Assembly (NCBI GenBank): GCA_947461225.1
Contig: CANHJV010000002.1
Location: 1-62,962 of the forward strand
Length of the DNA stretch: 62,962 nucleotides
DNA from: Gemmatimonadota bacterium
Lineage (GTDB): Bacteria > Gemmatimonadota > Gemmatimonadetes > Gemmatimonadales > Gemmatimonadaceae
Direction of reading: 5' to 3'
Position numbers and translations under genes: made by a program. The notes under the pieces were generated by a model, which did not search any database, had not been told where the DNA came from, and saw nothing but the letters and a program-made list of their open reading frames with translations. Of this stretch, positions 1 through 62,962 are shown piece after piece; position 1 is the first letter of the stretch; each line of letters opens with the position of its first letter.

Positions 1-132
1 CGGGCGCGGGCCGACGAGGCGCTGTACTCCGCCAAGCGCAGCGGCCGCAATCGCATGGTCCTCTGGTCGCACGGCCTCGATGCACTGCGCCTCAGCCACT
101 CCAGCGGGGAGTACCCGCCGTTCAAGGGATAA
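1..132 (+). CDS. GGDEF-domain protein (diguanylate cyclase), C-terminal fragment
   Basis: Only the last 43 codons are inside the window; the gene begins upstream. The reading frame opens at base 1 with the residues ADEALYSAKRSGRNR, the A-x-ALY-x-AK-x-x-GRNR signature that closes the GGDEF domain of diguanylate cyclases, which make cyclic di-GMP from two GTP. About 27 residues follow with no recognisable domain before TAA. Whether the protein is active cannot be judged because the GGDEF motif itself lies outside. It runs convergently into the PhzF-like gene with 3 bases between the stop codons. Confidence 0.8.
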   Translation, partial: RARADEALYSAKRSGRNRMVLWSHGLDALRLSHSSGEYPPFKG

Positions 133-135
133 TGG

Positions 136-1095
136 CTACCGCACCACCATCGTCCCTTCGCTCACCAGCACCGTCGCGCCACCCACGCGCACGGCATCGA
201 TCACACCGCCGTGCTTGTGCGCTTCGATCTGCAACCGGCTGGGACGACCCATTTCCACGCCCTGTGCCACGTTCCACGTGAGCAGCCCGTCGCGCGGCGT
301 GCGCTTGGCCAGATAGCCCGCCAGGCAGGCATTCGCCGACCCCGTGGCCGGGTCTTCCGGCACCGTGGAGCCGGGCACGAACACCCGCGCGCGGATGTCG
401 CAGCCGCGCACATGTGCCGGCAGCAGCGCGTCACGGGCGGCGTTGCGCGCCGCATCACCGTCGCGTGACATCGCGAACACCATCGGCCACGCCGCCCATT
501 TCCCCTTGAGCACCGCTTCCCACGCATCGGTGCGCAGCCGCGCGCGCTCCACCGCCTCCACACTGTTCAGCGCAATCAGCTGGAAGGGCAGGCCACAACT
601 CACCCCGGTCGGCGCATGCGCGCCGCCCACCAGATCGGACGCCGACAGCGACAGCACACGCGCCAGGGCCTCGAGATCGGTCACCTCCACCCGCTCCTCC
701 GGCAACTGCGCCGTCGTGAGCTGCGCGTGCACCGGCACGCCATCGGCAAGCGTGATACGCACCGGCACCGGCCCCACATTCTCGCCCAACACGAGCGTCA
801 TCTCGCTCCCCACGGCCGGCACTTCGCCACTGGCCACCAGCACATGCGCCGTGCCGATGGTCGGATGCCCCGCAAACGGCACCTCGAGTTCCGGCGTGAA
901 GATGCGCACCCGCCGCGTGTGCGACGGATCCTCCGGCGCGAACACGAACGTCGTTTCCGCGTAGTTGAACTCCCGCGTGATCGCCTGCAGCGTCTCGGTG
1001 GGTAATCCCTCCGCGCCGAACACCACGGCGAGCTGGTTGCCCGTGAAGGGTTCGGAGGTGAAGACGTCGCAGGTGATAAATCGAATCGTACGCAT
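136..1095 (-). CDS. PhzF family isomerase/epimerase-like protein
   Basis: The 319-residue protein has full PhzF length. Landmarks are NYAETTF with the putative catalytic Glu47, a glycine-rich FAGHPTIGTAH motif, and EDPATGSANACLAGYL near the C-terminus, which fits the second half of the two-lobed diaminopimelate-epimerase fold. PhzF proteins catalyse proton shifts on small amino or hydroxy acids. No phenazine genes are nearby, so a phenazine role is unlikely and the true substrate is unknown. The ATG at 1095 keeps the conserved first beta strand (IRFITCDVF). A heptamer-repeat element occupies the upstream gap. Confidence 0.88.
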   Translation of the reverse strand: MRTIRFITCDVFTSEPFTGNQLAVVFGAEGLPTETLQAITREFNYAETTFVFAPEDPSHTRRVRIFTPELEVPFAGHPTIGTAHVLVASGEVPAVGSEMTLVLGENVGPVPVRITLADGVPVHAQLTTAQLPEERVEVTDLEALARVLSLSASDLVGGAHAPTGVSCGLPFQLIALNSVEAVERARLRTDAWEAVLKGKWAAWPMVFAMSRDGDAARNAARDALLPAHVRGCDIRARVFVPGSTVPEDPATGSANACLAGYLAKRTPRDGLLTWNVAQGVEMGRPSRLQIEAHKHGGVIDAVRVGGATVLVSEGTMVVR

Positions 1096-1114
1096 AGAGC
1101 GGGAAGGAGAAAAA

Positions 1115-1200
1115 CAGTAAGGGGTAGGGAGTATGGGGTAGGGAGTAGCGGACAGAGAGTTCTACTCCCGACCCCCTACTCCATACCCCCTACTTCGCCG
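1115..1200. repeat. Inverted heptamer repeat element A (G-rich/C-rich arms)
   Basis: The gap between the PhzF-like gene and pruA is filled by two inverted arms separated by about 13 bases. Arm 1 (about 1117-1148) and the complement of arm 2 (1163-1196) match at 29 of 33 positions. Read 5' to 3', arm 2 is a run of degenerate heptamers CTACTCC, CGACCCC, CTACTCC, ATACCCC capped by CTACTTCGC. The cap is followed within two bases by the TTA that is the pruA stop codon. In pruA mRNA the element would fold into a stem of about 33 bp. Arm 1 also contains four G-runs in a row (1121-1143) that fit a G-quadruplex pattern. Confidence 0.75.
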
Positions 1201-2832
1201 TTATCCCAAGAACGGGTACCGCCAATCCAACGGGCTCGAGAACGTCTCTTTGATGTTCCGCGCACTCACCCAGCGCATCAGGTTGAGCTTCGAGCCCGCC
1301 TTGTCATTCGTGCCCGAGCCACGCGCGCCGCCGAACGGCTGCTGCCCCACCACCGCGCCCGTCGGCTTGTCGTTGATGTACAGATTGCCCGCGCTCTGCC
1401 GCAGCACGCTCATCGCTTCGCGCACCGCCCCGCGGTCGCGTGAGAAGATCGCGCCGGTGAGGGCGTACGGCGACGTCGTATCCACCAGCGTGAGCGTCTC
1501 GCGCCACGCCGCGTCGTCGTACGGATGGATCGTGATCACCGGGCCGAACAGCTCTTCGCACAGCATGCGGTGCTTGGGGTCGTCCGTTTCCACGATCGTG
1601 GGCTCGATGAACCAGCCCTTCGAGTCGTCGTAGCCACCGCCGGCGACGATGTTGGCCGACGTCTTGGCGTCGTCCAGATATCCCTTCAGGCGATTGAACG
1701 CCTTCTGGTCGATCACCGCCGCCACGAAGTTCGAGAAGTCGCGCACGTCGCCCTGCTTCATCTCCGCCATCATCTTGATGCAGCGTTCCTTCACGTCGGG
1801 CCACATCGACTTCGGCACGTAGGCGCGGCTGGCCGCCGAGCACTTCTGTCCCTGGTATTCGAACGCGCCGCGCACGATGCCTACGGCCACCGCCTGCGGA
1901 TCGGCGCTCGGATGCACCACGATGAAGTCCTTGCCGCCCGTCTCACCCACGATGCGCGGATACGACTTGTACGTGCCCATGTTCGAGCCGATCGTCTTCC
2001 ACATGCTGTTAAACACGCCCGTGGAACCGGTGAAGTGCACGCCGGCCAGATCGCGGTGCGCCAGCGCGATGTCGGAGATCATGCCCGCGTCGCCCGGGAT
2101 GAAGTTGATCACGCCCGGCGGCAGCCCCGCCTCTTCCAGCAGCTGCATCGTGTACCACGACGACAGCAGCGCGGTGGCCGACGGCTTCCAGAGCACCACA
2201 TTGCCCATCAACGCCGGGGCGCCCGGCAGATTGCCGCCGATCGCCGTGAAGTTGAACGGCGTGACCGCGTACACGAACCCTTCCAGCGGACGGTAGTCGA
2301 GCTGGTTCCACATCGTGTGGTCGGAGATCGGCTGCTCGCTGTACAGGTCCTGCGCGAACTGCGCGTTGAAGCGCCAGAAGTCGATCAGCTCGCAGGCGGC
2401 ATCGATCTCGGCCTGGTGTACCGTCTTCGCCTGCCCGAGCATCGTCGCGGCGTTGATCGTGTCGCGCCACGTCGTCGTCAGCAACTCGGCGGCCCGCAGG
2501 AACACCGCGGCGCGGTCTTCCCAACGCCAGCTCGACCACTCGGCAGACGCCGCGGCGCTGGCCGCAATTGCCTCGTGCACCAGCGCCGGCGTGGCCTTGT
2601 GGTACGTGGCCAGCACATGCTGGTGGTCACACGGCATCGTCACGGTTCCGGTGTTGCCGGTGTGAATCCGGCGACCGCCGATCACGATGGGAATCTCGAC
2701 CTGCTCGGCCGCCATGCGGTCGAGACGGAGCTTCAGGTTCTTCGTTTCGGGCGAGTTCGGCGCGTAGGTACGCACCGGCTCGTTCGCGGCGACCGGCACG
2801 CGACGCGTGCCATCGAAGGCGGCAAAAGACAT
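1201..2832 (-). CDS. pruA: L-glutamate gamma-semialdehyde (delta-1-pyrroline-5-carboxylate) dehydrogenase
   Basis: This 543-residue NAD-dependent aldehyde dehydrogenase would oxidise glutamate semialdehyde/P5C to glutamate in proline catabolism. Visible ALDH landmarks are the TPFNF oxyanion Asn194, the HFTGST cofactor loop near 267, the general base Glu297 in VGETGGKDF and the nucleophile Cys331 in GQKCSAASR. Length and the early YAPNSPETKNL segment match the monofunctional P5CDH branch (ALDH4 type) rather than the PutA fusion. No proline dehydrogenase is adjacent. The stop codon abuts repeat element A. Confidence 0.93.
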   Translation of the reverse strand: MSFAAFDGTRRVPVAANEPVRTYAPNSPETKNLKLRLDRMAAEQVEIPIVIGGRRIHTGNTGTVTMPCDHQHVLATYHKATPALVHEAIAASAAASAEWSSWRWEDRAAVFLRAAELLTTTWRDTINAATMLGQAKTVHQAEIDAACELIDFWRFNAQFAQDLYSEQPISDHTMWNQLDYRPLEGFVYAVTPFNFTAIGGNLPGAPALMGNVVLWKPSATALLSSWYTMQLLEEAGLPPGVINFIPGDAGMISDIALAHRDLAGVHFTGSTGVFNSMWKTIGSNMGTYKSYPRIVGETGGKDFIVVHPSADPQAVAVGIVRGAFEYQGQKCSAASRAYVPKSMWPDVKERCIKMMAEMKQGDVRDFSNFVAAVIDQKAFNRLKGYLDDAKTSANIVAGGGYDDSKGWFIEPTIVETDDPKHRMLCEELFGPVITIHPYDDAAWRETLTLVDTTSPYALTGAIFSRDRGAVREAMSVLRQSAGNLYINDKPTGAVVGQQPFGGARGSGTNDKAGSKLNLMRWVSARNIKETFSSPLDWRYPFLG

Positions 2833-2906
2833 GAGACGTTCTCCGAGAGGGCAGGATGAGGAATCGGAAAGCTAGCGTCGTGCGGTTCTTGCAGTACCCT
2901 TCGCGT

Positions 2907-4013
2907 ATGGCCCTGCCTTCCGCCCGTCTGTCCGTCCCGTTCCGGTGCTCCCGGACCCGCCGTCCCTCGTGGGCGGCCCCGTTCGTGCTCATCGTCGCCC
3001 TCACGGCGTGCGAGACGCCGGCCGTCCGCTGGGTCGATACCGAAGCCGAGGCAACCAATCTGCCGTCGCCACTGACGTACCCGCCGTACGTGGCCACCGA
3101 CTCCACCCTGCAGGCGTCATCGCCGTACGCCGACTTCCTCCTCACGCAGGATCTGTGGCGCGAGGCGGGCGGCACCAGCCTGCTCGCTCCCGCCGCGGCG
3201 GCGATGGCCGAGGCCGGCGACGTGGTGGAGCCCCATGCCATGCTGCCGGCGGTACAGACGGCGCCGGCGCCCCTGACGTCGCTCGGCAACGGCAACGCGC
3301 CCGTCGATTCCCTGCGCTGCGCCCGTTCCATCCGGATCGTCTCGGCCGGTGCGCGGGGGCAGGTCGCGGTGTGGTGGAGTCGCGGCGCTGGCGGGCGCGT
3401 ACGCCTCGCGGCGGCCTGGCGGGATAGCATCATGGCCCCGACCCCCGATTCGGCGGCTGGCGGGGGCGCTGGTGCCCCTGTCGCCGCGCCGGCGCGGGCA
3501 TGGCGCGGGCCGATCATGGTCGACTCGCTCGATCAGGGGCCCGGCGACGCGCAGGCGGCCGAACGCGGCGCCTACGGCTGCGCCCGTCCCGCCCCCAGTC
3601 TGGCCATCGACAAAAAGTACGGGTACGTCCACGTCGCCTATGCCCTCACCGGTCCCGAAGGCCCCGGTGTGTTTTACGCGCACCAGATGGATCCGCGATC
3701 GCAGTTCGAGCCGCCGATCGCGATCATCTACGGCGAGCGGATCGGCGACGCGCGCGTGGCGGTCGATGGCGATCTGGTGGCGGTGGCATACGAGGATCCG
3801 AACAGCGGCCTCGGTCGCCGCAAGATCGGGCTGGCCGTGTCGCGCACCGCGGGGCATCTCTTCGAAGACCGCCTCACCGCCAGCGGTGGAATCTCCAACG
3901 CCCGCGACCCGCATCTGATCGTGCGTGGACGCGCGGTCGTGGTTGGCTGGAGTGAAACGGCCGACGGCGCCGATCCGGTGTTCCGGTTGCGCCGAGCCCG
4001 CGTGGCACGCTGA
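2907..4013 (+). CDS. Putative lipoprotein with BNR/sialidase-like repeats
   Basis: The product has about 368 residues and no confident family. With the ATG at 2907 it begins with a basic segment, a hydrophobic stretch and the lipobox LTAC, so it is probably a lipoprotein; an ATG at 2856 would only add 17 residues before this signal. The C-terminal half has several short strands of the type GDLVAVAYEDPNSG and RAVVVGWSETADG, which resemble the blades of a BNR/sialidase-like propeller, but I see no complete catalytic set. It is divergent from pruA with about 75 bases between starts. Function unknown. Confidence 0.72.
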   Translation: MALPSARLSVPFRCSRTRRPSWAAPFVLIVALTACETPAVRWVDTEAEATNLPSPLTYPPYVATDSTLQASSPYADFLLTQDLWREAGGTSLLAPAAAAMAEAGDVVEPHAMLPAVQTAPAPLTSLGNGNAPVDSLRCARSIRIVSAGARGQVAVWWSRGAGGRVRLAAAWRDSIMAPTPDSAAGGGAGAPVAAPARAWRGPIMVDSLDQGPGDAQAAERGAYGCARPAPSLAIDKKYGYVHVAYALTGPEGPGVFYAHQMDPRSQFEPPIAIIYGERIGDARVAVDGDLVAVAYEDPNSGLGRRKIGLAVSRTAGHLFEDRLTASGGISNARDPHLIVRGRAVVVGWSETADGADPVFRLRRARVAR

Positions 4014-4059
4014 ATATGCGGGCACGCTTCGCACTTCTCCTCATTCCGTTCTGATTCGT

Positions 4060-4968
4060 ATGTCGCTTCTTCTTGGCGCCCACTGCATCGATACCGGCGG
4101 CATCCCCATGGCCGCGCGCCGCGCCGGTAAGGCGGGCATGCAGGCCCTCCAGATCTTCAGCGCCATTCCGAAGTTCTACAACGACAAGGTCGGGGTGAAA
4201 CCCGATCGGCTCGCCCGCTATCAGGAAGCCTTGGCCGAGGCCGGTATCCGTCCCGAGCACGTCATCGTGCACGCGGCGTACGTGATCAACTGCGCCACGC
4301 CCGACGAAGAGAAGTGGAATCGCGCGGCCGCCGCGCTGGCCAAGGAGTTCGAGCGGTCCACCGCGCTGGGCGTGGCCGGCGTGTGCTTCCATCCGGGGGC
4401 GGCCACCGACGGCGACCGAGACGCGGCGATCGCCCGCGTCTCCGAAGCGATGCGTCGTGCGCTGGCGGCGGTGCCGGCCAGTCACACCCGCTTGCTCATC
4501 GAGAACACCGCCGGCGCCGGTACCACGGTGGGGCGTACCCCCGAAGAAGTCGGCGCCATGCTGGCCGGCATCCCGGCGGCCGATCGCGCGCGCACCGGCT
4601 ACGGACTCGATACCTGTCATCTCTTCGCGTCGGGGTATCCGATCGCGACGTCGCGCGCCGATCTCACGCAGGTGCTCGATGCCTTCGAAGCCGCCACTGG
4701 CGAACCGCCGGCCTTCTTTCACCTCAACGACAGCGAAGGCGCGCTCGGCTCCAATCGCGATCGGCATGCGCTGATCGGTGAAGGGCTGATCGGGGCCGAT
4801 GCGTTCAGCTGGTTGCTGCACGACCGCCGCGCGCAGGGGGTGCCGCTTATCCTCGAGACGCCGCAGGAACTCGCCGACATCGCCGAGGATGACGACACGC
4901 CCGATCCGTGGGACGTACGCTCGCTCGCGGTGCTGCGCGCGCTGGCGGCGGAGCCGCCGCGCGGCTGA
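4060..4968 (+). CDS. nfo: Deoxyribonuclease IV (AP endonuclease IV)
   Basis: The 302-residue product cleaves DNA 5' to abasic sites in base-excision repair. The TIM-barrel metal ligands are all visible in order: HAAYVIN, CFHPGA, LLIENTAGAGTTVG (Glu), GLDTCHLFASG (Asp and His), FHLNDSEGALGSNRDRH, and LILETPQE (Glu). The start at 4060 gives MSLLLGAHC, the usual first strand of the family; the frame stays open upstream for 45 codons but that stretch lies inside the preceding gene. The next gene starts 10 bases after its stop, so co-transcription is likely. Confidence 0.95.
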   Translation: MSLLLGAHCIDTGGIPMAARRAGKAGMQALQIFSAIPKFYNDKVGVKPDRLARYQEALAEAGIRPEHVIVHAAYVINCATPDEEKWNRAAAALAKEFERSTALGVAGVCFHPGAATDGDRDAAIARVSEAMRRALAAVPASHTRLLIENTAGAGTTVGRTPEEVGAMLAGIPAADRARTGYGLDTCHLFASGYPIATSRADLTQVLDAFEAATGEPPAFFHLNDSEGALGSNRDRHALIGEGLIGADAFSWLLHDRRAQGVPLILETPQELADIAEDDDTPDPWDVRSLAVLRALAAEPPRG

Positions 4969-4978
4969 TGGGTCGCTG

Positions 4979-6010
4979 ATGCGCAGCGGGCGGCGGACAT
5001 TGCTCGCGGTGACGTTGGTGTGGGCGGCCCTGCCGGCCTGTGAGCGCCGCACGGGGCCGACCACCGGTGCGATCGAGCATCGCGAGGTGCGCATCGTCGT
5101 GGACCGTACCGTGACGCTGGCGGGCGATCTCGCCCTGCCGTCGAGGCCGATCCCGACGGCCGCCCCGACGGTTTCACCCACGCCGGCGCCGGCCGTGCTG
5201 ATGTTGAGTGGTTCAGGCCCGCAGGACCGCGATGGTGCGCGCACCGAGTTGCCCGGCTATCGCCCCTTCGTCGATATCGCCGACACGTTGCTCGCCGCCG
5301 GCTTCGCCGTGCTGCGGCTCGATGACCGCGGCGTTGGGGCCTCCAGCGGGCGCGCGGATGGCGCGACGACCGAAGACTTTGCGCGCGATGCCGCGGCCGC
5401 GGTGACCTGGCTGCGCGGTCAGCCGCGCGTCGATCCCGAGCGGATCGCCCTCGTGGGACACAGCGAGGGGGCCCTCGTGGCCCTGCTGGTGGCGCGCCGC
5501 GATCCCCGCGTGTGGGCGCTGGGACTCGTGGGCGCGGCCTCACGCCCCGGGCGCGAAATCGCGCGATGGCAGCGCGCGACGCTGGTCGCGGGCGATCTCA
5601 CCACCTGGCCGCCGGCGCAACGTGCGGCGGTGCTGGCGCGTGCCGAATCGGAGGCCGATGCGATCGCCGCCACCGATCCCTGGCTGCGCACCTGGTTCTC
5701 CCTCGACCCTCGCGCGATCGCGCGTGACGTCCGCCAACCCGTGCTGCTGCTGCATGGCGCGAACGACCGGCAGGTGCCGGTGGAGCAGTCCGAGGAGCTC
5801 GCGGCCGCGCTGCACGACGCGCGCACCGTGCGGGTCCCGCACACCAATCACCTCCTGCTCGATGACTTCGACGGGGATCCGCGCGGCTACGTGCGCCTCT
5901 CGGCGCGTCGCGTCGAGGGGGAGATGCTGCGCGCGCTCGTCGCGTTTCTCACGCAGCAGCACGGCAAAAATCGTTTCTCCGAGGGAAGCACGGCCAAAAA
6001 AACCCGCTGA
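4979..6010 (+). CDS. Alpha/beta-hydrolase lipoprotein
   Basis: The 343-residue serine hydrolase starts with ATG at 4979, giving a hydrophobic signal that ends in the lipobox LPAC. The nucleophile elbow is GHSEGA, the acid is in GANDRQVP and the catalytic His is in PHTNHLLLDD, so the triad is complete. The LRLDDRGVGAS segment is typical of the family of secreted bacterial hydrolases that act on small esters or acylated compounds. Substrate unknown. It follows nfo by 10 bases. The longer frame starting at 4799 overlaps nfo and would bury the lipobox, so I reject it. Confidence 0.85.
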   Translation: MRSGRRTLLAVTLVWAALPACERRTGPTTGAIEHREVRIVVDRTVTLAGDLALPSRPIPTAAPTVSPTPAPAVLMLSGSGPQDRDGARTELPGYRPFVDIADTLLAAGFAVLRLDDRGVGASSGRADGATTEDFARDAAAAVTWLRGQPRVDPERIALVGHSEGALVALLVARRDPRVWALGLVGAASRPGREIARWQRATLVAGDLTTWPPAQRAAVLARAESEADAIAATDPWLRTWFSLDPRAIARDVRQPVLLLHGANDRQVPVEQSEELAAALHDARTVRVPHTNHLLLDDFDGDPRGYVRLSARRVEGEMLRALVAFLTQQHGKNRFSEGSTAKKTR

Positions 6011-6181
6011 TTTCGCTACGAAGTGCGCGTTTCAGAGGGAAAAACGTGAAAAGCACTATTGCGCGACGTATTCGTGATTGTAGTTTTGGCCGTCCGCTGA
6101 GACGTAACCGCGTCTTCGCGAGATCTGTCGAGAGCTGTACCGCTCGACGCGACCCGACGGGTTACCACCCCAGGAGACAAC

Positions 6182-6604
6182 ATGGCCGCTGCGAAGAAGT
6201 CTGCGAAGAAAGCTGCAAAGAAGGCCGCCCCGAAGAAGGCCGCCGCCAAGAAGGCGCCTGCGAAGAAGGCCGCCCCGAAGAAGGCCGCGGTGAAGAAGGC
6301 CGCCCCGAAGAAGGCCGCCGTGAAGAAGGCGCCGGCCAAGAAGGCCGCCAAGCGTACGCCGAACGCGGCGTTCATGAAGGCCCTGACGCCGAGCAGCGAG
6401 CTCGCCGCCGTCGTCGGCGACAAGCCGCTTCCGCGTACGGAAGTCGTGAAGAAGCTGTGGGCCTACATCAAGAAGCACGGCCTGCAGGATGCCAAGAACA
6501 AGCGCAACATCAACGCCGACGACAAGCTCAAGGCCGTGTTCGGTGGCAAGAAGTCCGTCAGCATGTTCGAGATGACGTCGCTGGTCTCCAAGCACCTGTC
6601 GTAA
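6182..6604 (+). CDS. SWIB/MDM2-domain protein with histone H1-like Lys/Ala/Pro-rich N-terminus
   Basis: The 140-residue protein has two parts. Residues 1-57 are almost only Lys, Ala and Pro in repeating AAKKA and APKKA units. Residues about 60-140 are a SWIB domain (ALTPSSELAAVVG, LPRTEVVKKLWAYIKKHGLQD, KAVFGGKKSVSMFEM). SWIB domains occur in eukaryotic chromatin remodellers and in chlamydial DNA topoisomerase/SWIB fusions, and the basic tail resembles bacterial histone-like proteins, so nucleoid binding is a reasonable inference. A good ribosome site (AGGAG, 5 bases before ATG) fixes the start. The gene is followed by a strong terminator, so it is probably monocistronic and well expressed. 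Confidence 0.9.
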   Translation: MAAAKKSAKKAAKKAAPKKAAAKKAPAKKAAPKKAAVKKAAPKKAAVKKAPAKKAAKRTPNAAFMKALTPSSELAAVVGDKPLPRTEVVKKLWAYIKKHGLQDAKNKRNINADDKLKAVFGGKKSVSMFEMTSLVSKHLS

Positions 6605-6630
6605 CTCCCGACGGTTTGCTGCGTATGTTG

Positions 6631-6662
6631 AAGGGGCGCGTCCGTGATGGGCGCGCCCCTTT
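6631..6662 (+). terminator. Rho-independent terminator of the SWIB gene
   Basis: A perfect 10-bp GC-rich stem (AAGGGGCGCG pairing with CGCGCCCCTT) with a 12-base loop begins 27 bases after the SWIB stop codon and ends in a short T tract. It separates the SWIB gene from lepB. Confidence 0.8.
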
Positions 6663-6699
6663 GATCTAGTCCGTCCTCGACTTCCCAACCGCACCGCCC

Positions 6700-7512
6700 G
6701 TGGCCTCGAAAAGCAGCTCGTCGACAAGCAGCACCGATCGCAAGAGTGTGGCGAACCTCCGCGCCGGCAAGTCCTCCGGCAAGCCGTCAGGCGGTGGCGG
6801 CGGCTCCACCCTCTGGGAAAACGTCAAGGCGATTCTCGTCACGCTGGCGATTTTCCTCGCCATCCGGACGTTTCTGATCGAGGCCTACCGCATCCCGTCC
6901 GGGAGCATGATCCCCACGTTGCTGGTGGGCGACTGGCTGTTCGTGAACAAGCTGGCCTACGGTCCGCACGTCCCGTTCACCGACATCAACCTGCCGGGGT
7001 ACGACGACCCGGAACGTGGGGATGTGGTGGTGTTCGTCTCGCCCAATCAGGTCGATCAGCCCGACGATCCGAACCCGATTCTCGTGAAGCGCCTCGTTGC
7101 CGTGGCTGGCGATACCGTCTGGATGCGCGGAGGCGTTTTCCATGTGAACGGCATGGCGCAGCGGCAGGGCTTCCCGGCCTCCGAGAATCCGAAGGGCGAC
7201 GGTGGTTTCTCCCACCCGCTCTTCAGCTGGCAGAAACAGTTTGAAGTCCGCGGAACGCGTGCCGGCGATCCGCCCGCGTCGCCCACGCTCGATGATTGGG
7301 GGCCGTTGGTCGTACCCGCGGATTTCCTCTTCATGCTCGGCGACAATCGCTACGACTCCAAGGACGGTCGCTACTGGGGCTTCGTGCCGCGGGAGAACGT
7401 GCGGGGACGCCCGGTGTTCGTGTACTACTCGTATAACGCCGACGAAAGCACACGCCCCTTGCCGTTCATCACCGATATCCGGTGGGGACGCATCGGGACG
7501 ATCCTCAAGTAA
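6700..7512 (+). CDS. lepB: Signal peptidase I
   Basis: The 270-residue S26A peptidase cleaves Sec and Tat signal peptides. A Ser/Gly-rich cytoplasmic leader (residues 1-37) precedes one membrane segment (about 43-60). Box B holds the catalytic Ser69 in PSGSMIPTLL, box D the catalytic Lys130 in ILVKRLVAVAGD, and box E reads LGDNRYDSKDGRYWGFV. The start is GTG at 6700; an alternative downstream start would remove only the low-complexity leader. Its TAA overlaps the ATG of the next gene (TAATG), so the two are translationally coupled. Confidence 0.94.
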   Translation: MASKSSSSTSSTDRKSVANLRAGKSSGKPSGGGGGSTLWENVKAILVTLAIFLAIRTFLIEAYRIPSGSMIPTLLVGDWLFVNKLAYGPHVPFTDINLPGYDDPERGDVVVFVSPNQVDQPDDPNPILVKRLVAVAGDTVWMRGGVFHVNGMAQRQGFPASENPKGDGGFSHPLFSWQKQFEVRGTRAGDPPASPTLDDWGPLVVPADFLFMLGDNRYDSKDGRYWGFVPRENVRGRPVFVYYSYNADESTRPLPFITDIRWGRIGTILK

Positions 7513-8513
7513 TGACGCGCGCCTCGCGGCTGCTTGCCTTTGCGCTGTCCCTCGGGAGCGCGACCGCTGCGTGGGCGCAGACCGGAACCGCCACCGGGAC
7601 GGTGCGCACCGATACCATCTGGTCGCAGTCATTGGGCGCCTCCAAAGCGCTCGTGGTGTACCTGCCGCCCTCGTACAACGCGGCGGCGCGTACCCGCTAT
7701 CCGCTGCTGGTGTACCTACACGGCCGCACCGGCAGCGAGCGCAATTGGGTGGACGCTGGCCGGCTCCACCTCACGATGGACTCGCTGGTACGCGCCGGGG
7801 CGCCCGAAGCCATCATCGCCATGCCTGACGGCGATGACGGGTGGTACGCCACCTGGAATCAGCTGGGCGACGTAAACGCCTGTCGGGCCGATACCGCTCG
7901 CCGCGAACCCGCCACGACCTATTGCGTGCCGTGGACGCGCTACGACGACTACATCGCGCGCGACATCGTGTCGCATATGGACACGCGCTATCGCACGAAG
8001 GCCAACCGCGAGAGCCGCGGGATCGCCGGTCTGAGTATGGGTGGCTTCGGCGCGCTCACCGTGGCGTTGCAGTATCCCGACGTCTTCGCCGCCGCCGCCA
8101 GCCACTCGGGCGTCGTGTCGCCGCGCTACCTCGGCCCCACACCGTTTGCGCCGCCCGCCCGCTACGCCAACACGACCGCCGAGTTGCAGGCGGCTGCGCG
8201 GAATCTGTGGTCGGATCTGCGTTGGGTGATGGGGAAGGACACCATCGGCTGGAACGCGCGTGATCCGGGGCAGATGGCGCAGCGGCTCCAGCAACGGGCT
8301 GTCGCAGGTGGACCGAAACTGCCGCAGCTTATGTTCGACGTCGGGGTGTCCGACGCGTACGTCGACCAGAATCGCGACCTGCACGCCACGCTCACCCGTG
8401 TGGGGGTGCCGCATCGCTACACGGAGTGGCCTGGCGCGCATACCTGGGCCTACTGGCAGACGCACGCCGCCGAGAGCCTCCAGTTCCTGCTGGGAAACGT
8501 GGCGGGCCGCTAG
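7512..8513 (+). CDS. Secreted esterase of the esterase D/Fes family
   Basis: The 333-residue product has a signal peptide ending near WAQ (about residue 20) and an alpha/beta-hydrolase domain with YPLLVYLHGRTGSERNW, AIIAMPDGDDGWY and the nucleophile elbow GLSMGGFGAL. The late AYVDQNRDLH and PGAHTWAYWQTH segments supply the likely Asp and His. This is the PF00756-type putative esterase family (S-formylglutathione hydrolase, feruloyl esterase, enterochelin esterase); export argues for an extracytoplasmic ester substrate. It shares TAATG with lepB. Confidence 0.85.
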   Translation: MTRASRLLAFALSLGSATAAWAQTGTATGTVRTDTIWSQSLGASKALVVYLPPSYNAAARTRYPLLVYLHGRTGSERNWVDAGRLHLTMDSLVRAGAPEAIIAMPDGDDGWYATWNQLGDVNACRADTARREPATTYCVPWTRYDDYIARDIVSHMDTRYRTKANRESRGIAGLSMGGFGALTVALQYPDVFAAAASHSGVVSPRYLGPTPFAPPARYANTTAELQAAARNLWSDLRWVMGKDTIGWNARDPGQMAQRLQQRAVAGGPKLPQLMFDVGVSDAYVDQNRDLHATLTRVGVPHRYTEWPGAHTWAYWQTHAAESLQFLLGNVAGR

Positions 8514-8564
8514 CCGCGCGCGGGAAAGGCTGGCGTCTGCCCCGACGGGACGTAGCTTGCCAGC

Positions 8565-9059
8565 ATGAGCCGGTTCTTTCCGAAAGACGTCATCCACTGG
8601 GGCGAAGAGCGCCTGCATCCGCTGCGCGCCTTTGCGATCCGCACGGTGGAGCCGGCGGGTATCACCGGCCTGCTGATACGTCTCTGGCGCGCCGCGCTCC
8701 TGGCCAGCACAAACTGGATGCTCTTTGTCGGTGGGCTCGTGGGCGGCGTCCTGTTCCTCTGCGGCATGCTCACCTGGCACCTCGGTAATTTCCCGGTGAA
8801 GCGCTGGCCGTCTCGCGTGGCCCTGTTCCTGATCATCGAAGTGTTCGCCGAGATGGGCACCAGCTCGCTGCTCATCGCCTTCTCGCGCGAGCGCGTAGGC
8901 TCGCGCGTGGCTGCGTGGTCTGATTGGTGGCCGATGGCCGGCCAAACCCTGGTCGAGCGCACCATCGTGCTCGCCGTCTTTGCGCTCGTATTGGGCGGTA
9001 CCGTGCAGCTGGTTCGTCGCGCCATAGAACGGCGTGAGGCGCCAACGCGCGACGCGTAA
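8565..9059 (+). CDS. Conserved hypothetical membrane protein
   Basis: The 164-residue protein has three predicted membrane segments, roughly residues 50-70 (WMLFVGGLVGGVLFLCGML), 84-105 and 127-147. I recognise no family motif. It lies between the secreted esterase and the M24 peptidase on the same strand with short gaps on both sides, so it may be co-transcribed with them. Function unknown. Confidence 0.7.
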   Translation: MSRFFPKDVIHWGEERLHPLRAFAIRTVEPAGITGLLIRLWRAALLASTNWMLFVGGLVGGVLFLCGMLTWHLGNFPVKRWPSRVALFLIIEVFAEMGTSSLLIAFSRERVGSRVAAWSDWWPMAGQTLVERTIVLAVFALVLGGTVQLVRRAIERREAPTRDA

Positions 9060-9081
9060 CTCAAACCGAAGGTCTTTCTCT

Positions 9082-10515
9082 ATGCGCATTCTTCCTGTGC
9101 TCCTGCTGGCCGCCGCGTCGGTGTCCACCTCGGCCGCCACGCTCAGCGCCCAACCGGTCGTCACGCCGGCCACCCCCGGCACCCGAACCTCTGGTTCGAC
9201 GGCCGCCGACACGCTCCGCCCCTTCGGCACGCTGCGTGAGCAGGCGTTCAAGCAGCAGCAGTGGCTCGAGCTCCGCATGGAACGCACGCTCCCCGCGCTC
9301 ATGCGGCGCGAGGGCGTCGACATGTGGGTGGTGCCGATGCGCGAGTACAACGAAGACCCCGTGTTCACCGCCATCACGTCGCCCACGACGTTCGCCGCAC
9401 GCCGGCGCACGATCTATGTGTTCTTCGATCGCGGGCCCGCCGGGATCGAGCGCATTGCGCTCGGCGGCACGTCGCAGGGGAGCGTGTTCAAGGCGGTGCG
9501 CAGCATGAAGGCCGTGTCGGCCCCCGCCGCCGGCAGCCGGTCCACCGACCGGCAGGCCGAGCTCTGGGGGGACGAGCAGTGGAACATCCTGAAGCAGGTC
9601 ATCGAGGAGCGGCAGCCGAAGAAGATCGCCGTCAACACCTCGCGCACCTTTGCCTTCGCCGACGGCCTCGCCAGCGGGGAGCGGGACGGCATGCTGCAGG
9701 CGCTCGGACCGGTGTGGGCGGCCAAGGTGGTGCCCGCCGAAGCGCTGGCGGTCGATCTGGTCGCGGCGCGCCAGCCCGAAGAGGAGGCCATGTTCCGCGA
9801 GCTCAATCGCGTGGCGTGGGAGATCATTCAGGAAGCGTTCTCCAATAAGGTCATCACGCCCGGCGTGACGAAGGCCGACGACGTGGTCTGGTGGATGCGC
9901 CAGCGCATCAGTGATCTCGGGCTCTCCACCTGGTTCCAGCCCAGCGTCGAAATTCAGCGGCAGTTCGGCAGCCCGGAGCTGGTGGGCGTCAATCCCACCA
10001 TTCTGCGTGGTGACATGCTGCACTGCGACTTCGGCATCACGGCGCTGGGGCTCAACACCGACACGCAGCACAACGGCTACGTGCTCCGCGAGGGCGAGAC
10101 CGACGTGCCGGCGGGGCTCAAGAACGCGATGCGCGCGTCCAACCGACTGCAGGATATCACGGTCGAGGAACTCCGGCCGGGCCGCACCGGCAATGAGGTG
10201 CTGGCGGCCACGCTCAAGCGCATGCGCGACGAAAAAATCGACGGCACCGAGTATTCGCATCCCATCGGGTTGCACGGCCATGGTGCCGGCGCGCTGATCG
10301 GCCTGTGGGATTATCAGGACGGCGTGCCGGGGCGTGGCGATCACAAGATCATTCCGGGCATGTGGTACTCCATCGAGCTGCAGGCCACCACCCCGGTGCC
10401 GGAGTGGAACAATCAGCAGGTCCGTTCGGCGCAGGAAGAAGACGTGATCATCGACGCGAGCGGCAAGGTGCGGTGGGCGTTCGGCCGTCAGTCGACCTTC
10501 CATATTGTGAAGTGA
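9082..10515 (+). CDS. Secreted M24-family metallopeptidase (Xaa-Pro aminopeptidase-like)
   Basis: With ATG at 9082 the 477-residue product has a cleavable signal (MRILPVLLLAAASV, ending near SAQ). An N-terminal creatinase-like domain precedes the pita-bread domain. Putative metal ligands are the Asp residues of HCDFG and LNTDTQHNG, the His of IGLHGHGAG, and the Glu residues of SIELQ and AQEED, so all five positions seem kept. It should hydrolyse peptides in the periplasm or outside. The longer frame starting at 9034 would overlap the preceding gene and hide the signal. Confidence 0.85.
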   Translation: MRILPVLLLAAASVSTSAATLSAQPVVTPATPGTRTSGSTAADTLRPFGTLREQAFKQQQWLELRMERTLPALMRREGVDMWVVPMREYNEDPVFTAITSPTTFAARRRTIYVFFDRGPAGIERIALGGTSQGSVFKAVRSMKAVSAPAAGSRSTDRQAELWGDEQWNILKQVIEERQPKKIAVNTSRTFAFADGLASGERDGMLQALGPVWAAKVVPAEALAVDLVAARQPEEEAMFRELNRVAWEIIQEAFSNKVITPGVTKADDVVWWMRQRISDLGLSTWFQPSVEIQRQFGSPELVGVNPTILRGDMLHCDFGITALGLNTDTQHNGYVLREGETDVPAGLKNAMRASNRLQDITVEELRPGRTGNEVLAATLKRMRDEKIDGTEYSHPIGLHGHGAGALIGLWDYQDGVPGRGDHKIIPGMWYSIELQATTPVPEWNNQQVRSAQEEDVIIDASGKVRWAFGRQSTFHIVK

Positions 10516-10520
10516 TCGCC

Positions 10521-10556
10521 GCGCGACGGGAGGCGATGACACTTTCTCCCGCGCGC
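10521..10556 (+). terminator. Possible hairpin terminator after the M24 gene
   Basis: An imperfect GC-rich inverted repeat (GCGCGACGGGAG with CTCCCGCGCGC) begins 6 bases after the M24 stop codon. It lacks a T tract, so it may be a Rho-assisted terminator or only a stem that insulates the operon starting at 10600. Confidence 0.35.
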
Positions 10557-10599
10557 TCCGTAGGGTCACGTCTTCTCTAACGAATCGGGAGCGGCTTCC

Positions 10600-11601
10600 A
10601 TGGCATTGGGCGATTTTCTCCGTAAGCAGTTCATCGACGTCATTCAGTGGACCGAATCCGGTCCCGGCGTCCTTATGTATCGCTTCCCCATGCAGGACAT
10701 GGAGATCCAGAGCGGCGGCCAGCTGACCGTTCGCGAATCGCAGCTCGCGCTCTTCGTGAATGAAGGCCGTGCGGCGGATCTCTTCGTGCCGGGGTTGCAT
10801 TCGCTCGTCACGGCGAATTTGCCGTTGCTCACGAATCTCCAGAATTGGGACAAGGCGTTCCAGTCGCCGTTCAAGAGCGACGTGTACTTCTTCTCCACGC
10901 GCGTCCAAACCGGACAGCGGTGGGGCACACAGCAGCCGATCACGATCCGCGACAAAGAATTCGGCGCGGTTCGTCTGCGCGCGTTCGGCATGTATGCGTT
11001 CCGTGTGGCCGATGCGGCGGTGTTTCAGGCGAAGGTCGGTGCCACCGACGCCGCGTACACGGTGGCGCAGATCGATCCGGCGTTACGCAACGCGATCATG
11101 AGTGGCTTCACGTCGGCGTTCGCCAACGCGCAGGTGCCGTTTCTCGATATGGCGGCGAATCAAGCGGAGCTGGCCAAGCAGATTGCCGCGGCGGTGCAGC
11201 CGGCGTTTGCCGAACTCGGTCTCGCGCTCGAGTCGTTCACCGTCGAGAACCTGTCGCTCCCCGACGAGCTGCAGAAGCGCCTCGACGAGCGCATCTCGAT
11301 GAACATGATCGGCGACCTGCGTCAGTACACGCAGTTCCAGGCGGCACAGTCGATTCCCATTGCCGCCGCGAATACCGGTGGGATGGCGGGACTCGCGGCC
11401 GGCATCGGGGCCGGCGTCGGGCTCGGTGGCATCGTGAGTGATGCCATGCGCGGCGCGACGGGTACACCGGCGGCGGGCGTGGCGGCCGGTGCGGCCGCTG
11501 AAGCGGCACCTTCCGGCGAGACCAAGTTCTGCATGAACTGCGGCGCCAAGCTGCCGGTCGCCGCCAAGTTCTGTTCGTCCTGCGGCGCGCCGCAGGGCTG
11601 A
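10600..11601 (+). CDS. SPFH-domain protein with C-terminal zinc ribbon
   Basis: The 333-residue protein has an SPFH/band-7-like core (about 20-240) of the YdjI/virion-core-protein type: VIQWTESGPGVLMYRFP, RESQLALFVNEG, then SFTVENLSLPDELQKRLDERISM. A Gly/Ala-rich linker (about 258-302) leads to a double CxxC ribbon, CMNCGAKLP and CSSCGAPQG. SPFH proteins make membrane-associated scaffolds; no membrane segment is obvious here, so attachment may be peripheral. A GGGAG ribosome site lies before ATG. This is the first gene of an eight-gene operon with polyamine enzymes, which suggests a role in membrane stress or in organising that pathway. Confidence 0.85.
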   Translation: MALGDFLRKQFIDVIQWTESGPGVLMYRFPMQDMEIQSGGQLTVRESQLALFVNEGRAADLFVPGLHSLVTANLPLLTNLQNWDKAFQSPFKSDVYFFSTRVQTGQRWGTQQPITIRDKEFGAVRLRAFGMYAFRVADAAVFQAKVGATDAAYTVAQIDPALRNAIMSGFTSAFANAQVPFLDMAANQAELAKQIAAAVQPAFAELGLALESFTVENLSLPDELQKRLDERISMNMIGDLRQYTQFQAAQSIPIAAANTGGMAGLAAGIGAGVGLGGIVSDAMRGATGTPAAGVAAGAAAEAAPSGETKFCMNCGAKLPVAAKFCSSCGAPQG

Positions 11602-11630
11602 CGCGGCCACGGCGCATCCTCACACATCGC

Positions 11631-12023
11631 GTGATTCCGTCGGTGCACCACACCGGCAGCGAATGGGTCGTCGAGGCATACGGGTGCGATCCCGTGCGTC
11701 TCGCCGATCCGGCGTCGCTGCGGGCGCTCTTTGGCGCCCTCGTCCACGAGCTCTCGTTGCATCCGGTGGGCGAGCCCGTGTGGCATCAGTTTCCGGCGCC
11801 CGGCGGCATCACGGGGATGCTCATGCTCGCCGAGTCGCATCTCACCGTGCACACGTTCCCCGAGCATGCCTCGGCGTGCCTCAACCTGTTTTGCTGCACA
11901 CCGCGTGCCGCGTGGGACTGGGAGGCGCGGCTTGCGGTGCTGCTGGGGGCACAGGCCGTGCGCGTGCGCGAACTCGCCCGCGAGTACGCGAACATCCCGG
12001 CCACTGCAGAGGGACTCCGGTGA
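11631..12023 (+). CDS. speD: S-adenosylmethionine decarboxylase proenzyme
   Basis: The 130-residue product matches the small prokaryotic, self-processing AdoMet decarboxylase. The motif ESHLTVHTFPE contains Ser69, the residue expected to become the pyruvoyl group after backbone cleavage; His74 and Cys89 lie at the spacing of the processing and catalytic residues known in the Thermotoga enzyme (Ser63, His68, Cys83). It would make decarboxylated AdoMet, the aminopropyl donor used by the SpeE protein encoded downstream. The start is GTG at 11631 with a weak ribosome site. Its TGA overlaps the GTG of the next gene. Confidence 0.88.
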   Translation: MIPSVHHTGSEWVVEAYGCDPVRLADPASLRALFGALVHELSLHPVGEPVWHQFPAPGGITGMLMLAESHLTVHTFPEHASACLNLFCCTPRAAWDWEARLAVLLGAQAVRVRELAREYANIPATAEGLR

Positions 12024-12664
12024 CGGTGCCACAACCGCATGGCGTCGCGTGCCCGAATTGCGGCGCGCCGGTACGCTTCCTCTGGGCACAGGCGGTGCAG
12101 ACCACCTGCGTCTACTGTCGGTCGGTGCTCGTGCGCCGCGATCTCGATCTCGCCACGCTCGGGCAACAAGCCGACTTCCCGGCCACCGGCTCGCCGATTC
12201 AGATCGGCACGGAAGGCGAGTGGCACGATCAGCGCTTCGTCGTCGTGGGGCGCATTGCCTACGGGTGGGCGCGCGGCAAATGGAACGAGTGGCACTGCGT
12301 ACTTGCCGACGGCAGCAGCGCCTGGTTGTCGGATGCGCAACTCGAATACGCCATGACGATCGCCGCGCCGACAGACTTCGAGGTGCCCGCCGTGATGCAG
12401 GTGGGGGTGGGCGAGACGTATTTCTGGAACGACACGCCGTACGAGGTCGCTAGCATCACCGAGGCCCGCTATCTCGGCACCGAGGGCGAGCTCCCGTTCA
12501 CCACGTGGGAGAAGTCGGCCTGTCTGTTCATCGATCTGCTCAACGCACAGCACGGACTGGCCACGATTGACGGCTCGGAAGCCCCGCCGATGCTGTTCCT
12601 TGGTGAGTTCGTGAACTTCGACGATCTCCGTTTCCGGAATCTGCGCGAGTTCGAAGGATGGTAG
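12020..12664 (+). CDS. DUF4178 protein with N-terminal zinc ribbon
   Basis: The 214-residue protein starts with GTG at 12020, overlapping the speD stop (GTGA). A zinc ribbon (CPNCGAPVRF, then CVYCRSVLVRRD) occupies residues about 9-35. The rest is a DUF4178 beta-rich domain: GTEGEWHDQRFVVVGRIAYGW, WNEWHCVLADGSSAWLSDAQ, and VGVGETYFWNDTPYEV. DUF4178 has no proven biochemical role. I know it as a recurring partner of DUF350 and polyamine-type genes. No membrane segment or signal is present, so it is likely cytoplasmic. Confidence 0.85.
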   Translation: MTVPQPHGVACPNCGAPVRFLWAQAVQTTCVYCRSVLVRRDLDLATLGQQADFPATGSPIQIGTEGEWHDQRFVVVGRIAYGWARGKWNEWHCVLADGSSAWLSDAQLEYAMTIAAPTDFEVPAVMQVGVGETYFWNDTPYEVASITEARYLGTEGELPFTTWEKSACLFIDLLNAQHGLATIDGSEAPPMLFLGEFVNFDDLRFRNLREFEGW

Positions 12665-13980
12665 CGCCGCTCGAGACGCCGTCGGCGCGCGTACCTAAGG
12701 CCGCCGGATTCAACTGCTCCTCGTGCGGTGCGGCCATCGAGCTGCACGCGCAGGGATGGGCGGTGACGGTCGTGTGCGGCGCCTGCGGGGCGCAGCTCGA
12801 CGCCACCGACGAAAATCTGAAGATCCTGCAGTACGGCGAGAAAGTCTCGGCCACGCCGCGCATTCCACTCGGCACGCGCGGGACGTGGAAGGGTGCGCCA
12901 TGGGAGGTGATCGGCTTTCAGGTTGTCACCATCAGCGTGGAGGATACGGACTACTCGTGGACCGAGTACGTCTGCTTCAATCCGTACCGCGGCTTCCTGT
13001 ATCTCTCGGAGTATCAGGGACACTGGAACGTCATCGAAAAGTTGCGCCGGCGTCCTGAGCACGAAATGGGTGGCGTTCGCCCGTCCGTCGAATTCAACGG
13101 CACCACGTACAAGCACTTCCAAACGGCCAGTGCCTGCACCACGGCGGCCCTGGGCGAGTTCCCCTGGGAACTGCGCATGGGCGACCGCGTCGTGGGCCGC
13201 GATTTCGTGGCGCCCCCGTATATCCTGAGCGCCGAAGCGTCAGACAACGAGACCACGTGGTCGCTAGGCACGTACACGCCGCCCGAAGTGATTCAGAAGG
13301 CGTTCGGACTCACGAATCCGCTGATGCAGCCCATCGGCGTGTTCGCGAATCAGCCCAATCCCCACGCTGACACGCCGAAGCGCTTGATGGCGCGGTTCGC
13401 GCTGTCGCTGATCGCGCTGGTGCTGATGCTCGTGCTGAACGTCACGCTGGCCGGCAACCGCACCGTCTTCGAGCGCGCGTTTACGTTTTCGCGCGCACAG
13501 GAAGAGCAGGCCTCGGTCACCGATGCCTTCGACCTCGATGGCCGCACGTCGAACGTGGCGATCGATCTCGAGTCCGACCTCGACAACGACTGGCTCTTTC
13601 TCGTGCTGTCGCTGATCAATGAGACCACCGGCGAAACCCGCGAGGTCACCCGACAGCTCAGTTACTACCACGGCTCCGACAGCGACGGGTCGTGGACCGA
13701 GGGCGACAAACGCGAGACAGTGCGCATCGCATCGGTACCGGCTGGTCGCTATTTCGTGCGCGTGCAAGCCGAGGGCGGCGAACCGGGTCGGGCGTCGGCA
13801 TCCTACACCATGCGCCTCCGTCGCGATGTGCCGCACTACGGGTTCTACGGCATCGCCGTGCTGGCGCTGCTGCTGCCCGCGGTCCTGTCGATCTTCCCCG
13901 CCGCCAGTTTCGAAAGTCGACGCTGGGCGGAAAGTGATCACGCCCCCACGTCGAGCGGTCAGAGCGATGACGATGAGTAG
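12658..13980 (+). CDS. DUF4178 zinc-ribbon protein with membrane-anchored extracytoplasmic domain
   Basis: The 440-residue protein overlaps the previous gene by 7 bases. It has a zinc ribbon (CSSCGAAIEL, CGACGAQLDA), a DUF4178 domain (LGTRGTWKGAPWEVIGFQVV, YSWTEYVCFNPYRGFLYLSE), a membrane helix (about 246-263), a loop of roughly 130 residues with beta-sandwich character (FLVLSLINETTGETREVT, VPAGRYFVRVQAEGG) and a second helix (about 395-415). The C-terminus is acidic. The loop between the helices would face the periplasm, so the protein could pass a signal across the inner membrane. Function unproven. Confidence 0.82.
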   Translation: MVAPLETPSARVPKAAGFNCSSCGAAIELHAQGWAVTVVCGACGAQLDATDENLKILQYGEKVSATPRIPLGTRGTWKGAPWEVIGFQVVTISVEDTDYSWTEYVCFNPYRGFLYLSEYQGHWNVIEKLRRRPEHEMGGVRPSVEFNGTTYKHFQTASACTTAALGEFPWELRMGDRVVGRDFVAPPYILSAEASDNETTWSLGTYTPPEVIQKAFGLTNPLMQPIGVFANQPNPHADTPKRLMARFALSLIALVLMLVLNVTLAGNRTVFERAFTFSRAQEEQASVTDAFDLDGRTSNVAIDLESDLDNDWLFLVLSLINETTGETREVTRQLSYYHGSDSDGSWTEGDKRETVRIASVPAGRYFVRVQAEGGEPGRASASYTMRLRRDVPHYGFYGIAVLALLLPAVLSIFPAASFESRRWAESDHAPTSSGQSDDDE

Positions 13981-13992
13981 AGGGAGGCCCTG

Positions 13993-14178
13993 ATGGGCGC
14001 GCGTATCTACACCCTGTGGGTGGTCGCCGTGCTGGCGGTGCTGGGCGCGGCCCAGTACCGCGGCTGGAGTCTCACCCGAGCCAATGAGTCCCGCAATAAT
14101 CCCCGGTCGGTGCGCGACAATCCCGGCGCGTATCGCTCTTCGTACTACATCCCGGGGCGTACGCTCCGCGGCAAGTGA
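13993..14178 (+). CDS. Small single-pass membrane protein
   Basis: The 61-residue protein has one hydrophobic helix (about residues 5-20, LWVVAVLAVLGAAQY) and a basic, Asn/Arg/Tyr-rich tail. A clear GGGAGG ribosome site precedes the ATG. It has no recognised family. Its place between DUF4178 and DUF350 genes, where small membrane partners are usual, supports it as a real component of the operon. Confidence 0.7.
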   Translation: MGARIYTLWVVAVLAVLGAAQYRGWSLTRANESRNNPRSVRDNPGAYRSSYYIPGRTLRGK

Positions 14179-14188
14179 GGCCCCTGTC

Positions 14189-14398
14189 ATGGACCAGTTC
14201 GTTCAGAACGCAATCAGCTCCGCCGCCTACGCCCTGATCGGCGTGGTGATGTTCATCCTCGCGTTCATCGTCATCGACGTGCTCACCCCCGGCAAGCTGT
14301 GGGATGAGATCGGCGTGAAGAAGAACACCGCGGCCGCCATTCTCATGGGCTCGGTCGCTATCGCGCTCGGCATCATCGTCGCCGCTGCGATTCACTAA
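14189..14398 (+). CDS. DUF350 (YjfL-like) membrane protein
   Basis: The 69-residue protein has two membrane helices (about 11-32 and 46-68) separated by the cytoplasmic segment VLTPGKLWDEIGVKKN, a DUF350 signature. Escherichia coli YjfL belongs to the same family and is encoded beside the PspA paralogue YjfJ, which links the family to membrane stress. The start at 14189 follows the previous gene by 10 bases and its TAA is directly followed by the GTG of speE. Confidence 0.85.
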   Translation: MDQFVQNAISSAAYALIGVVMFILAFIVIDVLTPGKLWDEIGVKKNTAAAILMGSVAIALGIIVAAAIH

Positions 14399-15895
14399 GT
14401 GCCCCTCGCGCTGTTCATTTCGGTTTGTCTCATCGCCGCCTGTGGGCTCATCTATGAGCTCGTAGCCGGCGCGCTGGCGTCGTACCTGCTCGGCGATAGT
14501 GTCACGCAATTCTCGACCATCATCGGGACGTACCTGTTCGCAATGGGCATCGGCAGCTGGCTCTCGCGCTTTGTCACGCGTGGGCTGGTCACGCGGTTCG
14601 TGGTCGTGGAAATGCTGGTCGGTGTGGTCGGCGGCCTGAGTTCGCTGCTGCTCTTTCTCGCCTTCGCCTACACCGACGCGTTTCGCCCTACGCTGTACGG
14701 CATCGTGTTGCTCATCGGCATTCTCGTGGGGCTCGAGATCCCGCTGCTGATGCGCATTCTGCAGGATCGGTTCAGCTTCAAGGATGTGGTCGCGAACGTG
14801 CTCACGTTCGATTACATCGGCGCGCTCTTCGCTTCGTTGCTCTTCCCGTTGCTGCTGGTGCCACGACTCGGGCTCGTACGGTCGGCCCTGTTGTTTGGTG
14901 TGATCAACGTGCTGGTGGGGCTCTGGAGCACGTGGCTGTTTCGCGACGTCTTACCGCGCAAGAACTGGCTGCGCGCCGGCGGCGCCGTGGCGTTGCTGGT
15001 GCTGAGTGCCGGTCTCTGGAAGGGACAGCGCATCACCACGCTGGCCGAAGAAGGCATGTATGCCGATCCGATCATCCTCGCCAAGGATACCCGCTATCAG
15101 CGCATCGTCCTCACCAGCTGGAAGGACGATCTGCGCCTGTATCTGAACGGGCACCTGCAGTTTGCCTCGCGCGATGAATACCGCTATCACGAAGCGCTCG
15201 TACATCCCGGCTTATCGGCGGCGACGGCACGCGGCCGCGTGCTGGTACTGGGCGGGGGCGACGGTCTCGCGGTGCGCGAGATTCTCAAGTATCCCGATGT
15301 GCAGCAGGTCACGCTGGTCGACCTCGACGAAGGGATGACGGCGCTCTTTCAGCAGCATCCGCGTCTGACCGGCCTCAACGCCAACGCCCTCACCGACCGA
15401 CGGGTGCGCGTGGTGAACGCCGATGCCTTCACCTGGCTCGACAGCTCAGCCGTACACTTCGACTTCGTCGTGATCGATTTTCCCGATCCGTCCAACTACC
15501 ACGTGGGCAAGCTGTACACGAGTGCGTTTTACCGGCTGGTGAAGCAACACATCGCGCCGGGCGGCTTTCTGGTAGTGCAGAGCACGTCGCCCATGTTCGC
15601 GCGTCAGTCGTTCTGGAGCATCGTGACCACCCTCGAAGGCGCCGGACTGCGCACGTGGCCGTATCACGTGTACGTGCCGAGCTTCGGCGAGTGGGGCTTC
15701 GTGATTGCGGGGCTCAGCAGCTATGCGCCGCCCGCCACGCTCCCCGACGGCCTTCGGTATCTCACCGCGTCCACTGTGCCGGCGCTGTTCGACTTTCCGG
15801 CCGATATGCAGCGCGTACCGGCGCTGGCCAACCGGCTGAATGATCAGGTGCTCGTTCGCTACTACGAGCACGAGTTCGACGCGATCAACCGGTGA
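14399..15895 (+). CDS. speE: Membrane-embedded polyamine aminopropyltransferase (spermidine synthase-like)
   Basis: The 498-residue protein fuses a polytopic membrane domain (residues 1-205, about six or seven helices) to a soluble aminopropyltransferase domain. The latter shows the decarboxy-AdoMet site VLVLGGGDGLAVREIL, acidic residues in VTLVDLDE, NADAF and the catalytic-loop DFPDPSNYHVGKLYT. Ordinary SpeE enzymes lack the membrane part. It should transfer an aminopropyl group from the product of SpeD, but no ornithine or arginine decarboxylase is encoded here, so the acceptor amine is unknown. The GTG start abuts the DUF350 stop codon. Confidence 0.88.
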   Translation: MPLALFISVCLIAACGLIYELVAGALASYLLGDSVTQFSTIIGTYLFAMGIGSWLSRFVTRGLVTRFVVVEMLVGVVGGLSSLLLFLAFAYTDAFRPTLYGIVLLIGILVGLEIPLLMRILQDRFSFKDVVANVLTFDYIGALFASLLFPLLLVPRLGLVRSALLFGVINVLVGLWSTWLFRDVLPRKNWLRAGGAVALLVLSAGLWKGQRITTLAEEGMYADPIILAKDTRYQRIVLTSWKDDLRLYLNGHLQFASRDEYRYHEALVHPGLSAATARGRVLVLGGGDGLAVREILKYPDVQQVTLVDLDEGMTALFQQHPRLTGLNANALTDRRVRVVNADAFTWLDSSAVHFDFVVIDFPDPSNYHVGKLYTSAFYRLVKQHIAPGGFLVVQSTSPMFARQSFWSIVTTLEGAGLRTWPYHVYVPSFGEWGFVIAGLSSYAPPATLPDGLRYLTASTVPALFDFPADMQRVPALANRLNDQVLVRYYEHEFDAINR

Positions 15896-15905
15896 TCGTG
15901 TTCCG

Positions 15906-17519
15906 ATGACCACGTCGCGTCGCGACTTCGTGCGCGCCCTCGGCATCATCGCGGCCGCACCGGCACTGGTGGGGCTCACCGCTAAGGGCCGCGTGATCGG
16001 CGGGGGCTTCGTGCCCGATGGCAGCGCCGACGGCCATCTGCTGCGTGACGGTGCCGCACGCGCTCGATTCCGTACGAACGCGACACGGCGCGCCGAACGC
16101 CGCGTGAAGGTCGCCATCGTGGGGGGCGGCATGGGCGGCCTCTCGGCGGCGTGGAAGCTCGATGCGGCGGGGATGCACGACTGGACGCTGCTGGAAATGG
16201 ATGCCCGCACCGGCGGCAACGCGCGCTCGGCCGATTATCGCGGGCAACGCGCACCGTGGGGAGCGCATTACGTGCCGGTACCGTCCGTCGATGCGGTGCA
16301 CGTGCGCCAGCTGTTCCGCGAACTCGGCGTGCTCGGCGCCGATGGCGTGTGGGATGAGCGCGTGCTCTGTCACACGCCGCAGGAGCGGATCTGGCAACAC
16401 GGCCGTTGGCACGAGGGGCTCGAGCCCACCGATGCGATGTCACGGGCGCACCGCGACCAGTTTCGTCGGTTCGAGGAGCGCATCGCCGACTGGCGCCACA
16501 CGGGCATGTTCAGCGTGCCAAGCGCGGAGGGACACGCCCGCCGACGTGCTGCGTCTCGCGCCGGTGGAGCCGCTGCCAAGCAAGCCGCGGCCGTGGAAGC
16601 GCTCGACACGCAGACCGCGCTGGCGTGGATGACGCGCGAAGGCTTCGATGCGCCGGCGCTGCGGTGGTGGGTGGAGTACGGCACGCGCGATGACTACGGC
16701 GCGTCGCTCAGTCAGGCCAGCGCCTGGGCGGCCGTACACTACTTCGCTGGTCGCGACGCCGACGAGCAGGGCCCGCTCACCTGGCCGGAAGGCAACGACT
16801 TCATTGCGCAGCAACTCACGCAGCGGCTGTCGGCGCGCCCGCACGCCGACGGCCGCATTGTCACCGGCGCACCGGCCTGGCAGATCGTGCGCAGCGGAAC
16901 CCGATGGATCGTGGATACACCGTCGGAACGCATCACCGCCGACGCGGTGATCTGGTGCGCGCCGCTGTTCGTCCTCCCGCTCGTGTGTGAGGGCGTCACG
17001 CTCCCTGTGACGCACGAGTACGCGCCGTGGGTAGTGGCCAACCTCGTGATCGATCGGCCGCCGGCATCGGCGGGCGCTGAGCTGGCGTGGGATAACGTGA
17101 TTTATGGCAGCCGATCACTCGGCTACGTGAATGCGGCCCATCAGGGGGTGGGCACGCCGCCCGATCGCACGGTGTGGACGTGGTATCACGCCGTGGTCGA
17201 TCGCCCGGCGCCCGAGGCGCGACGATACCTGCAGCAGCGCGCCTGGAGCGGGTGGCGTGATGAAATCCTCGCCGATCTGTCGCGTGCACATCGCGACATC
17301 GCCGACTGTGTGGCGCGCATCGATATCATGCGCTGGGGGCACGCGATGGCGCGCCCCACACCGGGCGTCCTCGGCCGCGTGGCCGCGCTGCAGTCGTGGC
17401 AGCCCGCGCCGCGGATGTTCGTGGCGCATGCCGACCTGAGTGGGTTGAGTCTCTTCGAAGAAGCGCAATGGCACGGGGTCCACGCGGCCGCTGAGGCGGT
17501 GCGCGTGCTGGCTGGCTAG
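15906..17519 (+). CDS. Tat-exported FAD-dependent amine oxidase
   Basis: The 537-residue flavoprotein starts at 15906, which places the twin-arginine motif SRRDF at residue 4 followed by a hydrophobic segment (GIIAAAPALVGLTA). The dinucleotide fold reads VAIVGGGMGGLSAAWKL with the acidic end of strand 2 in LLEMDARTGGNARS. The C-terminal FVAHADLSGLSLFEEAQWHG segment resembles the FAD-binding end of flavin amine oxidases and protoporphyrinogen-oxidase-like enzymes. It lies 10 bases after speE, so a polyamine or other amine substrate outside the cytoplasm is a reasonable inference. The upstream in-frame extension is rejected because it hides the Tat signal. Confidence 0.83.
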   Translation: MTTSRRDFVRALGIIAAAPALVGLTAKGRVIGGGFVPDGSADGHLLRDGAARARFRTNATRRAERRVKVAIVGGGMGGLSAAWKLDAAGMHDWTLLEMDARTGGNARSADYRGQRAPWGAHYVPVPSVDAVHVRQLFRELGVLGADGVWDERVLCHTPQERIWQHGRWHEGLEPTDAMSRAHRDQFRRFEERIADWRHTGMFSVPSAEGHARRRAASRAGGAAAKQAAAVEALDTQTALAWMTREGFDAPALRWWVEYGTRDDYGASLSQASAWAAVHYFAGRDADEQGPLTWPEGNDFIAQQLTQRLSARPHADGRIVTGAPAWQIVRSGTRWIVDTPSERITADAVIWCAPLFVLPLVCEGVTLPVTHEYAPWVVANLVIDRPPASAGAELAWDNVIYGSRSLGYVNAAHQGVGTPPDRTVWTWYHAVVDRPAPEARRYLQQRAWSGWRDEILADLSRAHRDIADCVARIDIMRWGHAMARPTPGVLGRVAALQSWQPAPRMFVAHADLSGLSLFEEAQWHGVHAAAEAVRVLAG

Positions 17520-17525
17520 CACGGC

Positions 17526-18539
17526 CTATTGCGAGTCTGCCGCCATGATGCGCGACACGAGCATGTCGCGTGGGGTGGATGGTACGCCGAAAAAGAGAGA
17601 AATCGCCACCAGAAGCACGAGCGCCACGAGCATCCACGGCGCATGCGCCTTCTTGCTCAGTGGCGGCGCCAGTGTCGGTAAGCTGTGCCCCGTGGCTTCG
17701 TCGGGATGGGACATCGCTCGGACGAACTCGCCCGCCGAGGTGAAGCGCACGTCCGGATCCTTGTTGGTCGCGCGCCGGATCGCTGCGTTCACGTGCATCG
17801 GCACGTCGTCGCGGAGCGCATGATTGGGCGCCAGCTCGATGGGGCGGATCTCCGGGACACCGGCTGCATCGTACCCCACGCGCGCATGCCCCGTGCACAG
17901 TTCGTACGCGATCACGCCCACCGCGTAGACGTCGGTGAGACGGTTGCACCGCCCATCATGCCACTGCTCGGGTGCCATGTAGGCCGCGTTGCCGATGGCG
18001 GTGGGCGCCAGCGCGGGCTGCGTCGCCTTCTCGTCCTGATACAGAGAGAACCCCTTCACGAGCACGCTCCCGGATGGGTCGAGCAGCACCGCCGACGGGC
18101 GGAGCGCACCATGCACGATACCATGCGCGTGCGCGTAGTCCACGGCCTCCGCGATCTGCTCCAGCACCACGAGAACCCGCGCGAACCCCGGCGGATGCAC
18201 CGCGGTGATCAACTGGTCCAGCCGCATCGGGCCCGCCGCGTCCATCTCGTAGAACGCGATGCCGTCGAGCACCTCGGATGGCGACGTGCGGAGAATGTGC
18301 GGGTGCGACAACCGCGCTCCGATCTCGGCCTCGCGATGAAGGCGGGCGGTGGCCGTGGAGTCATGCGCATGATCGTCGGTGGGATAGGCAACCTTCACCG
18401 CCACCATGGGCCCGTTCGCATCGCCAACGTGGCCGGTGAAGATCAAGCCGCTGCGCCCCTCGCCGATGAGCCGCAGACCGTGGTAGCGCCGCCCGAGGAT
18501 CTCGATGGCGCGCTGCGGATAAGTGGTAACGAGCGTCAT
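17526..18539 (-). CDS. Membrane-anchored pseudokinase (Ser/Thr kinase fold)
   Basis: The 337-residue protein has a kinase fold and a C-terminal membrane helix (about 302-318). Kept motifs: glycine loop IGEGRSG, Lys49 in VAVKV, Glu70 region of helix C, and APE at 189-191. Lost motifs: HRD is HGA (143-145), the catalytic-loop Lys is Arg147 and Asn is Ala150, and DFG is GFS (163-165). The general base and the metal-binding Asp and Asn are therefore missing, so phosphotransfer is unlikely although ATP may bind. It starts 41 bases after tadG and is the last gene of the Tad operon, which suggests a signalling or scaffold role for the pilus. Confidence 0.85.
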   Translation of the reverse strand: MTLVTTYPQRAIEILGRRYHGLRLIGEGRSGLIFTGHVGDANGPMVAVKVAYPTDDHAHDSTATARLHREAEIGARLSHPHILRTSPSEVLDGIAFYEMDAAGPMRLDQLITAVHPPGFARVLVVLEQIAEAVDYAHAHGIVHGALRPSAVLLDPSGSVLVKGFSLYQDEKATQPALAPTAIGNAAYMAPEQWHDGRCNRLTDVYAVGVIAYELCTGHARVGYDAAGVPEIRPIELAPNHALRDDVPMHVNAAIRRATNKDPDVRFTSAGEFVRAMSHPDEATGHSLPTLAPPLSKKAHAPWMLVALVLLVAISLFFGVPSTPRDMLVSRIMAADSQ

Positions 18540-18580
18540 GGCGGCTTCACCGGCAGGTAGGAGTCAACGCAGCGAATACA

Positions 18581-19729
18581 CTATTGAACGAGCGCGATTT
18601 TCTTGATCAGGCTAGGTATGGACGAAAACTTTCCTTGCGATGCGAGATCAGAGAAGTACCCGCGCACTCCCTCGCCCTTGATGTACTCGGTGAGATAGAA
18701 AACGCCGACGTACTTCACCTTGAAACACTTCCCGCCGCAGCCAGACGTACCCGGCGCATTGCCGTGCTCGGCCCACATCGAGATGACCATGCGCGTCGGC
18801 ACGTTGCAGGTAAACGATTTGTTGCCGCCACCGTTCGGCGGATTGATGCCACCGTTGGATTGACACAATGCCGCCACGCCGTCGCCGGCCTTAATTACCA
18901 TGTTGCCGTTCTCGGCCAGCATCCAGTCGCCGACGCCGATCGTGAAACGGCCGCCGGCACTCGCGACCTTGGCGGCCAAGGCGTCGCAGGTGGCGCCGAG
19001 AGCCTCATAAAAGTCATTCCCGCCCTGCCACGGATTGCCACTGGTGCCGTCGGCATACAAAATCGGCGGCATCCGGATTCCGTAAAAGTTTCCGCTGATG
19101 ACATTCGAGGTGGCATCACCTGACTTCAGCAGAATCAACGGATGATTGTCGCCAAACCACTGCACATCGTCCGCCGTGAGCGAGTACGTCACAGCATTCT
19201 TGACGCCATCGCCATAGCGCGCGTCGAGCAAGCGCTGATAGGGCACCGCAATCGGTCGCACGCATGATGTGCCGGACACCGAACCGACCGCCGCCACACT
19301 CGTCGCCGTGCGTAGTCGTGTGGTGAGTCCGAAGAGGCGACCGAATCGATAGGTGGCCGTGTAGCGCGATGTGGCCCGGACCGCGTTGTTCGTGCTCGCT
19401 GCCCAGCCGCCGGCAGCCGGGGTGAACGTATTGGTCGTAAAGTTCCACACACCCGGTTCGATGTCCGCTGTCGTGATAGACGGCACCACGCGCTCCACGA
19501 GATTTAATCGCCCATACGCGACGGCCGTGTCGGCAGCGCCAACGTACTGCTCGCGCAACAGCCGCTCGGCGCCGGCCAGTGCGGCCGCATCTGACGACAC
19601 ATGCACCTGCGCGCGGAACAGGTACATCCGCCCCATCTCCAGGGCGAGCGTCATAAAGCCAACCAACGCCAGCAGCGATACGCCCACCAGGATCATGGTG
19701 GCGCCGCGCCGATTCTTCAGTCTCCGCAT
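18581..19729 (-). CDS. tadG: TadG-like pilus assembly protein
   Basis: The 382-residue protein starts at 19729 with MRRLKNRRGATMILVGVSLL, a basic leader followed by a membrane helix as in the TadE/G-like family. RMYLFRAQVHVSSDAAALAGAERLL matches the alanine-rich segment that follows the helix in TadG proteins. The rest is a large extracytoplasmic domain with paired cysteines (CSGNGG-type loop near GTSGCGGKCFKVKYVG). TadG helps assemble Tad pili. An upstream in-frame extension of 30 codons lacks family character and is excluded. Confidence 0.85.
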   Translation of the reverse strand: MRRLKNRRGATMILVGVSLLALVGFMTLALEMGRMYLFRAQVHVSSDAAALAGAERLLREQYVGAADTAVAYGRLNLVERVVPSITTADIEPGVWNFTTNTFTPAAGGWAASTNNAVRATSRYTATYRFGRLFGLTTRLRTATSVAAVGSVSGTSCVRPIAVPYQRLLDARYGDGVKNAVTYSLTADDVQWFGDNHPLILLKSGDATSNVISGNFYGIRMPPILYADGTSGNPWQGGNDFYEALGATCDALAAKVASAGGRFTIGVGDWMLAENGNMVIKAGDGVAALCQSNGGINPPNGGGNKSFTCNVPTRMVISMWAEHGNAPGTSGCGGKCFKVKYVGVFYLTEYIKGEGVRGYFSDLASQGKFSSIPSLIKKIALVQ

Positions 19730-19766
19730 GGCTCCCCCTCGTTCATGCGCCACGATCAGCGCCGAA

Positions 19767-20684
19767 TCACTTCCCGAATACATCGAACACGGGGCCGAGG
19801 CCGATGACCATCGGGCCACCGATTACGGCGAATAGCGCCGGTAGAATAAACAGCACCATCGGGAACATCATTTTGGTGGCCGCCGTGGCCGCGCGACGCT
19901 CAGCCGACTGCCGACGCTTGCGACGCAGGCTTTCGGAATACACCCGCAGCACGCGTCCGATCGACGATCCCCACCGCTCGCTTTGGATCATCGTGGATGC
20001 CAGGGTGCGCAATTCCTCCACGCCCGTTCGGTTGTACAGGCCATGGAGCGCGTCGTCGCGACGCATGCCGGCGTTCGCCTTTCGGTTGATCACCAGCAGC
20101 TCGCGCGCCAGCTCGGGATGCATGTCTCGCATTTCGAATCCTACCCGCAGCACGGCTGCGTCGAGTGACACACCCGCCTCAACGCACACCAGTAGCAAAT
20201 CGAGACAGTCGGGAACGGATCGTAGCACGCGCAGTTGACGCGCCTGCTCCAGCTGCAGCAGCACATACGGCGGCAACATCAGGCCGAACGCGATGCTCGC
20301 GGAGACACTGGCCAGGAATAGCAGGTCGCTGTCACGCGATACGAACGCCAAGACCAGCGCCGGCGAGATCATCGCGCTGAGCACCTGAAGTAACAGATAC
20401 ATGGCCGGCGCCGACGTTGAGTCGAAACCGGCGCGCACGAGCCGAGTGGCTGTCGTTTCCCCGAGCACGCCGTCGGGGAGCAGCTGCGTCAGCGTACCGC
20501 GGACACGTTGCGCCATCGTCTCGCGGGCGCTGCGCAGCACTAGCCGCCGTGACAGCGATCCATCGGACGGCTCCGTGGCTCTGGCAATCAGCACGGCGCG
20601 CCGGTGGTTGGCCACCACGGACCAAGTGCCAACCGCACCGGCAATCACCAGCACGCTCAGAAAAATGATGAGGGGAGTGGACAT
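19767..20684 (-). CDS. tadC: Tad pilus inner-membrane platform protein TadC
   Basis: The 305-residue protein is the second GspF-domain platform subunit. The T2SSF core reads SVPDCLDLLLVCVEAGVSLDAA, then EMRDMHPELARELLVINRKANAGMRRDDAL and TLASTMIQSERWGSSIGRVLRVYS, with membrane helices at the N-terminus, around 85-130 and at the C-terminus. It would pair with TadB around the CpaF ATPase. The start at 20684 lies 11 bases after the tadB stop; a much longer in-frame extension overlaps tadB and is rejected. Confidence 0.92.
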   Translation of the reverse strand: MSTPLIIFLSVLVIAGAVGTWSVVANHRRAVLIARATEPSDGSLSRRLVLRSARETMAQRVRGTLTQLLPDGVLGETTATRLVRAGFDSTSAPAMYLLLQVLSAMISPALVLAFVSRDSDLLFLASVSASIAFGLMLPPYVLLQLEQARQLRVLRSVPDCLDLLLVCVEAGVSLDAAVLRVGFEMRDMHPELARELLVINRKANAGMRRDDALHGLYNRTGVEELRTLASTMIQSERWGSSIGRVLRVYSESLRRKRRQSAERRAATAATKMMFPMVLFILPALFAVIGGPMVIGLGPVFDVFGK

Positions 20685-20695
20685 CGCGTGGGCTC

Positions 20696-21643
20696 CTAGA
20701 TGTCGATGCGGGCGATCCGGCGGATCAGCAGGAAGCCGACCGCCACCGCACCGGTCGCGGCAATCAGCGTATAGCGGCCAACGTCGGTCGTGAACATCGG
20801 CTCCATCATCGGGCGGTTCAGCAACATGATCGCGAGGAACGCCAGCAGGGGAAGCGACGCCAGGGCCGCGCCGGTCAACTTGGGCTCCGCCGTTAACGTG
20901 TCGATCTGATCGTGCAGCGACGCCCGATCGCGAATGAGGGCCGATAACCCCGTGAGCACCTCGCTGAGATTGCCTCCGGTTTCCCGTTGAATCAGCAGCG
21001 CTGTGACGAACATCTTGATGTCGATGGTGTTGATACGATCCTGGAGATCGAGCAACGCGTCGCGTACGTCGAGGCCAAGGCGCTGCTCGTCGTAGAAAGT
21101 GGAGAATTCCTCGCCGATCGGTGCGGGCATTTCTTCGCCAACAAATTTCATGGCGGCCTGAAACGAAAAACCGGCGCGCATGGCGTTCACGATCATGTCG
21201 ACCGCCTCGGGTAATTGCTCCTCGAGTCGGACCACCCGACGGCGACGCTGCAGCTGCAACAGCATGGTTGGGAGCAACAGCCCACACGTCGCGGCGAGAA
21301 TCGCCACCACGACGCCGAACTGTTGCCCCGCCAATAATCCCATCGAGGCAATCAGCACGCTGGCGATCGCGAACTCTCCCACCGTCCACTTCATCCCGGC
21401 GCGCTCGATCGCGCGCGCGAGGAATACGCTCAGTGAACGACCTGACAGGAGACGGTCCAGCATTGGCACGGCACTCGTCCGGAGGTCGCGCAAGATGTTC
21501 ACGTCTGTCGGAATGACGCCCTGGGTTAGTCGGTCTTTCAGCGCCGCCGTCGCCTCGAGACGACGCCGGTTCGCGTACACATAAATGCCGAGCAGCAGCA
21601 GGGTCGTGCCGAAGAAGACGGCGAACAGGACAAGGGTCTGCAT
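20696..21643 (-). CDS. tadB: Tad pilus inner-membrane platform protein TadB
   Basis: The 315-residue protein has an N-terminal membrane helix, a helix pair near 95-130 and the GspF core LPEAVDMIVNAMRAGFSFQAAMKFV, followed by FSTFYDEQRLGLDVRDALLDL and TALLIQRETGGNLSEVLTGLS. These are the hallmarks of TadB. Two terminal helices end in RRIARIDI. It starts 2 bases after the cpaF stop, consistent with translational coupling to the ATPase it binds. Confidence 0.93.
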   Translation of the reverse strand: MQTLVLFAVFFGTTLLLLGIYVYANRRRLEATAALKDRLTQGVIPTDVNILRDLRTSAVPMLDRLLSGRSLSVFLARAIERAGMKWTVGEFAIASVLIASMGLLAGQQFGVVVAILAATCGLLLPTMLLQLQRRRRVVRLEEQLPEAVDMIVNAMRAGFSFQAAMKFVGEEMPAPIGEEFSTFYDEQRLGLDVRDALLDLQDRINTIDIKMFVTALLIQRETGGNLSEVLTGLSALIRDRASLHDQIDTLTAEPKLTGAALASLPLLAFLAIMLLNRPMMEPMFTTDVGRYTLIAATGAVAVGFLLIRRIARIDI

Positions 21644-21645
21644 GG

Positions 21646-23148
<1,503 letters not shown>

Positions 23149-23150
23149 AT

Positions 23151-24413
23151 CTAGCTTCTCCCGAGACGGAACAGCCGTCTCTTGCGTACGTCGGACTCGC
23201 TGTGGCTGGTGCCGTTCCCCGTGCCGTTCCCATGACCATGGCCGTTACTGTTGCCGGTTGGTGAGGTCACGGTTGGCTCCGACGCGCCAGCCAGTGCGGA
23301 CGCCAAGTGCCGGAAGCCGTTCGAGAGCGCGGAGCCAGGCTCGTATTCAAGCACCGGCACGCCTTTGGTGGTCGCATCCGCGCACGCCGTGAAATCATTG
23401 GGCAGTTTGGCCGTGATCGGGCGTCCGAGCACGGTCTCGGCATCACTGATGGTCAGCGGCGACTCGGCATTCGACCGGTTCACCACCACCGCGACTTTCG
23501 CCGGTGCGTACCCGAGACGGTTGAAGAGGTTGAGCGTGCGCTGGGTGCTGCGCAGGGCCGGGACCGAGAGCTGCGTCACCAACACAATGTGATCGGCTGC
23601 GTCGAGTGCGCCGATGGTGCGTTCACCGAGATAGTGCTCGAGATCCAGCACGACATATGGGAAGTGTGCCCGCAATTGCGAGAGGATTGCGCTCGCGGCG
23701 TTCGCTTCGATCAGATCCTGTACCTCGGGACGATCCGACGACGGAAGCACCAGCATGCCGGCCGGGCCGGGGGTCATCAGCGACGACAGTAGCGGACCAT
23801 CGATGCGATCGACCTTCATTACCAAGTCGCCGATGTCGTACGCGGGTTTGAGATCGAGCACCACGCGCACGTCACCACCCACAACCACGAAGTCCACGAG
23901 CGCGACCCGATCGGAGGGATGCTCGCGGGCGATCGCCGTGGCTAGGTTCACTGCGACCGAGGTCGTCCCCAGACCGCCCTTGGCGGAGTACACGGCGATG
24001 ATCTTGCCGCGTGTCATGAGTCCGGGCTCCATGCGCTGCACCAGGCGCCGGATTGCCACATCAAGCTCCTCGGCGTTCAGTGGCGTGGCAACGAATTCGG
24101 GAATGCCGGCCCGTAAGGCACTGAGGATCAGCGCCTGGGTCGCATCCTTCGCCGTCCCAATGATGAATGGCGCGGCCCGTCGGATGTCGTGCTCGATCAG
24201 CGACAATTCCTGTGGCCCCGCCCCGCCAATCGGCAGGACGACCAGGTCGAACGCCTCGCCGCGGAGACGCGTCGCGGCCGCCGCAATCGTCTCAACCCGC
24301 TCGGGCTCCAGAAACCCACGGTCGGCCAACACCCGGCTCGTGGTTTCGCGCGGTTCGTCGGCGTCGCCGACGATGAGAACGGTGCGCGCTTCGGGGACAG
24401 GAGTGGTCGTCAC
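23151..24413 (-). CDS. cpaE: Tad pilus localisation ATPase CpaE/TadZ
   Basis: The 420-residue protein has an N-terminal receiver-like domain ([20 protein letters not shown]) and a MinD/ParA-type ATPase with the deviant Walker [18 protein letters not shown]. The acidic residue usual in VALVDFDL-type strands appears as [13 protein letters not shown]. CpaE/TadZ proteins place the pilus machine at the cell pole. The C-terminus ends in a low-complexity Gly/Asn/His/Thr tract (about residues 392-408) and a basic [11 protein letters not shown] tail, not usual in the family. Its ATG overlaps the cpaC stop (ATGA). Confidence 0.9.
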
Positions 24414-25618
24414 TGTGGTGTCCTCAGCGTATCCGGCGGCAAACGCTTTTTCAGCATATCGAGCGCCGGCGTCCGCATCTCGCGCAACAGCGGAAGCGTG
24501 AGCTGGCCACCAACATTGGCCGGGTCGATGATGCTCGGCGTCACGATCACGATCAGCTCCGTTTCCGAACTCTGCCAGCGCGAGCTGGAAAACAGCGCGC
24601 CAAGAATTGGAATGTTCATGAGCAGCGGCACGCCCGTACGGACCCGCTCGCGTTCGTCGTTGAACAGACCGGAGAGAATCACCGATTGATCGCGGCGGAT
24701 ATCCACCGAGCTTTCCACTTTGCGTGAGCGCAGCGCCGGGATGCGGAAGCCGCTCAAGGTGATCGCGTTGCTGTAATCGAGACTCGATACCTCCGGCCGG
24801 ACATACAGCGTGATGATGCTGTCGCTGATGATCGTGGGCGCAAAGCGCAAGCGAACGCCGAACTCACGGTACTGAATGGTGACCGGCGCCTGGGCACCGA
24901 CGCCGCCCCCGAAGCCGCCCTGTACCACCGGGATCGGGAGCTCCCCGCCCGCGAGGAACGACGCGGAGTCACGGTCGGCCGCCATCAAATTCGGCTCGGC
25001 CAGCAAGCGGGCATTGCCGTTCTGCTCCTCCGCGTCCAGCAGCGCGAGAAACTGCTTGGTCCCGAAGTCGGAGAGCACCGAGAGAAACTTCGTCTCACCG
25101 GGAATCGCGAGGTGGCCATCGCTGTCGGTCGCGTTGTCGTCTTTGAACACGCCCGTACCCACGCGCGTATTCCGCTGCTTGCTCGTGTGCAGCCCGGACA
25201 CGCCGATCTGTCGCAGCACGTCGCGCCGCACTTCGGCAAGGCGGACCGACAGGAGTACCATGCGACGATCCGCGGCCGGGCGCACCGTCACGCGATAGTG
25301 CGTGCGCGGCCGATTGGTCGACCACAGCACGACATCCGTTTCGCCGAGTGCTTTGCCACTGATCAAGACATCGCGTTCGGTGACGACCACCACCGTCGCC
25401 ACCTCGGGATTGGCCACCGCGACCTTGATGATCGGGTCGGTCGTGGTCAGTGGAATCGATCGGCCGATCGACAGCGCGAGCTTCACGATGCTGTCGGCGA
25501 GTACGGGGCTCTGAGCCCGGACGGAGCGCGGACTGAACGCGAGCACCGCGAGGGTGAGCAGAAATAATGGATGCGCCGCGTGCATCGGGCGACGCTGGAG
25601 AGTCATTGGGTTACGCAC
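24410..25618 (-). CDS. cpaC: Tad/Flp pilus secretin CpaC/RcpA
   Basis: The 402-residue outer-membrane secretin has a signal peptide (ending near VRAQ), a pilus-type N-terminal domain (SIGRSIPLTTTDPIIKVAVA, VLISGKALGETDVVLWS), a BON-like segment and a secretin domain with LAEPNLMAADRDSASFLAGGELPIPV and VILSGLFNDERERVRTGVPLL. I prefer the GTG start at 25618 because a GAGG ribosome site lies 7 bases before it; ATG at 25606 is possible and changes only four residues. It forms the pore through which the Flp pilus leaves. Confidence 0.93.
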   Translation of the reverse strand: MRNPMTLQRRPMHAAHPLFLLTLAVLAFSPRSVRAQSPVLADSIVKLALSIGRSIPLTTTDPIIKVAVANPEVATVVVVTERDVLISGKALGETDVVLWSTNRPRTHYRVTVRPAADRRMVLLSVRLAEVRRDVLRQIGVSGLHTSKQRNTRVGTGVFKDDNATDSDGHLAIPGETKFLSVLSDFGTKQFLALLDAEEQNGNARLLAEPNLMAADRDSASFLAGGELPIPVVQGGFGGGVGAQAPVTIQYREFGVRLRFAPTIISDSIITLYVRPEVSSLDYSNAITLSGFRIPALRSRKVESSVDIRRDQSVILSGLFNDERERVRTGVPLLMNIPILGALFSSSRWQSSETELIVIVTPSIIDPANVGGQLTLPLLREMRTPALDMLKKRLPPDTLRTPQ

Positions 25619-25667
25619 GCAAAGACCTCGACTGTGACATCAGGAAAACGAACAGGAGCTGCGGAGT

Positions 25668-26606
25668 TCACGGCATTGGTGGTTTCTTCTTCGTCGAATC
25701 CGGCTTCTCGAATTTTTGCTGCGACACCTTGTCACCACGGATCACGTCGATCGTGAGTGAATCGGGTTTCGGCGGCAGCACCACGGGCGGTAAGGGCGGC
25801 GCCGGCAGCGGTGTCACCGGGTCGGACTTCGATGGGCGAGACACGCTCGCGCGTCGGACGGGCGGCGATGGCGCCGCGACCGGCGGCGCCGGTTTGGGCG
25901 GACGCTGCAGCACATCCTCGGATCGGGCGCCCTTGGTGCTGACCGAATCGGGATCGCCGTACCCCCGCAGCACCAGCTGGATCGTGCCGTCGCGCATGGC
26001 CACCGCCAGGCGTTCCGCTTCGATCGGTGTCACTTCCAGCGTGGCGGAGGTCGCCACGATCGGACGGTTGTCCGGTCCCGATCGATCGATGGTGCCCACC
26101 GACAGCACACGCATGTTCGACATGAACAGCTTCGACACCTGCTCGCCGTCTGAACGCTGATCACGGAGTGTCACGAGCACATCCACGCGCGAGTCCGGTT
26201 GGATGAGACCGCTCACCCCGACCACGTCGTCGATCTTCACGGCCATGGCGCGCTTACCCGGCGTGATCTTGACTTGCAGACCGGGACCGGTGCCCGGGGG
26301 GGAGAGGCGACCCGGCACAATCACCTCGCCCGCGTACACCGGTACGCGGGTCACTCGGCCAACGGCCGAGTCGAGAGACGACAGGGCGCCCGCCGGTACG
26401 GTTGCCACCGGCCACGCATTCACCACGAGCGCGCTCGGGGTGAGCGCGGCACCTTCGGGAATATCCTTCCGCGCCACGACGACATCGCGCAGCAGGACCC
26501 GGTTCTGTGCCCGCGTATTTTCGATCACTCGGTACACACCAAACGTGGCGGTGCCGGCGGTGAGAAGCGTAGCGGCGAGCACGAGGGAATATCGATTCAG
26601 TGCCAT
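25668..26606 (-). CDS. cpaB: Flp pilus assembly protein CpaB/RcpC
   Basis: The 312-residue protein has an N-terminal membrane helix, a SAF domain (VVVARKDIPEGAALTPSALVV) and an RcpC domain (AVKIDDVVGVSGLIQPDSRVDVLVT). Its last 90 residues are a Pro-rich tract (many PP and PAPP units, then Lys-rich KKKPPMP) that is longer than in typical CpaB and could span the periplasm or bind peptidoglycan. It lies between tadE and cpaC with about 50 bases on each side. Confidence 0.9.
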   Translation of the reverse strand: MALNRYSLVLAATLLTAGTATFGVYRVIENTRAQNRVLLRDVVVARKDIPEGAALTPSALVVNAWPVATVPAGALSSLDSAVGRVTRVPVYAGEVIVPGRLSPPGTGPGLQVKITPGKRAMAVKIDDVVGVSGLIQPDSRVDVLVTLRDQRSDGEQVSKLFMSNMRVLSVGTIDRSGPDNRPIVATSATLEVTPIEAERLAVAMRDGTIQLVLRGYGDPDSVSTKGARSEDVLQRPPKPAPPVAAPSPPVRRASVSRPSKSDPVTPLPAPPLPPVVLPPKPDSLTIDVIRGDKVSQQKFEKPDSTKKKPPMP

Positions 26607-26657
26607 GGGAACGAAGCTCGGTGCAACGAGGGAAAAGTGGGCGCTGCGTCGCTGGTG

Positions 26658-27110
26658 TTATGACCCTTCCCAGCGAAATGTCGCGCGCGCATGCAGCGTG
26701 TCTCGCAACGGTTGTCCCATCAGCCGCGCCAGTGGCGTAAGCCACGTGAACGGATAGTTGATCTGCACCTGCACGGACTGGAGCGCGCCGGTTGAACAGA
26801 TTGGCAGGCAGGTGACGACCACTTGAGTGGCGGCATTCACAGGAACGCTGCCGAACGGGGACATCTTCGCGGCAGCGGTGTCACGAATATCAGTCAATGC
26901 GCCGCCTGGATTCGTGAGCCGTGCGCCATAGCGCGCGCCTTCGCGTGCCGCCGCCGTGAGATTATTCGCCGTGAACAACGCACGACCGAAGTCGATCGTC
27001 CCGAACATCAGGAACAACAGCAGCGTCGCGAAGATCGCAAACTCCAGCAGGGCAACACCGGATTCATCGCGCCGAAAACGGCGAACCCATCGAGACCAAT
27101 CATTCAACAT
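26658..27110 (-). CDS. tadE: TadE-like pseudopilin
   Basis: The 150-residue protein has a basic leader (RWVRRFRRDESG) followed by VALLEFAIFATLLLFLMFGTIDF, the TadE family signature in which the prepilin peptidase CpaA could cut after Gly, with Glu at position 5 of the mature form. The C-terminal domain has two cysteines (CLPICSTG). TadE pseudopilins are processed by the Tad prepilin peptidase and are needed for pilus assembly. It follows cpaA by 12 bases. Confidence 0.9.
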   Translation of the reverse strand: MLNDWSRWVRRFRRDESGVALLEFAIFATLLLFLMFGTIDFGRALFTANNLTAAAREGARYGARLTNPGGALTDIRDTAAAKMSPFGSVPVNAATQVVVTCLPICSTGALQSVQVQINYPFTWLTPLARLMGQPLRDTLHARATFRWEGS

Positions 27111-27122
27111 GGGGCGCTCTCC

Positions 27123-27662
27123 TTACAGCAGAAGTCCAGGCCACCGCGCGGCGCCGGCCAGTCCGGCGGCCATGGCCACGGCATATGGCATCCGACGATC
27201 CCATTCCACTGGGGCCGCTACCCGCAACGACGACGGGTGCTGCAGGCCGAGCGCCAGACGGATCAGCGTGTAGCTGAATCCGTGCTGCGCGAGCAGGTAT
27301 ACCAACGACAACGCCCCGCCGCATAATCCGGCAAGCATGGCGGCTTCGACCGCCCCGTGCGGGCCGAGCCAGATCGCGCCAACCGCGAAGAACTTCACAT
27401 CACCGCCGCCCATCATCTGCAACAGCCAGAACGGCATCCAGATCGCCATACCGGTGGCGAACCCACCCAGCGCGCGGCCCCCGCCGATGAACGGGCCATC
27501 CGTCACGATGGCCAGCGAGACACCAGCCAGCAGCCCGAACAGCACCACGCGATTCGGGATGCGACGCGTTCGAAGGTCCGACACGCACGCCGTCAGCAAC
27601 AACGCCACGAATGTGAGTACTTCCAGGCGAGGCCAGAACGGACCTTCGAACGTCATCGCCAT
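27123..27662 (-). CDS. cpaA: Prepilin peptidase CpaA/TadV (A24 family)
   Basis: The 179-residue membrane aspartyl protease would cleave Flp and TadE leaders. The two catalytic Asp residues are in CVSDLRTRRIPNRV and in the GxGD motif MMGGGDVKFF. There is no N-terminal methyltransferase domain, as expected for the short TadV type. Five or six helices are predicted. It lies 22 bases after the flp genes and before tadE, the usual place for processing enzymes of the locus. Confidence 0.93.
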   Translation of the reverse strand: MAMTFEGPFWPRLEVLTFVALLLTACVSDLRTRRIPNRVVLFGLLAGVSLAIVTDGPFIGGGRALGGFATGMAIWMPFWLLQMMGGGDVKFFAVGAIWLGPHGAVEAAMLAGLCGGALSLVYLLAQHGFSYTLIRLALGLQHPSSLRVAAPVEWDRRMPYAVAMAAGLAGAARWPGLLL

Positions 27663-27684
27663 CCTGTTCTCCTAATGCGAGCCG

Positions 27685-27858
27685 TTACGGGAGTCCCGCG
27701 TTCGCGGTGGAAAACCCATTGCTGACTTTGCCACCGAGCGCAGTCACCGCGACGATGGCCAGTGCCGTGATCAGCAGCGCCAGCAGCCCGTACTCCAGCA
27801 GCGCTGAGCCACTGGAGTCAGAGGCGAAACGCCGGATCACACCGGGGAGTGTCGACAT
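27685..27858 (-). CDS. flp: Flp family type IVb pilin (second copy)
   Basis: This 57-residue pilin is too short for most gene callers. The N-terminal leader (MSTLPGVIRRFASDSSG) ends in Gly before SALLEYGLLALLITALAIVAV; Glu5 of the mature pilin is kept. The rest is GGKVSNGFSTANAGLP, almost the same C-terminal pattern as the upstream copy. It is the downstream member of a tandem pair, 9 bases after the first flp gene, and is followed by cpaA. It is probably a minor or alternative pilin; both copies have exactly 57 residues. Confidence 0.92.
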   Translation of the reverse strand: MSTLPGVIRRFASDSSGSALLEYGLLALLITALAIVAVTALGGKVSNGFSTANAGLP

Positions 27859-27867
27859 GGTCGCCGC

Positions 27868-28041
27868 TTACGGCAGGTTGGTGTTAACCGTGTTGAATCC
27901 GTTGCTGACCTTCACGCCGATCGACTTGACCGCGACGATCGAGAGCACGGTGATCAGCAGCGTGAGCATGCCGTACTCCAGCAGCGTGGCGCCTTCGTCG
28001 TCAGCAAGGAAGCGGCGCGTGAGAGTTTTGATGGCAGTCAT
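27868..28041 (-). CDS. flp: Flp family type IVb pilin (first copy)
   Basis: This is the first gene of the Tad operon. Of its 57 residues, the leader MTAIKTLTRRFLADDEG precedes ATLLEYGMLTLLITVLSIVAV, a textbook Flp start with the cleavage Gly and Glu5. The mature pilin ends SNGFNTVNTNLP. A strong GAGG ribosome site lies 6 bases before the ATG at 28041, better than that of the second copy, which fits the role of major pilin. A longer in-frame extension upstream has no pilin character and is rejected. Confidence 0.94.
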   Translation of the reverse strand: MTAIKTLTRRFLADDEGATLLEYGMLTLLITVLSIVAVKSIGVKVSNGFNTVNTNLP

Positions 28042-28292
28042 GACAAACCTCGGTGCAAATGGTGATGGTTCGGAGCACGGCATGGTCGTCAGTGGTGGCT
28101 CCACGCAGGCACTGACCAGCACAGGGACGCTACACGGCGGCAACGATTGGTCGACCGACTTTGTGATGTATGTCCCTGTGCACAGCCGACTTTACGTGAA
28201 ACGAAATCGGTGCGCTGTAGGTGATTCCCTCTGCAGCATGTCAGGTGATCCGACGACAGACGGTCGCACCGCGCCAGTACAGTGTGTCCGTA
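28042..28292. promoter_or_regulatory. Divergent control region of the Tad operon
   Basis: The gap between the first flp gene (minus) and the next membrane protein gene (plus) has no credible gene. It contains a perfect 9-bp inverted repeat CACAGGGAC (28120-28128) and GTCCCTGTG (28172-28180) separated by 43 bases, with a short GGTCGACC palindrome between the arms. This could be an operator pair for the pilus operon, but I see no clear -35/-10 pair, so the promoter position is not assigned. Confidence 0.4.
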
Positions 28293-29879
28293 ATGCCCAT
28301 CGCCAATGCTCGAGTGTGGATGCGCTCCGTCGGGCCACCGGCGCTGATTGCCATCGTGGTGTCCATCGTACTGATGACGTCGTCTACGGCGCTCACGCAG
28401 AGCGACGGGGATCTGTTCGCGCACATCGCACTGGGGCGCGACATCCTGCGGGTCGGCGCCCCGGCGTCCGTGACGCCGGCATGGGGCAGTGCGGTGGTGT
28501 TGGCCGCGTTGCATCGACGTGGTGGCCTCTCGCTCATCGCCGTCTGCGTTGCGTGGCTGGCCGCGTGCACGCATGCCTGGCTCATGCTGTTTATCGCGCG
28601 GCGCGGCATGCCCCTGCACGCGGCGTTGCCCGCGGCGATGCTCAGTGTGGTGTTCGCCGCCTCCCATTGGCTGGCGCGGCCGCACGCCGTCACGATCGCC
28701 GCGAGTGCACTCCTGATCGCGCTGCTCGAGTGGCCTGATCGCCGCGCGTGGCTGGCAATCCCGCCGCTGTTCCTACTCTGGGCGAATCTCCACGGCGGGT
28801 GGAGCTACGGGTTGATTCTGGTGGCATGCTACGTGGTCGCACGGCCAACATGGCCGTCGCTCATGCTGCTGGTCGCGTCCGCCCTCGCCACGCTGACGAC
28901 ACCATACGGAACCCAACTGCATCGTACCGTGCTGCAGACGTTGCGCGACCCCACCATCGCGCGCGTGATCAACGAGTATCAGCCGCCGTCCGTGCACAAT
29001 CCGCAGGACCTCCTGTTTCTCGTCACGCTGGCGATCTCCACTGTGGTGCTACTGCGCGCGATGTTGCGCCAGGCCTCACGACCACCGCTCGCCGCGCTGT
29101 TGGTCATCCTCGTCAGTGCGGCCGCCGCCTTGCGAGCCGGCCGCAACATCTCGCTCTTCGCCGTCACCGGATGGCCGCTGCTCGTCGTCTATCTTGTGCC
29201 GCACTCGAGTATCACGCCTTCGCCCGTTACCTCGTGGTCATCCCCCGCGCGATGGCCGTTCGCACGCGACACGGTAAACGCGATCGCCCTGCTCGTATTC
29301 GCCGCACTCGTCGCAGGAGGTGCACGCGCCGCCGGACTCGCCGGCGTCCCCGGCTTCACCACACCCGTCTCCCCCGCACGCTTTCCCGTGGGCGCCCTGC
29401 AGGCGCTCCAGCGCGACCACCAATCCGCCCCGCTGCTCACCACATGGGCGTGGAGCGGCTACGTCCCGTACGCCTGGCCCGGTCGCCGCGCCCTCTTCAA
29501 TCCCCTCAACTTCACGCCCGCCGACGTCCACGCGCTCGGCACGCTGCTCCGTGCCCAGCCCGGTTGGCGTCGCGCCCTCGATAGCCTCGATATCCGACTC
29601 GCGGTCCTCCCGCCGGATTCCCCGCTCGCCGATGCGCTCCGCGCCGAGCCGGCGTGGCCGGTCTGGTACCGCGACCCCACCGCCATCGTGTTCCAGCGCC
29701 AATCCGCCCTGCCCAATGCGCCGTTAGCGTCAGCTGTGGCAACGGGGCGGGCCGGCTGCTCCGCCGGCACCCGCCCACCGCCCACAGCCCCCAGCCGTCA
29801 GATTAGATTCCGACACGAACCCCAGCACGTGTCAGGAGTACATGAATCGGAAGCACAAACGTCTGATCGTTGTCGGTGA
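28293..29879 (+). CDS. Multi-pass membrane protein with NLHGG and RNISLF motifs
   Basis: The 528-residue protein has about nine predicted helices through residue 370 and a soluble C-terminal part. An early acidic motif (SDGDLFAHIALGRDIL), the WANLHGGWSYGL segment and RNISLFAVTGWPLL resemble a family of uncharacterised bacterial membrane proteins that may be GT-C-like glycosyltransferases, where the first acidic loop is functional. I cannot confirm activity. The last 38 bases overlap the GroES-like gene, and the final 50 residues are low in family character, so the true stop region is normal but the C-terminus may be poorly conserved. Confidence 0.68.
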   Translation: MPIANARVWMRSVGPPALIAIVVSIVLMTSSTALTQSDGDLFAHIALGRDILRVGAPASVTPAWGSAVVLAALHRRGGLSLIAVCVAWLAACTHAWLMLFIARRGMPLHAALPAAMLSVVFAASHWLARPHAVTIAASALLIALLEWPDRRAWLAIPPLFLLWANLHGGWSYGLILVACYVVARPTWPSLMLLVASALATLTTPYGTQLHRTVLQTLRDPTIARVINEYQPPSVHNPQDLLFLVTLAISTVVLLRAMLRQASRPPLAALLVILVSAAAALRAGRNISLFAVTGWPLLVVYLVPHSSITPSPVTSWSSPARWPFARDTVNAIALLVFAALVAGGARAAGLAGVPGFTTPVSPARFPVGALQALQRDHQSAPLLTTWAWSGYVPYAWPGRRALFNPLNFTPADVHALGTLLRAQPGWRRALDSLDIRLAVLPPDSPLADALRAEPAWPVWYRDPTAIVFQRQSALPNAPLASAVATGRAGCSAGTRPPPTAPSRQIRFRHEPQHVSGVHESEAQTSDRCR

Positions 29880-30231
29880 CCGCGTCCTCGTGAAAACCGA
29901 GGACGGCGACCAGCGCTCAAAAGTCGGCCTCTATCTGCCCCCTACCGCCATCGACAATCAGGCGGTGCAGGGTGGGGAGATCGTGTCCACCGGCCCCGGC
30001 CTCGCGCTGCCGGAACTCACCGACCAAGGCGAAGAGCCCTGGCGGATTTCCGGGGGCTCCGGCCGGGAGGCGCGCTTCGTGCCCATGCAGGCGCAGGTCG
30101 GCGACTTCGCGCTCTTCTTCAGAAAAGCCGCCGTCGAAATCACGTTCGAAAACGAACAGTATCTCGTGGTGCCGCAGGCGGCGATTCTCGCCCTCGTGCG
30201 TGAGCCGCGTGAAGACATTCCGGAATACTAG
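29842..30231 (+). CDS. GroES-like co-chaperonin
   Basis: The 129-residue protein follows the Cpn10 fold: VGDRVLVKTEDGDQRSKVG with a mobile-loop-like segment, LYLPPTAIDNQAVQGGEIV, then STGPG, and a C-terminal strand VEITFENEQYLVVPQAAILALV. It is longer than standard GroES (about 95-100 residues) because of an insert between STGPG and the second half (about residues 52-75). No groEL is adjacent, so it is likely a paralogue of the canonical GroES. It starts inside the end of the previous gene (AGGAG before the ATG) and is 11 bases before the bacilliredoxin gene. Confidence 0.82.
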   Translation: MNRKHKRLIVVGDRVLVKTEDGDQRSKVGLYLPPTAIDNQAVQGGEIVSTGPGLALPELTDQGEEPWRISGGSGREARFVPMQAQVGDFALFFRKAAVEITFENEQYLVVPQAAILALVREPREDIPEY

Positions 30232-30242
30232 GAGACCGACCC

Positions 30243-30665
30243 ATGATGTATCCCGAGTACATGCTCCAGCCCATGCGTGAAGAGCTCACGCGCCTCGGTG
30301 TGCAGGAACTGCGCACGCCCGACGCGGTGGACGCCCTGCTGCAGGAGCACAAGGGCACCGCGCTGGTCGTGGTGAATTCGGTGTGCGGCTGTGCTGCCCG
30401 CAACGCCCGCCCGGCGATCGCCATGGCGCTGGCCAACGCGGCCAAGCCAGAGGTCTCCACCACCGTATTCGCCGGCCAAGACCGCGAAGCCACCGACCGC
30501 GCGCGGTCGTACTTCACCGGCTACGCGCCGAGCTCGCCGTCAATTGCGCTGTTCAAGGACGGCGACGTCGTGTTCATGCTCGAGCGTTACCAGATCGAGG
30601 GCCGTAGCGCTCAGGAAATCGCGCAGGATCTTGCCGGGGCGTTCGACCAGTACTGCGCGGCGTAA
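30243..30665 (+). CDS. BrxA/BrxB family bacilliredoxin
   Basis: The 140-residue thioredoxin-fold protein has the family motif CGC (Cys48-Gly-Cys50) in NSVCGCAARNARP, and the usual VFAGQDREATDRARSYF and PSSPSIALFKDGDVVFML segments. Bacilliredoxins remove bacillithiol from protein cysteines, so its presence suggests that the organism uses bacillithiol or a related low-mass thiol. It is 11 bases after the GroES-like gene, perhaps pairing folding and thiol repair in stress. Confidence 0.93.
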   Translation: MMYPEYMLQPMREELTRLGVQELRTPDAVDALLQEHKGTALVVVNSVCGCAARNARPAIAMALANAAKPEVSTTVFAGQDREATDRARSYFTGYAPSSPSIALFKDGDVVFMLERYQIEGRSAQEIAQDLAGAFDQYCAA

Positions 30666-30705
30666 TCGGCGGCGCGGTCGAAGCGTCGTTGTGCGGGCCG
30701 TCGAG

Positions 30706-31992
30706 TCAGTCGGCGGCCCGGATCCACCGGGTGATCTCAGCCAGCGTCGGACGCTTGCCGTACATCAGCAGCGCGGTGCGATACACCCGTCCGGCCGCCA
30801 TGAGGCACGCGACCGTGGTGAGAAACAGCCCCCCCACCGACATGACCACCTGACGCGACGGCACGTCGGCCAGTCCCAGTCGCAGCGGCATCATGATCGG
30901 CGCCGAGAACGGAATCATGCTCAGCGCGGTGGCAATCGTGCCGTTCGGATCCTGTAGCGCGGTCTGCAGCAGCGCGATGCTCGACACGAGCAGCATCAGT
31001 ACCGGCGTCTGCGCCTGCTGGGCCTCCTGTTCCGAGCTGGCGATGCTGCCCACCAGGGCAAACAGCGAGGCGTACAGCACGTAGCCCAGCACGAAGTACG
31101 CGCCCAGCAAGATCACATCGTTCAGCTGCACGCTCGGCAGCGGCACGCTCGCCCCGCTCAGGCCGAGCAGCGCGAAAATGCGCCCGCGGTTCGCCAGCAA
31201 CGTGGCCAACGCGCTCGTCCAGATGCCCAGCTGGAGCACGGCCACGCCACCGATGCCGAGAATCTTGCCGGAGAGCAGCACGCGGGCCGGCACACTCGCC
31301 AGCACGACCTCCGCCACGCGCGACTGCTTCTCCTCCGCCACGCTGCGCAGCACAATCTGGCCGTACAGCACGATCGCGATGTACAGCAGCATCGCCACCG
31401 AGAATCCGACGATCATGTTCACGCGGGCGCTCGCCTCGCGGCCGTTGTTGCCGAGCCGGGTGGTGCGGACATCGATGCGTAGTTGGGCCACGCTGGCGGC
31501 ATCCGTAGCGGCAATCCCAATCGCCACGAGCCGGGCCTGACGGAGCTGCCGTTCGAGCGCCGCGCTCAGCCGCTCGGACACGCCCAGCGCGCTGCCGTCG
31601 GGGAGCAACAGCTCGGCCCGTCCGTCGTCGATCGTTTCCGTCGACAGGATCAAGAGCCCCGGGAGTTCCTTGGCCAGCAAGCGCCCGCGCAGCGAGTCCG
31701 TCGTGGTGGTCAGCGCGGTGGCGCTCACCTCGAGCACACGCGGCGCGGTCGCCGTACCCTGCACCCCACCTGCCAGGTCGCCGGCGATCGCCTCCCCCAG
31801 CGCGGTGCCGGTGGCATCCAGAATCAGCACCTTCGCCACATCCACGTCGGCGCGCGTCCGCATGGCCAGCCACGGTGGCCCCACCAGCAGCGCCACGAGC
31901 AGCACGGGGCCGAACAGCGTCGTGAGTAGGAACCATCGTGACCGGACCCGCTCGCCGAATTCCCGTCCGATCACCGCCAGCAGTTTATCCAT
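30706..31992 (-). CDS. ABC-2 type transporter permease (NatB-like)
   Basis: The 428-residue permease has one N-terminal helix (RSRWFLLTTLFGPVLLVALLVG), an extracytoplasmic domain of about 200 residues and five C-terminal helices (from about 245), the NatB/YhaP arrangement. VAEKQSR-type sequence (SVAEEKQSRVAEVVLAS) just after the second helix is the standard cytoplasmic loop. It would form an exporter with the adjacent ATPase, whose stop it overlaps (ATGA-like overlap at 31985-31992). The substrate could be sodium, an antibiotic or another compound and cannot be read from sequence. Confidence 0.88.
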   Translation of the reverse strand: MDKLLAVIGREFGERVRSRWFLLTTLFGPVLLVALLVGPPWLAMRTRADVDVAKVLILDATGTALGEAIAGDLAGGVQGTATAPRVLEVSATALTTTTDSLRGRLLAKELPGLLILSTETIDDGRAELLLPDGSALGVSERLSAALERQLRQARLVAIGIAATDAASVAQLRIDVRTTRLGNNGREASARVNMIVGFSVAMLLYIAIVLYGQIVLRSVAEEKQSRVAEVVLASVPARVLLSGKILGIGGVAVLQLGIWTSALATLLANRGRIFALLGLSGASVPLPSVQLNDVILLGAYFVLGYVLYASLFALVGSIASSEQEAQQAQTPVLMLLVSSIALLQTALQDPNGTIATALSMIPFSAPIMMPLRLGLADVPSRQVVMSVGGLFLTTVACLMAAGRVYRTALLMYGKRPTLAEITRWIRAAD

Positions 31993-32974
31993 GACCCGAC
32001 ATCCCCGCCTCGACGCCCGAGGCACCGACACGCTGCAAGAAAATTTGGTGAAGCGAGGGTTCGAGCCGGTCGAACCGGGCGATCGACACCTTCGCCGCAA
32101 CGAGGCGTTCCAGCAGCCCCTGCGACGTCGCTCCTTCGGCGAGCGTGATCTCGAGGTGGTTGCCGTGATGGTCGATCTCGGCCACCAGTGTCCGGTCGGC
32201 GAGAATCGCCTGCGCCTGATCACCGCTGCCGGAATCGAAGGTCACCGCCACCCGTGCGGCACCGTGGTGCTCGGCCTTCACGTCGCGCATGTCACCATCG
32301 AGGACGATCCGGCCGCGATTCACGATCGCGACGGCATCGCACATGCGCTCGGCCACGTCCATGAGGTGCGTGCTGAACACGATCGTGCGCCCCTGACGGC
32401 GGAGGTCGAGGACGGTGTCCTTGATGGCTTGCGCGTTCACGGGGTCGAGTCCGCTGAACGGCTCGTCGAGTACGATCAGCTCGGGATCGTGCAGCACGGT
32501 GCCGATGAACTGCACCTTTTGCTGCATACCGCGCGAGAGCTCCTCGATTTTCGCCGAGCCCCAGTCGCGCCCCGCACCCGTGAGCGTAAAACGCTCGAGC
32601 CACTGATCGATGCGCCGGTCCGCCTCGCGCGTGGCAACGCCCTTGAGACGAGCCAGAAAGCGCAGCACGCGGCGCACTTCCATTTTGCGATACAGACCGC
32701 GCTCTTCGGGGAGATAGCCGAGTCGGTTCACGAGCGACGGATCGCTGGCCGGCTTTCCGAGAATCTCGATGCGTCCCTCGTCGGGAAGCATCAGGTTCAG
32801 CATCAGGCGGATCGTGCTGGTCTTGCCCGCGCCGTTCGGTCCGAGCAAGCCGAAAATGATGCCGGGCCGGATGTCGAGGGACACCCGGTCTACGGCGACA
32901 TGATTGGCATAGCGCTTGGAAACGGTCGAGAGCCGAACGGCCGACGCCCGTTCCTGAGTGATCGTGCGAGACAT
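31985..32974 (-). CDS. ABC transporter ATP-binding protein (NatA-like)
   Basis: The 329-residue ATPase has Walker A GPNGAGKTSTIRLML, Q-loop region RLGYLPEERGLYRKM, signature LSRGMQQKVQ, Walker B LIVLDEPFSGLDP and H-loop FSTHLMD. The C-terminal 100 residues form the regulatory extension of NatA/CcmA-type exporters. It is the first gene of the pair and starts with ATG at 32974, divergent from the MOT1-type transporter. Confidence 0.92.
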   Translation of the reverse strand: MSRTITQERASAVRLSTVSKRYANHVAVDRVSLDIRPGIIFGLLGPNGAGKTSTIRLMLNLMLPDEGRIEILGKPASDPSLVNRLGYLPEERGLYRKMEVRRVLRFLARLKGVATREADRRIDQWLERFTLTGAGRDWGSAKIEELSRGMQQKVQFIGTVLHDPELIVLDEPFSGLDPVNAQAIKDTVLDLRRQGRTIVFSTHLMDVAERMCDAVAIVNRGRIVLDGDMRDVKAEHHGAARVAVTFDSGSGDQAQAILADRTLVAEIDHHGNHLEITLAEGATSQGLLERLVAAKVSIARFDRLEPSLHQIFLQRVGASGVEAGMSGHG

Positions 32975-33097
32975 GAGGAATGCTTAACCGGGCATCGGTG
33001 GGCCGCAACCGTCGCTGGCCATGCGTTCTGAGACGGGGCGCGTTCACCTGCAGGCGCCTTCGAATTCGCTCTCGATGTCGCTAAGCTCTTGAGGGTA

Positions 33098-34243
33098 ATG
33101 CCCCCCACCCCCCACCCACTCCGCTTCACCCGCGCCGAGTTCGCCGGCGCCTTCGGCGATCTCGGCACCGACCTCCCGCTGCTCGTCGGCCTGGTCGTGG
33201 CCACCGGCATGGACGCCACCACGGCCTTCGTGGTGTTCGGCGCCCTCCAGATCGCTTCGGGCCTCGCCTACCGGCTGCCCATGCCCGTGCAGCCGCTCAA
33301 GGCCATGGCGGCCATCGCCATCGCCGGCAAGCTGGCCCCGCCGCTGCTCGCCGCCGGTGGCCTGATCGTGGGCGTCGTGATGCTCGGCCTCGCCCGCTCC
33401 GGCGCCCTCGCTTGGATCGCCCGTACCGTCCCCAAGCCCGTGGTGCGTGGCATCCAGGTTGGACTTGGGCTACAGCTGGCCATGCTCGCCCTCACCCGCT
33501 TCATCCCGGCGGATGGAGCCCGCGGCTGGCTCCTCGCGGCGGTTGCCCTCGGGATCATCCTCGTGCTACGCACGAGTCATCGCCTCCCCGCCGCCCTCGT
33601 CGTCCTCGCCCTTGGACTGGTCGTCGCCGCCGTGACCTGGCCGGACGGCGCGCCGCTGCCCCTCGGATTCCGCCTCCCCACGCTGCCCGCGCGGTGGCCC
33701 ACTCCCCGCGAGTTCGCCCAGGCCTCACTGCTGCTCGCTCTCCCGCAGCTCGCCCTGTCGCTCGGGAATTCAGTGCTCGCCACGAAGCAGGTGGTCGCTG
33801 ATCTGTTCCCCGATCGCGAGCCGCTCAGTGTACGGCGTATCGGCACCACCTACGCCCTCATGAATCTCCTCGCCGCGCCCCTCGGCGGGATTCCGGTGTG
33901 TCATGGCTCCGGCGGGATCGCCGGGCACTACGCCTTCGGCGCCCGCACCGGCGCCAGTGGCATCATTTACGGCACTTTCCTCGTGCTCTCCGGCCTCCTA
34001 CTCGTCGGCGAACCGGTGGCGTTTCAGCGTCTCTTCCCCGGTCCGATTCTCGGAGCACTGCTGCTGGTCGAGGCCATCACCGTCCTGCTGCTCGTGGGCG
34101 ACCTGCGCGACACGCCGTGGTGGTTGGTCTTCGCGATAGCCTGCGGGCTCACCGCGGCCTTCGTCCCCTACGGCTACGCGGTCGCCCTCGTCGGCGGTAC
34201 AATCGTTAGCGGAGCGCTCCGACGTCGGACGATGGTGCGCTAG
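33098..34243 (+). CDS. Putative sulfate/molybdate transporter (MOT1-like)
   Basis: The 381-residue membrane protein has about 10-11 helices. FTRAEFAGAFGDLGTDLPLL and PMPVQPLKAMAAIAIA are the twin conserved motifs of the MOT1/MFS_MOT1 family, distant relatives of SulP transporters; GLGNSVLATK-type residues appear as LSLGNSVLATKQVVADLFP, and IPVCHGSGGIAGHYAFGARTG is a third family motif. There is no STAS domain, as expected. It probably imports molybdate or sulfate. ATG at 33098 is preferred to a TTG three codons upstream. Its stop overlaps that of the PepSY gene by four bases. Confidence 0.85.
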   Translation: MPPTPHPLRFTRAEFAGAFGDLGTDLPLLVGLVVATGMDATTAFVVFGALQIASGLAYRLPMPVQPLKAMAAIAIAGKLAPPLLAAGGLIVGVVMLGLARSGALAWIARTVPKPVVRGIQVGLGLQLAMLALTRFIPADGARGWLLAAVALGIILVLRTSHRLPAALVVLALGLVVAAVTWPDGAPLPLGFRLPTLPARWPTPREFAQASLLLALPQLALSLGNSVLATKQVVADLFPDREPLSVRRIGTTYALMNLLAAPLGGIPVCHGSGGIAGHYAFGARTGASGIIYGTFLVLSGLLLVGEPVAFQRLFPGPILGALLLVEAITVLLLVGDLRDTPWWLVFAIACGLTAAFVPYGYAVALVGGTIVSGALRRRTMVR

Positions 34244-34806
34244 AAAAACCAGCGCCGGAGGCCCGTCCGCTCCTGACGATTCGCCCCGGCCAGCCGCCAA
34301 TACAGTGCGCCGCCGCTCACGGTCAGCACGAGTAGCGCGAGCCCCCAGAGCATCGACGCCACCAGGCCGCCGTCGCCGAACACTTCGCCACTGTGCACGC
34401 GATTGATGAACGGCTTGTCGGCGTACCCGTCGCTGTGCAGGAACTTTCCCGTCCGGGCATCGAACAACAGGCGTCGGTCTTCGCCGCCGGTTTTGGTGCC
34501 GAGCGACATGGTGATCACCGGCGCCTGCCCCTTGAGTTCAATCGCGATCTTGTCGATCGGTGACCCGGGCGCCTCCTTGGCGGCACTCGCCATGGCGGCG
34601 TTGATCGCCCCCATCCACGCGTCCGGCGGGGAGTCGGTGCGAACGGCGCTCACCAACGTGCGGTTGGCCTCGCGAACGGCTTCGTCTTCACCAAAAAATT
34701 CAGTCCCGGCAACAAGGACACCGGTCACCGACGCGAAGGCGAGGAACAGCGCTGCCGGCGCACCGATCCACCGGTGCCAGCGGCGCCAGACGGCAGGAGT
34801 AGGCAT
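34240..34806 (-). CDS. PepSY-associated membrane protein
   Basis: The 188-residue protein starts with RRWHRWIGAPAALFLAFASVTG, the first helix of PepSY-associated TM proteins, then has an extracytoplasmic PepSY-like part (PVITMSLGTKTGGEDRRLLFDARTGKFL) and a second helix (SMLWGLALLVLTVSGGALYWRL). HRWIG and the RVHSGEVFG motif are common in proteins linked to iron reduction or siderophore uptake. No TonB receptor is nearby. The frame stays open far upstream but the start at 34806 keeps the usual N-terminus. Confidence 0.82.
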   Translation of the reverse strand: MPTPAVWRRWHRWIGAPAALFLAFASVTGVLVAGTEFFGEDEAVREANRTLVSAVRTDSPPDAWMGAINAAMASAAKEAPGSPIDKIAIELKGQAPVITMSLGTKTGGEDRRLLFDARTGKFLHSDGYADKPFINRVHSGEVFGDGGLVASMLWGLALLVLTVSGGALYWRLAGANRQERTGLRRWFF

Positions 34807-34963
34807 ACAAACTCTGGGGTATGAGGCACTGGGGCGGGGGACGTTCGGCTGCAACTTGTCGCGTGACACCCCCGCTCGCAAACCACCGGATCGGTGATAC
34901 CTTTCAATCGTGGACCCCGGTGACCCCGTTGAGCGTCCGCCCCCACCTTTTAGCGCTTTCATC

Positions 34964-35347
34964 ATGACCAAAATCCGTATGGCCGTTGTTTCGGCCGCAC
35001 TCGCCCTGTCCGTGACCGCCGTGGCGGCCCAGCGCATGTTCGCCGACTTCAGCGGCAAGTGGAACGTCGCCATCGACGCCCAGGGCCAGTCCATGCAGTC
35101 GCTCATGACCGTGACGCAGAAGGGCGACTCCGTGTCCGGCACTACCGAATCGCAGCTCGGCACCGCCAGCTTCGACGGCGTGGTCAAGGGTGACTCGATC
35201 TTCTTTGGGTTCGCCTACGACATGGGTGGACAGCAGATCAAGATCCGCGGCACCGGCGTGATGAACGAGAAGGACAAGATGACTGGCACCATGGAAGCCG
35301 AAGGTCTCGGCGCCTTCCCGTTCGCGGCCGCGCGTCAGCCGAACTAA
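34964..35347 (+). CDS. Secreted protein of unknown function
   Basis: The 127-residue protein has a signal peptide (cleavage near VAAQ, residue 22) and one small beta-rich domain (ADFSGKWNVAIDAQGQSMQS, GTTESQLGTASFDGVVKGDSI, GTGVMNEKDKMTGTMEAEG). The pattern of alternating short strands resembles lipocalin-like domains of unknown ligand that are common in this kind of genome. The ATG at 34964 follows the promoter-sized gap after the divergent PepSY gene. Confidence 0.78.
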   Translation: MTKIRMAVVSAALALSVTAVAAQRMFADFSGKWNVAIDAQGQSMQSLMTVTQKGDSVSGTTESQLGTASFDGVVKGDSIFFGFAYDMGGQQIKIRGTGVMNEKDKMTGTMEAEGLGAFPFAAARQPN

Positions 35348-35454
35348 CCGGCCATGTTGTTTCCCGCCCTCGGTGAGCGTGTCGCCACGCTCGCCGGGGG
35401 CGCCTTGGTTGTACGGTGCTGGTCCGCCCCATCTGCCGCAAACGGAGTGTCGTC

Positions 35455-37995
35455 GTGAGCATGACAATAGGACGGTTGGCCGCGGCGGCGCTCTGTGCCG
35501 CCGTTGGCATTGGCACCACCTACGTCGGTGTGGCCGGGGCGGGTTCACTCCCACCGCTTGGCGGATTGCTGTCGCCGTCGGTTGGCCTCTGGGCCAATGC
35601 GGTGGACGATCTGCCGGCGGAAGCCAGCAGCCGTATCCCGTCGCTCGATGGGACGGTCGACGTGCGCTACGACACGCGCAGCGTCCCGCACATCTTCGCG
35701 ACGACCGATGCCGATGCGATGCGAGCCCTCGGTTACGTCACGGCGCGCGATCGGCTCTTTCAGCTGGAGATTCAGTCCCGCGCCGGCGAAGGCACGCTCA
35801 CCGAGTTGGTCGGCGAAGTTGCCTTGCCGGCCGATCAGGAAACGCGTCGGCTCGGCATGCCGCGCTCGGCGGAACGGAAATGGCGCGACATCGGTGAGAG
35901 CACGCCCAGCGGGAAGCTGCTGCTGGCGTATGCCGAAGGGGTGAACGCGTATCGGACCTCGCTGTCGCCGGGGCAGTGGCCGGTGGAGTACAAGCTGCTC
36001 AATCGCGCGCCGCGCGAATGGCTGCCGCTGCATTCCGTGCACGTGCTCAACCGCATGGGCTACACGCTGGCGCGTGGACCGGGAGAACTCGAGCTGCTCG
36101 AGGCGCGCGCGTTGGTCGGCGACGCGGCGGCGAACGCGCTCATGGAAGAGAACTCGCCAGTGCAGGAGCCGATCCAGCCGATGAATCGCAACGCCGCGCG
36201 CGTGGCGCTGTCGGCGATCACCGCACCGGGTGCACCTGACAGCACGGCGGCGCGCATGGTGGCGTCGCTCCGCTCAACGCCGGGCGCAACGTCGACCGGC
36301 ATGTCGCTGTTGTCGTGGCTCAAGGACATCGACCCCACCGTCGAACAGGCGCGCGCGTTCGCCAGCAACAACTGGGCGGTGGCGCCGTCGCGCTCGGCCA
36401 ACGGGCATGCAATGCTCGCCGGCGATCCGCACCTCGAGCTCACGCTGCCGAGCATCTGGTATGAAGTGCATATCGTGGTGCCGGGGAGCTTCGAGATCGG
36501 TGGCGTGTCCATTCCCGGACTCCCGGGTGTGCCCATCGGCTATTCGCGCGCGGTGGCGTGGAGTGCCACGAACACCGGCGCCGACGTGATGGACTTCTGG
36601 CGTGAAAAGGTGGACAACGACGCCGCGCCCACGGCGTACGAACTCGATGGCGTGATGACGAAGTTCGCCGACACGCGCATCGAGACGTATCGCGACAAGG
36701 CCGGCCGGATCATCGACGTGGATACGATCTACTACACGCACCGCGGTCCGATGCAGCGGCAGGGACGCGAGTGGTTGTCGATGCGCTGGACGGTGCTCGA
36801 GTCGGGCAAGGAGCTCGAGGGATACTTCGCGGCGTTCCATGCCACGACCGCGCCGGCATTTCTCGATTCGATGGCGCGCTACTATCAGGCGCCCGCGCAG
36901 AACTTCATCACCGCCGACACGTCGGGCACGATCATGATTCGCTCCACCGGGCGGTATCCGGTGCGGGCGGACAGCGGTCGCGGCACCGAGGTGCGAGACG
37001 GATGGCTGGCCAAGAACGACTGGATCGGTGACTGGCCGGTCGCACGCTATCCGCAGGGCCGCAATCCGACGCAAGGCTACCTGGCGTCGGCCAATCAGCA
37101 GCCGATCGATCCGCAGCAGGACGCGCTCTACCTCGGCCCCGATCCCAACTTCGAGATCTGGCGCGCGCTGCAGATCAATCGCTTGCTTCGCGCCGACAGC
37201 ACGGTCACGGTCGACGAAATGCGAAGCTTTCACACGAACCCGGGCAGTGTGCGCGCCGATATGCTGGCACCCGCGCTGGTGCTGGCCGCGCGCGCGCGCA
37301 TGGCCGCCGGTGATACGTCACGCTCGCTCAAGGCGGCCGAAGCGTTGTTGTCAGCGTGGGACCGGCAGTACACGCGCGTGAACACGGGCGCGCGACTGTT
37401 CGAAACCGCGGTGGGGCAGACGACCGCGTTGTTGTACGACGAATTCATTCCTGCCAAGTCGGAGACGCGCGCGGTCACGCCAAGTGAGTCGCGCTTGCTG
37501 CAGCTCTTGTCCGACTCGGCCAACGGATGGTGGGATGACCGTCGCACGAGTGATGTGCGCGAAGACCGCAACATGATTCTCGCCAAGGCGCTGCGCACGG
37601 CGTACGACACGCTGGTCACGGAGTATGGCGATCCCGCGAAAACGCCGTGGACGTGGGGACGCGTGGCGCCGGCCAAGCCCAATCACCTGCTGCGACTGGC
37701 AGGCTTCGCGGCGCCGGAAATGCCGATCGACGGCGGACGCGGCACGCTGAATCCGTCGGTCAGTTCCAAGCGCGCCAATTTCGGTGCGAGCTGGCGCATG
37801 GTGGTCGAGATGGACAAGGAACCGCGCATTCGCGCGGTGTACCCGGGCGGGCAGAGCGGCAATCCCGCAAGCACGCGCTATCTCGATCGATACGCCATGT
37901 GGGCAAACGGACAGCTGGACAGCGTGCGCACCCCGCGCAGCGCCAACGATCTGACGGCGTCTGATACGCGCGCCGTGCTCACCCTCACGCGCTGA
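35455..37995 (+). CDS. Penicillin acylase family N-terminal nucleophile hydrolase
   Basis: The 846-residue secreted protein is cut into alpha and beta chains in its family. A signal segment comes first, then the alpha chain (VDVRYDTRSVPHIFATTDADAM, ALGYVTARDRLFQLEI). The beta chain should start at Ser304 within RAFASNNWAVAPSRSANGHAM, the catalytic N-terminal Ser, with the oxyanion Asn later in the chain. Family members hydrolyse penicillins, acyl-homoserine lactones or other amides; substrate cannot be told here. I chose GTG at 35455 because GGAG lies 7 bases before it; an ATG two codons later is the alternative. Confidence 0.9.
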   Translation: MSMTIGRLAAAALCAAVGIGTTYVGVAGAGSLPPLGGLLSPSVGLWANAVDDLPAEASSRIPSLDGTVDVRYDTRSVPHIFATTDADAMRALGYVTARDRLFQLEIQSRAGEGTLTELVGEVALPADQETRRLGMPRSAERKWRDIGESTPSGKLLLAYAEGVNAYRTSLSPGQWPVEYKLLNRAPREWLPLHSVHVLNRMGYTLARGPGELELLEARALVGDAAANALMEENSPVQEPIQPMNRNAARVALSAITAPGAPDSTAARMVASLRSTPGATSTGMSLLSWLKDIDPTVEQARAFASNNWAVAPSRSANGHAMLAGDPHLELTLPSIWYEVHIVVPGSFEIGGVSIPGLPGVPIGYSRAVAWSATNTGADVMDFWREKVDNDAAPTAYELDGVMTKFADTRIETYRDKAGRIIDVDTIYYTHRGPMQRQGREWLSMRWTVLESGKELEGYFAAFHATTAPAFLDSMARYYQAPAQNFITADTSGTIMIRSTGRYPVRADSGRGTEVRDGWLAKNDWIGDWPVARYPQGRNPTQGYLASANQQPIDPQQDALYLGPDPNFEIWRALQINRLLRADSTVTVDEMRSFHTNPGSVRADMLAPALVLAARARMAAGDTSRSLKAAEALLSAWDRQYTRVNTGARLFETAVGQTTALLYDEFIPAKSETRAVTPSESRLLQLLSDSANGWWDDRRTSDVREDRNMILAKALRTAYDTLVTEYGDPAKTPWTWGRVAPAKPNHLLRLAGFAAPEMPIDGGRGTLNPSVSSKRANFGASWRMVVEMDKEPRIRAVYPGGQSGNPASTRYLDRYAMWANGQLDSVRTPRSANDLTASDTRAVLTLTR

Positions 37996-38009
37996 AGGGG
38001 CCGCCGACC

Positions 38010-38357
38010 ATGTGGATGAATCTGATCAGCGCGGTGCTGCTGCAATTCGTGGCGCAGCGCTTTCTGGGGGTGTGGGGCGCGGCCGTGGCCGGTCTGCTCA
38101 CCGGCGTGCTGTTCCGGCAGGGGGGCGCGATGCGCGCCGGTGCGTTCTCCGCCGCGTTGGCGGCGGCGGTGTTGTTGATCGCCGCTGCCGAGCGTGGCGT
38201 CGCACTCACGGAGTTTGCCGCCACGATCGGTCGCAACTTCTCATTGCCCGGTTGGGCGGTGTTGGTGGCCACGCTGGCCCTGCCCGCCCTGCAGGCCGGT
38301 GGTTGTGCCGGCCTGGTGAGTCGTGTGCTGCGGAAGGACCGCGTCGCGCTCGGCTGA
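38010..38357 (+). CDS. Small hypothetical membrane protein
   Basis: The 115-residue protein has about four hydrophobic segments (residues 4-40, 45-62, 79-100) and no recognised motif. It follows the penicillin-acylase gene by 14 bases and is convergent with the next gene. Codon use and composition match its neighbours, so it is probably real; function unknown. Confidence 0.6.
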   Translation: MWMNLISAVLLQFVAQRFLGVWGAAVAGLLTGVLFRQGGAMRAGAFSAALAAAVLLIAAAERGVALTEFAATIGRNFSLPGWAVLVATLALPALQAGGCAGLVSRVLRKDRVALG

Positions 38358-38369
38358 TCTGCGACGACG

Positions 38370-39302
38370 TTACTTCGAGGCCCCATCGAGCTCCGTCCAC
38401 AGGCGACGGATGGCGATGGGGCTTTGCTGTTCGGCCAGGAACCACTTCGCGTACGGTCCCCAGTTCACCTGCGCGATCGCCTGATCGACCGTGAGTCCAG
38501 CGGCCTTCAGCCGCTTCACTTCGGCGATCACGGCCACGAGTGATTCGCGAAACGCGATGAGCTCCTCGCGCGACACCTTCGCCTCTTCGATGAAGCCGTG
38601 TCCGGGAATGAACCGGTCCACGTTCGTGAGGGCGAGCGCGTTGTCGATCGTGCGTATCCATTCGGCACCGTAGGCCGAGCGCATGGCAGGGAACACACGG
38701 TTGAGATACGCCTCGCTCATGAACAGCAGCTTCTCCGACGGCACTTCGACCATGAGGTCGCCGCCGGTATGCGCCCGCCCGAGGAAGCGCACGCGTACGC
38801 TGATCCCGCCAAGATCGATGGTCTCGGTGTCGCTGGTCATCGCGGCTCCGGGCATGACGATGGCCGGACGGTTGGCGGCGGCTGCGGCGGCCGAATCTTT
38901 CTTGAGCTGTGCGAGCGAGTTGGCGTGGACGATGAACTGAATATCCTTCGGCAGCACGCTGTTGCCCGCGGTGTGATCACCGTGATCAGAGCCCACCACG
39001 TACCACTTCACCGGCAGCGGCGAGAGCGTCTTGATCTTGTCGAGCATCGTTTGCGTGGCCTGCACACTGCCTTGCCCATCGGCCACCAGCACGCCGTTGC
39101 GTCCAATCACGACGAGGCTGACGGTGGTGAAACCAGGCTGACGGATCTCCTCGTAGCCGTACACCTTGTCGCTCAGCTTCACGAAGCGCGGGAAGGCCGT
39201 GAGCGGCACACCACGCACCGCAGGGTCGGCGGTACGGACAGGGTTCTGCGCCTCTAGCGAGGTGGCGGTAGCGACGAGAAGGAGAAAGGCGGCAGGGCGC
39301 AT
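38370..39302 (-). CDS. Secreted metallo-beta-lactamase-fold protein with altered metal motif
   Basis: The 310-residue protein has a signal peptide (residues 1-18) and an MBL fold of the quinoprotein-relay hydrolase type (SDKVYGYEEIRQPGFTTVSLVVIGRNGVLVADGQGS). The usual HxHxDH reads SDHGDH (105-110): the first His is Ser. LGRAHTGGDLMVEVP keeps a His, FMSEAYLNR has Glu where the bridging Asp is normal, and RFIPGHGF keeps the final His. A single-metal or altered site is likely, and the substrate is unknown. ATG at 39302 gives the signal; an upstream ATG only adds ten residues. Confidence 0.82.
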   Translation of the reverse strand: MRPAAFLLLVATATSLEAQNPVRTADPAVRGVPLTAFPRFVKLSDKVYGYEEIRQPGFTTVSLVVIGRNGVLVADGQGSVQATQTMLDKIKTLSPLPVKWYVVGSDHGDHTAGNSVLPKDIQFIVHANSLAQLKKDSAAAAAANRPAIVMPGAAMTSDTETIDLGGISVRVRFLGRAHTGGDLMVEVPSEKLLFMSEAYLNRVFPAMRSAYGAEWIRTIDNALALTNVDRFIPGHGFIEEAKVSREELIAFRESLVAVIAEVKRLKAAGLTVDQAIAQVNWGPYAKWFLAEQQSPIAIRRLWTELDGASK

Positions 39303-39339
39303 GTGAGTGCTGGGTTCTGGGTGAACGGCCAAAGGCGCT

Positions 39340-39473
39340 ATGAATTGACCGCGCTAAGAGTTAACGGCGCGAAGGTAAGAAGCGCTAAGAATGACCGGCG
39401 GGACCGCGCGGGACCGCGCCCCTCAGCGCTCCTCATTCTTCGCGCCGTTCACTCTTAGCGCCCTTCGCAGTTA
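39340..39473. repeat. Inverted repeat element D (GCGCTAAGAG type)
   Basis: The gap between the MBL-fold gene and tgt holds two long inverted arms. Bases 39351-39374 and the complement of 39438-39461 match at 23 of 24 positions, and a further AGCGCTnAngAATGA-like part extends the pairing inwards. The centre has a direct repeat of GGGACCGCGC. The right arm ends CTTCGCAG directly before the TTA that is the tgt stop codon, the same placement as in the heptamer elements, although the arms differ in sequence. Confidence 0.7.
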
Positions 39474-40715
39474 AGTAGCCGCCCGCTCTGCGCCTTTGGC
39501 CCGGTACCGCTCCAGCCAGGCCGTCGACCACGAGTCGAACCGATCCTCCCGGATCGCGCTCCGGATCTGCTCCATGAGTTTCAACAAGAACGTCAGGTTG
39601 TGGAGCGCGAGCAGGCGTTGCCCCAACGGTTCTTCGTTGGCGTGCAGATGCCGGAGATACGCGCGATCGTAGTCGGTGCAGGCGGGGCAGGCGCAGCTAT
39701 CGGTGAGTGGCCGGCGGTCGGTCCGGTGACTGCTCTTCCGGATCGACACCTTGCCCTCTTCGGTGAACACGGTGCCGTGCCGACCCATCTTCGTGGGCGC
39801 CACGCAGTCGAACAGGTCCATGCCACGTCGCACGGCTTCGATCAGATCGTCGGGGAACCCGACGCCCATGAGGTAGCGCGGTTTGTCGCGCGGCAGCAGC
39901 GGCGCGCAGGTGTCGAAGGTGGCGTACATGAGCGGTTTCGCCTCGCCCACCGACAACCCGCCCATGGCGATCCCGGCCCAGTCACCCGTTTGTAGGATGC
40001 CGTTGATGGACGCCGTGCGCAGGTCGTCGCTGGTGCCACCCTGGATGATCGGAAAGAGCGCCTGAGGCGGGGCCATGCGCTCTTGCTCCGCGTCGCCGCC
40101 ATACATCGCGGGCGCGCCGTTAGGCACGGCGAACGACGCGGCCGGCTCCCGCCCGTCGCGCTCGAGCCGGTCAAACTCGATGCGGCATCGCTCCAGCCAC
40201 CGCAGGCTGCGCTCCATCGCCGAACGCGACGCCGCATGCTCGGCACCGCCTTCGATCAGTTCGTCGAGTTGCATGATGACATCGGCGCCGAGATTGCGCT
40301 CGATCTGCATCACGCGCTCGGGCGTGTAGTTGTGACGCGACCCATCCACGATGCTTTTGAATGTCACGCCCTCTTCACGCACTTGCCGGAACTTGGCCAG
40401 CGAGAACACCTGATAGCCACCGGAGTCGGTGAGCATCGGTCCGCTGAAGCGCGAGAACGCATGCAGCCCGCCCAACGCCCGCACCATCTGATCGCCGGGG
40501 TTGAGATACAGGTGATACGCATTCGCGAGCAGCATCTGCGTGCCCATCGCGCGCATTTCGCGCATGTCGATGCCCCGCACGGCGGCACGCGTGCCCACGG
40601 GCATGAACTCCGGCGTTTGCACCACTCCATGCGGCGTGGTGAACCAGCCCAGCCGTGCCCCTTCGCGGTCGTGCGACGTGCGAAACGCGAAGCCCGGCGA
40701 ATGCGTGATACTCAC
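39471..40715 (-). CDS. tgt: tRNA-guanine(34) transglycosylase
   Basis: The 414-residue enzyme swaps guanine 34 for a queuosine precursor in tRNAs with GUN anticodons. Visible parts: MLTDSGGYQVFS with the first catalytic Asp, YLMGVGFPDDLIEAVRRGMDLFDCVAPTKMGRHG with the nucleophile Asp and tRNA-binding loop, and a zinc site in DSCACPACTDYD plus His in LLALHNLTF. The start is GTG at 40715, overlapping the HD-gene stop (GTGA). It is the last gene of a three-gene operon with the HD and YqaA-like genes. Confidence 0.96.
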   Translation of the reverse strand: MSITHSPGFAFRTSHDREGARLGWFTTPHGVVQTPEFMPVGTRAAVRGIDMREMRAMGTQMLLANAYHLYLNPGDQMVRALGGLHAFSRFSGPMLTDSGGYQVFSLAKFRQVREEGVTFKSIVDGSRHNYTPERVMQIERNLGADVIMQLDELIEGGAEHAASRSAMERSLRWLERCRIEFDRLERDGREPAASFAVPNGAPAMYGGDAEQERMAPPQALFPIIQGGTSDDLRTASINGILQTGDWAGIAMGGLSVGEAKPLMYATFDTCAPLLPRDKPRYLMGVGFPDDLIEAVRRGMDLFDCVAPTKMGRHGTVFTEEGKVSIRKSSHRTDRRPLTDSCACPACTDYDRAYLRHLHANEEPLGQRLLALHNLTFLLKLMEQIRSAIREDRFDSWSTAWLERYRAKGAERAAT

Positions 40716-41323
40716 GTGTGCTCGGGGGGCGCGGCGTGTTCCCGGGCGCGCTGGTGCGTTTCGGCATCGAGCAGGCCGCGCAACGCCGCCAGCACCGGAT
40801 GGTCTCGCGTATGTGCCGCGCCGTATTCGATGTTGAACAGGAAATCGAAACCGGCCGGCATGACGCCTTGATTGTGCTGCAGAATGGTCTCGAGCTTGTC
40901 GAGTCCCTTGGCCAGTTTGGCTTCGGGGCTCGAGGCCGCATCGTACTCATCCCACAGCGCGACGAGATCCGCCCGCACGGCCTCAGGCAGCGGTTGTGCC
41001 AGTTCGACGAGATCCGCCCGCTCCTGCTCGGCCTTGTTCGGCAGCGACGCCTGCAGCGCGGCCGAGACGTCGCCGTGAATGGCCTCGCCAAGATCGTGCA
41101 CCACACAGATCCGCAGCAGCTTCCCCACGTCGATGCCAGGGAAGTGCGGCGCCAGCACCATCGCCATGAGGCACAGCCGCCACGTGTGCGCGGCCACGGT
41201 TTCCTGACGGCCGTCCGAGGTCCACGACGTGCGGGTCAGGTACTTCAGCGATTCGGCCGCACGCAGAAACGCGAGCGTCCCCGGCAACTCGGCGCCGAGC
41301 GACGGCGCGGAAAACTCACTCAT
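40712..41323 (-). CDS. HD-domain phosphohydrolase (YfbR/HDDC2-like)
   Basis: The 203-residue protein has the metal-dependent HD set: His in AAHTWRLCLMA, His-Asp in RICVVHDLGEAIHGD, and a later Asp in FLLGDKLETILQ-like KGLDKLETILQHN. Layout and length fit the 5'-nucleotidase/HDDC2 group acting on deoxynucleoside monophosphates. ATG at 41323 gives MSEFSAPSLG; the longer frame runs into the YqaA-like gene. It overlaps tgt by 4 bases and the upstream gene by 8. Confidence 0.87.
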   Translation of the reverse strand: MSEFSAPSLGAELPGTLAFLRAAESLKYLTRTSWTSDGRQETVAAHTWRLCLMAMVLAPHFPGIDVGKLLRICVVHDLGEAIHGDVSAALQASLPNKAEQERADLVELAQPLPEAVRADLVALWDEYDAASSPEAKLAKGLDKLETILQHNQGVMPAGFDFLFNIEYGAAHTRDHPVLAALRGLLDAETHQRAREHAAPPEHT

Positions 41324-41906
41324 GAGGACGTGGTGACGGCGTGGGAGAAGATGGATGGCCTGAAACGACCGGCGTGTGCTTGGTGAATCGGGCCACGGCG
41401 CTGGCACCACCGTGACGGACGAGCCACGCGAGGCCAAGCGCGCGTGTGAGGCGCCCAGCGGCCAATGCCAGGAAGAACTGGACAAACGGCACGCCCGCTG
41501 CACCCGAGGCAATGCTGGTGAGCTTGGTCGACAACGGCGACATCGTGCTGGCAAAGATGGCCCAGCCGCCATATCGCGCCAGCGTCCCGCGATACTCGTT
41601 GATCGTGGCCGGCGTGATGGAGAAGTACCGTGACACCGGCCCCTCGAGCCAGCTCAAGGCTTGGGCCCCGGCGACGTACAACACCACGCTGCCGATCAGT
41701 GTGCCGGCCGTGGCGACCAGCGCATAGCGGTAGGCGCGTGCCGGACGCGCGAGTGCCAGCGGAAGGAAGAACACGTCGACGAAGCCCGGAAAGACGCAAC
41801 CTTGCAGCAGTCCCCATCCGAACACTACGCTGTTCGACCATCCCGCATCAGCCCACTGCTCGAGGCGCGCGTGCGTGCGCGCCAGCCAGGTCGAATCACG
41901 TGACAT
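41316..41906 (-). CDS. YqaA/DedA-family membrane protein
   Basis: The 196-residue protein belongs to the SNARE-associated/VTT superfamily, YqaA branch: CVFPGFVDVFFLPLALARP, then YRYALVATAGTLIGSVVLYVAG and FASTMSPLSTKLTSIASGAAG. DedA-like proteins flip lipid carriers or phospholipids across membranes. It starts at 41906 in a 51-base divergent gap and is the first gene of the YqaA-HD-tgt operon, coupled to the HD gene by an 8-base overlap. Confidence 0.86.
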   Translation of the reverse strand: MSRDSTWLARTHARLEQWADAGWSNSVVFGWGLLQGCVFPGFVDVFFLPLALARPARAYRYALVATAGTLIGSVVLYVAGAQALSWLEGPVSRYFSITPATINEYRGTLARYGGWAIFASTMSPLSTKLTSIASGAAGVPFVQFFLALAAGRLTRALGLAWLVRHGGASAVARFTKHTPVVSGHPSSPTPSPRPHE

Positions 41907-41957
41907 AGGGCAAAAGATAACAGCGCAAACGGGTCCGTCGGCCCACATATTTCGGCC

Positions 41958-43148
41958 ATGCGCATTCGATCTCTCGTCTGGCCGATGCTTGCCGCCCTGC
42001 CGTTGCTGGCCGCCTGTCGCACCCTCGGGCCGGGCCGCGCATCGCGCTTCCCGTTCGTGGTGTCGCCCACCGTTGCCGACACCATCGACACCGAAGTGCT
42101 GTCGAACGCCGTGCGATTGCATCGCCTGGTGAACGTGAAAGCACCGTGGCGGGCCTGGGTGCTCGACGTCAACATGTCGGCCTGCGCGAGCGTGCAGGCG
42201 GTAAAGGGCGAGCCCACCGCCGTGGGGCGAAACACCACCAGCGTGCTGCTGTCGCGGCTGCCCGCGTCGTCCCACCCGATCGCGGCGGTGAACGCCGATT
42301 TCTTCTTGTTCGCGCCACCCGGTGTGCTCACGAACGCGCACATCGAACGCGGCACGGTCATCGCTGGCCCCGGCCCGAATGTGCTGCTGGGGTACGACGC
42401 ACAGCGCGGCCTGTTCATCGACTCCGTGCGAGTGAGCGGCGCGGTCACCTCGCCCCACGGCACCGTTGCGCTGCTGAACTGGAACCGTCCGGCGCCGAAT
42501 CGCGCCGGCCTCGTGGACGCCCGCTGGGGCGTGCCGCTCGACACCCTCGTGCGCACGCGCGCCATGCGTCTCGATCCGATCGTGCCCGTGCGGCAGGATT
42601 CGAGCGCCGGACGATATGTCCTCCGCGCGGCGCGACCGGGCGATACGCTGGTATACGGCGACACCCTGCTGCTGGTCGTGCCGCCAGCCATGCGGGCGCG
42701 GGCCGTCGCCGGTGATACGGTGACCGTGCAGCGACGCCTCACCCCCGTCTGGCCGCGTGAAACCGTGGGCGGCCGCGGCGTGCTGCTCATTGACAGCGTG
42801 GTGGGCGCCGACGTGGACAAGGAAGGCAACGCCGGCTTCCAGGGGCTCAATCCCCGTACCGCCGCCGGCATCGCGCGCGTAGGGACATCGCAGCGCCTGC
42901 TGCTGGCCGTAATCGACGGACGTCAGCCCGGCTACAGTGTGGGCATGACCCTGCGGCAAACCGCCGAACTGCTGCAGTCGCTGGGCGCCCAGCGCGCCAT
43001 CAATCTCGATGGCGGTGGCTCGTCGGCCATGATCGTGCGAGACAACGCCACCGGCGCGCTGCGCGTGCGCAACAAGCCGTCCGATCCCACGGGCGAGCGC
43101 CCGGTGGGGAACGCGCTGGCGGTGCTGGGCAGCTGCATCGGCCGGTAA
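41958..43148 (+). CDS. Phosphodiester glycosidase (NAGPA) family lipoprotein
   Basis: The 396-residue protein has a lipobox-like LLAACRT signal end (Cys20) and a NAGPA-type domain. HPIAAVNADFFLF and the C-terminal AINLDGGGSSAMIVRDN with NKPSDPTGERPVGNALAV are the strongly conserved metal and catalytic motifs. Family members remove GlcNAc phosphodiesters or act on cell-wall polymers. It is divergent from the YqaA-like gene and convergent with the YciI gene. Confidence 0.88.
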   Translation: MRIRSLVWPMLAALPLLAACRTLGPGRASRFPFVVSPTVADTIDTEVLSNAVRLHRLVNVKAPWRAWVLDVNMSACASVQAVKGEPTAVGRNTTSVLLSRLPASSHPIAAVNADFFLFAPPGVLTNAHIERGTVIAGPGPNVLLGYDAQRGLFIDSVRVSGAVTSPHGTVALLNWNRPAPNRAGLVDARWGVPLDTLVRTRAMRLDPIVPVRQDSSAGRYVLRAARPGDTLVYGDTLLLVVPPAMRARAVAGDTVTVQRRLTPVWPRETVGGRGVLLIDSVVGADVDKEGNAGFQGLNPRTAAGIARVGTSQRLLLAVIDGRQPGYSVGMTLRQTAELLQSLGAQRAINLDGGGSSAMIVRDNATGALRVRNKPSDPTGERPVGNALAVLGSCIGR

Positions 43149-43167
43149 GCAGGGCCGATGCCGCTGA

Positions 43168-43464
43168 CTACATCCGGTCGAGGCCGTCCGTGCCGATCAC
43201 CGGGTTCCACGGCAACAGCTCGTACTGCGCCATGGCCAAGCGCGTAAACGGGTCGCCATCGCGAATGCGATCGAGCGCCGTTGCCATGTCCTCACCGTCG
43301 GGGATACGCAGCAGCAGTGCCCCCCCGGTGCGCGGGTCGAACGGGCCCGACGCGAGCAACAGCCCCTTGCCCTTGAGTTCCCTGAGATAGGCCCGGTGCT
43401 CCTCGACATGCGGAGCGACGTCTTCGAACGGGCGACGGTAGCGGAGAATGGCGAGTGCATACAT
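43168..43464 (-). CDS. YciI family protein
   Basis: The 98-residue protein matches the YciI/ferredoxin-like fold family: MYALAILRYRRPFEDVAPHVEEHRAYL with the conserved His, GLLLASGPFDPRTGGALLL and IRDGDPFTRLAMAQYELLPW with the conserved Asp. Members are small dehydratase-like or monooxygenase-like proteins of mostly unknown role. A frame open further upstream overlaps the second sufU gene and is rejected. Confidence 0.88.
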   Translation of the reverse strand: MYALAILRYRRPFEDVAPHVEEHRAYLRELKGKGLLLASGPFDPRTGGALLLRIPDGEDMATALDRIRDGDPFTRLAMAQYELLPWNPVIGTDGLDRM

Positions 43465-43528
43465 GCGGGGGAATGGAACGCCCTGCGTGTACGACGTCAA
43501 CTCTTGCCGCGCCGCCGGATGCGTCGCG

Positions 43529-43999
43529 CTACCGCTTGGTCGTGAGCGCCTCGCGGAACGCCTGCCAGGGCAGCATTGCGCAGCCGTGGCGACCGGGAAA
43601 CGGCGCGACACCACGTAACGGCGTGAGGGCGTCCGGCAGCGGTTCGGGGCCAGCCTCCACGCCGCCGGCACCACCGGCTTCCGGATGCAGCATGCGGTCC
43701 ACGGCATCAGCCAACGCCAGCGCCTCGCGGACGGAGAGCCCCCGCACGGCATCGGTCATCATCGACGCGGACGCGGTGGCAATCGAGCACCCGCGCCCGG
43801 TGAACGCCGCATCCCGTACCGTGTCCGCTGCCATCGACACCATGACCGTGATCTCGTCGCCGCACACGGGATTCTTGCGCTCGCCGCTGGCCGTGGGCGA
43901 CTCGAGCACCCGCCGATTGTGCGGCGCCCGATGATGGGCCAGCAGGGCGTCCTGATACATCGCCGCGATGCTGGCGGTGATGGGCGCCACCGCGCTCAC
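43529..43999 (-). CDS. sufU: Second NifU/SufU-like iron-sulfur scaffold protein
   Basis: The 156-residue protein has the IscU/SufU fold: MYQDALLAHHRAPHNRRVL, KNPVCGDEITVMV (Cys), GRGCSIATASASMMTDAV (Cys) and RHGCAMLPWQAFREAL (Cys), so all three cluster or zinc ligands are kept. The region between cysteines 2 and 3 is shorter in helix and richer in Gly/Pro than in the first copy. I use GTG at 43999 because CGGAG lies 7 bases before it, only 13 bases after the sufS stop; ATG at 43960 has no ribosome site. It is the last gene of the suf operon. Confidence 0.85.
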   Translation of the reverse strand: MSAVAPITASIAAMYQDALLAHHRAPHNRRVLESPTASGERKNPVCGDEITVMVSMAADTVRDAAFTGRGCSIATASASMMTDAVRGLSVREALALADAVDRMLHPEAGGAGGVEAGPEPLPDALTPLRGVAPFPGRHGCAMLPWQAFREALTTKR

Positions 44000-44012
44000 G
44001 AGCGATCTCCGG

Positions 44013-45239
44013 TCAATCGACCGTCGCGAACAGCTGCTGCGCCGCGGTGAGGGCGCCCACGAGTGCGTCCACGTCACTGCCCTCGCTGTATACGTAGAAG
44101 CTGGCCCGCGCCGTCGCGCTCACGCCCAAGCGCCGCATGAGCGGCTGGGCGCAGTGATGACCGGCCCGGATGCAGACCCCGTGCTGATCGAGAATCGTCG
44201 CCAGGTCGTGCGGATGCACGTCGGCCAGCGAAAAGCTCAGCACGCCGCTGCGTTCGGAAGGCGGCGGTCCGTACACGGTGACGCCCGGCAGGGCCCGCAC
44301 ACGGGCCTCAGCGGCCTCCAGCAGGGCGATCTCATGGGCGCGCACCTTGTCCATGCCCAAGCCGTCCAGATACCGCACCGCGGCCGCCAGGGCCACCGCG
44401 TCAGCCGCGTTGGGGGTGCCGGCCTCAAACTTGTGCGGGAGCACGTTCCAGGTGCTGTCGGTGTCACGCACCCACTCGATCATGTCGCCACCGAACTGAT
44501 AGGGCGGCATGGCCTCCAGCAGGGCGCGACGCCCCACCAGCACGCCAATGCCCATCGGGCCGAGCAGCTTGTGGCCGCTGAACGCGTAGAAGTCGATGTC
44601 GAGCGTGTCGAAATGCACCGGCAGGTGTGGCACGGCCTGCGCGCCGTCCACCACGATGACCGCGGCCGAGCGCGAGCGCACGATGCGCACCACGTCGTGC
44701 AGCGGGGTGATCGAGCCCACCGCGTTCGACACATGGGTGATCGCCACGATCTTGGTCTGTGCGCCGACCACGTCACGCAGCATGTCGAGGTCGATCGTTT
44801 GCGTGGGCGTGAGCTCCACGATGCGCAGCGTGGCCCCAGTGCGCATCGCGAGCTGCTGCCACGGCACGAAGTTGGCGTGGTGCTCGAGAGCCGACACCAC
44901 GATCTCGTCGCCCGGCCCCACGTGCGCGCCGCCCCAACTCGACGCCACGAGATTCATCGACTCGGTGGTGCCGCGTGTGAAGATCAGACAGTCGGCATCG
45001 GCCACTCCCACGAAGCGCGCAATCGTGGCGCGGGCATCGTGATAGGCATCGGTGGCCAGCGCCGACAGCGCGTACGCACCACGGTGCGGGTTGGCGTTCG
45101 CGGTCTCATAGAAGTGGCGCAGCGCATCGAGCATCGCCGCCGGCTTCTGCGCCGTGGCCGCCGAGTCGAGGTAGTGCAGCGCCGGGTTGGCGGCGAGCAA
45201 CGGAAAATCAGCGCGGGGCGCCAGAGACAGGAGCGACAT
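44013..45239 (-). CDS. sufS: Cysteine desulfurase SufS
   Basis: The 408-residue class V PLP enzyme takes sulfur from cysteine. The PLP Lys is in FYAFSGHKLLGPMGIG, the His stacked on PLP in SALEHHANFVPW, the Asp in VIVVDGAQAVPHL, and the persulfide Cys in RAGHHCAQPLM, with the short loop of SufS-type (type II) enzymes. SufS of this kind passes sulfur to SufU; two SufU-like genes flank it. Start at 45239, 34 bases after the Rieske gene. Confidence 0.94.
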   Translation of the reverse strand: MSLLSLAPRADFPLLAANPALHYLDSAATAQKPAAMLDALRHFYETANANPHRGAYALSALATDAYHDARATIARFVGVADADCLIFTRGTTESMNLVASSWGGAHVGPGDEIVVSALEHHANFVPWQQLAMRTGATLRIVELTPTQTIDLDMLRDVVGAQTKIVAITHVSNAVGSITPLHDVVRIVRSRSAAVIVVDGAQAVPHLPVHFDTLDIDFYAFSGHKLLGPMGIGVLVGRRALLEAMPPYQFGGDMIEWVRDTDSTWNVLPHKFEAGTPNAADAVALAAAVRYLDGLGMDKVRAHEIALLEAAEARVRALPGVTVYGPPPSERSGVLSFSLADVHPHDLATILDQHGVCIRAGHHCAQPLMRRLGVSATARASFYVYSEGSDVDALVGALTAAQQLFATVD

Positions 45240-45273
45240 AGAACCTCTCGAATACGAACGGGCCGCCGATGTG

Positions 45274-45606
45274 CTACGTACGACGCGGCCCGACAAAAAC
45301 ATCACCGTCGGCGATCTGTACGGGATACGTACCTAGATCATCGGTGGATGGACCGGAGAGCACGGCGCCGGTGCGCACATCGAACCGGGCCCCGTGCCAC
45401 GGACACTCGAGCACGCAGGGCTCCACGACGTCGCCGCCGGAAATCGCGAAGTCGCGATGCGGACACCGATCGTCCACCGCGTGCACGGCGTCGCCGTCGC
45501 GTACCAGGCACACCCGCCGTCCGTCCGTCATCACGACCCCCAGCGGCAATCCGGCCTCCACGTCACGCAGGGCCGCCGCCCGCACAAACCCAGGCGCGAG
45601 GCTCAT
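45274..45606 (-). CDS. Rieske-type [2Fe-2S] ferredoxin
   Basis: The 110-residue protein has the two Rieske ligand boxes CPHRDF and CPWHGARFD (C-x-H and C-x2-H), as in soluble dioxygenase ferredoxins. It has no membrane anchor. It is embedded in the suf operon between sufU and sufS (its ATG overlaps the sufU stop as ATGA), so it may deliver electrons for cluster assembly or simply be a target that needs a cluster early. Confidence 0.92.
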   Translation of the reverse strand: MSLAPGFVRAAALRDVEAGLPLGVVMTDGRRVCLVRDGDAVHAVDDRCPHRDFAISGGDVVEPCVLECPWHGARFDVRTGAVLSGPSTDDLGTYPVQIADGDVFVGPRRT

Positions 45607-46103
45607 GCTTCGGTGCTCACCGACGGCACCGCCGTGGTCGGGCCGTCGTCGAGCGCGGCCTTGAGCGTATGCCACGCCAGCGACGCGCACTTCACGCGCA
45701 CCGGAAAGCGCGACACGCCCGAGAAGACCACGAGCTGCCCAAGATCCTTGCCGCCGACGGCATCGTGCCCCAGCACCAGCGCATGAAAGCGCTGAAACAG
45801 CGTCTCAGCCTCGGCGCGCGTTTTGCCCTTCACCGCCGCCGTCATGAGCGATGCCGACGCTTTGGAAATCGCGCAGCCGTGGCCCGTGAACTTCACGTCG
45901 GTGATGACGTCGCCGTCGACGTGCAACGCCACATGGACTTCGTCACCGCACAACGGATTCTTGCCGTCCGCCGCGCGGTTCGACCCCTCAAGCACACCGA
46001 AATTCCGCGGCTTGCGGTTGTGGTCGAGAATGACGGATTGGTAAAGCTCTTGTAAGTCTGACAACGAAGTATGGAGTAAGGAGTCGGGGGTAGGGAGCAG
46101 CAT
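45603..46103 (-). CDS. sufU: SufU iron-sulfur scaffold / sulfur-transfer protein
   Basis: The protein has the SufU pattern DLQELYQSVILDHNRKPRNFG, KNPLCGDEVHVAL, GHGCAISKASASLMTAAV and RVKCASLAWHTL, so the three Cys and the Asp ligand are present, and the insert between helices is long as in SufU. The start is uncertain: ATG at 46103 gives 166 residues and has AGAGG 9 bases upstream, but its first 13 codons lie within repeat element B; TTG at 46064 would give the normal MSDLQELYQ start but lacks a ribosome site. Overlaps the Rieske gene as ATGA. Confidence 0.9.
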   Translation of the reverse strand: MLLPTPDSLLHTSLSDLQELYQSVILDHNRKPRNFGVLEGSNRAADGKNPLCGDEVHVALHVDGDVITDVKFTGHGCAISKASASLMTAAVKGKTRAEAETLFQRFHALVLGHDAVGGKDLGQLVVFSGVSRFPVRVKCASLAWHTLKAALDDGPTTAVPSVSTEA

Positions 46104-46147
46104 CAGGAGCAACCTCTACTCCCTACTCCATACCCCGTACTTCGCAG
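46065..46147. repeat. Inverted heptamer repeat element B
   Basis: This element fills the space between sufD and sufU. The right arm reads CTACTCC, CTACTCC, ATACCCC, GTACTTCGC and ends directly before the TTA of the sufD stop. The left arm, read on the minus strand, is CTGCTCC, CTACCCC, CGACTCC, TTACTCC, ATACTTCG, one heptamer longer, and ends directly before a possible TTG start of sufU. The loop between arms is about 15 bases. The seven-base period and outward-facing TACTTCG caps match element A. Confidence 0.75.
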
Positions 46148-47475
46148 TTAATGGTGGGTCTCACCCGTAAACCGCACCATCGTCAACTGCTCGAGCGCTT
46201 CCTTCACCGCCTCGTTCTCGAGCGTCTCCAGCACGTCGGCGGCGAACGCGTACATGAGCAGCTGGCGCGCCAGCAGCTGTCCCACGCCGCGGCTCTTCAG
46301 GTAGAACAGCGACGTCTCGTCGATGCGCCCCACCGTGGCGCCGTGCGTGCACTTCACATCGTCGGCGAAGATCTCGAGCTGCGGCTTCGTGTCGATCTGC
46401 GCATCCTTCGACAGCAGCAGCGTGTTGTTGGTCTGCTTGCCGTCGGTCTTCTGCGCCTCGGGGTGCACGTACACCTTGCCGTTGAACACGCCGTGCGACG
46501 CGTCATCGAGCAGGCCCTTGTAGGCCTCGCGGCTGAAGCAGTTCGGGGCGACGTGCTCCACACGGGTCTGGTGGTCGCCGTGCTGCGCACCGCCCAGCAT
46601 ATACAAGCCGTTCAACGTGGTGCCGCAGCCTTCGCCGGCCAGCACGGTGAACACGTTGCTGCGCGAGAGCGCCGCCCCGGTCTGGAAGGTGAACGCCATG
46701 AAGTGGCTGTCGCGACCCTGTCGCGCTTCCACCGTGCCCACGTGAAACGCGGTCGGCGACTCCCGCTGGATGCGCAGCAGCTGCAGCGTGGCGCCGTCGC
46801 TCACCGACACCTCGACCACGGCGTTGGTAAAGTAGGACACGTCGGCGAGCGACACGTAGCTCTCGATCACCGAGGCCTTGGCATGACGGTCGGCGATCAG
46901 CACGTGACGCGGATGACTCATCACACCGGCGCCGTTGGCGTCGGTCACGTGCAGGATGTGCACCGGCACGTCGGTCACCATCTCCTTCGCCACATGGATC
47001 AGCACGCCCTCGCCGGCGAACGCGGCGTTCAGCGCGGTGAAGCCGTCACGGTCGGCCGGCGCCGCCACGCCAAGGTGCCGCGCGAGCAGCTCAGGTTCCT
47101 GTACTGCGGCGGTCGCGAGCTCCATCACCCGCACGCCATCAGGCAGCGCGTCGATCGACGACAACGCCGGCGCGTAGCGGCCATTCAGGAACACCACTAG
47201 CGGCCACGTGCCACCGAACGTGTACGGCTCGAGCGCCGCGGCGTCGAGCGGGCCCACAGCACGGTCCTGCGCCGCCACGAACGGTGTGTTCGCGATCGCC
47301 GACACACTCGTGTATTTCCAGTCTTCGCTGCGCGTGGTCGGAAAGCCCAGGCGCGCGAACGCCTCGGCGCCGGCGGCGCGCAACGTGGTGAGCGGGGCAG
47401 GGGCGCTGTCGAACGTCGCGGCAGCGAACGCGCTGGCCTGCTCCTGAAAGCTCACCGTGGGGCTCACAGAAGCGC

Positions 47476-47479
<4 letters not shown>
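46148..47479 (-). CDS. sufD: Fe-S cluster assembly protein SufD
   Basis: The 443-residue protein is the SufB paralogue of the SufBCD scaffold. The parallel beta-helix core is visible through repeats such as ATLQLLRIQRESPTAFHVGTV, FTVLAGEGCGTTLNGLYMLGG and QTNNTLLLSKDAQIDTKPQLEIFADDVKCTHGATVG, the last containing the conserved C and H of SufD. It starts with GTG at 47479, overlapping the sufC stop (GTGA), and its own stop touches repeat element B. Confidence 0.93.
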
Positions 47480-48222
<743 letters not shown>

Positions 48223-48228
48223 ATAAAA

Positions 48229-48256
48229 GCGAAGTAAGGGGTACGGAGTAGAGAGG
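48229..48256. repeat. Heptamer repeat element C (single arm)
   Basis: A one-armed copy in the 41-base space between sufB and sufC. Read on the minus strand it is CTACTCC, GTACCCC, TTACTTCGC, then TTTTAT and the sufC ATG. It has the same seven-base unit and TACTTCGC cap as elements A and B but no second arm, so it cannot form the long stem. Confidence 0.65.
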
Positions 48257-48263
48257 ACGTCGG

Positions 48264-49697
48264 TTAACCGACGGATCCTTCAAGCGTGATGCCGAGCAGC
48301 TGCTGCGCTTCGAGCGCGAACTCCATCGGCAGCTCCTTGAACACTTCCTTGCAGAAGCCGCTCACAATCATCGAGACCGCCTGTTCGGCGTCGAGCCCGC
48401 GCGCCTTGAGGTAGAAGATCTGATCTTCGCCGATCTTGCTCGTGCTCGCCTCGTGCTCGAGAATGGCGCTGTTGTTCCCCACCTCGACGTACGGGAACGT
48501 GTGCGCGCCGCAGGCATTGCCCACCAGCATCGAGTCGCATTGCGTGTAGTTGCGCGCACCCTCGGCCTTCGGCAGGATCTGCACCTTGCCGCGGTAGCTG
48601 TTCTGTCCCTTCATCGCCGAAATGCCCTTCGATACGATGGTGGACTTCGTGTTGCGGCCGATGTGGATCATCTTCGTGCCGGTGTCGGCCTGCTGCATCT
48701 TGCTCGCCACCGCCACGGAGTAGAACTCACCCACGCTGTTGTCGCCCTGCAGGATCACGCTCGGATACTTCCAGGTGATCGCCGAGCCCGTTTCCACCTG
48801 CGTCCACGACACCTTCGCATTCGTCATCGCCTTGGCGCGCTTGGTGACGAAGTTGTAGATGCCACCGAGGCCGTTCTCGTCGCCGGCATACCAGTTCTGC
48901 ACCGTGCTGTACTTCACCGTCGCGCCGTCGAGCGCGATGATCTCCACGATGGCGGCGTGCAGCTGGTTGGTGTCGCGCTTGGGCGCGGTGCAGCCTTCCA
49001 GATAGCTCACGTACGAGCCTTCATCGGCGATGATCAGCGTGCGCTCGAACTGGCCCGTCTCCGCCGCGTTGATACGGAAGTACGTGCTCAGATCCATCGG
49101 GCAGCGCACCCCCTTCGGGATGTAGCAGAACGAGCCGTCGGAGAACACCGCGCTGTTCAGCGCGGCGAAAAAGTTGTCGCTATAGGGCACCACCGAGCCG
49201 AGGTACTGCTGGACCAGCTCCGGATGCTCGCGGACCGCCTCGCCGAACGACATGAAGATGATGCCGTACTTGCTGAGCTCTTCCTTGTAGGTCGTGCCCA
49301 CCGACACCGAATCGATCACGGCATCGACGGCCACACCGTTCATGCGCTTCTGTTCGCTGAGCGAGATGCCGAGCTTGCTGTACATCTCGAGCAGTTGCGG
49401 ATCGACGTCGTCGAGCGAGGCCAGCGGCTTCACCGACTTGGGCGCCGAGTAGTAGCTCGCCGCCTGATAGTCGATGGGCGGATACTGCACGTTGCCCCAA
49501 TGCGGCTCGGTCATCGTGAGCCAGCGGCGGAACGCCTTCAAGCGCCAGGTGAGGAGCCACTCGGGCTCACCCTTCTTGGCGGAGATGAAACGCACCGTCT
49601 CCTCGGACAGACCGGGCGGGAGCGTCTCCGCCTCGAAATCCGTCGTGAAGCCGTACTGGTACTCGCGATTGACCAGCGACTCGATGGTCGAACTCAT
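48264..49697 (-). CDS. sufB: Fe-S cluster assembly protein SufB
   Basis: The 477-residue protein is the largest scaffold subunit. [20 protein letters not shown], the beta-helix body ([42 protein letters not shown]) with the sulfur-accepting Cys in SYLEGCTAP, and the C-terminal [21 protein letters not shown] helical domain are all intact. It overlaps sufR by 4 bases, so the operon is read from the sufR promoter. Confidence 0.96.
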
Positions 49698-50380
49698 GCC
49701 TGCTCCTGTTTCTCAGCCAAAAGGTGGCTCACCACGCCGTATTCACATCGACCGCAGCCGTCCATCCGATGCGCGCCGCGCATCATTGGGACACCGAGCA
49801 GCCGCTCCACAAACTTTGCTTCCGCCGCACACGCTTCCGGAAACCGTTCAGCGATCTCACGCACCGCACAGTTATGAATGCGCAATGTGGTCACCGCAGG
49901 GCTCCCGTCGGCACGGTCGATCTGCACCGCCTCCGCCATGTAGCCCTTGGCCGTCAGCAACTCGGCCACCAACGGCATGCGCTCCTCGAGCGGCAATGCA
50001 TCCAGCACCGGCCCAGCCTCGTCTGCCAGCCGATTCCACTCCGATTCCAGCACGCCCGCCACGGCCGCCGTGCCCTGCTCGGCCCGCAGCGCATCGAGCG
50101 CCGTGGCCAGCACCGACACGTAGCTCCGCGGGAAGAGCGCTTCTCCGGCCGGCGTGAGCGAATAGGCGAACACGGGCGCGCCGACGCCATGCACCGCGCG
50201 CTCGTAGCGCACCAGTCCATCCTCTTCGAGGGCCTTGAGGTAGCGTCGAAGTCCGTTGGCCGTGAGCCCGAACTGCTCTCCAAGCTCGTGCGCCGTAAGC
50301 GGCTGCGCCTTCTTGAGCGCCACCAATAGCTCGGCTCGTACTCCCCGAAACCCCCCTAATGCTCCGATCACGTCCTGCAT
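49694..50380 (-). CDS. sufR: SufR-type iron-sulfur transcriptional repressor
   Basis: The 228-residue regulator has an N-terminal winged helix ([34 protein letters not shown]) and a C-terminal cluster site with Cys in [19 protein letters not shown] and GCGRCEYGV. In cyanobacteria and actinobacteria SufR binds a cluster through such cysteines and represses suf when the cluster is present. Here it is the first gene of the suf operon, and a palindrome matching the known SufR site lies on its own promoter. The ATG is only about 7 bases from the -10 box, so the transcript may be leaderless. Confidence 0.92.
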
Positions 50381-50387
50381 GGGGGAC

Positions 50388-50417
50388 AGTATAACTCGGC
50401 ATTGACTATTACGTCAA
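50388..50417 (-). promoter_or_regulatory. Sigma-70-type promoter of the suf operon
   Basis: Read on the minus strand, TTGACG (50417-50412) is followed after 18 bases by TATACT (50393-50388), both close to consensus and rare in this GC-rich window. Transcription should start about seven bases after the -10 box, that is at or next to the sufR ATG at 50380, which predicts a leaderless or near-leaderless sufR mRNA. Confidence 0.75.
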
Positions 50418-50430
50418 CGAATCTGTTGAC
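50402..50430. promoter_or_regulatory. SufR operator (CAAC-N6-GTTG palindrome)
   Basis: GTCAAC (50413-50418) and GTTGAC (50425-50430) form a perfect palindrome with a 6-base centre, matching the CAAC-N6-GTTG core reported for cyanobacterial SufR. A second half site TTGAC (50402-50406) pairs with GTCAA (50413-50417) at the same 6-base spacing, so three half sites are stacked. The middle one is the -35 box of the suf promoter; a bound repressor would block RNA polymerase. Confidence 0.78.
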
Positions 50431-50693
50431 GAATTGCATTGGGCATCAACAGAACGAGACCGTGGTCATCGACAGGACGGCCGCAGGCTCCGTCGTGCTA
50501 CTGCCCCGCTCGCTCAACGCGGATGGCGGCGCGTCTGGCCCAGTGGCCGCATGGCGACCACCGCCGTGATGAAATGTCTGGCAGACTGTGCGAGTGGTGT
50601 CGCGCCGACGCGTCGAATCGAGTAGCATACCGCTGGTGCCGCGTCACTAGCAGGACTCCTTACACGCCGTCCCCATCGGAGTTATCCCACGTC
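50431..50693. other. Intergenic region upstream of the ACP-like protein gene
   Basis: The frame of the next gene is open through much of this stretch, but the translated part is Arg/Ser-rich and unlike its neighbours, so I treat it as non-coding. It must hold the promoter of the plus-strand operon. I see no clear promoter, terminator or RNA motif in it. Confidence 0.4.
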
Positions 50694-51107
50694 GTGCGTC
50701 TGACCGTCATCGTTGCCGTCGTTGTGCTGGTCATCGGACTGATCGCCCTGATTCGCGCGCAGCGCATCAATCAGGCGTCGATCGAGCGCGATGGCCTGTC
50801 GCGCTTCCGTGATGCGTTCCGCGGCCGCTACCCCGAGCTGTTGCTGTCGCAGGTGTATGGATATCTCGCCGAGCGCCATGGCGCCGTGGGACCGCATTAC
50901 ATCGTGAACCCCAGCGACCATCTCGAACGCGAGTACGGCTTGGTCGATCTCGACCTCGAGGATGCCGTGCTGGTGATCGCCGATCGTGCCGGAGCGCGCT
51001 TGCCGCGCGCGAACGAACTTGATGAGCTGAAGGACACGGTCCGCTCGGTGGACGACCTGCTGCGCTACCTCGAGCCGTACTTCCGCCCGGAAGTGGTCAA
51101 GGGGTGA
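50694..51107 (+). CDS. Membrane-anchored protein with an acyl-carrier-like C-terminal domain
   Basis: The 137-residue protein (GTG at 50694; GGAG lies 12 bases upstream, so the start is not certain) has one N-terminal helix (residues 3-20) and a soluble domain. Residues 70-130 look like a carrier-protein four-helix pattern: DHLEREYGLVDLDLEDAVLV, then ADRAGARLPRANELDEL and TVRSVDDLLRYLEPYF. The phosphopantetheine Ser of DSL is replaced by Asp in DLD, so it could not carry an acyl chain. This likeness is my reading, not a confirmed family. Its TGA overlaps the GTG of the M23 gene. Confidence 0.6.
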   Translation: MRLTVIVAVVVLVIGLIALIRAQRINQASIERDGLSRFRDAFRGRYPELLLSQVYGYLAERHGAVGPHYIVNPSDHLEREYGLVDLDLEDAVLVIADRAGARLPRANELDELKDTVRSVDDLLRYLEPYFRPEVVKG

Positions 51108-51772
51108 GGGGGGCGCCATCGCCGGCTCGGTGTTCGACCCGGTGGGCGATCACGGCGGCGTTGCTCTCGATGCTGGCGGCCTGTTCTTCCTCGCACACGG
51201 TCCGACCCGCCGCGCCCGCGCCCGAAGCCTCGCCACCACCATCGGCCGGTCGGCGGCCGATCGGCCCCACGCCGGCGCATGTCGGTCCGCGTGATGACCG
51301 CGTGAGCACCGACGACCTCGAGGCCCTCTGGCAGCGACAGCTCATGGTCCCGGTGGAAGGGATCCCGCGAGGAGCCCTCCGAGACAATTTCACGGCCAAG
51401 CGCGCCGGCGGCATTCACGGGGCGATCGACATCCTCGCCCCCAAATACACGGCGGTGGTGGCCTCCGACGATCTCGTGATCGGGCGTCTGTTTTCGGGGC
51501 CGGTGGGCGGCATTGTGGTGTACGCCTCCGACCCGGAACAGCGATTCGTGTACTACTACGCCCACCTCGAGCGCTATCGGAAAGGGCTCACGGTGGGCGA
51601 CCGAGTCGCCAAGGGATCGGTAATCGGCTACGTTGGAACCACGGGCAATGCCCCACCGGACACGCCGCATCTCCATTTTCAGGTGATGAAGCGGGCCGTG
51701 GGGCGCGCATGGTGGGACGGTCCCGCCATCAACCCGTTTTCGTTCTTTGCGCTCGATGCCCTGCGTCCATGA
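51104..51772 (+). CDS. M23-family peptidoglycan endopeptidase lipoprotein
   Basis: The 222-residue protein has the lipobox SMLAAC (Cys27), a Pro/Ala-rich linker and a LytM/M23 domain. The zinc ligands are His and Asp of GGIHGAIDIL (HxxxD) and the His of HLHF near the end; YYYAHLERYRKGLTVGDRV and GSVIGYVGTTGN are standard for the fold. All ligands are present, so an active endopeptidase cutting cross-links in the envelope is likely. The GTG start overlaps the previous stop (GTGA). Confidence 0.88.
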   Translation: MRGAPSPARCSTRWAITAALLSMLAACSSSHTVRPAAPAPEASPPPSAGRRPIGPTPAHVGPRDDRVSTDDLEALWQRQLMVPVEGIPRGALRDNFTAKRAGGIHGAIDILAPKYTAVVASDDLVIGRLFSGPVGGIVVYASDPEQRFVYYYAHLERYRKGLTVGDRVAKGSVIGYVGTTGNAPPDTPHLHFQVMKRAVGRAWWDGPAINPFSFFALDALRP

Positions 51773-51800
51773 CGTCGGCTCGCAGGCGCCCGAGGGATTC

Positions 51801-52106
51801 ATGAGCATGAAGGGCAAGGACCGTGCGGCGTTGCGCGCGGAAGCACATCACCTGAGCGTGCAGGTGCATATCGGTCACGCCGGGCTCACTCCGGCGCTGT
51901 TCGCCAGTCTCAATGACGTGCTCCGCACGCACGAGTTGGTGAAGCTGCAGGTGGCCAAGGCCGGCGAACTGACGGCCAAGGAGGCCGCTCGCGACGCCGC
52001 CGAGCGCGCGCGCGCCGAGGTCATTCAGGTCATCGGTCGCACCTTCACGCTCTATCGCGAAAATCCCGACCTGAAGCGCGGTGAATTGCCGCCCTGGCGC
52101 GGATAA
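51801..52106 (+). CDS. YhbY-family (CRM domain) RNA-binding protein
   Basis: The 101-residue protein has one CRM domain: [42 protein letters not shown], with the GxxG-type GHAG loop, and ends in a strand [12 protein letters not shown]. YhbY binds pre-50S ribosomal particles. A GAGGG ribosome site precedes the ATG at 51801. It starts 28 bases after the M23 gene. The longer in-frame start at 51747 overlaps that gene. Confidence 0.88.
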
Positions 52107-52204
52107 GTTCCCGCTGCGTTTGCGCTTGTCGCGCGTGCACCGCCGAGTATCTTCCCTTCTCAATCGCCACCATTCCTGGTTGCGTCGGACCCGAGACTTC
52201 GCTC

Positions 52205-52468
<264 letters not shown>

Positions 52469-52491
52469 GGCGACGCGGTGCAGCATACAGC

Positions 52492-52524
52492 GCGGGCCGC
52501 GACATCATGTCGCGGCCCGCTTTT
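52492..52524 (+). terminator. Strong Rho-independent terminator after the ferredoxin gene
   Basis: A perfect inverted repeat GCGGGCCGCGACAT / ATGTCGCGGCCCGC with a minimal loop is followed by TTTT. It starts 23 bases after the ferredoxin stop codon and also sits 20 bases from the convergent methyltransferase gene, so it may serve both directions. Confidence 0.9.
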
Positions 52525-52543
52525 GTCTCGCCGGTCGATCAGA

Positions 52544-53149
52544 CTAGAACGCCCAGCCGCGGTTCTTGAGCCAGAACAGTCCGCACAACACCACATACTG
52601 CAGCACCGTCGAGCGCTCGCTCCAGATGGCCTCGGCCCAGTCGTGCTGGCCGTCCGTGCTGCCGCTGGGGGGACGACCGAACCAACGCGGCGTGCGCGCC
52701 TTGTACGCCAGATACTCCTGACCGAAGATCGATTCCAGCACGCCTTCTTCGTAGCGCACGATCAGCGTGTACTCGATCGCGAAGATCACGATCGCCACGG
52801 GAATGAACCAATTCACCCCTGACACGACCGTGAAGCCGATCCACGCCAGGAAGTTGCCCACGTAGAGCGGATTGCGGCACCACGCGAACGCGCCGTAGGT
52901 CACGAGCCGTTGCACATCGCGCGAGCGACGACGGGTCACCGTACCCGCCGCCGCGACACCCGCCGTACGCACCAGCTCACCCAGCAGGACCAGCAGCAGC
53001 CCGGCAATCCAGGTCTGTGGGGACTGCACGCCCGGTACCAGCAGCGGCACAGCGAGAAACGGCACGGGCAGCCAGCCGCGGTTCTTGAACAGCACCTGCC
53101 CGATGCGGGCAGCGGTTGAACGTTCGGCTTCGGAAACGGGAGCAGTCAT
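52544..53149 (-). CDS. Isoprenylcysteine carboxyl methyltransferase-like membrane protein
   Basis: The 201-residue protein has four or five helices. The AdoMet-binding motif of the ICMT/PEMT group is visible: LVTYGAFAWCRNPLYVGNFLAWIGF (the RNPLYVG part being the hallmark), then VRYEEGVLESIFGQEYLAYKARTPRWFG. Members methylate lipids or other membrane substrates; the target is unknown. It is convergent with the ferredoxin gene. Confidence 0.85.
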   Translation of the reverse strand: MTAPVSEAERSTAARIGQVLFKNRGWLPVPFLAVPLLVPGVQSPQTWIAGLLLVLLGELVRTAGVAAAGTVTRRRSRDVQRLVTYGAFAWCRNPLYVGNFLAWIGFTVVSGVNWFIPVAIVIFAIEYTLIVRYEEGVLESIFGQEYLAYKARTPRWFGRPPSGSTDGQHDWAEAIWSERSTVLQYVVLCGLFWLKNRGWAF

Positions 53150-53196
53150 CGACGGCGGAGGAGAGCGAAGTATGAAAGGCGCCGTCGATGAGTCGG

Positions 53197-54003
53197 TCAG
53201 ACCGAATCGGCGAGGGACGCGAGGAAATCGGAGAGCGCATGCGTCGTCGCCGCAGGGCGCTCGACGCAGGGCAGGTGTCCCGCCCCCGCAATGATCTCCA
53301 TGCGGACGCGCGCCGCAGCGGGAAGGGCTTCGGCGATCGCGCGCGCCTCCTTGATCGGCGTCAGCACGTCGTCTTCCCCCACCACCACGAGTGTGGGAAC
53401 GGTAATCGTCCCAAGCGTTTCCCGTGAGTCCGGCCGGTCCCGGAGCGCCTGAAGTGCCCCGGTGATCCCTGCTACCGACTGCCGCGCCATCATCACCCGG
53501 ATCGTATTGACCACGTCGGGGCGTCGCGCCCGTGACTCCTTCCCCAGCATCCCCTGCAACTGGGCGTCGGCGATCGCCCGTGAGCCGTCACGCTTCACGA
53601 TGGCGATGAGGTCGTCCCGCCGCGCGCGGGTCTCCGCATCGTCGGCCCCGGCCTTGGTGTCCGAGAAGATCAGCGCCCGAATACGTTCGGGGTGGCGTCG
53701 CCACATCGCCATCGCGACGTAGCCGCCCATCGACAGTCCGCACACCACCGCGGCCTCGATCCCGAGCCAGTCGAGTAACGCCACGACATCGTCGGCGTAC
53801 TGGTCCATCGAAAAGGGGCCGAAGGTGCTCGAATGGCCGAATCCGCGCAGATCGGGCACGATGCAGCGCGCGTGCGGCGCGAGCGACATGCGTTGCGCCG
53901 TCCACAGGGTCCGATCGTGGGGAAAGCCATGTAGGAACACGACCGGGAGCCCGTCGCCGCTGTCGTCGAAGCCCACCTGATATCCTGGTAGTTGGGCGAT
54001 CAT
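53197..54003 (-). CDS. Alpha/beta-fold hydrolase
   Basis: The 268-residue cytoplasmic hydrolase shows the full pattern: VVFLHGFPHDRTLW (oxyanion), PDLRGFGHS, nucleophile elbow CGLSMGGYVAMAMW, acid in VVVGEDDVLTP and His in AGAGHLPCVERP. It resembles 3-oxoadipate enol-lactonase-like and carboxylesterase-like proteins, but no aromatic pathway genes are near. ATG at 54003 overlaps the AI-2E gene stop (ATGA). Confidence 0.88.
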   Translation of the reverse strand: MIAQLPGYQVGFDDSGDGLPVVFLHGFPHDRTLWTAQRMSLAPHARCIVPDLRGFGHSSTFGPFSMDQYADDVVALLDWLGIEAAVVCGLSMGGYVAMAMWRRHPERIRALIFSDTKAGADDAETRARRDDLIAIVKRDGSRAIADAQLQGMLGKESRARRPDVVNTIRVMMARQSVAGITGALQALRDRPDSRETLGTITVPTLVVVGEDDVLTPIKEARAIAEALPAAARVRMEIIAGAGHLPCVERPAATTHALSDFLASLADSV

Positions 54004-55316
54004 GTGGACCTCGGGACGGGACCGCGGTCCGCCACATCCATGACGGTGTCCGGATCGATGTCGGCACGCGCCAGATCCTGCTCCCTCCTGTTTCGCCGCA
54101 TGGCTTTCTCCCTCGCGTTCTCCCGCTCGGCCATCATGCGCAGCGGCACCAGCACGGCCGCCGTCAGCGGCACCGCGACCATCAGCCCGATGAAGCCGAA
54201 CACCAGTGTCATCAGTGACTGCGCCACCAGCGTGATCGCCGGCGGCAGATCCATCTCGCCGCGCATGAGATAGGGAATGAGCAGGTTGTTCTCGAGGAAC
54301 TGAATCCCCCAATACGCGATCAGCACCGCCAGCGCCTTCTCGGGTGAGTCGACGAAGGCCATGAGCACCGCCGGTACGGCACTCAGCACCGGCCCCACGG
54401 TGGGGATGAACTCGAACAGGCCGGCAATGAACGCCAGCGCGAACGGGGCCTTCACGCCGAGCAGCAGCAACACGATCATGCTCACCATGCCGATCACGAC
54501 CATGGCGATCATCTGCGTTACCAGCCATTTGCGCAGCACGGCCGCCATCTCGGCCAGAATCAGCCGCACCTGCGCGCGTGACGTGGCCGGGACCACCGAC
54601 AGGAGCCAGCCCCGGTACACCTCGGGTTCGGCGCCGATGTACATCGCCAGAAACACCAGCAGCACGAAGGCGGCCACGGCGGCCAGTGTGTTCGAGACGA
54701 ACGAGAACAGATAGCGGCTGGCGCCGCCCAGTCCTTCGGTGATGCGCTTCTTGATGGCCTCGCTGGGCGAGGCGGCGATCGAATCCGCTGCCTGGCGAAT
54801 CACCTGCGCGGCGGTCGGCGTGCGCGTGCTCGTCGAGGGCACGCCCACCGCGACCGGCGCGACCACCGTCGTCGATCCGGCGCTGGCGGGTGGCGTCGCT
54901 GCCGACTTGATCAGCGTCCCGACCAGTCCGGTTCGCTTGGAGTCGATCCACGTCTGGAGCTTGTGAATCGCTTCCGGAAACTCGGTCTGCAGCTGCTTGC
55001 CCTGCTCGATCAGCGTGGGGGCCGTCATCGCCAGCACGCCCCCGATGGTACCGAGCGTGCCCAGCACGATCAGCGCGGACGCGATGCCACGGCGAATCCG
55101 GAACCGCTCAAGGAAGTCGACCCCCCGTCCCACGGCCAAGCCAAAGAGCGTGGCCAGAAAGACGAGAAACAGCAGCGAGCTCACCGACCAGGCCAGCTGC
55201 AGCCCGAACCACACGGCGAGCGCGACGATAGAGGCCCGGGCGAGATCGGCGGTACGCCAGCCTCGCCGCTCAGGGGGCAGCGGCTCGGGGAGCAGATCCT
55301 GATCGGCAATGGTCAT
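54000..55316 (-). CDS. AI-2E/TqsA-family exporter
   Basis: The 438-residue membrane protein has about seven helices with a soluble insert. Family motifs: FLVFLATLFGLAVGRGVDFL near the start and, near the end, GLFEFIPTVGPVLSAVPAVLMAF and YWGIQFLENNLLIPYLMRGEMDLPPAITL. The family includes the autoinducer-2 exporter TqsA and sodium/proton antiporters, so the substrate is open. The insert (about 140-190) is Ala/Thr/Pro-rich. It is the first gene of a pair with the alpha/beta hydrolase. Confidence 0.9.
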   Translation of the reverse strand: MTIADQDLLPEPLPPERRGWRTADLARASIVALAVWFGLQLAWSVSSLLFLVFLATLFGLAVGRGVDFLERFRIRRGIASALIVLGTLGTIGGVLAMTAPTLIEQGKQLQTEFPEAIHKLQTWIDSKRTGLVGTLIKSAATPPASAGSTTVVAPVAVGVPSTSTRTPTAAQVIRQAADSIAASPSEAIKKRITEGLGGASRYLFSFVSNTLAAVAAFVLLVFLAMYIGAEPEVYRGWLLSVVPATSRAQVRLILAEMAAVLRKWLVTQMIAMVVIGMVSMIVLLLLGVKAPFALAFIAGLFEFIPTVGPVLSAVPAVLMAFVDSPEKALAVLIAYWGIQFLENNLLIPYLMRGEMDLPPAITLVAQSLMTLVFGFIGLMVAVPLTAAVLVPLRMMAERENAREKAMRRNRREQDLARADIDPDTVMDVADRGPVPRST

Positions 55317-55428
55317 AGAGACGAAACTACTGCGGAATCCCCGTCCCCGCGGTGCCGCAGGTACCAGTCGCATTCATTCGGCGAAAACCCCCCTCTGTGA
55401 AGCGGACCGATGTACCTTTCGGCCAGCC

Positions 55429-56598
55429 ATGTCAGCATCCGCACCGCTCTATCTCGATACGGTCGACGCCGTCGATCAGTTTCTCGCGAATCTTTCGCCG
55501 GTCCGAGCCATCGCGCTCGACACCGAAGGCGCGAGTTTTCATCGCTTCGTCGACCGCATCTACCTGCTGCAAATGTCGACGGATCGTCATGAAGCCGTGA
55601 TTGATCCGCTCCCGATCGGCAAGCCGTCGCGCTTAGGCGCGCTGATTGAAGATCCGCAGGTGGAAATCGTGTTGCACGATGCCGACTACGATCTGCGCTT
55701 GCTTCATCAAGACTATGGCTGGCAGGTGCGGAATCTGTTCGACACGCGCGTGGCGGCACAGTTGCTAGGGATCCGGGCATTCGGTCTCGCGGCGTTGCTG
55801 GAGCAGTATTTCGGCCTCAAGCTCGACAAGAAGCATCAGCGCGCCGACTGGAGCATGCGCCCGCTCACGGCCGACATGCTCGACTACGCCGCGCAAGACA
55901 CACGCCACCTGCTCGGTCTTCGTGACAAGCTGCATCAGCAGTTGGTCTCGAAGGGACGGTGGCATTGGGCGCAGGAAGAATTCATTCGCGCCGAGACCAC
56001 GCGGTGGGATCCCGATCAGGCCGAGAACAGCTTTCTCCGCATGAAGGGCGCGCGCGATCTCACGCGTCGTGAACTCGCGCGACTTCGGGAGCTCGTGAAG
56101 TGGCGCGACGCGATCGCGTCCGAGCTCGATCGTGCCACCTTCCGCGTGGCCGGCAACGAAACGTTGCTCGATCTCGCGCGTCTCGCGCCCACGTCGCGCG
56201 ACGCATTGTTCGCCGTGAAGGGTTTCCCCCGTGGCATGAATGACGCCCGGGCGCAGGAAGCACTGCAGGCGATCGCACGCGGCAATGCTGTTGCTGAAGC
56301 CGATCTGCCGCGCTTTCCGAAGGCCGCGCGCTGGGACCGCGAAGCGGACTTCGACGATCGCGTGGCGCGGCTCAAGGCCGTCCGCGACGTCGTGGCGACG
56401 GAGCTCGATCTCGATCCGGGCGTGCTCTGCTCTCGCGATCGGATGGAGGCGGTGGCACGCCGCCGTCCTCGTCATGTGGACGACCTGCAGGAGCTCCCGG
56501 AACTCCGGAAGTGGCAGGCCGAAGTCCTCGGCCCGGGATTCGTGAAAGCGCTCGCGCCGTTTGCGACGACCTCCGACTCGCCGTACAAGGCCGACTGA
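55429..56598 (+). CDS. rnd: Ribonuclease D
   Basis: The 389-residue exonuclease trims tRNA and other RNA 3' ends. The DEDDy residues are visible: ALDTEGASF (Asp, Glu), VLHDADYDLRLL (Asp) and YAAQDTRHLLGL (Tyr, Asp). Two HRDC-like domains follow (about 205-290 and 310-385). The ATG at 55429 precedes the exonuclease domain by a normal distance; the 40-codon upstream extension has no family character. It is divergent from the AI-2E gene. Confidence 0.93.
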   Translation: MSASAPLYLDTVDAVDQFLANLSPVRAIALDTEGASFHRFVDRIYLLQMSTDRHEAVIDPLPIGKPSRLGALIEDPQVEIVLHDADYDLRLLHQDYGWQVRNLFDTRVAAQLLGIRAFGLAALLEQYFGLKLDKKHQRADWSMRPLTADMLDYAAQDTRHLLGLRDKLHQQLVSKGRWHWAQEEFIRAETTRWDPDQAENSFLRMKGARDLTRRELARLRELVKWRDAIASELDRATFRVAGNETLLDLARLAPTSRDALFAVKGFPRGMNDARAQEALQAIARGNAVAEADLPRFPKAARWDREADFDDRVARLKAVRDVVATELDLDPGVLCSRDRMEAVARRRPRHVDDLQELPELRKWQAEVLGPGFVKALAPFATTSDSPYKAD

Positions 56599-56894
56599 CG
56601 CCGTTGCGCCCGCCGCGCGACAGTGTGGCGTAGTCGCTACGACCGTGTCAGGGGCGCCCTACGTGTACATCGCCGGAGATGCACGCGTCGCTCGCGAACC
56701 GAGGGGAACGCCGACCGTCGGCCACGCGCGCGGCGTCGTAAGGGCATTTGGAACAATAGGTTAGATGGAGTGTCGAGCTCGGCGTTCTGGCGCGGAACTC
56801 GGTGGCGGAGTTCGGGCCGTCGCGGCATGCCCCATGCAGGGAACCACCGCAGGCTCTCCCCGGGCCTGTCTGTCCCCTCCCGCCGCACCCCCGC
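56599..56894. other. Intergenic region before the lspA-like gene
   Basis: About 300 bases with no credible gene. A short CGTAG-TCG-CTACG hairpin is present just after rnd, too small to call a terminator. The AT-richer patch near 56750-56765 could be the promoter of the next gene, but the boxes are weak. Confidence 0.4.
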
Positions 56895-57455
56895 ATGCGA
56901 CTCGATACGCTTCGCGCTTTGCGCGCCTCAAGCCTGTTCGACACCGTCCGTGCCCGATTCATCGGCATAACGGCCGTCGTGGCCGCCGTCGATCTGCTGT
57001 CGAAGGAAGTGGCGGTCCGGTCACTGGGATCTGCCGGCGTCGTACCGTTCAGCGACCGATTCTCGCTGTTCGTCGTGTTCAACACGGGGAGCGCCGGCGG
57101 CGTTGAAGTGGGCCCGTATACGTGGCAGCTCAACGTGCTGGTTACGCTGATCGCGGTTGGCCTGATCGCGTCGGTCGTGCAGGCGATGGCGGCTGTTGAC
57201 CGCCGCGCCACACGCGCGCTGGCGATGGTCGCCGGCGGAGCGGTCGGCAATCTCCTCAGCATGCTCTTCGGCCCCGAGGGGGTCGCCGACTTTCTCGCCG
57301 TCCAGCTCAGCAGCGAAACGACGATCGTCGCGAACGTGGCCGATTTGGCGCTGTGGGCCGGTGCGGCGATGTTGGCACCCGTGGCCCTGCTGTTGATGCG
57401 CATGGCGCGAGCCGAGCGGTCGGAGCGCGCCATGCTGCGTGTGGAGCTCCCCTAG
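56895..57455 (+). CDS. Divergent signal peptidase II (LspA)-like membrane protein
   Basis: The 186-residue protein has four helices and LspA landmarks: DLLSKEVAV (Asp33, Lys37), VFNTGSAGG (Asn63), GGAVGNLLSM (Asn119), GVADF (Asp132) and NVADLALW (Asp150). The two Asp that match the catalytic pair of the Pseudomonas enzyme remain, but the normally fixed NxxDR is NLLSM, so Asp122 and Arg123 are lost. It may be a paralogue with altered activity rather than the main lipoprotein signal peptidase. ATG at 56895; the longer frame adds only a Pro-rich stretch. Confidence 0.72.
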   Translation: MRLDTLRALRASSLFDTVRARFIGITAVVAAVDLLSKEVAVRSLGSAGVVPFSDRFSLFVVFNTGSAGGVEVGPYTWQLNVLVTLIAVGLIASVVQAMAAVDRRATRALAMVAGGAVGNLLSMLFGPEGVADFLAVQLSSETTIVANVADLALWAGAAMLAPVALLLMRMARAERSERAMLRVELP

Positions 57456-57519
57456 GCGGTGCCGACGTCGGCGGCACCTGAGCGGCGCGCGGCGCTACAC
57501 GCCCAGCGACACGCCCAGC

Positions 57520-57903
57520 CTAGAAGCCCATGTAGGCGCGGACCCTGGGCTCGATGCGCTCTGGGGTCCAAGGCGGAGACCACACCAGATTCATTGTGAC
57601 GTCACCGATGCCGGGGATCGTGCGCAACTGCTGTTCGGCCTCGCCCATAATCTCCGGGCCGGACGGACATCCGGGCGACGTGAGACTCATATCGATCTGC
57701 ACGTTCGACCCGTTCACGTGCACGTCGTAGATCAATCCGAGATCGACGATGTTGAGATTGAGCTCCGGGTCCTTCACGCGACGCAGGACCAGGCGCGCCT
57801 GATCGGCTGAAATCGCGCCTCCGGTGGAGTCCTGCGGGGCCACGTCGGATGGCTCCGTGCTGGCTGGCTCCGCGTCAGGCGTCGGGTCTTGGATCTGATC
57901 CAT
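57520..57903 (-). CDS. DUF59/MIP18-family metal-sulfur cluster assembly factor (SufT-like)
   Basis: The 127-residue protein has an N-terminal acidic/Pro-rich leader of about 30 residues and a DUF59 domain: LRRVKDPELNLNIVDLGLIYDVHVNG, MSLTSPGCPSGPEIMGEAEQQL with the conserved Cys, and GDVTMNLVWSPPWTPERI. Such proteins help mature Fe-S proteins (SufT, PaaD). It stands about 14 kb from the suf operon, as a single gene convergent with the LspA-like gene. Confidence 0.92.
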   Translation of the reverse strand: MDQIQDPTPDAEPASTEPSDVAPQDSTGGAISADQARLVLRRVKDPELNLNIVDLGLIYDVHVNGSNVQIDMSLTSPGCPSGPEIMGEAEQQLRTIPGIGDVTMNLVWSPPWTPERIEPRVRAYMGF

Positions 57904-57940
57904 GCACGAACAATAACCGATCAGTCCAGTCCCTGTTCTG

Positions 57941-59407
57941 CTAGCGCTTTTTCTTTGCGCTCTTTTTCGCCACGGACTTCTTCCCCGAGGTCTTTTTCTT
58001 GGCCGAGGACTTCTTCGCCGCCGACTGCTTGGCCGACGACTGCTTGGCCGACGACTTCTTGGCCGACGACTTCTTGGCCGACGACTTCTTGGCGGCGGCC
58101 CGCTTGGCGGCGGCCCGCTTGGCGGCGGCGCGTTTGGCCGCGGCGGCGCGCCGACGGGAGGCGGCGCTGCTGGCTCGGCTGGACCGGAGTGGGCGGTTCC
58201 AATCCTGCGCGAGATCCGCGCGGAAGCTGACCGGCATCGCCATAACGCCGGTCGGATCGTCCATCACGGCCAGCACGGCGGCATCGGCGAGGTCGTTCCG
58301 GACGTCGGCGATGACCTTGCTGGGACGGCGGGCGCGCGCGGCGTGCACCCGGTTGGTGAGCAGAATGACGAACATCTGCCGATCCGGATCGATCCACAGC
58401 GAGGTGCCCGTGAAGCCGGTGTGGCCGAAGGCGCGCTCCGACATGTATTGGCCGCAGCCCGCTCCACCGTCGCACGTGTCCCACCCTAATGCCCGATGGC
58501 CGGCCGCCCGCTTGGTGAAGAGCGCGACCGCCGAATCGGATACGACTCGCACGCCGTTGTACACGCCGCCATCCAGCAGCATCTGCGCGAACACCGACAG
58601 GTCTTCGGCGGTGCTGAACAATCCCGCGTGACCGGCTACGCCACCAAGGGCATAGGCATTTTCGTCATGCACCTCGCCACGCAGCGGGTAGCCGCGCGGC
58701 GGGGCAATCTCGGTTGGTGCCGTCCGTGCCGACGCCATGGCGTCCGGACGGTAATGGGTGTCCGTCATGCCGAGCTTGGCGAACACGCGGCGCTCGAGGA
58801 ATGCGTCGAGCGACTGGCCGCTGGCCGCTTCCGCCACGAAGCCCAGCAGGTCGGCCCCGAGGTCGGAATACTCGTAGCAACTGCCGGGCGTGCACTGGAT
58901 CGGCGAGGCCAGCACGGCCGCACGCGCTTCGGCCGGGGTCTTCGCGATACGCCAGAGCTCACGTCCAGCCGGGAGACCGGCGCGATGCGTGAGCAGATGA
59001 CGGACCGTCACCTGATCGCGCAGCCCGCCGGAAAAGTCCGGGAGGTACCGCGACACGGGGGCGTCGAGATCGACCTTGCCCGCATCGTACAGCACCATGA
59101 TCGCCGTGGTGGTCGCCACGACCTTCGTGAGCGACGCGAGGTCGTAAATGCTTTCCTGCGACGACACCCGGGTCCGCCCCGTCCAATCGAGCGCACCGAA
59201 GCCGCGCGACAGGACCGAGTAGCCCTTCCGGCCCACCACCACCGACGCGCCCGGATACCCGCCCGCATCGACCCCACGCTGGACCACGCGATCGATCGTG
59301 GACAGGCGCGCCGAGGACATGCCAACAGCCGCTGGTTCCCGTTCAGGGAGCCCGCTGGTGGCCGTCATGTCGGCAGCAGCAATCACGAGTGCGGCGAGCA
59401 GTAACAC
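57941..59407 (-). CDS. Secreted serine hydrolase (class C beta-lactamase family) with histone-like basic tail
   Basis: The 488-residue protein has a signal peptide (residues 1-12), a beta-lactamase/esterase domain and a tail. The nucleophile motif is Ser92-Leu-Thr-Lys95; the YxN motif is Y180-S-D182, as in many esterase-type members, and HTGFTG takes the KTG place. The domain ends near residue 400. Residues 405-488 are almost only Lys, Ala, Ser and Arg in five-residue repeats (AAAKR, SSAKK), like histone H1 tails. Such a tail on an exported enzyme is odd; it might bind anionic cell-wall polymers, lipids or DNA. The repeats are in frame to the stop codon. Confidence 0.85.
57999..58146. repeat. 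15-bp tandem repeat coding the Lys/Ala/Ser tail
   Basis: Tandem 15-base units (first type GGCCGACGACTTCTT, then GGCGGCGGCCCGCTT) repeat about nine times within the serine hydrolase gene. Each encodes one pentapeptide (SSAKK or AAAKR type on the minus strand). The unit is a whole number of codons, so copy number can change without breaking the frame. Confidence 0.85.
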
Positions 59408-59619
59408 CAGAGGTGTCCGGCCGTAGGGAGAAGAGCGAAGGGTGGGCGCAACCGCCCCACCATGAGCATTTAAGACGGACCAATGCGTCCGTCAAGCGAA
59501 CCGACCCTGTTTTCACGATCTGGTTGGCCGAAAGCAACGCCGGTTTGGTGATGGCGCCGCACCGACAATCGCATCGTCCGTGGCAGGCAACCCATTGGCG
59601 GCCGATGGTGACAGATTCG

Positions 59620-60204
59620 ATGACACCCATGGAAACCGATGCCGCTATCGTCCGCCGGGCCATCGAGGGTGACGAGCGAGCCATGCGCCTGCTGTGGAAT
59701 CAGCATGCCGCGCATGTCGATGCCGTCGTCCGTCGACTCGCTGCGGATCCCGACCTCGCCGAGGACATCGCGCAGGAGGTCTGGATCCAGATTTTTCGCG
59801 CGCTCCCGTCGTGGCGGGGCGATGCGAAGTTCAGCACGTGGGTACATCGCGTGGCCATCAATCGCACCCTGAACGCGCTCCGGCGCACCAAGCGGCTGGC
59901 CGCTACGGAAACGGCCATCGACGACGACTCGGCCTTCGTTGAACAGGACGCCGAACGCAGCATGCTGGCGCAGTCGATCGACGAGGCGGCGCGCCAGCTG
60001 TCGCCCGGCGCGCGCACGGTGTTCCTGCTGCACGATGTGGAAGGCTATACCCACGAAGAGATCGCGACCGAGCTGGGGATCACCCCCGGCGGATCGAAAT
60101 CGCAACTCTTCAAGGCGCGTGCGAAGCTCCGCCGGTTACTCGCACCGCTGGTCGACACCTCATCAACCGGCATGGATCGCAGCTATGCAGCACCTGGATT
60201 CTGA
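59620..60204 (+). CDS. ECF-type RNA polymerase sigma factor
   Basis: The 194-residue protein has sigma region 2 (AIEGDERAMRLLWNQHAAHV, DLAEDIAQEVWIQIFRALPSW, AKFSTWVHRVAINRTLNALRR) and region 4 (LSPGARTVFLLHDVEGYTHEEIATELGIT, GGSKSQLFKARAKLRRLL). It has no region 1 or 3. The start is not certain: ATGs at 59605, 59620 and 59629 are all possible. The anti-sigma gene starts inside its last codons, so they are translated together. Confidence 0.9.
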   Translation: MTPMETDAAIVRRAIEGDERAMRLLWNQHAAHVDAVVRRLAADPDLAEDIAQEVWIQIFRALPSWRGDAKFSTWVHRVAINRTLNALRRTKRLAATETAIDDDSAFVEQDAERSMLAQSIDEAARQLSPGARTVFLLHDVEGYTHEEIATELGITPGGSKSQLFKARAKLRRLLAPLVDTSSTGMDRSYAAPGF

Positions 60205-60982
60205 GCGGCTCGCCGCCTTCGATCACGAGGCCTTCACGCCCGAGGAGCAGGCGCACCTTGCGGCCTGTGCCACCTGCCGTGGCGAGGTCGAGGCGTACGC
60301 GCACCTCGTGCAGATGGCCGGCGCGCTGCTTCTGCGCGATGCCGCCGATACTGATCACCGCCTGTCGTCGTGGGAGTCGATCGCCGGTGGGTTGCGGCAG
60401 AGCGAATCGTCGGTGGCGGCGCCGATCGCGCCGCGTGACGTGGGACCCACCCCGAGGGCGATCGCGATCACCCGGGCGCCGGCGCCGGCAATCCCGTGGT
60501 GGGGGCGTTCGTCGCTGCGCGCCGCCGCAGCCGTGGCCCTGATGGCCGGTGGGGCGGTGCTGGGGCGCGTCACCTCCGGGGCCCCGCTGTTGTCGTCCGA
60601 GCGCACCGGTCGAGTGGCCGGCGTGATGGCGGAATCGCTCGGCCTCGGTGAGCTGTCGTTGCGCTCCGCCGCCTACGGCGCGGCTGGCGAGTTCGCGTCA
60701 GTAAGTCAGGCCACGAGCCTGTTGAACCGCGCGCAGCGGGACTACGAGCGCGCCTCGTTGTGGCTCGCCGCCAACGACAGCACGCCGCACGACTCCGACG
60801 TGTACCGGGCCCGCCTTGCGGCGCTCGATCAGATGATGGCCGCCTCGCGGGCCGCCCTCAGCGACGCACCGCAGGATCCGGTGCTCAACCAGTACTATCT
60901 TGCCGCCTTCTCCGCACGCGAAGCCACGCTGCAGCAGCTCGGCACCTCGCTGCCCGTGGGCAAGACCATCGAGCGATACTGA
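60185..60982 (+). CDS. Anti-sigma factor with zinc-binding N-terminus
   Basis: The 265-residue protein starts at 60185, 20 bases before the sigma gene ends. The N-terminus has the anti-sigma zinc motif HLAACATCRGE (H-x3-C-x2-C), which should bind the ECF factor. One membrane helix follows (about 117-135, RAAAAVALMAGGAVLG). The periplasmic part is helical and repeat-like (ATSLLNRAQRDYERASLWLAAN, ALSDAPQDPVLNQYYLAAFSA), and would sense the envelope signal. It is 1 base from the PDZ gene. Confidence 0.88.
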   Translation: MQHLDSERLAAFDHEAFTPEEQAHLAACATCRGEVEAYAHLVQMAGALLLRDAADTDHRLSSWESIAGGLRQSESSVAAPIAPRDVGPTPRAIAITRAPAPAIPWWGRSSLRAAAAVALMAGGAVLGRVTSGAPLLSSERTGRVAGVMAESLGLGELSLRSAAYGAAGEFASVSQATSLLNRAQRDYERASLWLAANDSTPHDSDVYRARLAALDQMMAASRAALSDAPQDPVLNQYYLAAFSAREATLQQLGTSLPVGKTIERY

Positions 60983-60983
60983 T

Positions 60984-62198
60984 ATGCGTCTCCCCTCACG
61001 CGCAGCCGCTGGACTGTTGTTCACCGCGGGTACACTCACCGCCGGCGCGCTCAACGCGCAGGCCACGGTGCGCACGCCCACGCGGGTGCGCGGCACCATG
61101 ATCGCCGTCTCGGCCGCGAACGCCTGTGCCGAGTTGGCGGCCACACCGTCGGCGCTCGTCAATGCGCCCGAAGGCATGGCGCTGTTGCGTCTCAAGCGTG
61201 AACTCGAAAGCGCGGCGTTCACGCTCGAGCAACAACAGCAGCTGCAGGGCATCGACGTGCAACGCATCACGCAGGTGCAGCGCGGCGTCGATTCGCTGAT
61301 GCGCGTGGTGGTGCGCTACTACCGGGCCGATGGGTCGGATGGGCCGATGGTCACCCTCAATCGCGGCGACAGCCTACGCGTCGTCATCGAAGGCCGCGCG
61401 ATCGAGCCGAGTCGGGTATTCGTTGCGGTCGACAGCACCATGCGCAGGGTCGCGCCGCAGATGGAGGCCACGATCCGCTCGCTCCAGCCACAGATCACCG
61501 CGTTCATTGCGGCCGCGGAAGCGCAGTCGGGACGTGGCGCCAGCGAGACCGGCTACATGGGCGTGGGACTGCTCGGCGCGCAGGTGCGCACGGTCACGCT
61601 GGAGGGCGTGCTGGTCAGCCACTGCGACTATCCCGTGGTGGAGACGGTCGACGTGGGGTCGCCGGCGTCGCGCGCGGGCGTGCTCGCCGGTGATACCGTG
61701 CTGGCGTACAACGGGCGCGATCTCAAGCAGCGCGCCGTGAACTACCAGAGCATGCTGGTGCCGGGGGAGACGGTGCGCATGCGGGTGAAGCGCGGAGCGA
61801 AGGCCCGCGAGATTCCGGTCACGGTCGCGACGCGTGCTCGGGAGGTTAGCGGGCGGCTCATGATCTCGTCGGTCGCCCCATCGGCCGCAGCGGGCGAGCT
61901 GCGGTTCTCGACGAGCGGAGTTGCCGTGTTGCTCGGCGCCCAGTTCTCCACCGTCGACGACGAGCTCGCCGAGAGTCTCGGCCTCGAACCGGGCATTCTG
62001 GTGTTGCGTGCGCCGTCGGGGACGCCGATCGCCGAGGCCGGTGTTCGCGGTGGCGAAGTGATTCGTACGATCAACGGCGTGGCGGTGCGCGATGTGCAGG
62101 CACTGCGGCGCGTGATCATGCGCGGTGGCACGCGCGAGGCGCGGCTGGGCGTCCTGTCGAGGGCGAATGGCCCGAGAACCGTAACGCTACGCTGGTAA
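60984..62198 (+). CDS. Secreted double-PDZ protein without protease domain
   Basis: The 404-residue protein has a signal peptide (residues 1-22), a helical region (about 40-200) and two PDZ domains: GYMGVGLLGAQVRTVTLEGV with GSPASRAGVLAGDTVLAYNG, and GVAVLLGAQFSTVDDELAES with GSPIAEAGVRGGEVIRTINGV-like GTPIAEAGVRGGEV. No HtrA-type catalytic triad is present. As third gene of the sigma/anti-sigma operon it may bind misfolded envelope proteins and help signal to the anti-sigma factor. Confidence 0.85.
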   Translation: MRLPSRAAAGLLFTAGTLTAGALNAQATVRTPTRVRGTMIAVSAANACAELAATPSALVNAPEGMALLRLKRELESAAFTLEQQQQLQGIDVQRITQVQRGVDSLMRVVVRYYRADGSDGPMVTLNRGDSLRVVIEGRAIEPSRVFVAVDSTMRRVAPQMEATIRSLQPQITAFIAAAEAQSGRGASETGYMGVGLLGAQVRTVTLEGVLVSHCDYPVVETVDVGSPASRAGVLAGDTVLAYNGRDLKQRAVNYQSMLVPGETVRMRVKRGAKAREIPVTVATRAREVSGRLMISSVAPSAAAGELRFSTSGVAVLLGAQFSTVDDELAESLGLEPGILVLRAPSGTPIAEAGVRGGEVIRTINGVAVRDVQALRRVIMRGGTREARLGVLSRANGPRTVTLRW

Positions 62199-62220
62199 CG
62201 CCGGTGGTGAGCCGGCCGCC

Positions 62221-62962
62221 TTACTTCACGCTGCCGGCGGGCACCGTATACAGCAAGCGCACCGTGGCGCGGTCGCTCTCACTGAGTTCACGCACGCGCA
62301 CGCGGGCCGACATGATGTCGTCGGAGGATTCGGCGTGATCGAGGCCAAGCAAATGCCCCACTTCGTGCAACGCGATCGCGCGCATCTGAGGTGGCGTGAC
62401 AAAGCCGCCACCAGGATGTGACACCGCCAGTTGGATATCGCTCGACACGAGCCAATAGGCGGCGTCGCGGCTCCAGATCGTCTTGCCGCTGATGCCGTTG
62501 GCGAATGCACCGGTAAAGCGTACGTGCACGTCGGCACTCGCCGAATCGGTCACGAAGGTGAAGCGCACGGGAATGCCGGCCTGCACCCAGGTGTCGAACG
62601 CATCGCGTACCACTGGGAGATAGTCCGCCTTCCATCCTTCGAGGTCGTCGCCGTCGCGGATGAAAACACGCAACGGCCTGGTGGTCCGGTCGGGCCAGCG
62701 CGTGAGCGCTGAATCGCGGGAGCGGAGCAACGCATTCATGTACGTGCCGCTGACGCCGGGCGCCAGACGACGACGCATCTCGTCGGCGGAGACCGACGGA
62801 CGTTCGGGGCGCGCGAGCAGGGACGACGCGACCAGCAGTTCTTCGCCGTGCCGCCACTCGCGCGTCACGATTGTCCCGCCGTCGACGTCGAGGCCCAGGC
62901 TGTCACTGGCACGCGGATCATGCTCCGCGATAGCGCCGGCGGCCTCGCTCCGCGTGGCGGAG
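62221..62962 (-). CDS. Matrixin-type zinc metalloprotease (5' end outside the window)
   Basis: The reading frame is open to the right edge, so the start and any signal peptide are missing. The zinc site is complete, HEVGHLLGLDH, with the Met-turn segment DDIMSARVRVREL after it. Upstream strands (PLRVFIRDGDDLEGWKADYL, ADVHVRFTGAFANGISGKTIW) fit the matrixin fold. A GTG at 62868 could be a start but the sequence before it still reads as protein. It is convergent with the PDZ gene, so an extracytoplasmic protease near an envelope-stress regulon is suggestive. Confidence 0.85.
   Translation of the reverse strand, partial: SATRSEAAGAIAEHDPRASDSLGLDVDGGTIVTREWRHGEELLVASSLLARPERPSVSADEMRRRLAPGVSGTYMNALLRSRDSALTRWPDRTTRPLRVFIRDGDDLEGWKADYLPVVRDAFDTWVQAGIPVRFTFVTDSASADVHVRFTGAFANGISGKTIWSRDAAYWLVSSDIQLAVSHPGGGFVTPPQMRAIALHEVGHLLGLDHAESSDDIMSARVRVRELSESDRATVRLLYTVPAGSVK

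What the first reader, a model, noticed from the sequence alone, without database searches (positions are those of the whole stretch)
10600..17519. Operon joining an SPFH scaffold to a membrane-bound polyamine pathway with two DUF4178 proteins, DUF350 and a Tat-exported amine oxidase
Eight genes run in one direction with overlaps or gaps of 30 bases or less. SpeD and a membrane-embedded SpeE give a donor and an aminopropyltransferase, but no decarboxylase for putrescine is present, so the acceptor may be something else in the membrane. SPFH, DUF350 and a DUF4178 protein with a periplasmic loop point to membrane sensing, and the exported flavin oxidase could act on the product outside. Pseudomonas aeruginosa has a speD2/speE2 pair that protects the surface, which is a partial precedent. 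The complete set with two DUF4178 proteins and the oxidase looks like a distinct, little-described system.
Basis: partly seen in the sequence, partly recalled or inferred. Interest (0 to 1): 0.72.

Follow-up and report, generated by a model that had tools for sequence, protein, structure and literature searches.

The report
Membrane aminopropyltransferase module with lysine-tailed partner
A widespread set of bacterial genes couples a membrane-embedded polyamine-building enzyme to a membrane-anchored protein whose last amino acid is nearly always lysine, which suggests that the enzyme may decorate a protein on the cell envelope rather than only make free polyamines.

Summary
The eight-gene operon is real: SPFH, SpeD, two DUF4178, a 61-aa one-helix protein, half-size DUF350, 7-TM SpeE and a Tat-type flavin oxidase. 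It recurs in 33 of 297 other sampled genomes of the phylum and, rearranged or reduced, in several other phyla. TM-SpeE/DUF350/DUF4178 operons, and a band-7 variant with AdoMet decarboxylase and oxidase, are in print (Ravi 2024), so it is a variant of a described kind. In 101 of 114 TM-SpeE loci a membrane-anchored partner ends in -GK or -HK, though the partners often look unrelated; both Lys codons and all three stops occur. In the phylum the small protein is found in the same 34 genomes as the module and in none of the other 264. Loop charges (97 of 98) put the SpeE catalytic domain outside the membrane; lipoprotein tails are outside too. E. coli's related proteins end in -GG beside an annotated peptide-spermidine ligase. 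Best reading: the terminal lysine accepts aminopropyl groups (about 0.4). Ordinary spermidine or aminopropylagmatine synthesis is the main rival, since the genome encodes SpeA. There is no biochemistry.

The parts
10600..11601 (+). SPFH / Band_7_1 protein with C-terminal zinc ribbon, 333 aa
   Evidence: Pfam PF13421 2.5e-74, PF13240 2.3e-7; found in 25 of 33 other phylum loci, not found in six f6-family loci with room for it
11631..12023 (+). SpeD, class-1b-type AdoMet decarboxylase proenzyme, 130 aa
   Evidence: PF02675 1.1e-24; S69 in 71 of 71, H74 in 70 of 71, C89 in 67 of 71 rows; only SpeD hit in the genome bin
12020..12664 (+). DUF4178 protein a, 214 aa, N-terminal zinc ribbon, no TM, taken as cytosolic
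   Evidence: PF13785 1.8e-15; one ORF with DUF4178b in six f6-family loci
12658..13980 (+). DUF4178 protein b, 440 aa: zinc ribbon, DUF4178, TM, beta domain, TM
   Evidence: PF13785 4.1e-21; AlphaFold2 model pLDDT 92.1; alignment A3
13993..14178 (+). Small one-TM protein, 61 aa, ends ...PGRTLRGK; invariant C-terminal lysine ('tail protein'). The Lys codon AAG is 14173-14175
   Evidence: Ends -GK in 33 of 33 other phylum loci and in 2 Acidobacteria; present in the same 34 of 298 phylum genomes as TM-SpeE; -[GH]K partner in 101 of 114 TM-SpeE loci
14189..14398 (+). Half-size DUF350 protein, 69 aa, two predicted TM helices
   Evidence: PF03994 2.6e-14, profile positions 3-65 of 133; in 33 of 33 other phylum loci
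14399..15895 (+). TM-SpeE: 7 TM helices then an aminopropyltransferase domain, 498 aa
   Evidence: PF01564 3.4e-33; NF002956 689 bits; Y263, D360 and D363 in 98 of 98 and D288 in 95 of 98; hydropathy and charge
15906..17519 (+). Flavin (amine oxidase fold) oxidase with twin-arginine signal, 537 aa
   Evidence: PF13450 5.3e-14; AF2 pLDDT 92.5; best PDB folds monoamine/putrescine oxidase; twin arginine in 61 of 66 homologues

Best explanation
The operon is an envelope aminopropyl-transfer module. Cytosolic SpeD makes decarboxylated AdoMet. The 7-TM SpeE transfers its aminopropyl group, most likely to the side-chain amine of the C-terminal lysine of a dedicated membrane-anchored partner (here the 61-aa protein at 13993-14178). 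This would give a polyamine-like C-terminal tail, comparable in chemistry to deoxyhypusine. Loop charges suggest that the catalytic domain faces outward, so that the donor would have to cross the membrane, possibly through the 7-TM domain or DUF350. DUF4178a/b and SPFH hold the complex together at the inner face. In the window's lineage the exported flavin oxidase then trims, erases or oxidises the modified amine, as LSD1 does on methyl-lysine tails. Shown here: conserved synteny, catalytic residues, the conserved terminal lysine, strict co-occurrence of the small protein and the module in the phylum, the tail fused to DUF4178 in some lineages, and one branch of the SpeE tree carrying the oxidase. 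Inferred: the acceptor, the side of the membrane, donor export, and the oxidase substrate.
For: (1) An anchored partner ending in -[GH]K in 101 of 114 TM-SpeE loci (strict scan 98; minus chance hit L112, plus L075, L110, L123, L136 by hand). The same strict scan for other last residues: R 25 loci, G 18, P 13, A 10, the rest fewer. Of 16,062 ORFs of at least 35 aa in the 120 loci 0.3% end in HK; of 12,982 ORFs of at least 45 aa 0.66% end in GK, the tails included. (2) All 33 phylum loci, and all 37 other loci with DUF4178 plus SPFH or oxidase, have it. (3) Phylum-wide profile search for the small protein: E 4e-18 or better in 34 of 298 genomes, the same 34 that hold close TM-SpeE; in the other 264 nothing better than E 0.001. 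(4) Partners differ: small one-TM proteins, lipoproteins and other anchored proteins of about 190-545 aa, DUF4247 lipoproteins, and the C-terminus of DUF4178 itself in L114, L115, L116, L119, L129, L133. (5) Both Lys codons (50/48) and all three stops occur among 98 tail ORFs. (6) Fresh plasmid loci: 7 of 7 with intact SpeE have a C-terminal-Lys membrane protein, six -[GH]K, one -VK. (7) The tail stays where my profiles find no oxidase, DUF4178 or DUF350. (8) Catalytic Tyr/Asp kept. (9) Loops after TM2/4/6 carry more K/R than the others in 97 of 98 sequences. (10) E. coli YjfM and YgiB have similar tails ending -GG beside proteins annotated 'peptide--spermidine ligase'.
Against: No biochemical evidence. 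An enzyme using decarboxylated AdoMet outside the cytosol would be unprecedented as far as I know, and no exporter is shown. Active-site residues of ordinary small-amine aminopropyltransferases are kept, so putrescine or agmatine could be the acceptor, and SpeA is encoded elsewhere. The tail could be a docking or regulatory element. Outside the phylum every locus was chosen by its SpeE, so I cannot say whether such tails occur without it; within the phylum the small protein goes with the whole module, not with SpeE alone. Seven TM-SpeE loci with flanking sequence show no tail: L100, L101, L107, L112, L124, L145, L149; four of these (L100, L124, L145, L149) have a SpeD or oxidase neighbour. The window's own tail is arginine-rich, which by the positive-inside rule would put it inside. 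The Cys-poor catalytic domain (64 of 98 without Cys) is weak support: SPFH is Cys-poor too (0.28 per 100 aa) and the exported oxidase is not (0.84). The SpeD scores below NCBIfam's cut-off for a proven AdoMetDC (64.6 against 75.65).
Confidence: 0.4

Rival explanations
1. The module is simply this lineage's spermidine or N1-aminopropylagmatine synthase, anchored at the membrane so that the product is delivered to or across the envelope; the oxidase degrades excess polyamine outside, and the tail protein is an accessory subunit.
For: Module SpeE and SpeD are the only PF01564 and PF02675 hits in the genome bin; of 21 genomes in the genus search 15 show the module SpeE with SpeD on the same contig, and in 11 of these 15 it is the only PF01564 hit. 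SpeA is present. G055 of the genus has a SpeB-like protein by my reading. Nearest solved relative is polyamine aminopropyltransferase 1uir (from Thermus, recalled). Top folds for the oxidase include a putrescine complex (9h5p).
Against: It does not explain a nearly invariant C-terminal lysine on unlike partners. 197 of 298 phylum genomes have no SpeD hit at E 1e-8, among them G112 of the same genus at 96% completeness, so this route is dispensable in the phylum. The one arginase-family hit in the window's own bin reads like arginase rather than agmatinase (my reading; Pfam does not separate them).
Confidence: 0.3
2. The -[GH]K tail is not modified; it is a docking or pseudosubstrate element that inserts its lysine into the SpeE (or oxidase) pocket, so that the module senses polyamines or envelope stress and signals through DUF4178/SPFH.
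For: The tail is physically fused to DUF4178 in six loci; a C-terminal lysine resembles half of a polyamine; SPFH or PspA-type partners suggest stress sensing.
Against: A pseudosubstrate need not be strictly at the C-terminus; my DUF4178 profile finds none near the tail in several loci, although that profile missed two DUF4178 proteins that Pfam finds (L068, L085).
Confidence: 0.17
3. The acceptor is a lipid head-group amine such as phosphatidylethanolamine, giving a cationic membrane lipid.
For: 7-TM domain fused to the transferase; envelope protection in Pseudomonas as analogy; nothing in the sequence excludes it.
Against: No lipid enzyme among the eight products; does not explain the lysine tail.
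Confidence: 0.08

Closest known systems
PSP-linked polyamine operons of Ravi et al. 2024 (PMC11237479; passages from sections 14, 19, 20, 27 and 30 seen)
   Same: TM-SpeE with 7-TM domain, DUF350, DUF4178; a variant with band-7 protein, AdoMet decarboxylase and polyamine oxidase; they suggest aminopropylation of other substrates
   Different: Their main group has PspA, a CesT/Tir protein, 8-TM DUF350 and a Ctha_1186 lipoprotein; the band-7 variant is described with 2TM-SHOCT and in an ATP-grasp context. The main text has no occurrence of 'lysine' or 'C-terminus', so the tail seems not to be mentioned there; supplements were not readable.
E. coli yjfIJKLMC and ygiBC (peptide-spermidine ligase systems; Pederick 2023 known to me by title only, from reference lists)
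   Same: DUF350 and a PspA homologue (yjf operon), a DUF1190 protein with a G/S/R-rich C-terminal tail, polyamine chemistry
   Different: A ligase of another family (ATP-grasp, per PMC11237479 and PMC12568646 passages) instead of SpeD/SpeE; the tail ends -GG instead of -GK/-HK
Pseudomonas ISS locus SpeE2 (PMC7298707; passages seen)
   Same: SpeE domain with N-terminal TM helices; genetic effect of deletion shown
   Different: Catalytic Asp residues replaced there (T556, E624, P627); kept here; different neighbours
P. aeruginosa SpeD2-SpeE2 (PMC11107197; passages seen)
   Same: adjacent class 1b AdoMetDC and aminopropyltransferase; exported SpdH proposed to act on the product
   Different: SpeE2 is 349 aa and a thermospermine synthase; no DUF4178, DUF350 or tail protein in the passages seen
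Deoxyhypusine synthase/hypusine and microcin C aminopropylation (recalled)
   Same: polyamine-derived groups put on a lysine, or a SpeE-like enzyme acting on a peptide conjugate
   Different: different donor or enzyme, cytosolic, single dedicated targets

Membership tests
TM polyamine aminopropyltransferase (NCBIfam NF002956) | score over curated cut-off | tested here: met
   689 bits against 472
Spermidine synthase family | catalytic Tyr and three Asp (Y76, D101, D173, D176 in T. maritima numbering, taken from PMC7298707) | tested here: met
   Y263 98/98, D288 95/98, D360 98/98, D363 98/98; the mapping to T. maritima numbers is mine
Spermidine synthase family | transfers aminopropyl to putrescine | not testable with these tools
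   needs enzyme assay
AdoMet decarboxylase class 1b | pyruvoyl-forming Ser, His, Cys (S63/H68/C83 spacing, recalled) | tested here: met
   S69 71/71, H74 70/71, C89 67/71
AdoMet decarboxylase class 1b | TIGR03330 equivalog cut-off | tested here: not met
   64.6 bits, cut-off 75.65; Pfam cut-off met
Ravi 2024 CesT/PspA + TM-SpeE operon | PspA and CesT/Tir dyad in the operon | tested here: not met
   none among the eight products; PspA elsewhere in the genome not searched
Ravi 2024 CesT/PspA + TM-SpeE operon | TM-SpeE, DUF350 and DUF4178 together | tested here: met
   the DUF350 is half size
Ravi 2024 band-7 variant | band-7 with 2TM and SHOCT | tested here: not met
   Band_7_1 plus zinc ribbon, no SHOCT at E 0.1
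Ravi 2024 band-7 variant | AdoMet decarboxylase and polyamine oxidase in the operon | tested here: met
   SpeD and an amine-oxidase-fold protein; that it oxidises polyamines is not shown
Flavin amine oxidase | fold | tested here: met
   8p84, 9h5p, 2yg6 at E 5e-22 to 5.5e-21, TM-score 0.63-0.75
Flavin amine oxidase | Pfam amine oxidase domain over cut-off | tested here: not met
   only NAD_binding_8 is over cut-off
Peptide-spermidine ligase system | ATP-grasp ligase | tested here: not met
   none among the eight products; rest of the genome not searched
Protein aminopropylation system (proposed) | covalent aminopropyl on the terminal Lys | not testable with these tools
   needs mass spectrometry

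The most novel reading that the evidence does not exclude
A widespread bacterial post-translational modification outside the cytoplasm: a 7-TM aminopropyltransferase uses exported decarboxylated AdoMet to build a polyamine on the C-terminal lysine of dedicated envelope proteins (-GK/-HK tails), with a periplasmic LSD1-like flavin oxidase as eraser in one large branch. E. coli-type operons reach a similar end product by ligating spermidine to -GG tails.
Probability: 0.3. Interest if true: 0.93.

Novelty: new variant of a known kind. Interest (0 to 1): 0.75.

Why it matters
Their acceptor is unknown. The terminal-lysine rule turns a vague 'polyamines and membrane stress' link into one testable residue per operon. 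If right, it would be a new protein modification of the bacterial envelope, and possibly the first use of an AdoMet-derived donor outside the cytosol. Even if the lysine is only a docking tag, it gives DUF4178, DUF350 and several lipoprotein families a common feature.

Tried and rejected
Housekeeping spermidine as the sole answer: weakened, not excluded. Carboxyspermidine route: PF02784 in the bin gives only an arginine decarboxylase and a LysA-like protein (LysA by my reading), so no CASDC was seen in this 88.7%-complete bin. P. aeruginosa SpeE2 and Pseudomonas ISS SpeE2 as homologous precedents: set aside on length and active site respectively. Terminal Lys as a DNA-level artefact of stop/start overlap: rejected, both codons and all stops occur, 53 of 98 tail ORFs with TAA or TAG. 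Cys content as proof of topology: too weak. Fold of DUF4178b: the 50 listed Foldseek matches have TM-scores of 0.23 or less. Promoter/terminator scan: nothing above shuffles. My first wording that TM-SpeE is the constant companion of the tail was dropped, because the loci were chosen by SpeE; one search was added as a test in the other direction, within the phylum only. Literature: ten searches gave listings; DUF4178 appears in one of the 30 papers listed of 35, and no listing or passage I saw reports the lysine tail. Li 2019 and Pederick 2023 are not held, so they may say more.

Rows dropped before counts: L069-L074 (soluble or divergent SpeE) from the 114 loci; 17 of 114 loci whose matched stretch was under 430 aa from the 98-row topology, Cys and residue counts (window plus 97 loci; loci of the longer, PspA-type SpeE such as L068 and L076 are among those missing from the tree); 26 of 33 phylum rows from the 72-row tree; five rows from the SpeD count. 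L112 was removed as a chance tail hit; L139's strict hit is antisense, and its own cut lipoprotein ends -LGK. Added by hand: L075, L110, L123, L136. Not counted: L086, which ends -GGGKN. Among 98 tail ORFs, L050 and L051 count twice.
Full report
WHAT IS THERE. The window carries eight tightly packed + strand genes from 10600 to 17519: SPFH with a zinc ribbon, SpeD, two DUF4178 proteins with zinc ribbons, a 61-aa one-helix protein, a half-size DUF350, a SpeE fused behind seven hydrophobic segments, and a flavoprotein with a twin-arginine start. The host is an unnamed 3.7-Mb genome bin, 88.7% complete. One same-genus genome in the set is a single contig of 4,636,964 bases, which I recall as the length of Gemmatimonas aurantiaca T-27; the genus name is therefore a recollection. 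The phylum is supported by a call: a plasmid of Gemmatirosa kalamazoonensis has the same length and match position as the contig of one set member.

IS THE NEIGHBOURHOOD CONSERVED? A search with the window SpeE found it in 42 of 298 genomes of the phylum (own included) at E 1e-20, 34 of them at 67-100% identity. I fetched the neighbourhoods of the 33 others. Of these 33, SpeD is seen in 31 (the other two are contig ends), DUF4178 in 32 (one contig end), the small protein and DUF350 in 33, SPFH in 25, the oxidase in 28. SPFH is not found in six loci of one family with room for it (L055, L056, L058, L059, L061, L067), nor in two cut loci (L050, L065). The oxidase is not found in L056 and L067 with 7 kb downstream, nor in the 2.3 kb downstream of L065; L052 and L059 end within 0.4 kb. 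In the six SPFH-less loci DUF4178a and b are one ORF with four CxxC pairs, good evidence that the two act together. All 34 genomes have a SpeD hit of 71 bits or more, whereas 197 of 298 genomes have no SpeD hit at E 1e-8.

BEYOND THE PHYLUM. A genome-contig scan with a SpeE alignment returned the best 80 of 585 loci, chosen by SpeE and not by neighbours. Iterated profiles show the module, rearranged and sometimes reduced, in for example Sphingomonas, Cupriavidus, Massilia, Janthinobacterium, Variovorax, Thiobacillus, Dyadobacter, Spartobacteria, Oligoflexus, Obscuribacterales, Bryobacterales and, with only DUF4178 and oxidase found, Sorangium. In 13 Burkholderiales-type loci SpeD-DUF4178-SPFH-DUF350 runs away from SpeE-oxidase. 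A Novosphingobium plasmid is annotated SPFH, DUF4178, DUF4178, hypothetical protein, DUF350, polyamine aminopropyltransferase, FAD oxidoreductase, SpeD in that order. In a 72-row tree all 48 oxidase-bearing rows lie on one 52-row branch with support 100/98. The four rows without oxidase on it (L056, L104, L119, L137) have at least 1.8 kb downstream and show none next to SpeE.

THE LYSINE TAIL. While checking the small protein I noticed that unlike small proteins at the same place end in -HK and that every phylum member, and two Acidobacteria, end in -GK. Lipoproteins or anchored proteins in the PspA/8-TM-DUF350 type of locus, and DUF4247 lipoproteins in two Bacillota loci, end in -GK too. A strict scan (hydrophobic segment, G/S/H/R/N/Y/P-rich last 12 residues, penultimate G or H) finds a protein ending in K within 6.5 kb of SpeE in 98 of 114 TM-SpeE loci; the same scan gives R 25, G 18, P 13, A 10 and fewer for the rest. 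After removing one chance hit (L112) and adding L075, L110, L123 and L136, the count is 101 of 114. All 33 phylum loci and all 37 other loci with DUF4178 plus SPFH or oxidase are positive; of 106 loci with any module partner 98 are. Of the 13 without it, L086 ends -GGGKN; L082, L089, L098, L104 and L153 end within 1 kb upstream of SpeE; L100, L101, L107, L112, L124, L145 and L149 have flanks and show none. The lysine is written AAA 50 and AAG 48 times with all three stop codons, so it is selected as an amino acid. Plasmid loci not used before served as a fresh test: of eight fetched, seven have an intact SpeE and all seven have a C-terminal-Lys membrane protein, six -[GH]K and one -VK; L166 is a SpeE fragment. 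Three of the 11 plasmid hits were not fetched: H1 is the set member L060, and H5 and H9 are from the same genus or species as H4 and H8 with nearly the same scores. In five Comamonadaceae-type loci (L114, L115, L116, L119, L129) and Sorangium (L133) the tail is the C-terminus of the DUF4178 protein itself, behind one hydrophobic segment.

TEST IN THE OTHER DIRECTION. All loci above were chosen by SpeE, so the tail's company with SpeE is partly built in. I therefore searched the 298 phylum genomes with a profile of the small protein alone. It is found at E 4e-18 or better in 34 genomes, exactly those with close TM-SpeE; in the other 264 the best hit is E 0.001 and partial. Whether -[GH]K tails occur without TM-SpeE in other phyla was not searched.

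SIDE OF THE MEMBRANE. Hydropathy over 98 SpeE sequences shows seven peaks; a published description also says 7TM. Lys+Arg in the loops after TM2, TM4 and TM6 exceed those of the other loops in 97 of 98 sequences, mean 9.4 against 3.7 over 47 and 45 columns. By the positive-inside rule this puts the N-terminus inside and the catalytic domain outside. Lipoprotein tails are outside by their lipobox (by eye), and tails fused behind a zinc-ribbon DUF4178 and one helix should be outside; for the window's own arginine-rich tail charges alone would say inside. The catalytic domain has no Cys in 64 of 98, while five non-TM SpeE have 2-7 each: weak support only. I treat the outside location as likely but unproven.

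THE ENZYMES. The SpeE catalytic residues are kept, unlike the Pseudomonas ISS SpeE2, whose three Asp are replaced (PMC7298707 passages). Positions conserved in TM-SpeE and mostly different in the five non-TM sequences include K371, H423, P427 and W432 (two of the five share P427 and one shares W432). SpeD keeps Ser/His/Cys but misses the NCBIfam cut-off. The oxidase model (pLDDT 92.5) is closest to a bacterial monoamine oxidase, one entry of which is a putrescine complex, and to putrescine oxidase; a profile search also lists spermidine dehydrogenase SpdH and LSD1 below monoamine oxidase. Of 66 long homologues 63 keep a GHxLR motif and 61 have a twin arginine before it; the three without the motif were not scored for it.

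PUTRESCINE SUPPLY. The bin encodes an arginine decarboxylase (L034; PF02784, PF17810 and PF17944) and one arginase-family protein that reads like arginase. A SpeB-like protein was read in one other genus member (G055), and second arginase-family hits of similar size occur in four others, G079, G250, G302 and G307. SpeE and SpeD of the module are the only hits of their families in the bin. A free-amine product is therefore possible and is the main rival.

WHY I PREFER THE TAIL AS ACCEPTOR. The tail persists where my profiles find no oxidase, SPFH, DUF4178 or DUF350; in L093, L095 and L097 it lies just upstream of SpeE and none of the other families was detected. My DUF4178 profile is not exhaustive: Pfam finds DUF4178 in L068 and L085, which it missed. 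A C-terminal Lys on a flexible Gly/Ser-rich arm looks like a substrate. E. coli offers a parallel: YjfM and YgiB have similar tails ending -GG, beside YjfC and YgiC, which RefSeq names peptide--spermidine ligase, the yjf operon also holding DUF350 and a PspA relative. I know the underlying paper by title only. One system would ligate spermidine to a terminal carboxylate, the other would grow a polyamine on a terminal lysine. This is inference.

WHAT IS KNOWN AND WHAT IS NEW. PMC11237479 (passages) already describes TM-SpeE/DUF350/DUF4178 operons, a band-7 variant with AdoMet decarboxylase and polyamine oxidase, and the idea that something other than polyamines may be aminopropylated. New here, as far as ten literature searches in the held library show (calls listed under Tried and rejected), are the conserved C-terminal lysine shared by otherwise different partners, its fusion to DUF4178, the predicted outside catalytic domain, and the single oxidase-bearing branch. 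The acceptor remains to be shown at the bench.

Noticed in passing
phylum genomes: A second, weaker SpeD-like family (about 38-67 bits) occurs in many genomes without the module and as an extra copy in several with it; it could act on another amino acid, as reported for other SpeD relatives (PMC10407285, passages).
   Followed up: no
L105, L113, L120, L122, L123, L128, L136, L140, downstream of the oxidase: A membrane protein of about 350-376 aa recurs directly after the oxidase in eight non-Gemmatimonadota loci; the one member scanned, from L105, has no Pfam match.
   Followed up: partly
L091, L141, L143, L147, L150, L151, downstream of the oxidase: An aldehyde-dehydrogenase-like gene lies a little downstream of the oxidase, fitting an aldehyde product of amine oxidation (function by eye).
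   Followed up: no
G112, G219, G301, G308 (same genus): Open frames of about 850-880 aa with a SpeE domain, similar in size to the Pseudomonas ISS SpeE2.
   Followed up: no
L112, L124, L145 (Bacteroidota), L101, L107: TM-SpeE with little or none of the module and no lysine tail found; possibly an ancestral or free-acting form.
   Followed up: partly
window 6182-6604: Lysine/alanine/proline-rich ORF of 140 aa resembling bacterial histone-H1-like proteins (by eye).
   Followed up: no
DUF4178b beta domain, window 12658-13980: Conserved acidic-aromatic motif around YYxGxDxDxSWxEGS in the domain between the two TM helices (A3); could bind a cation or polyamine.
   Followed up: no
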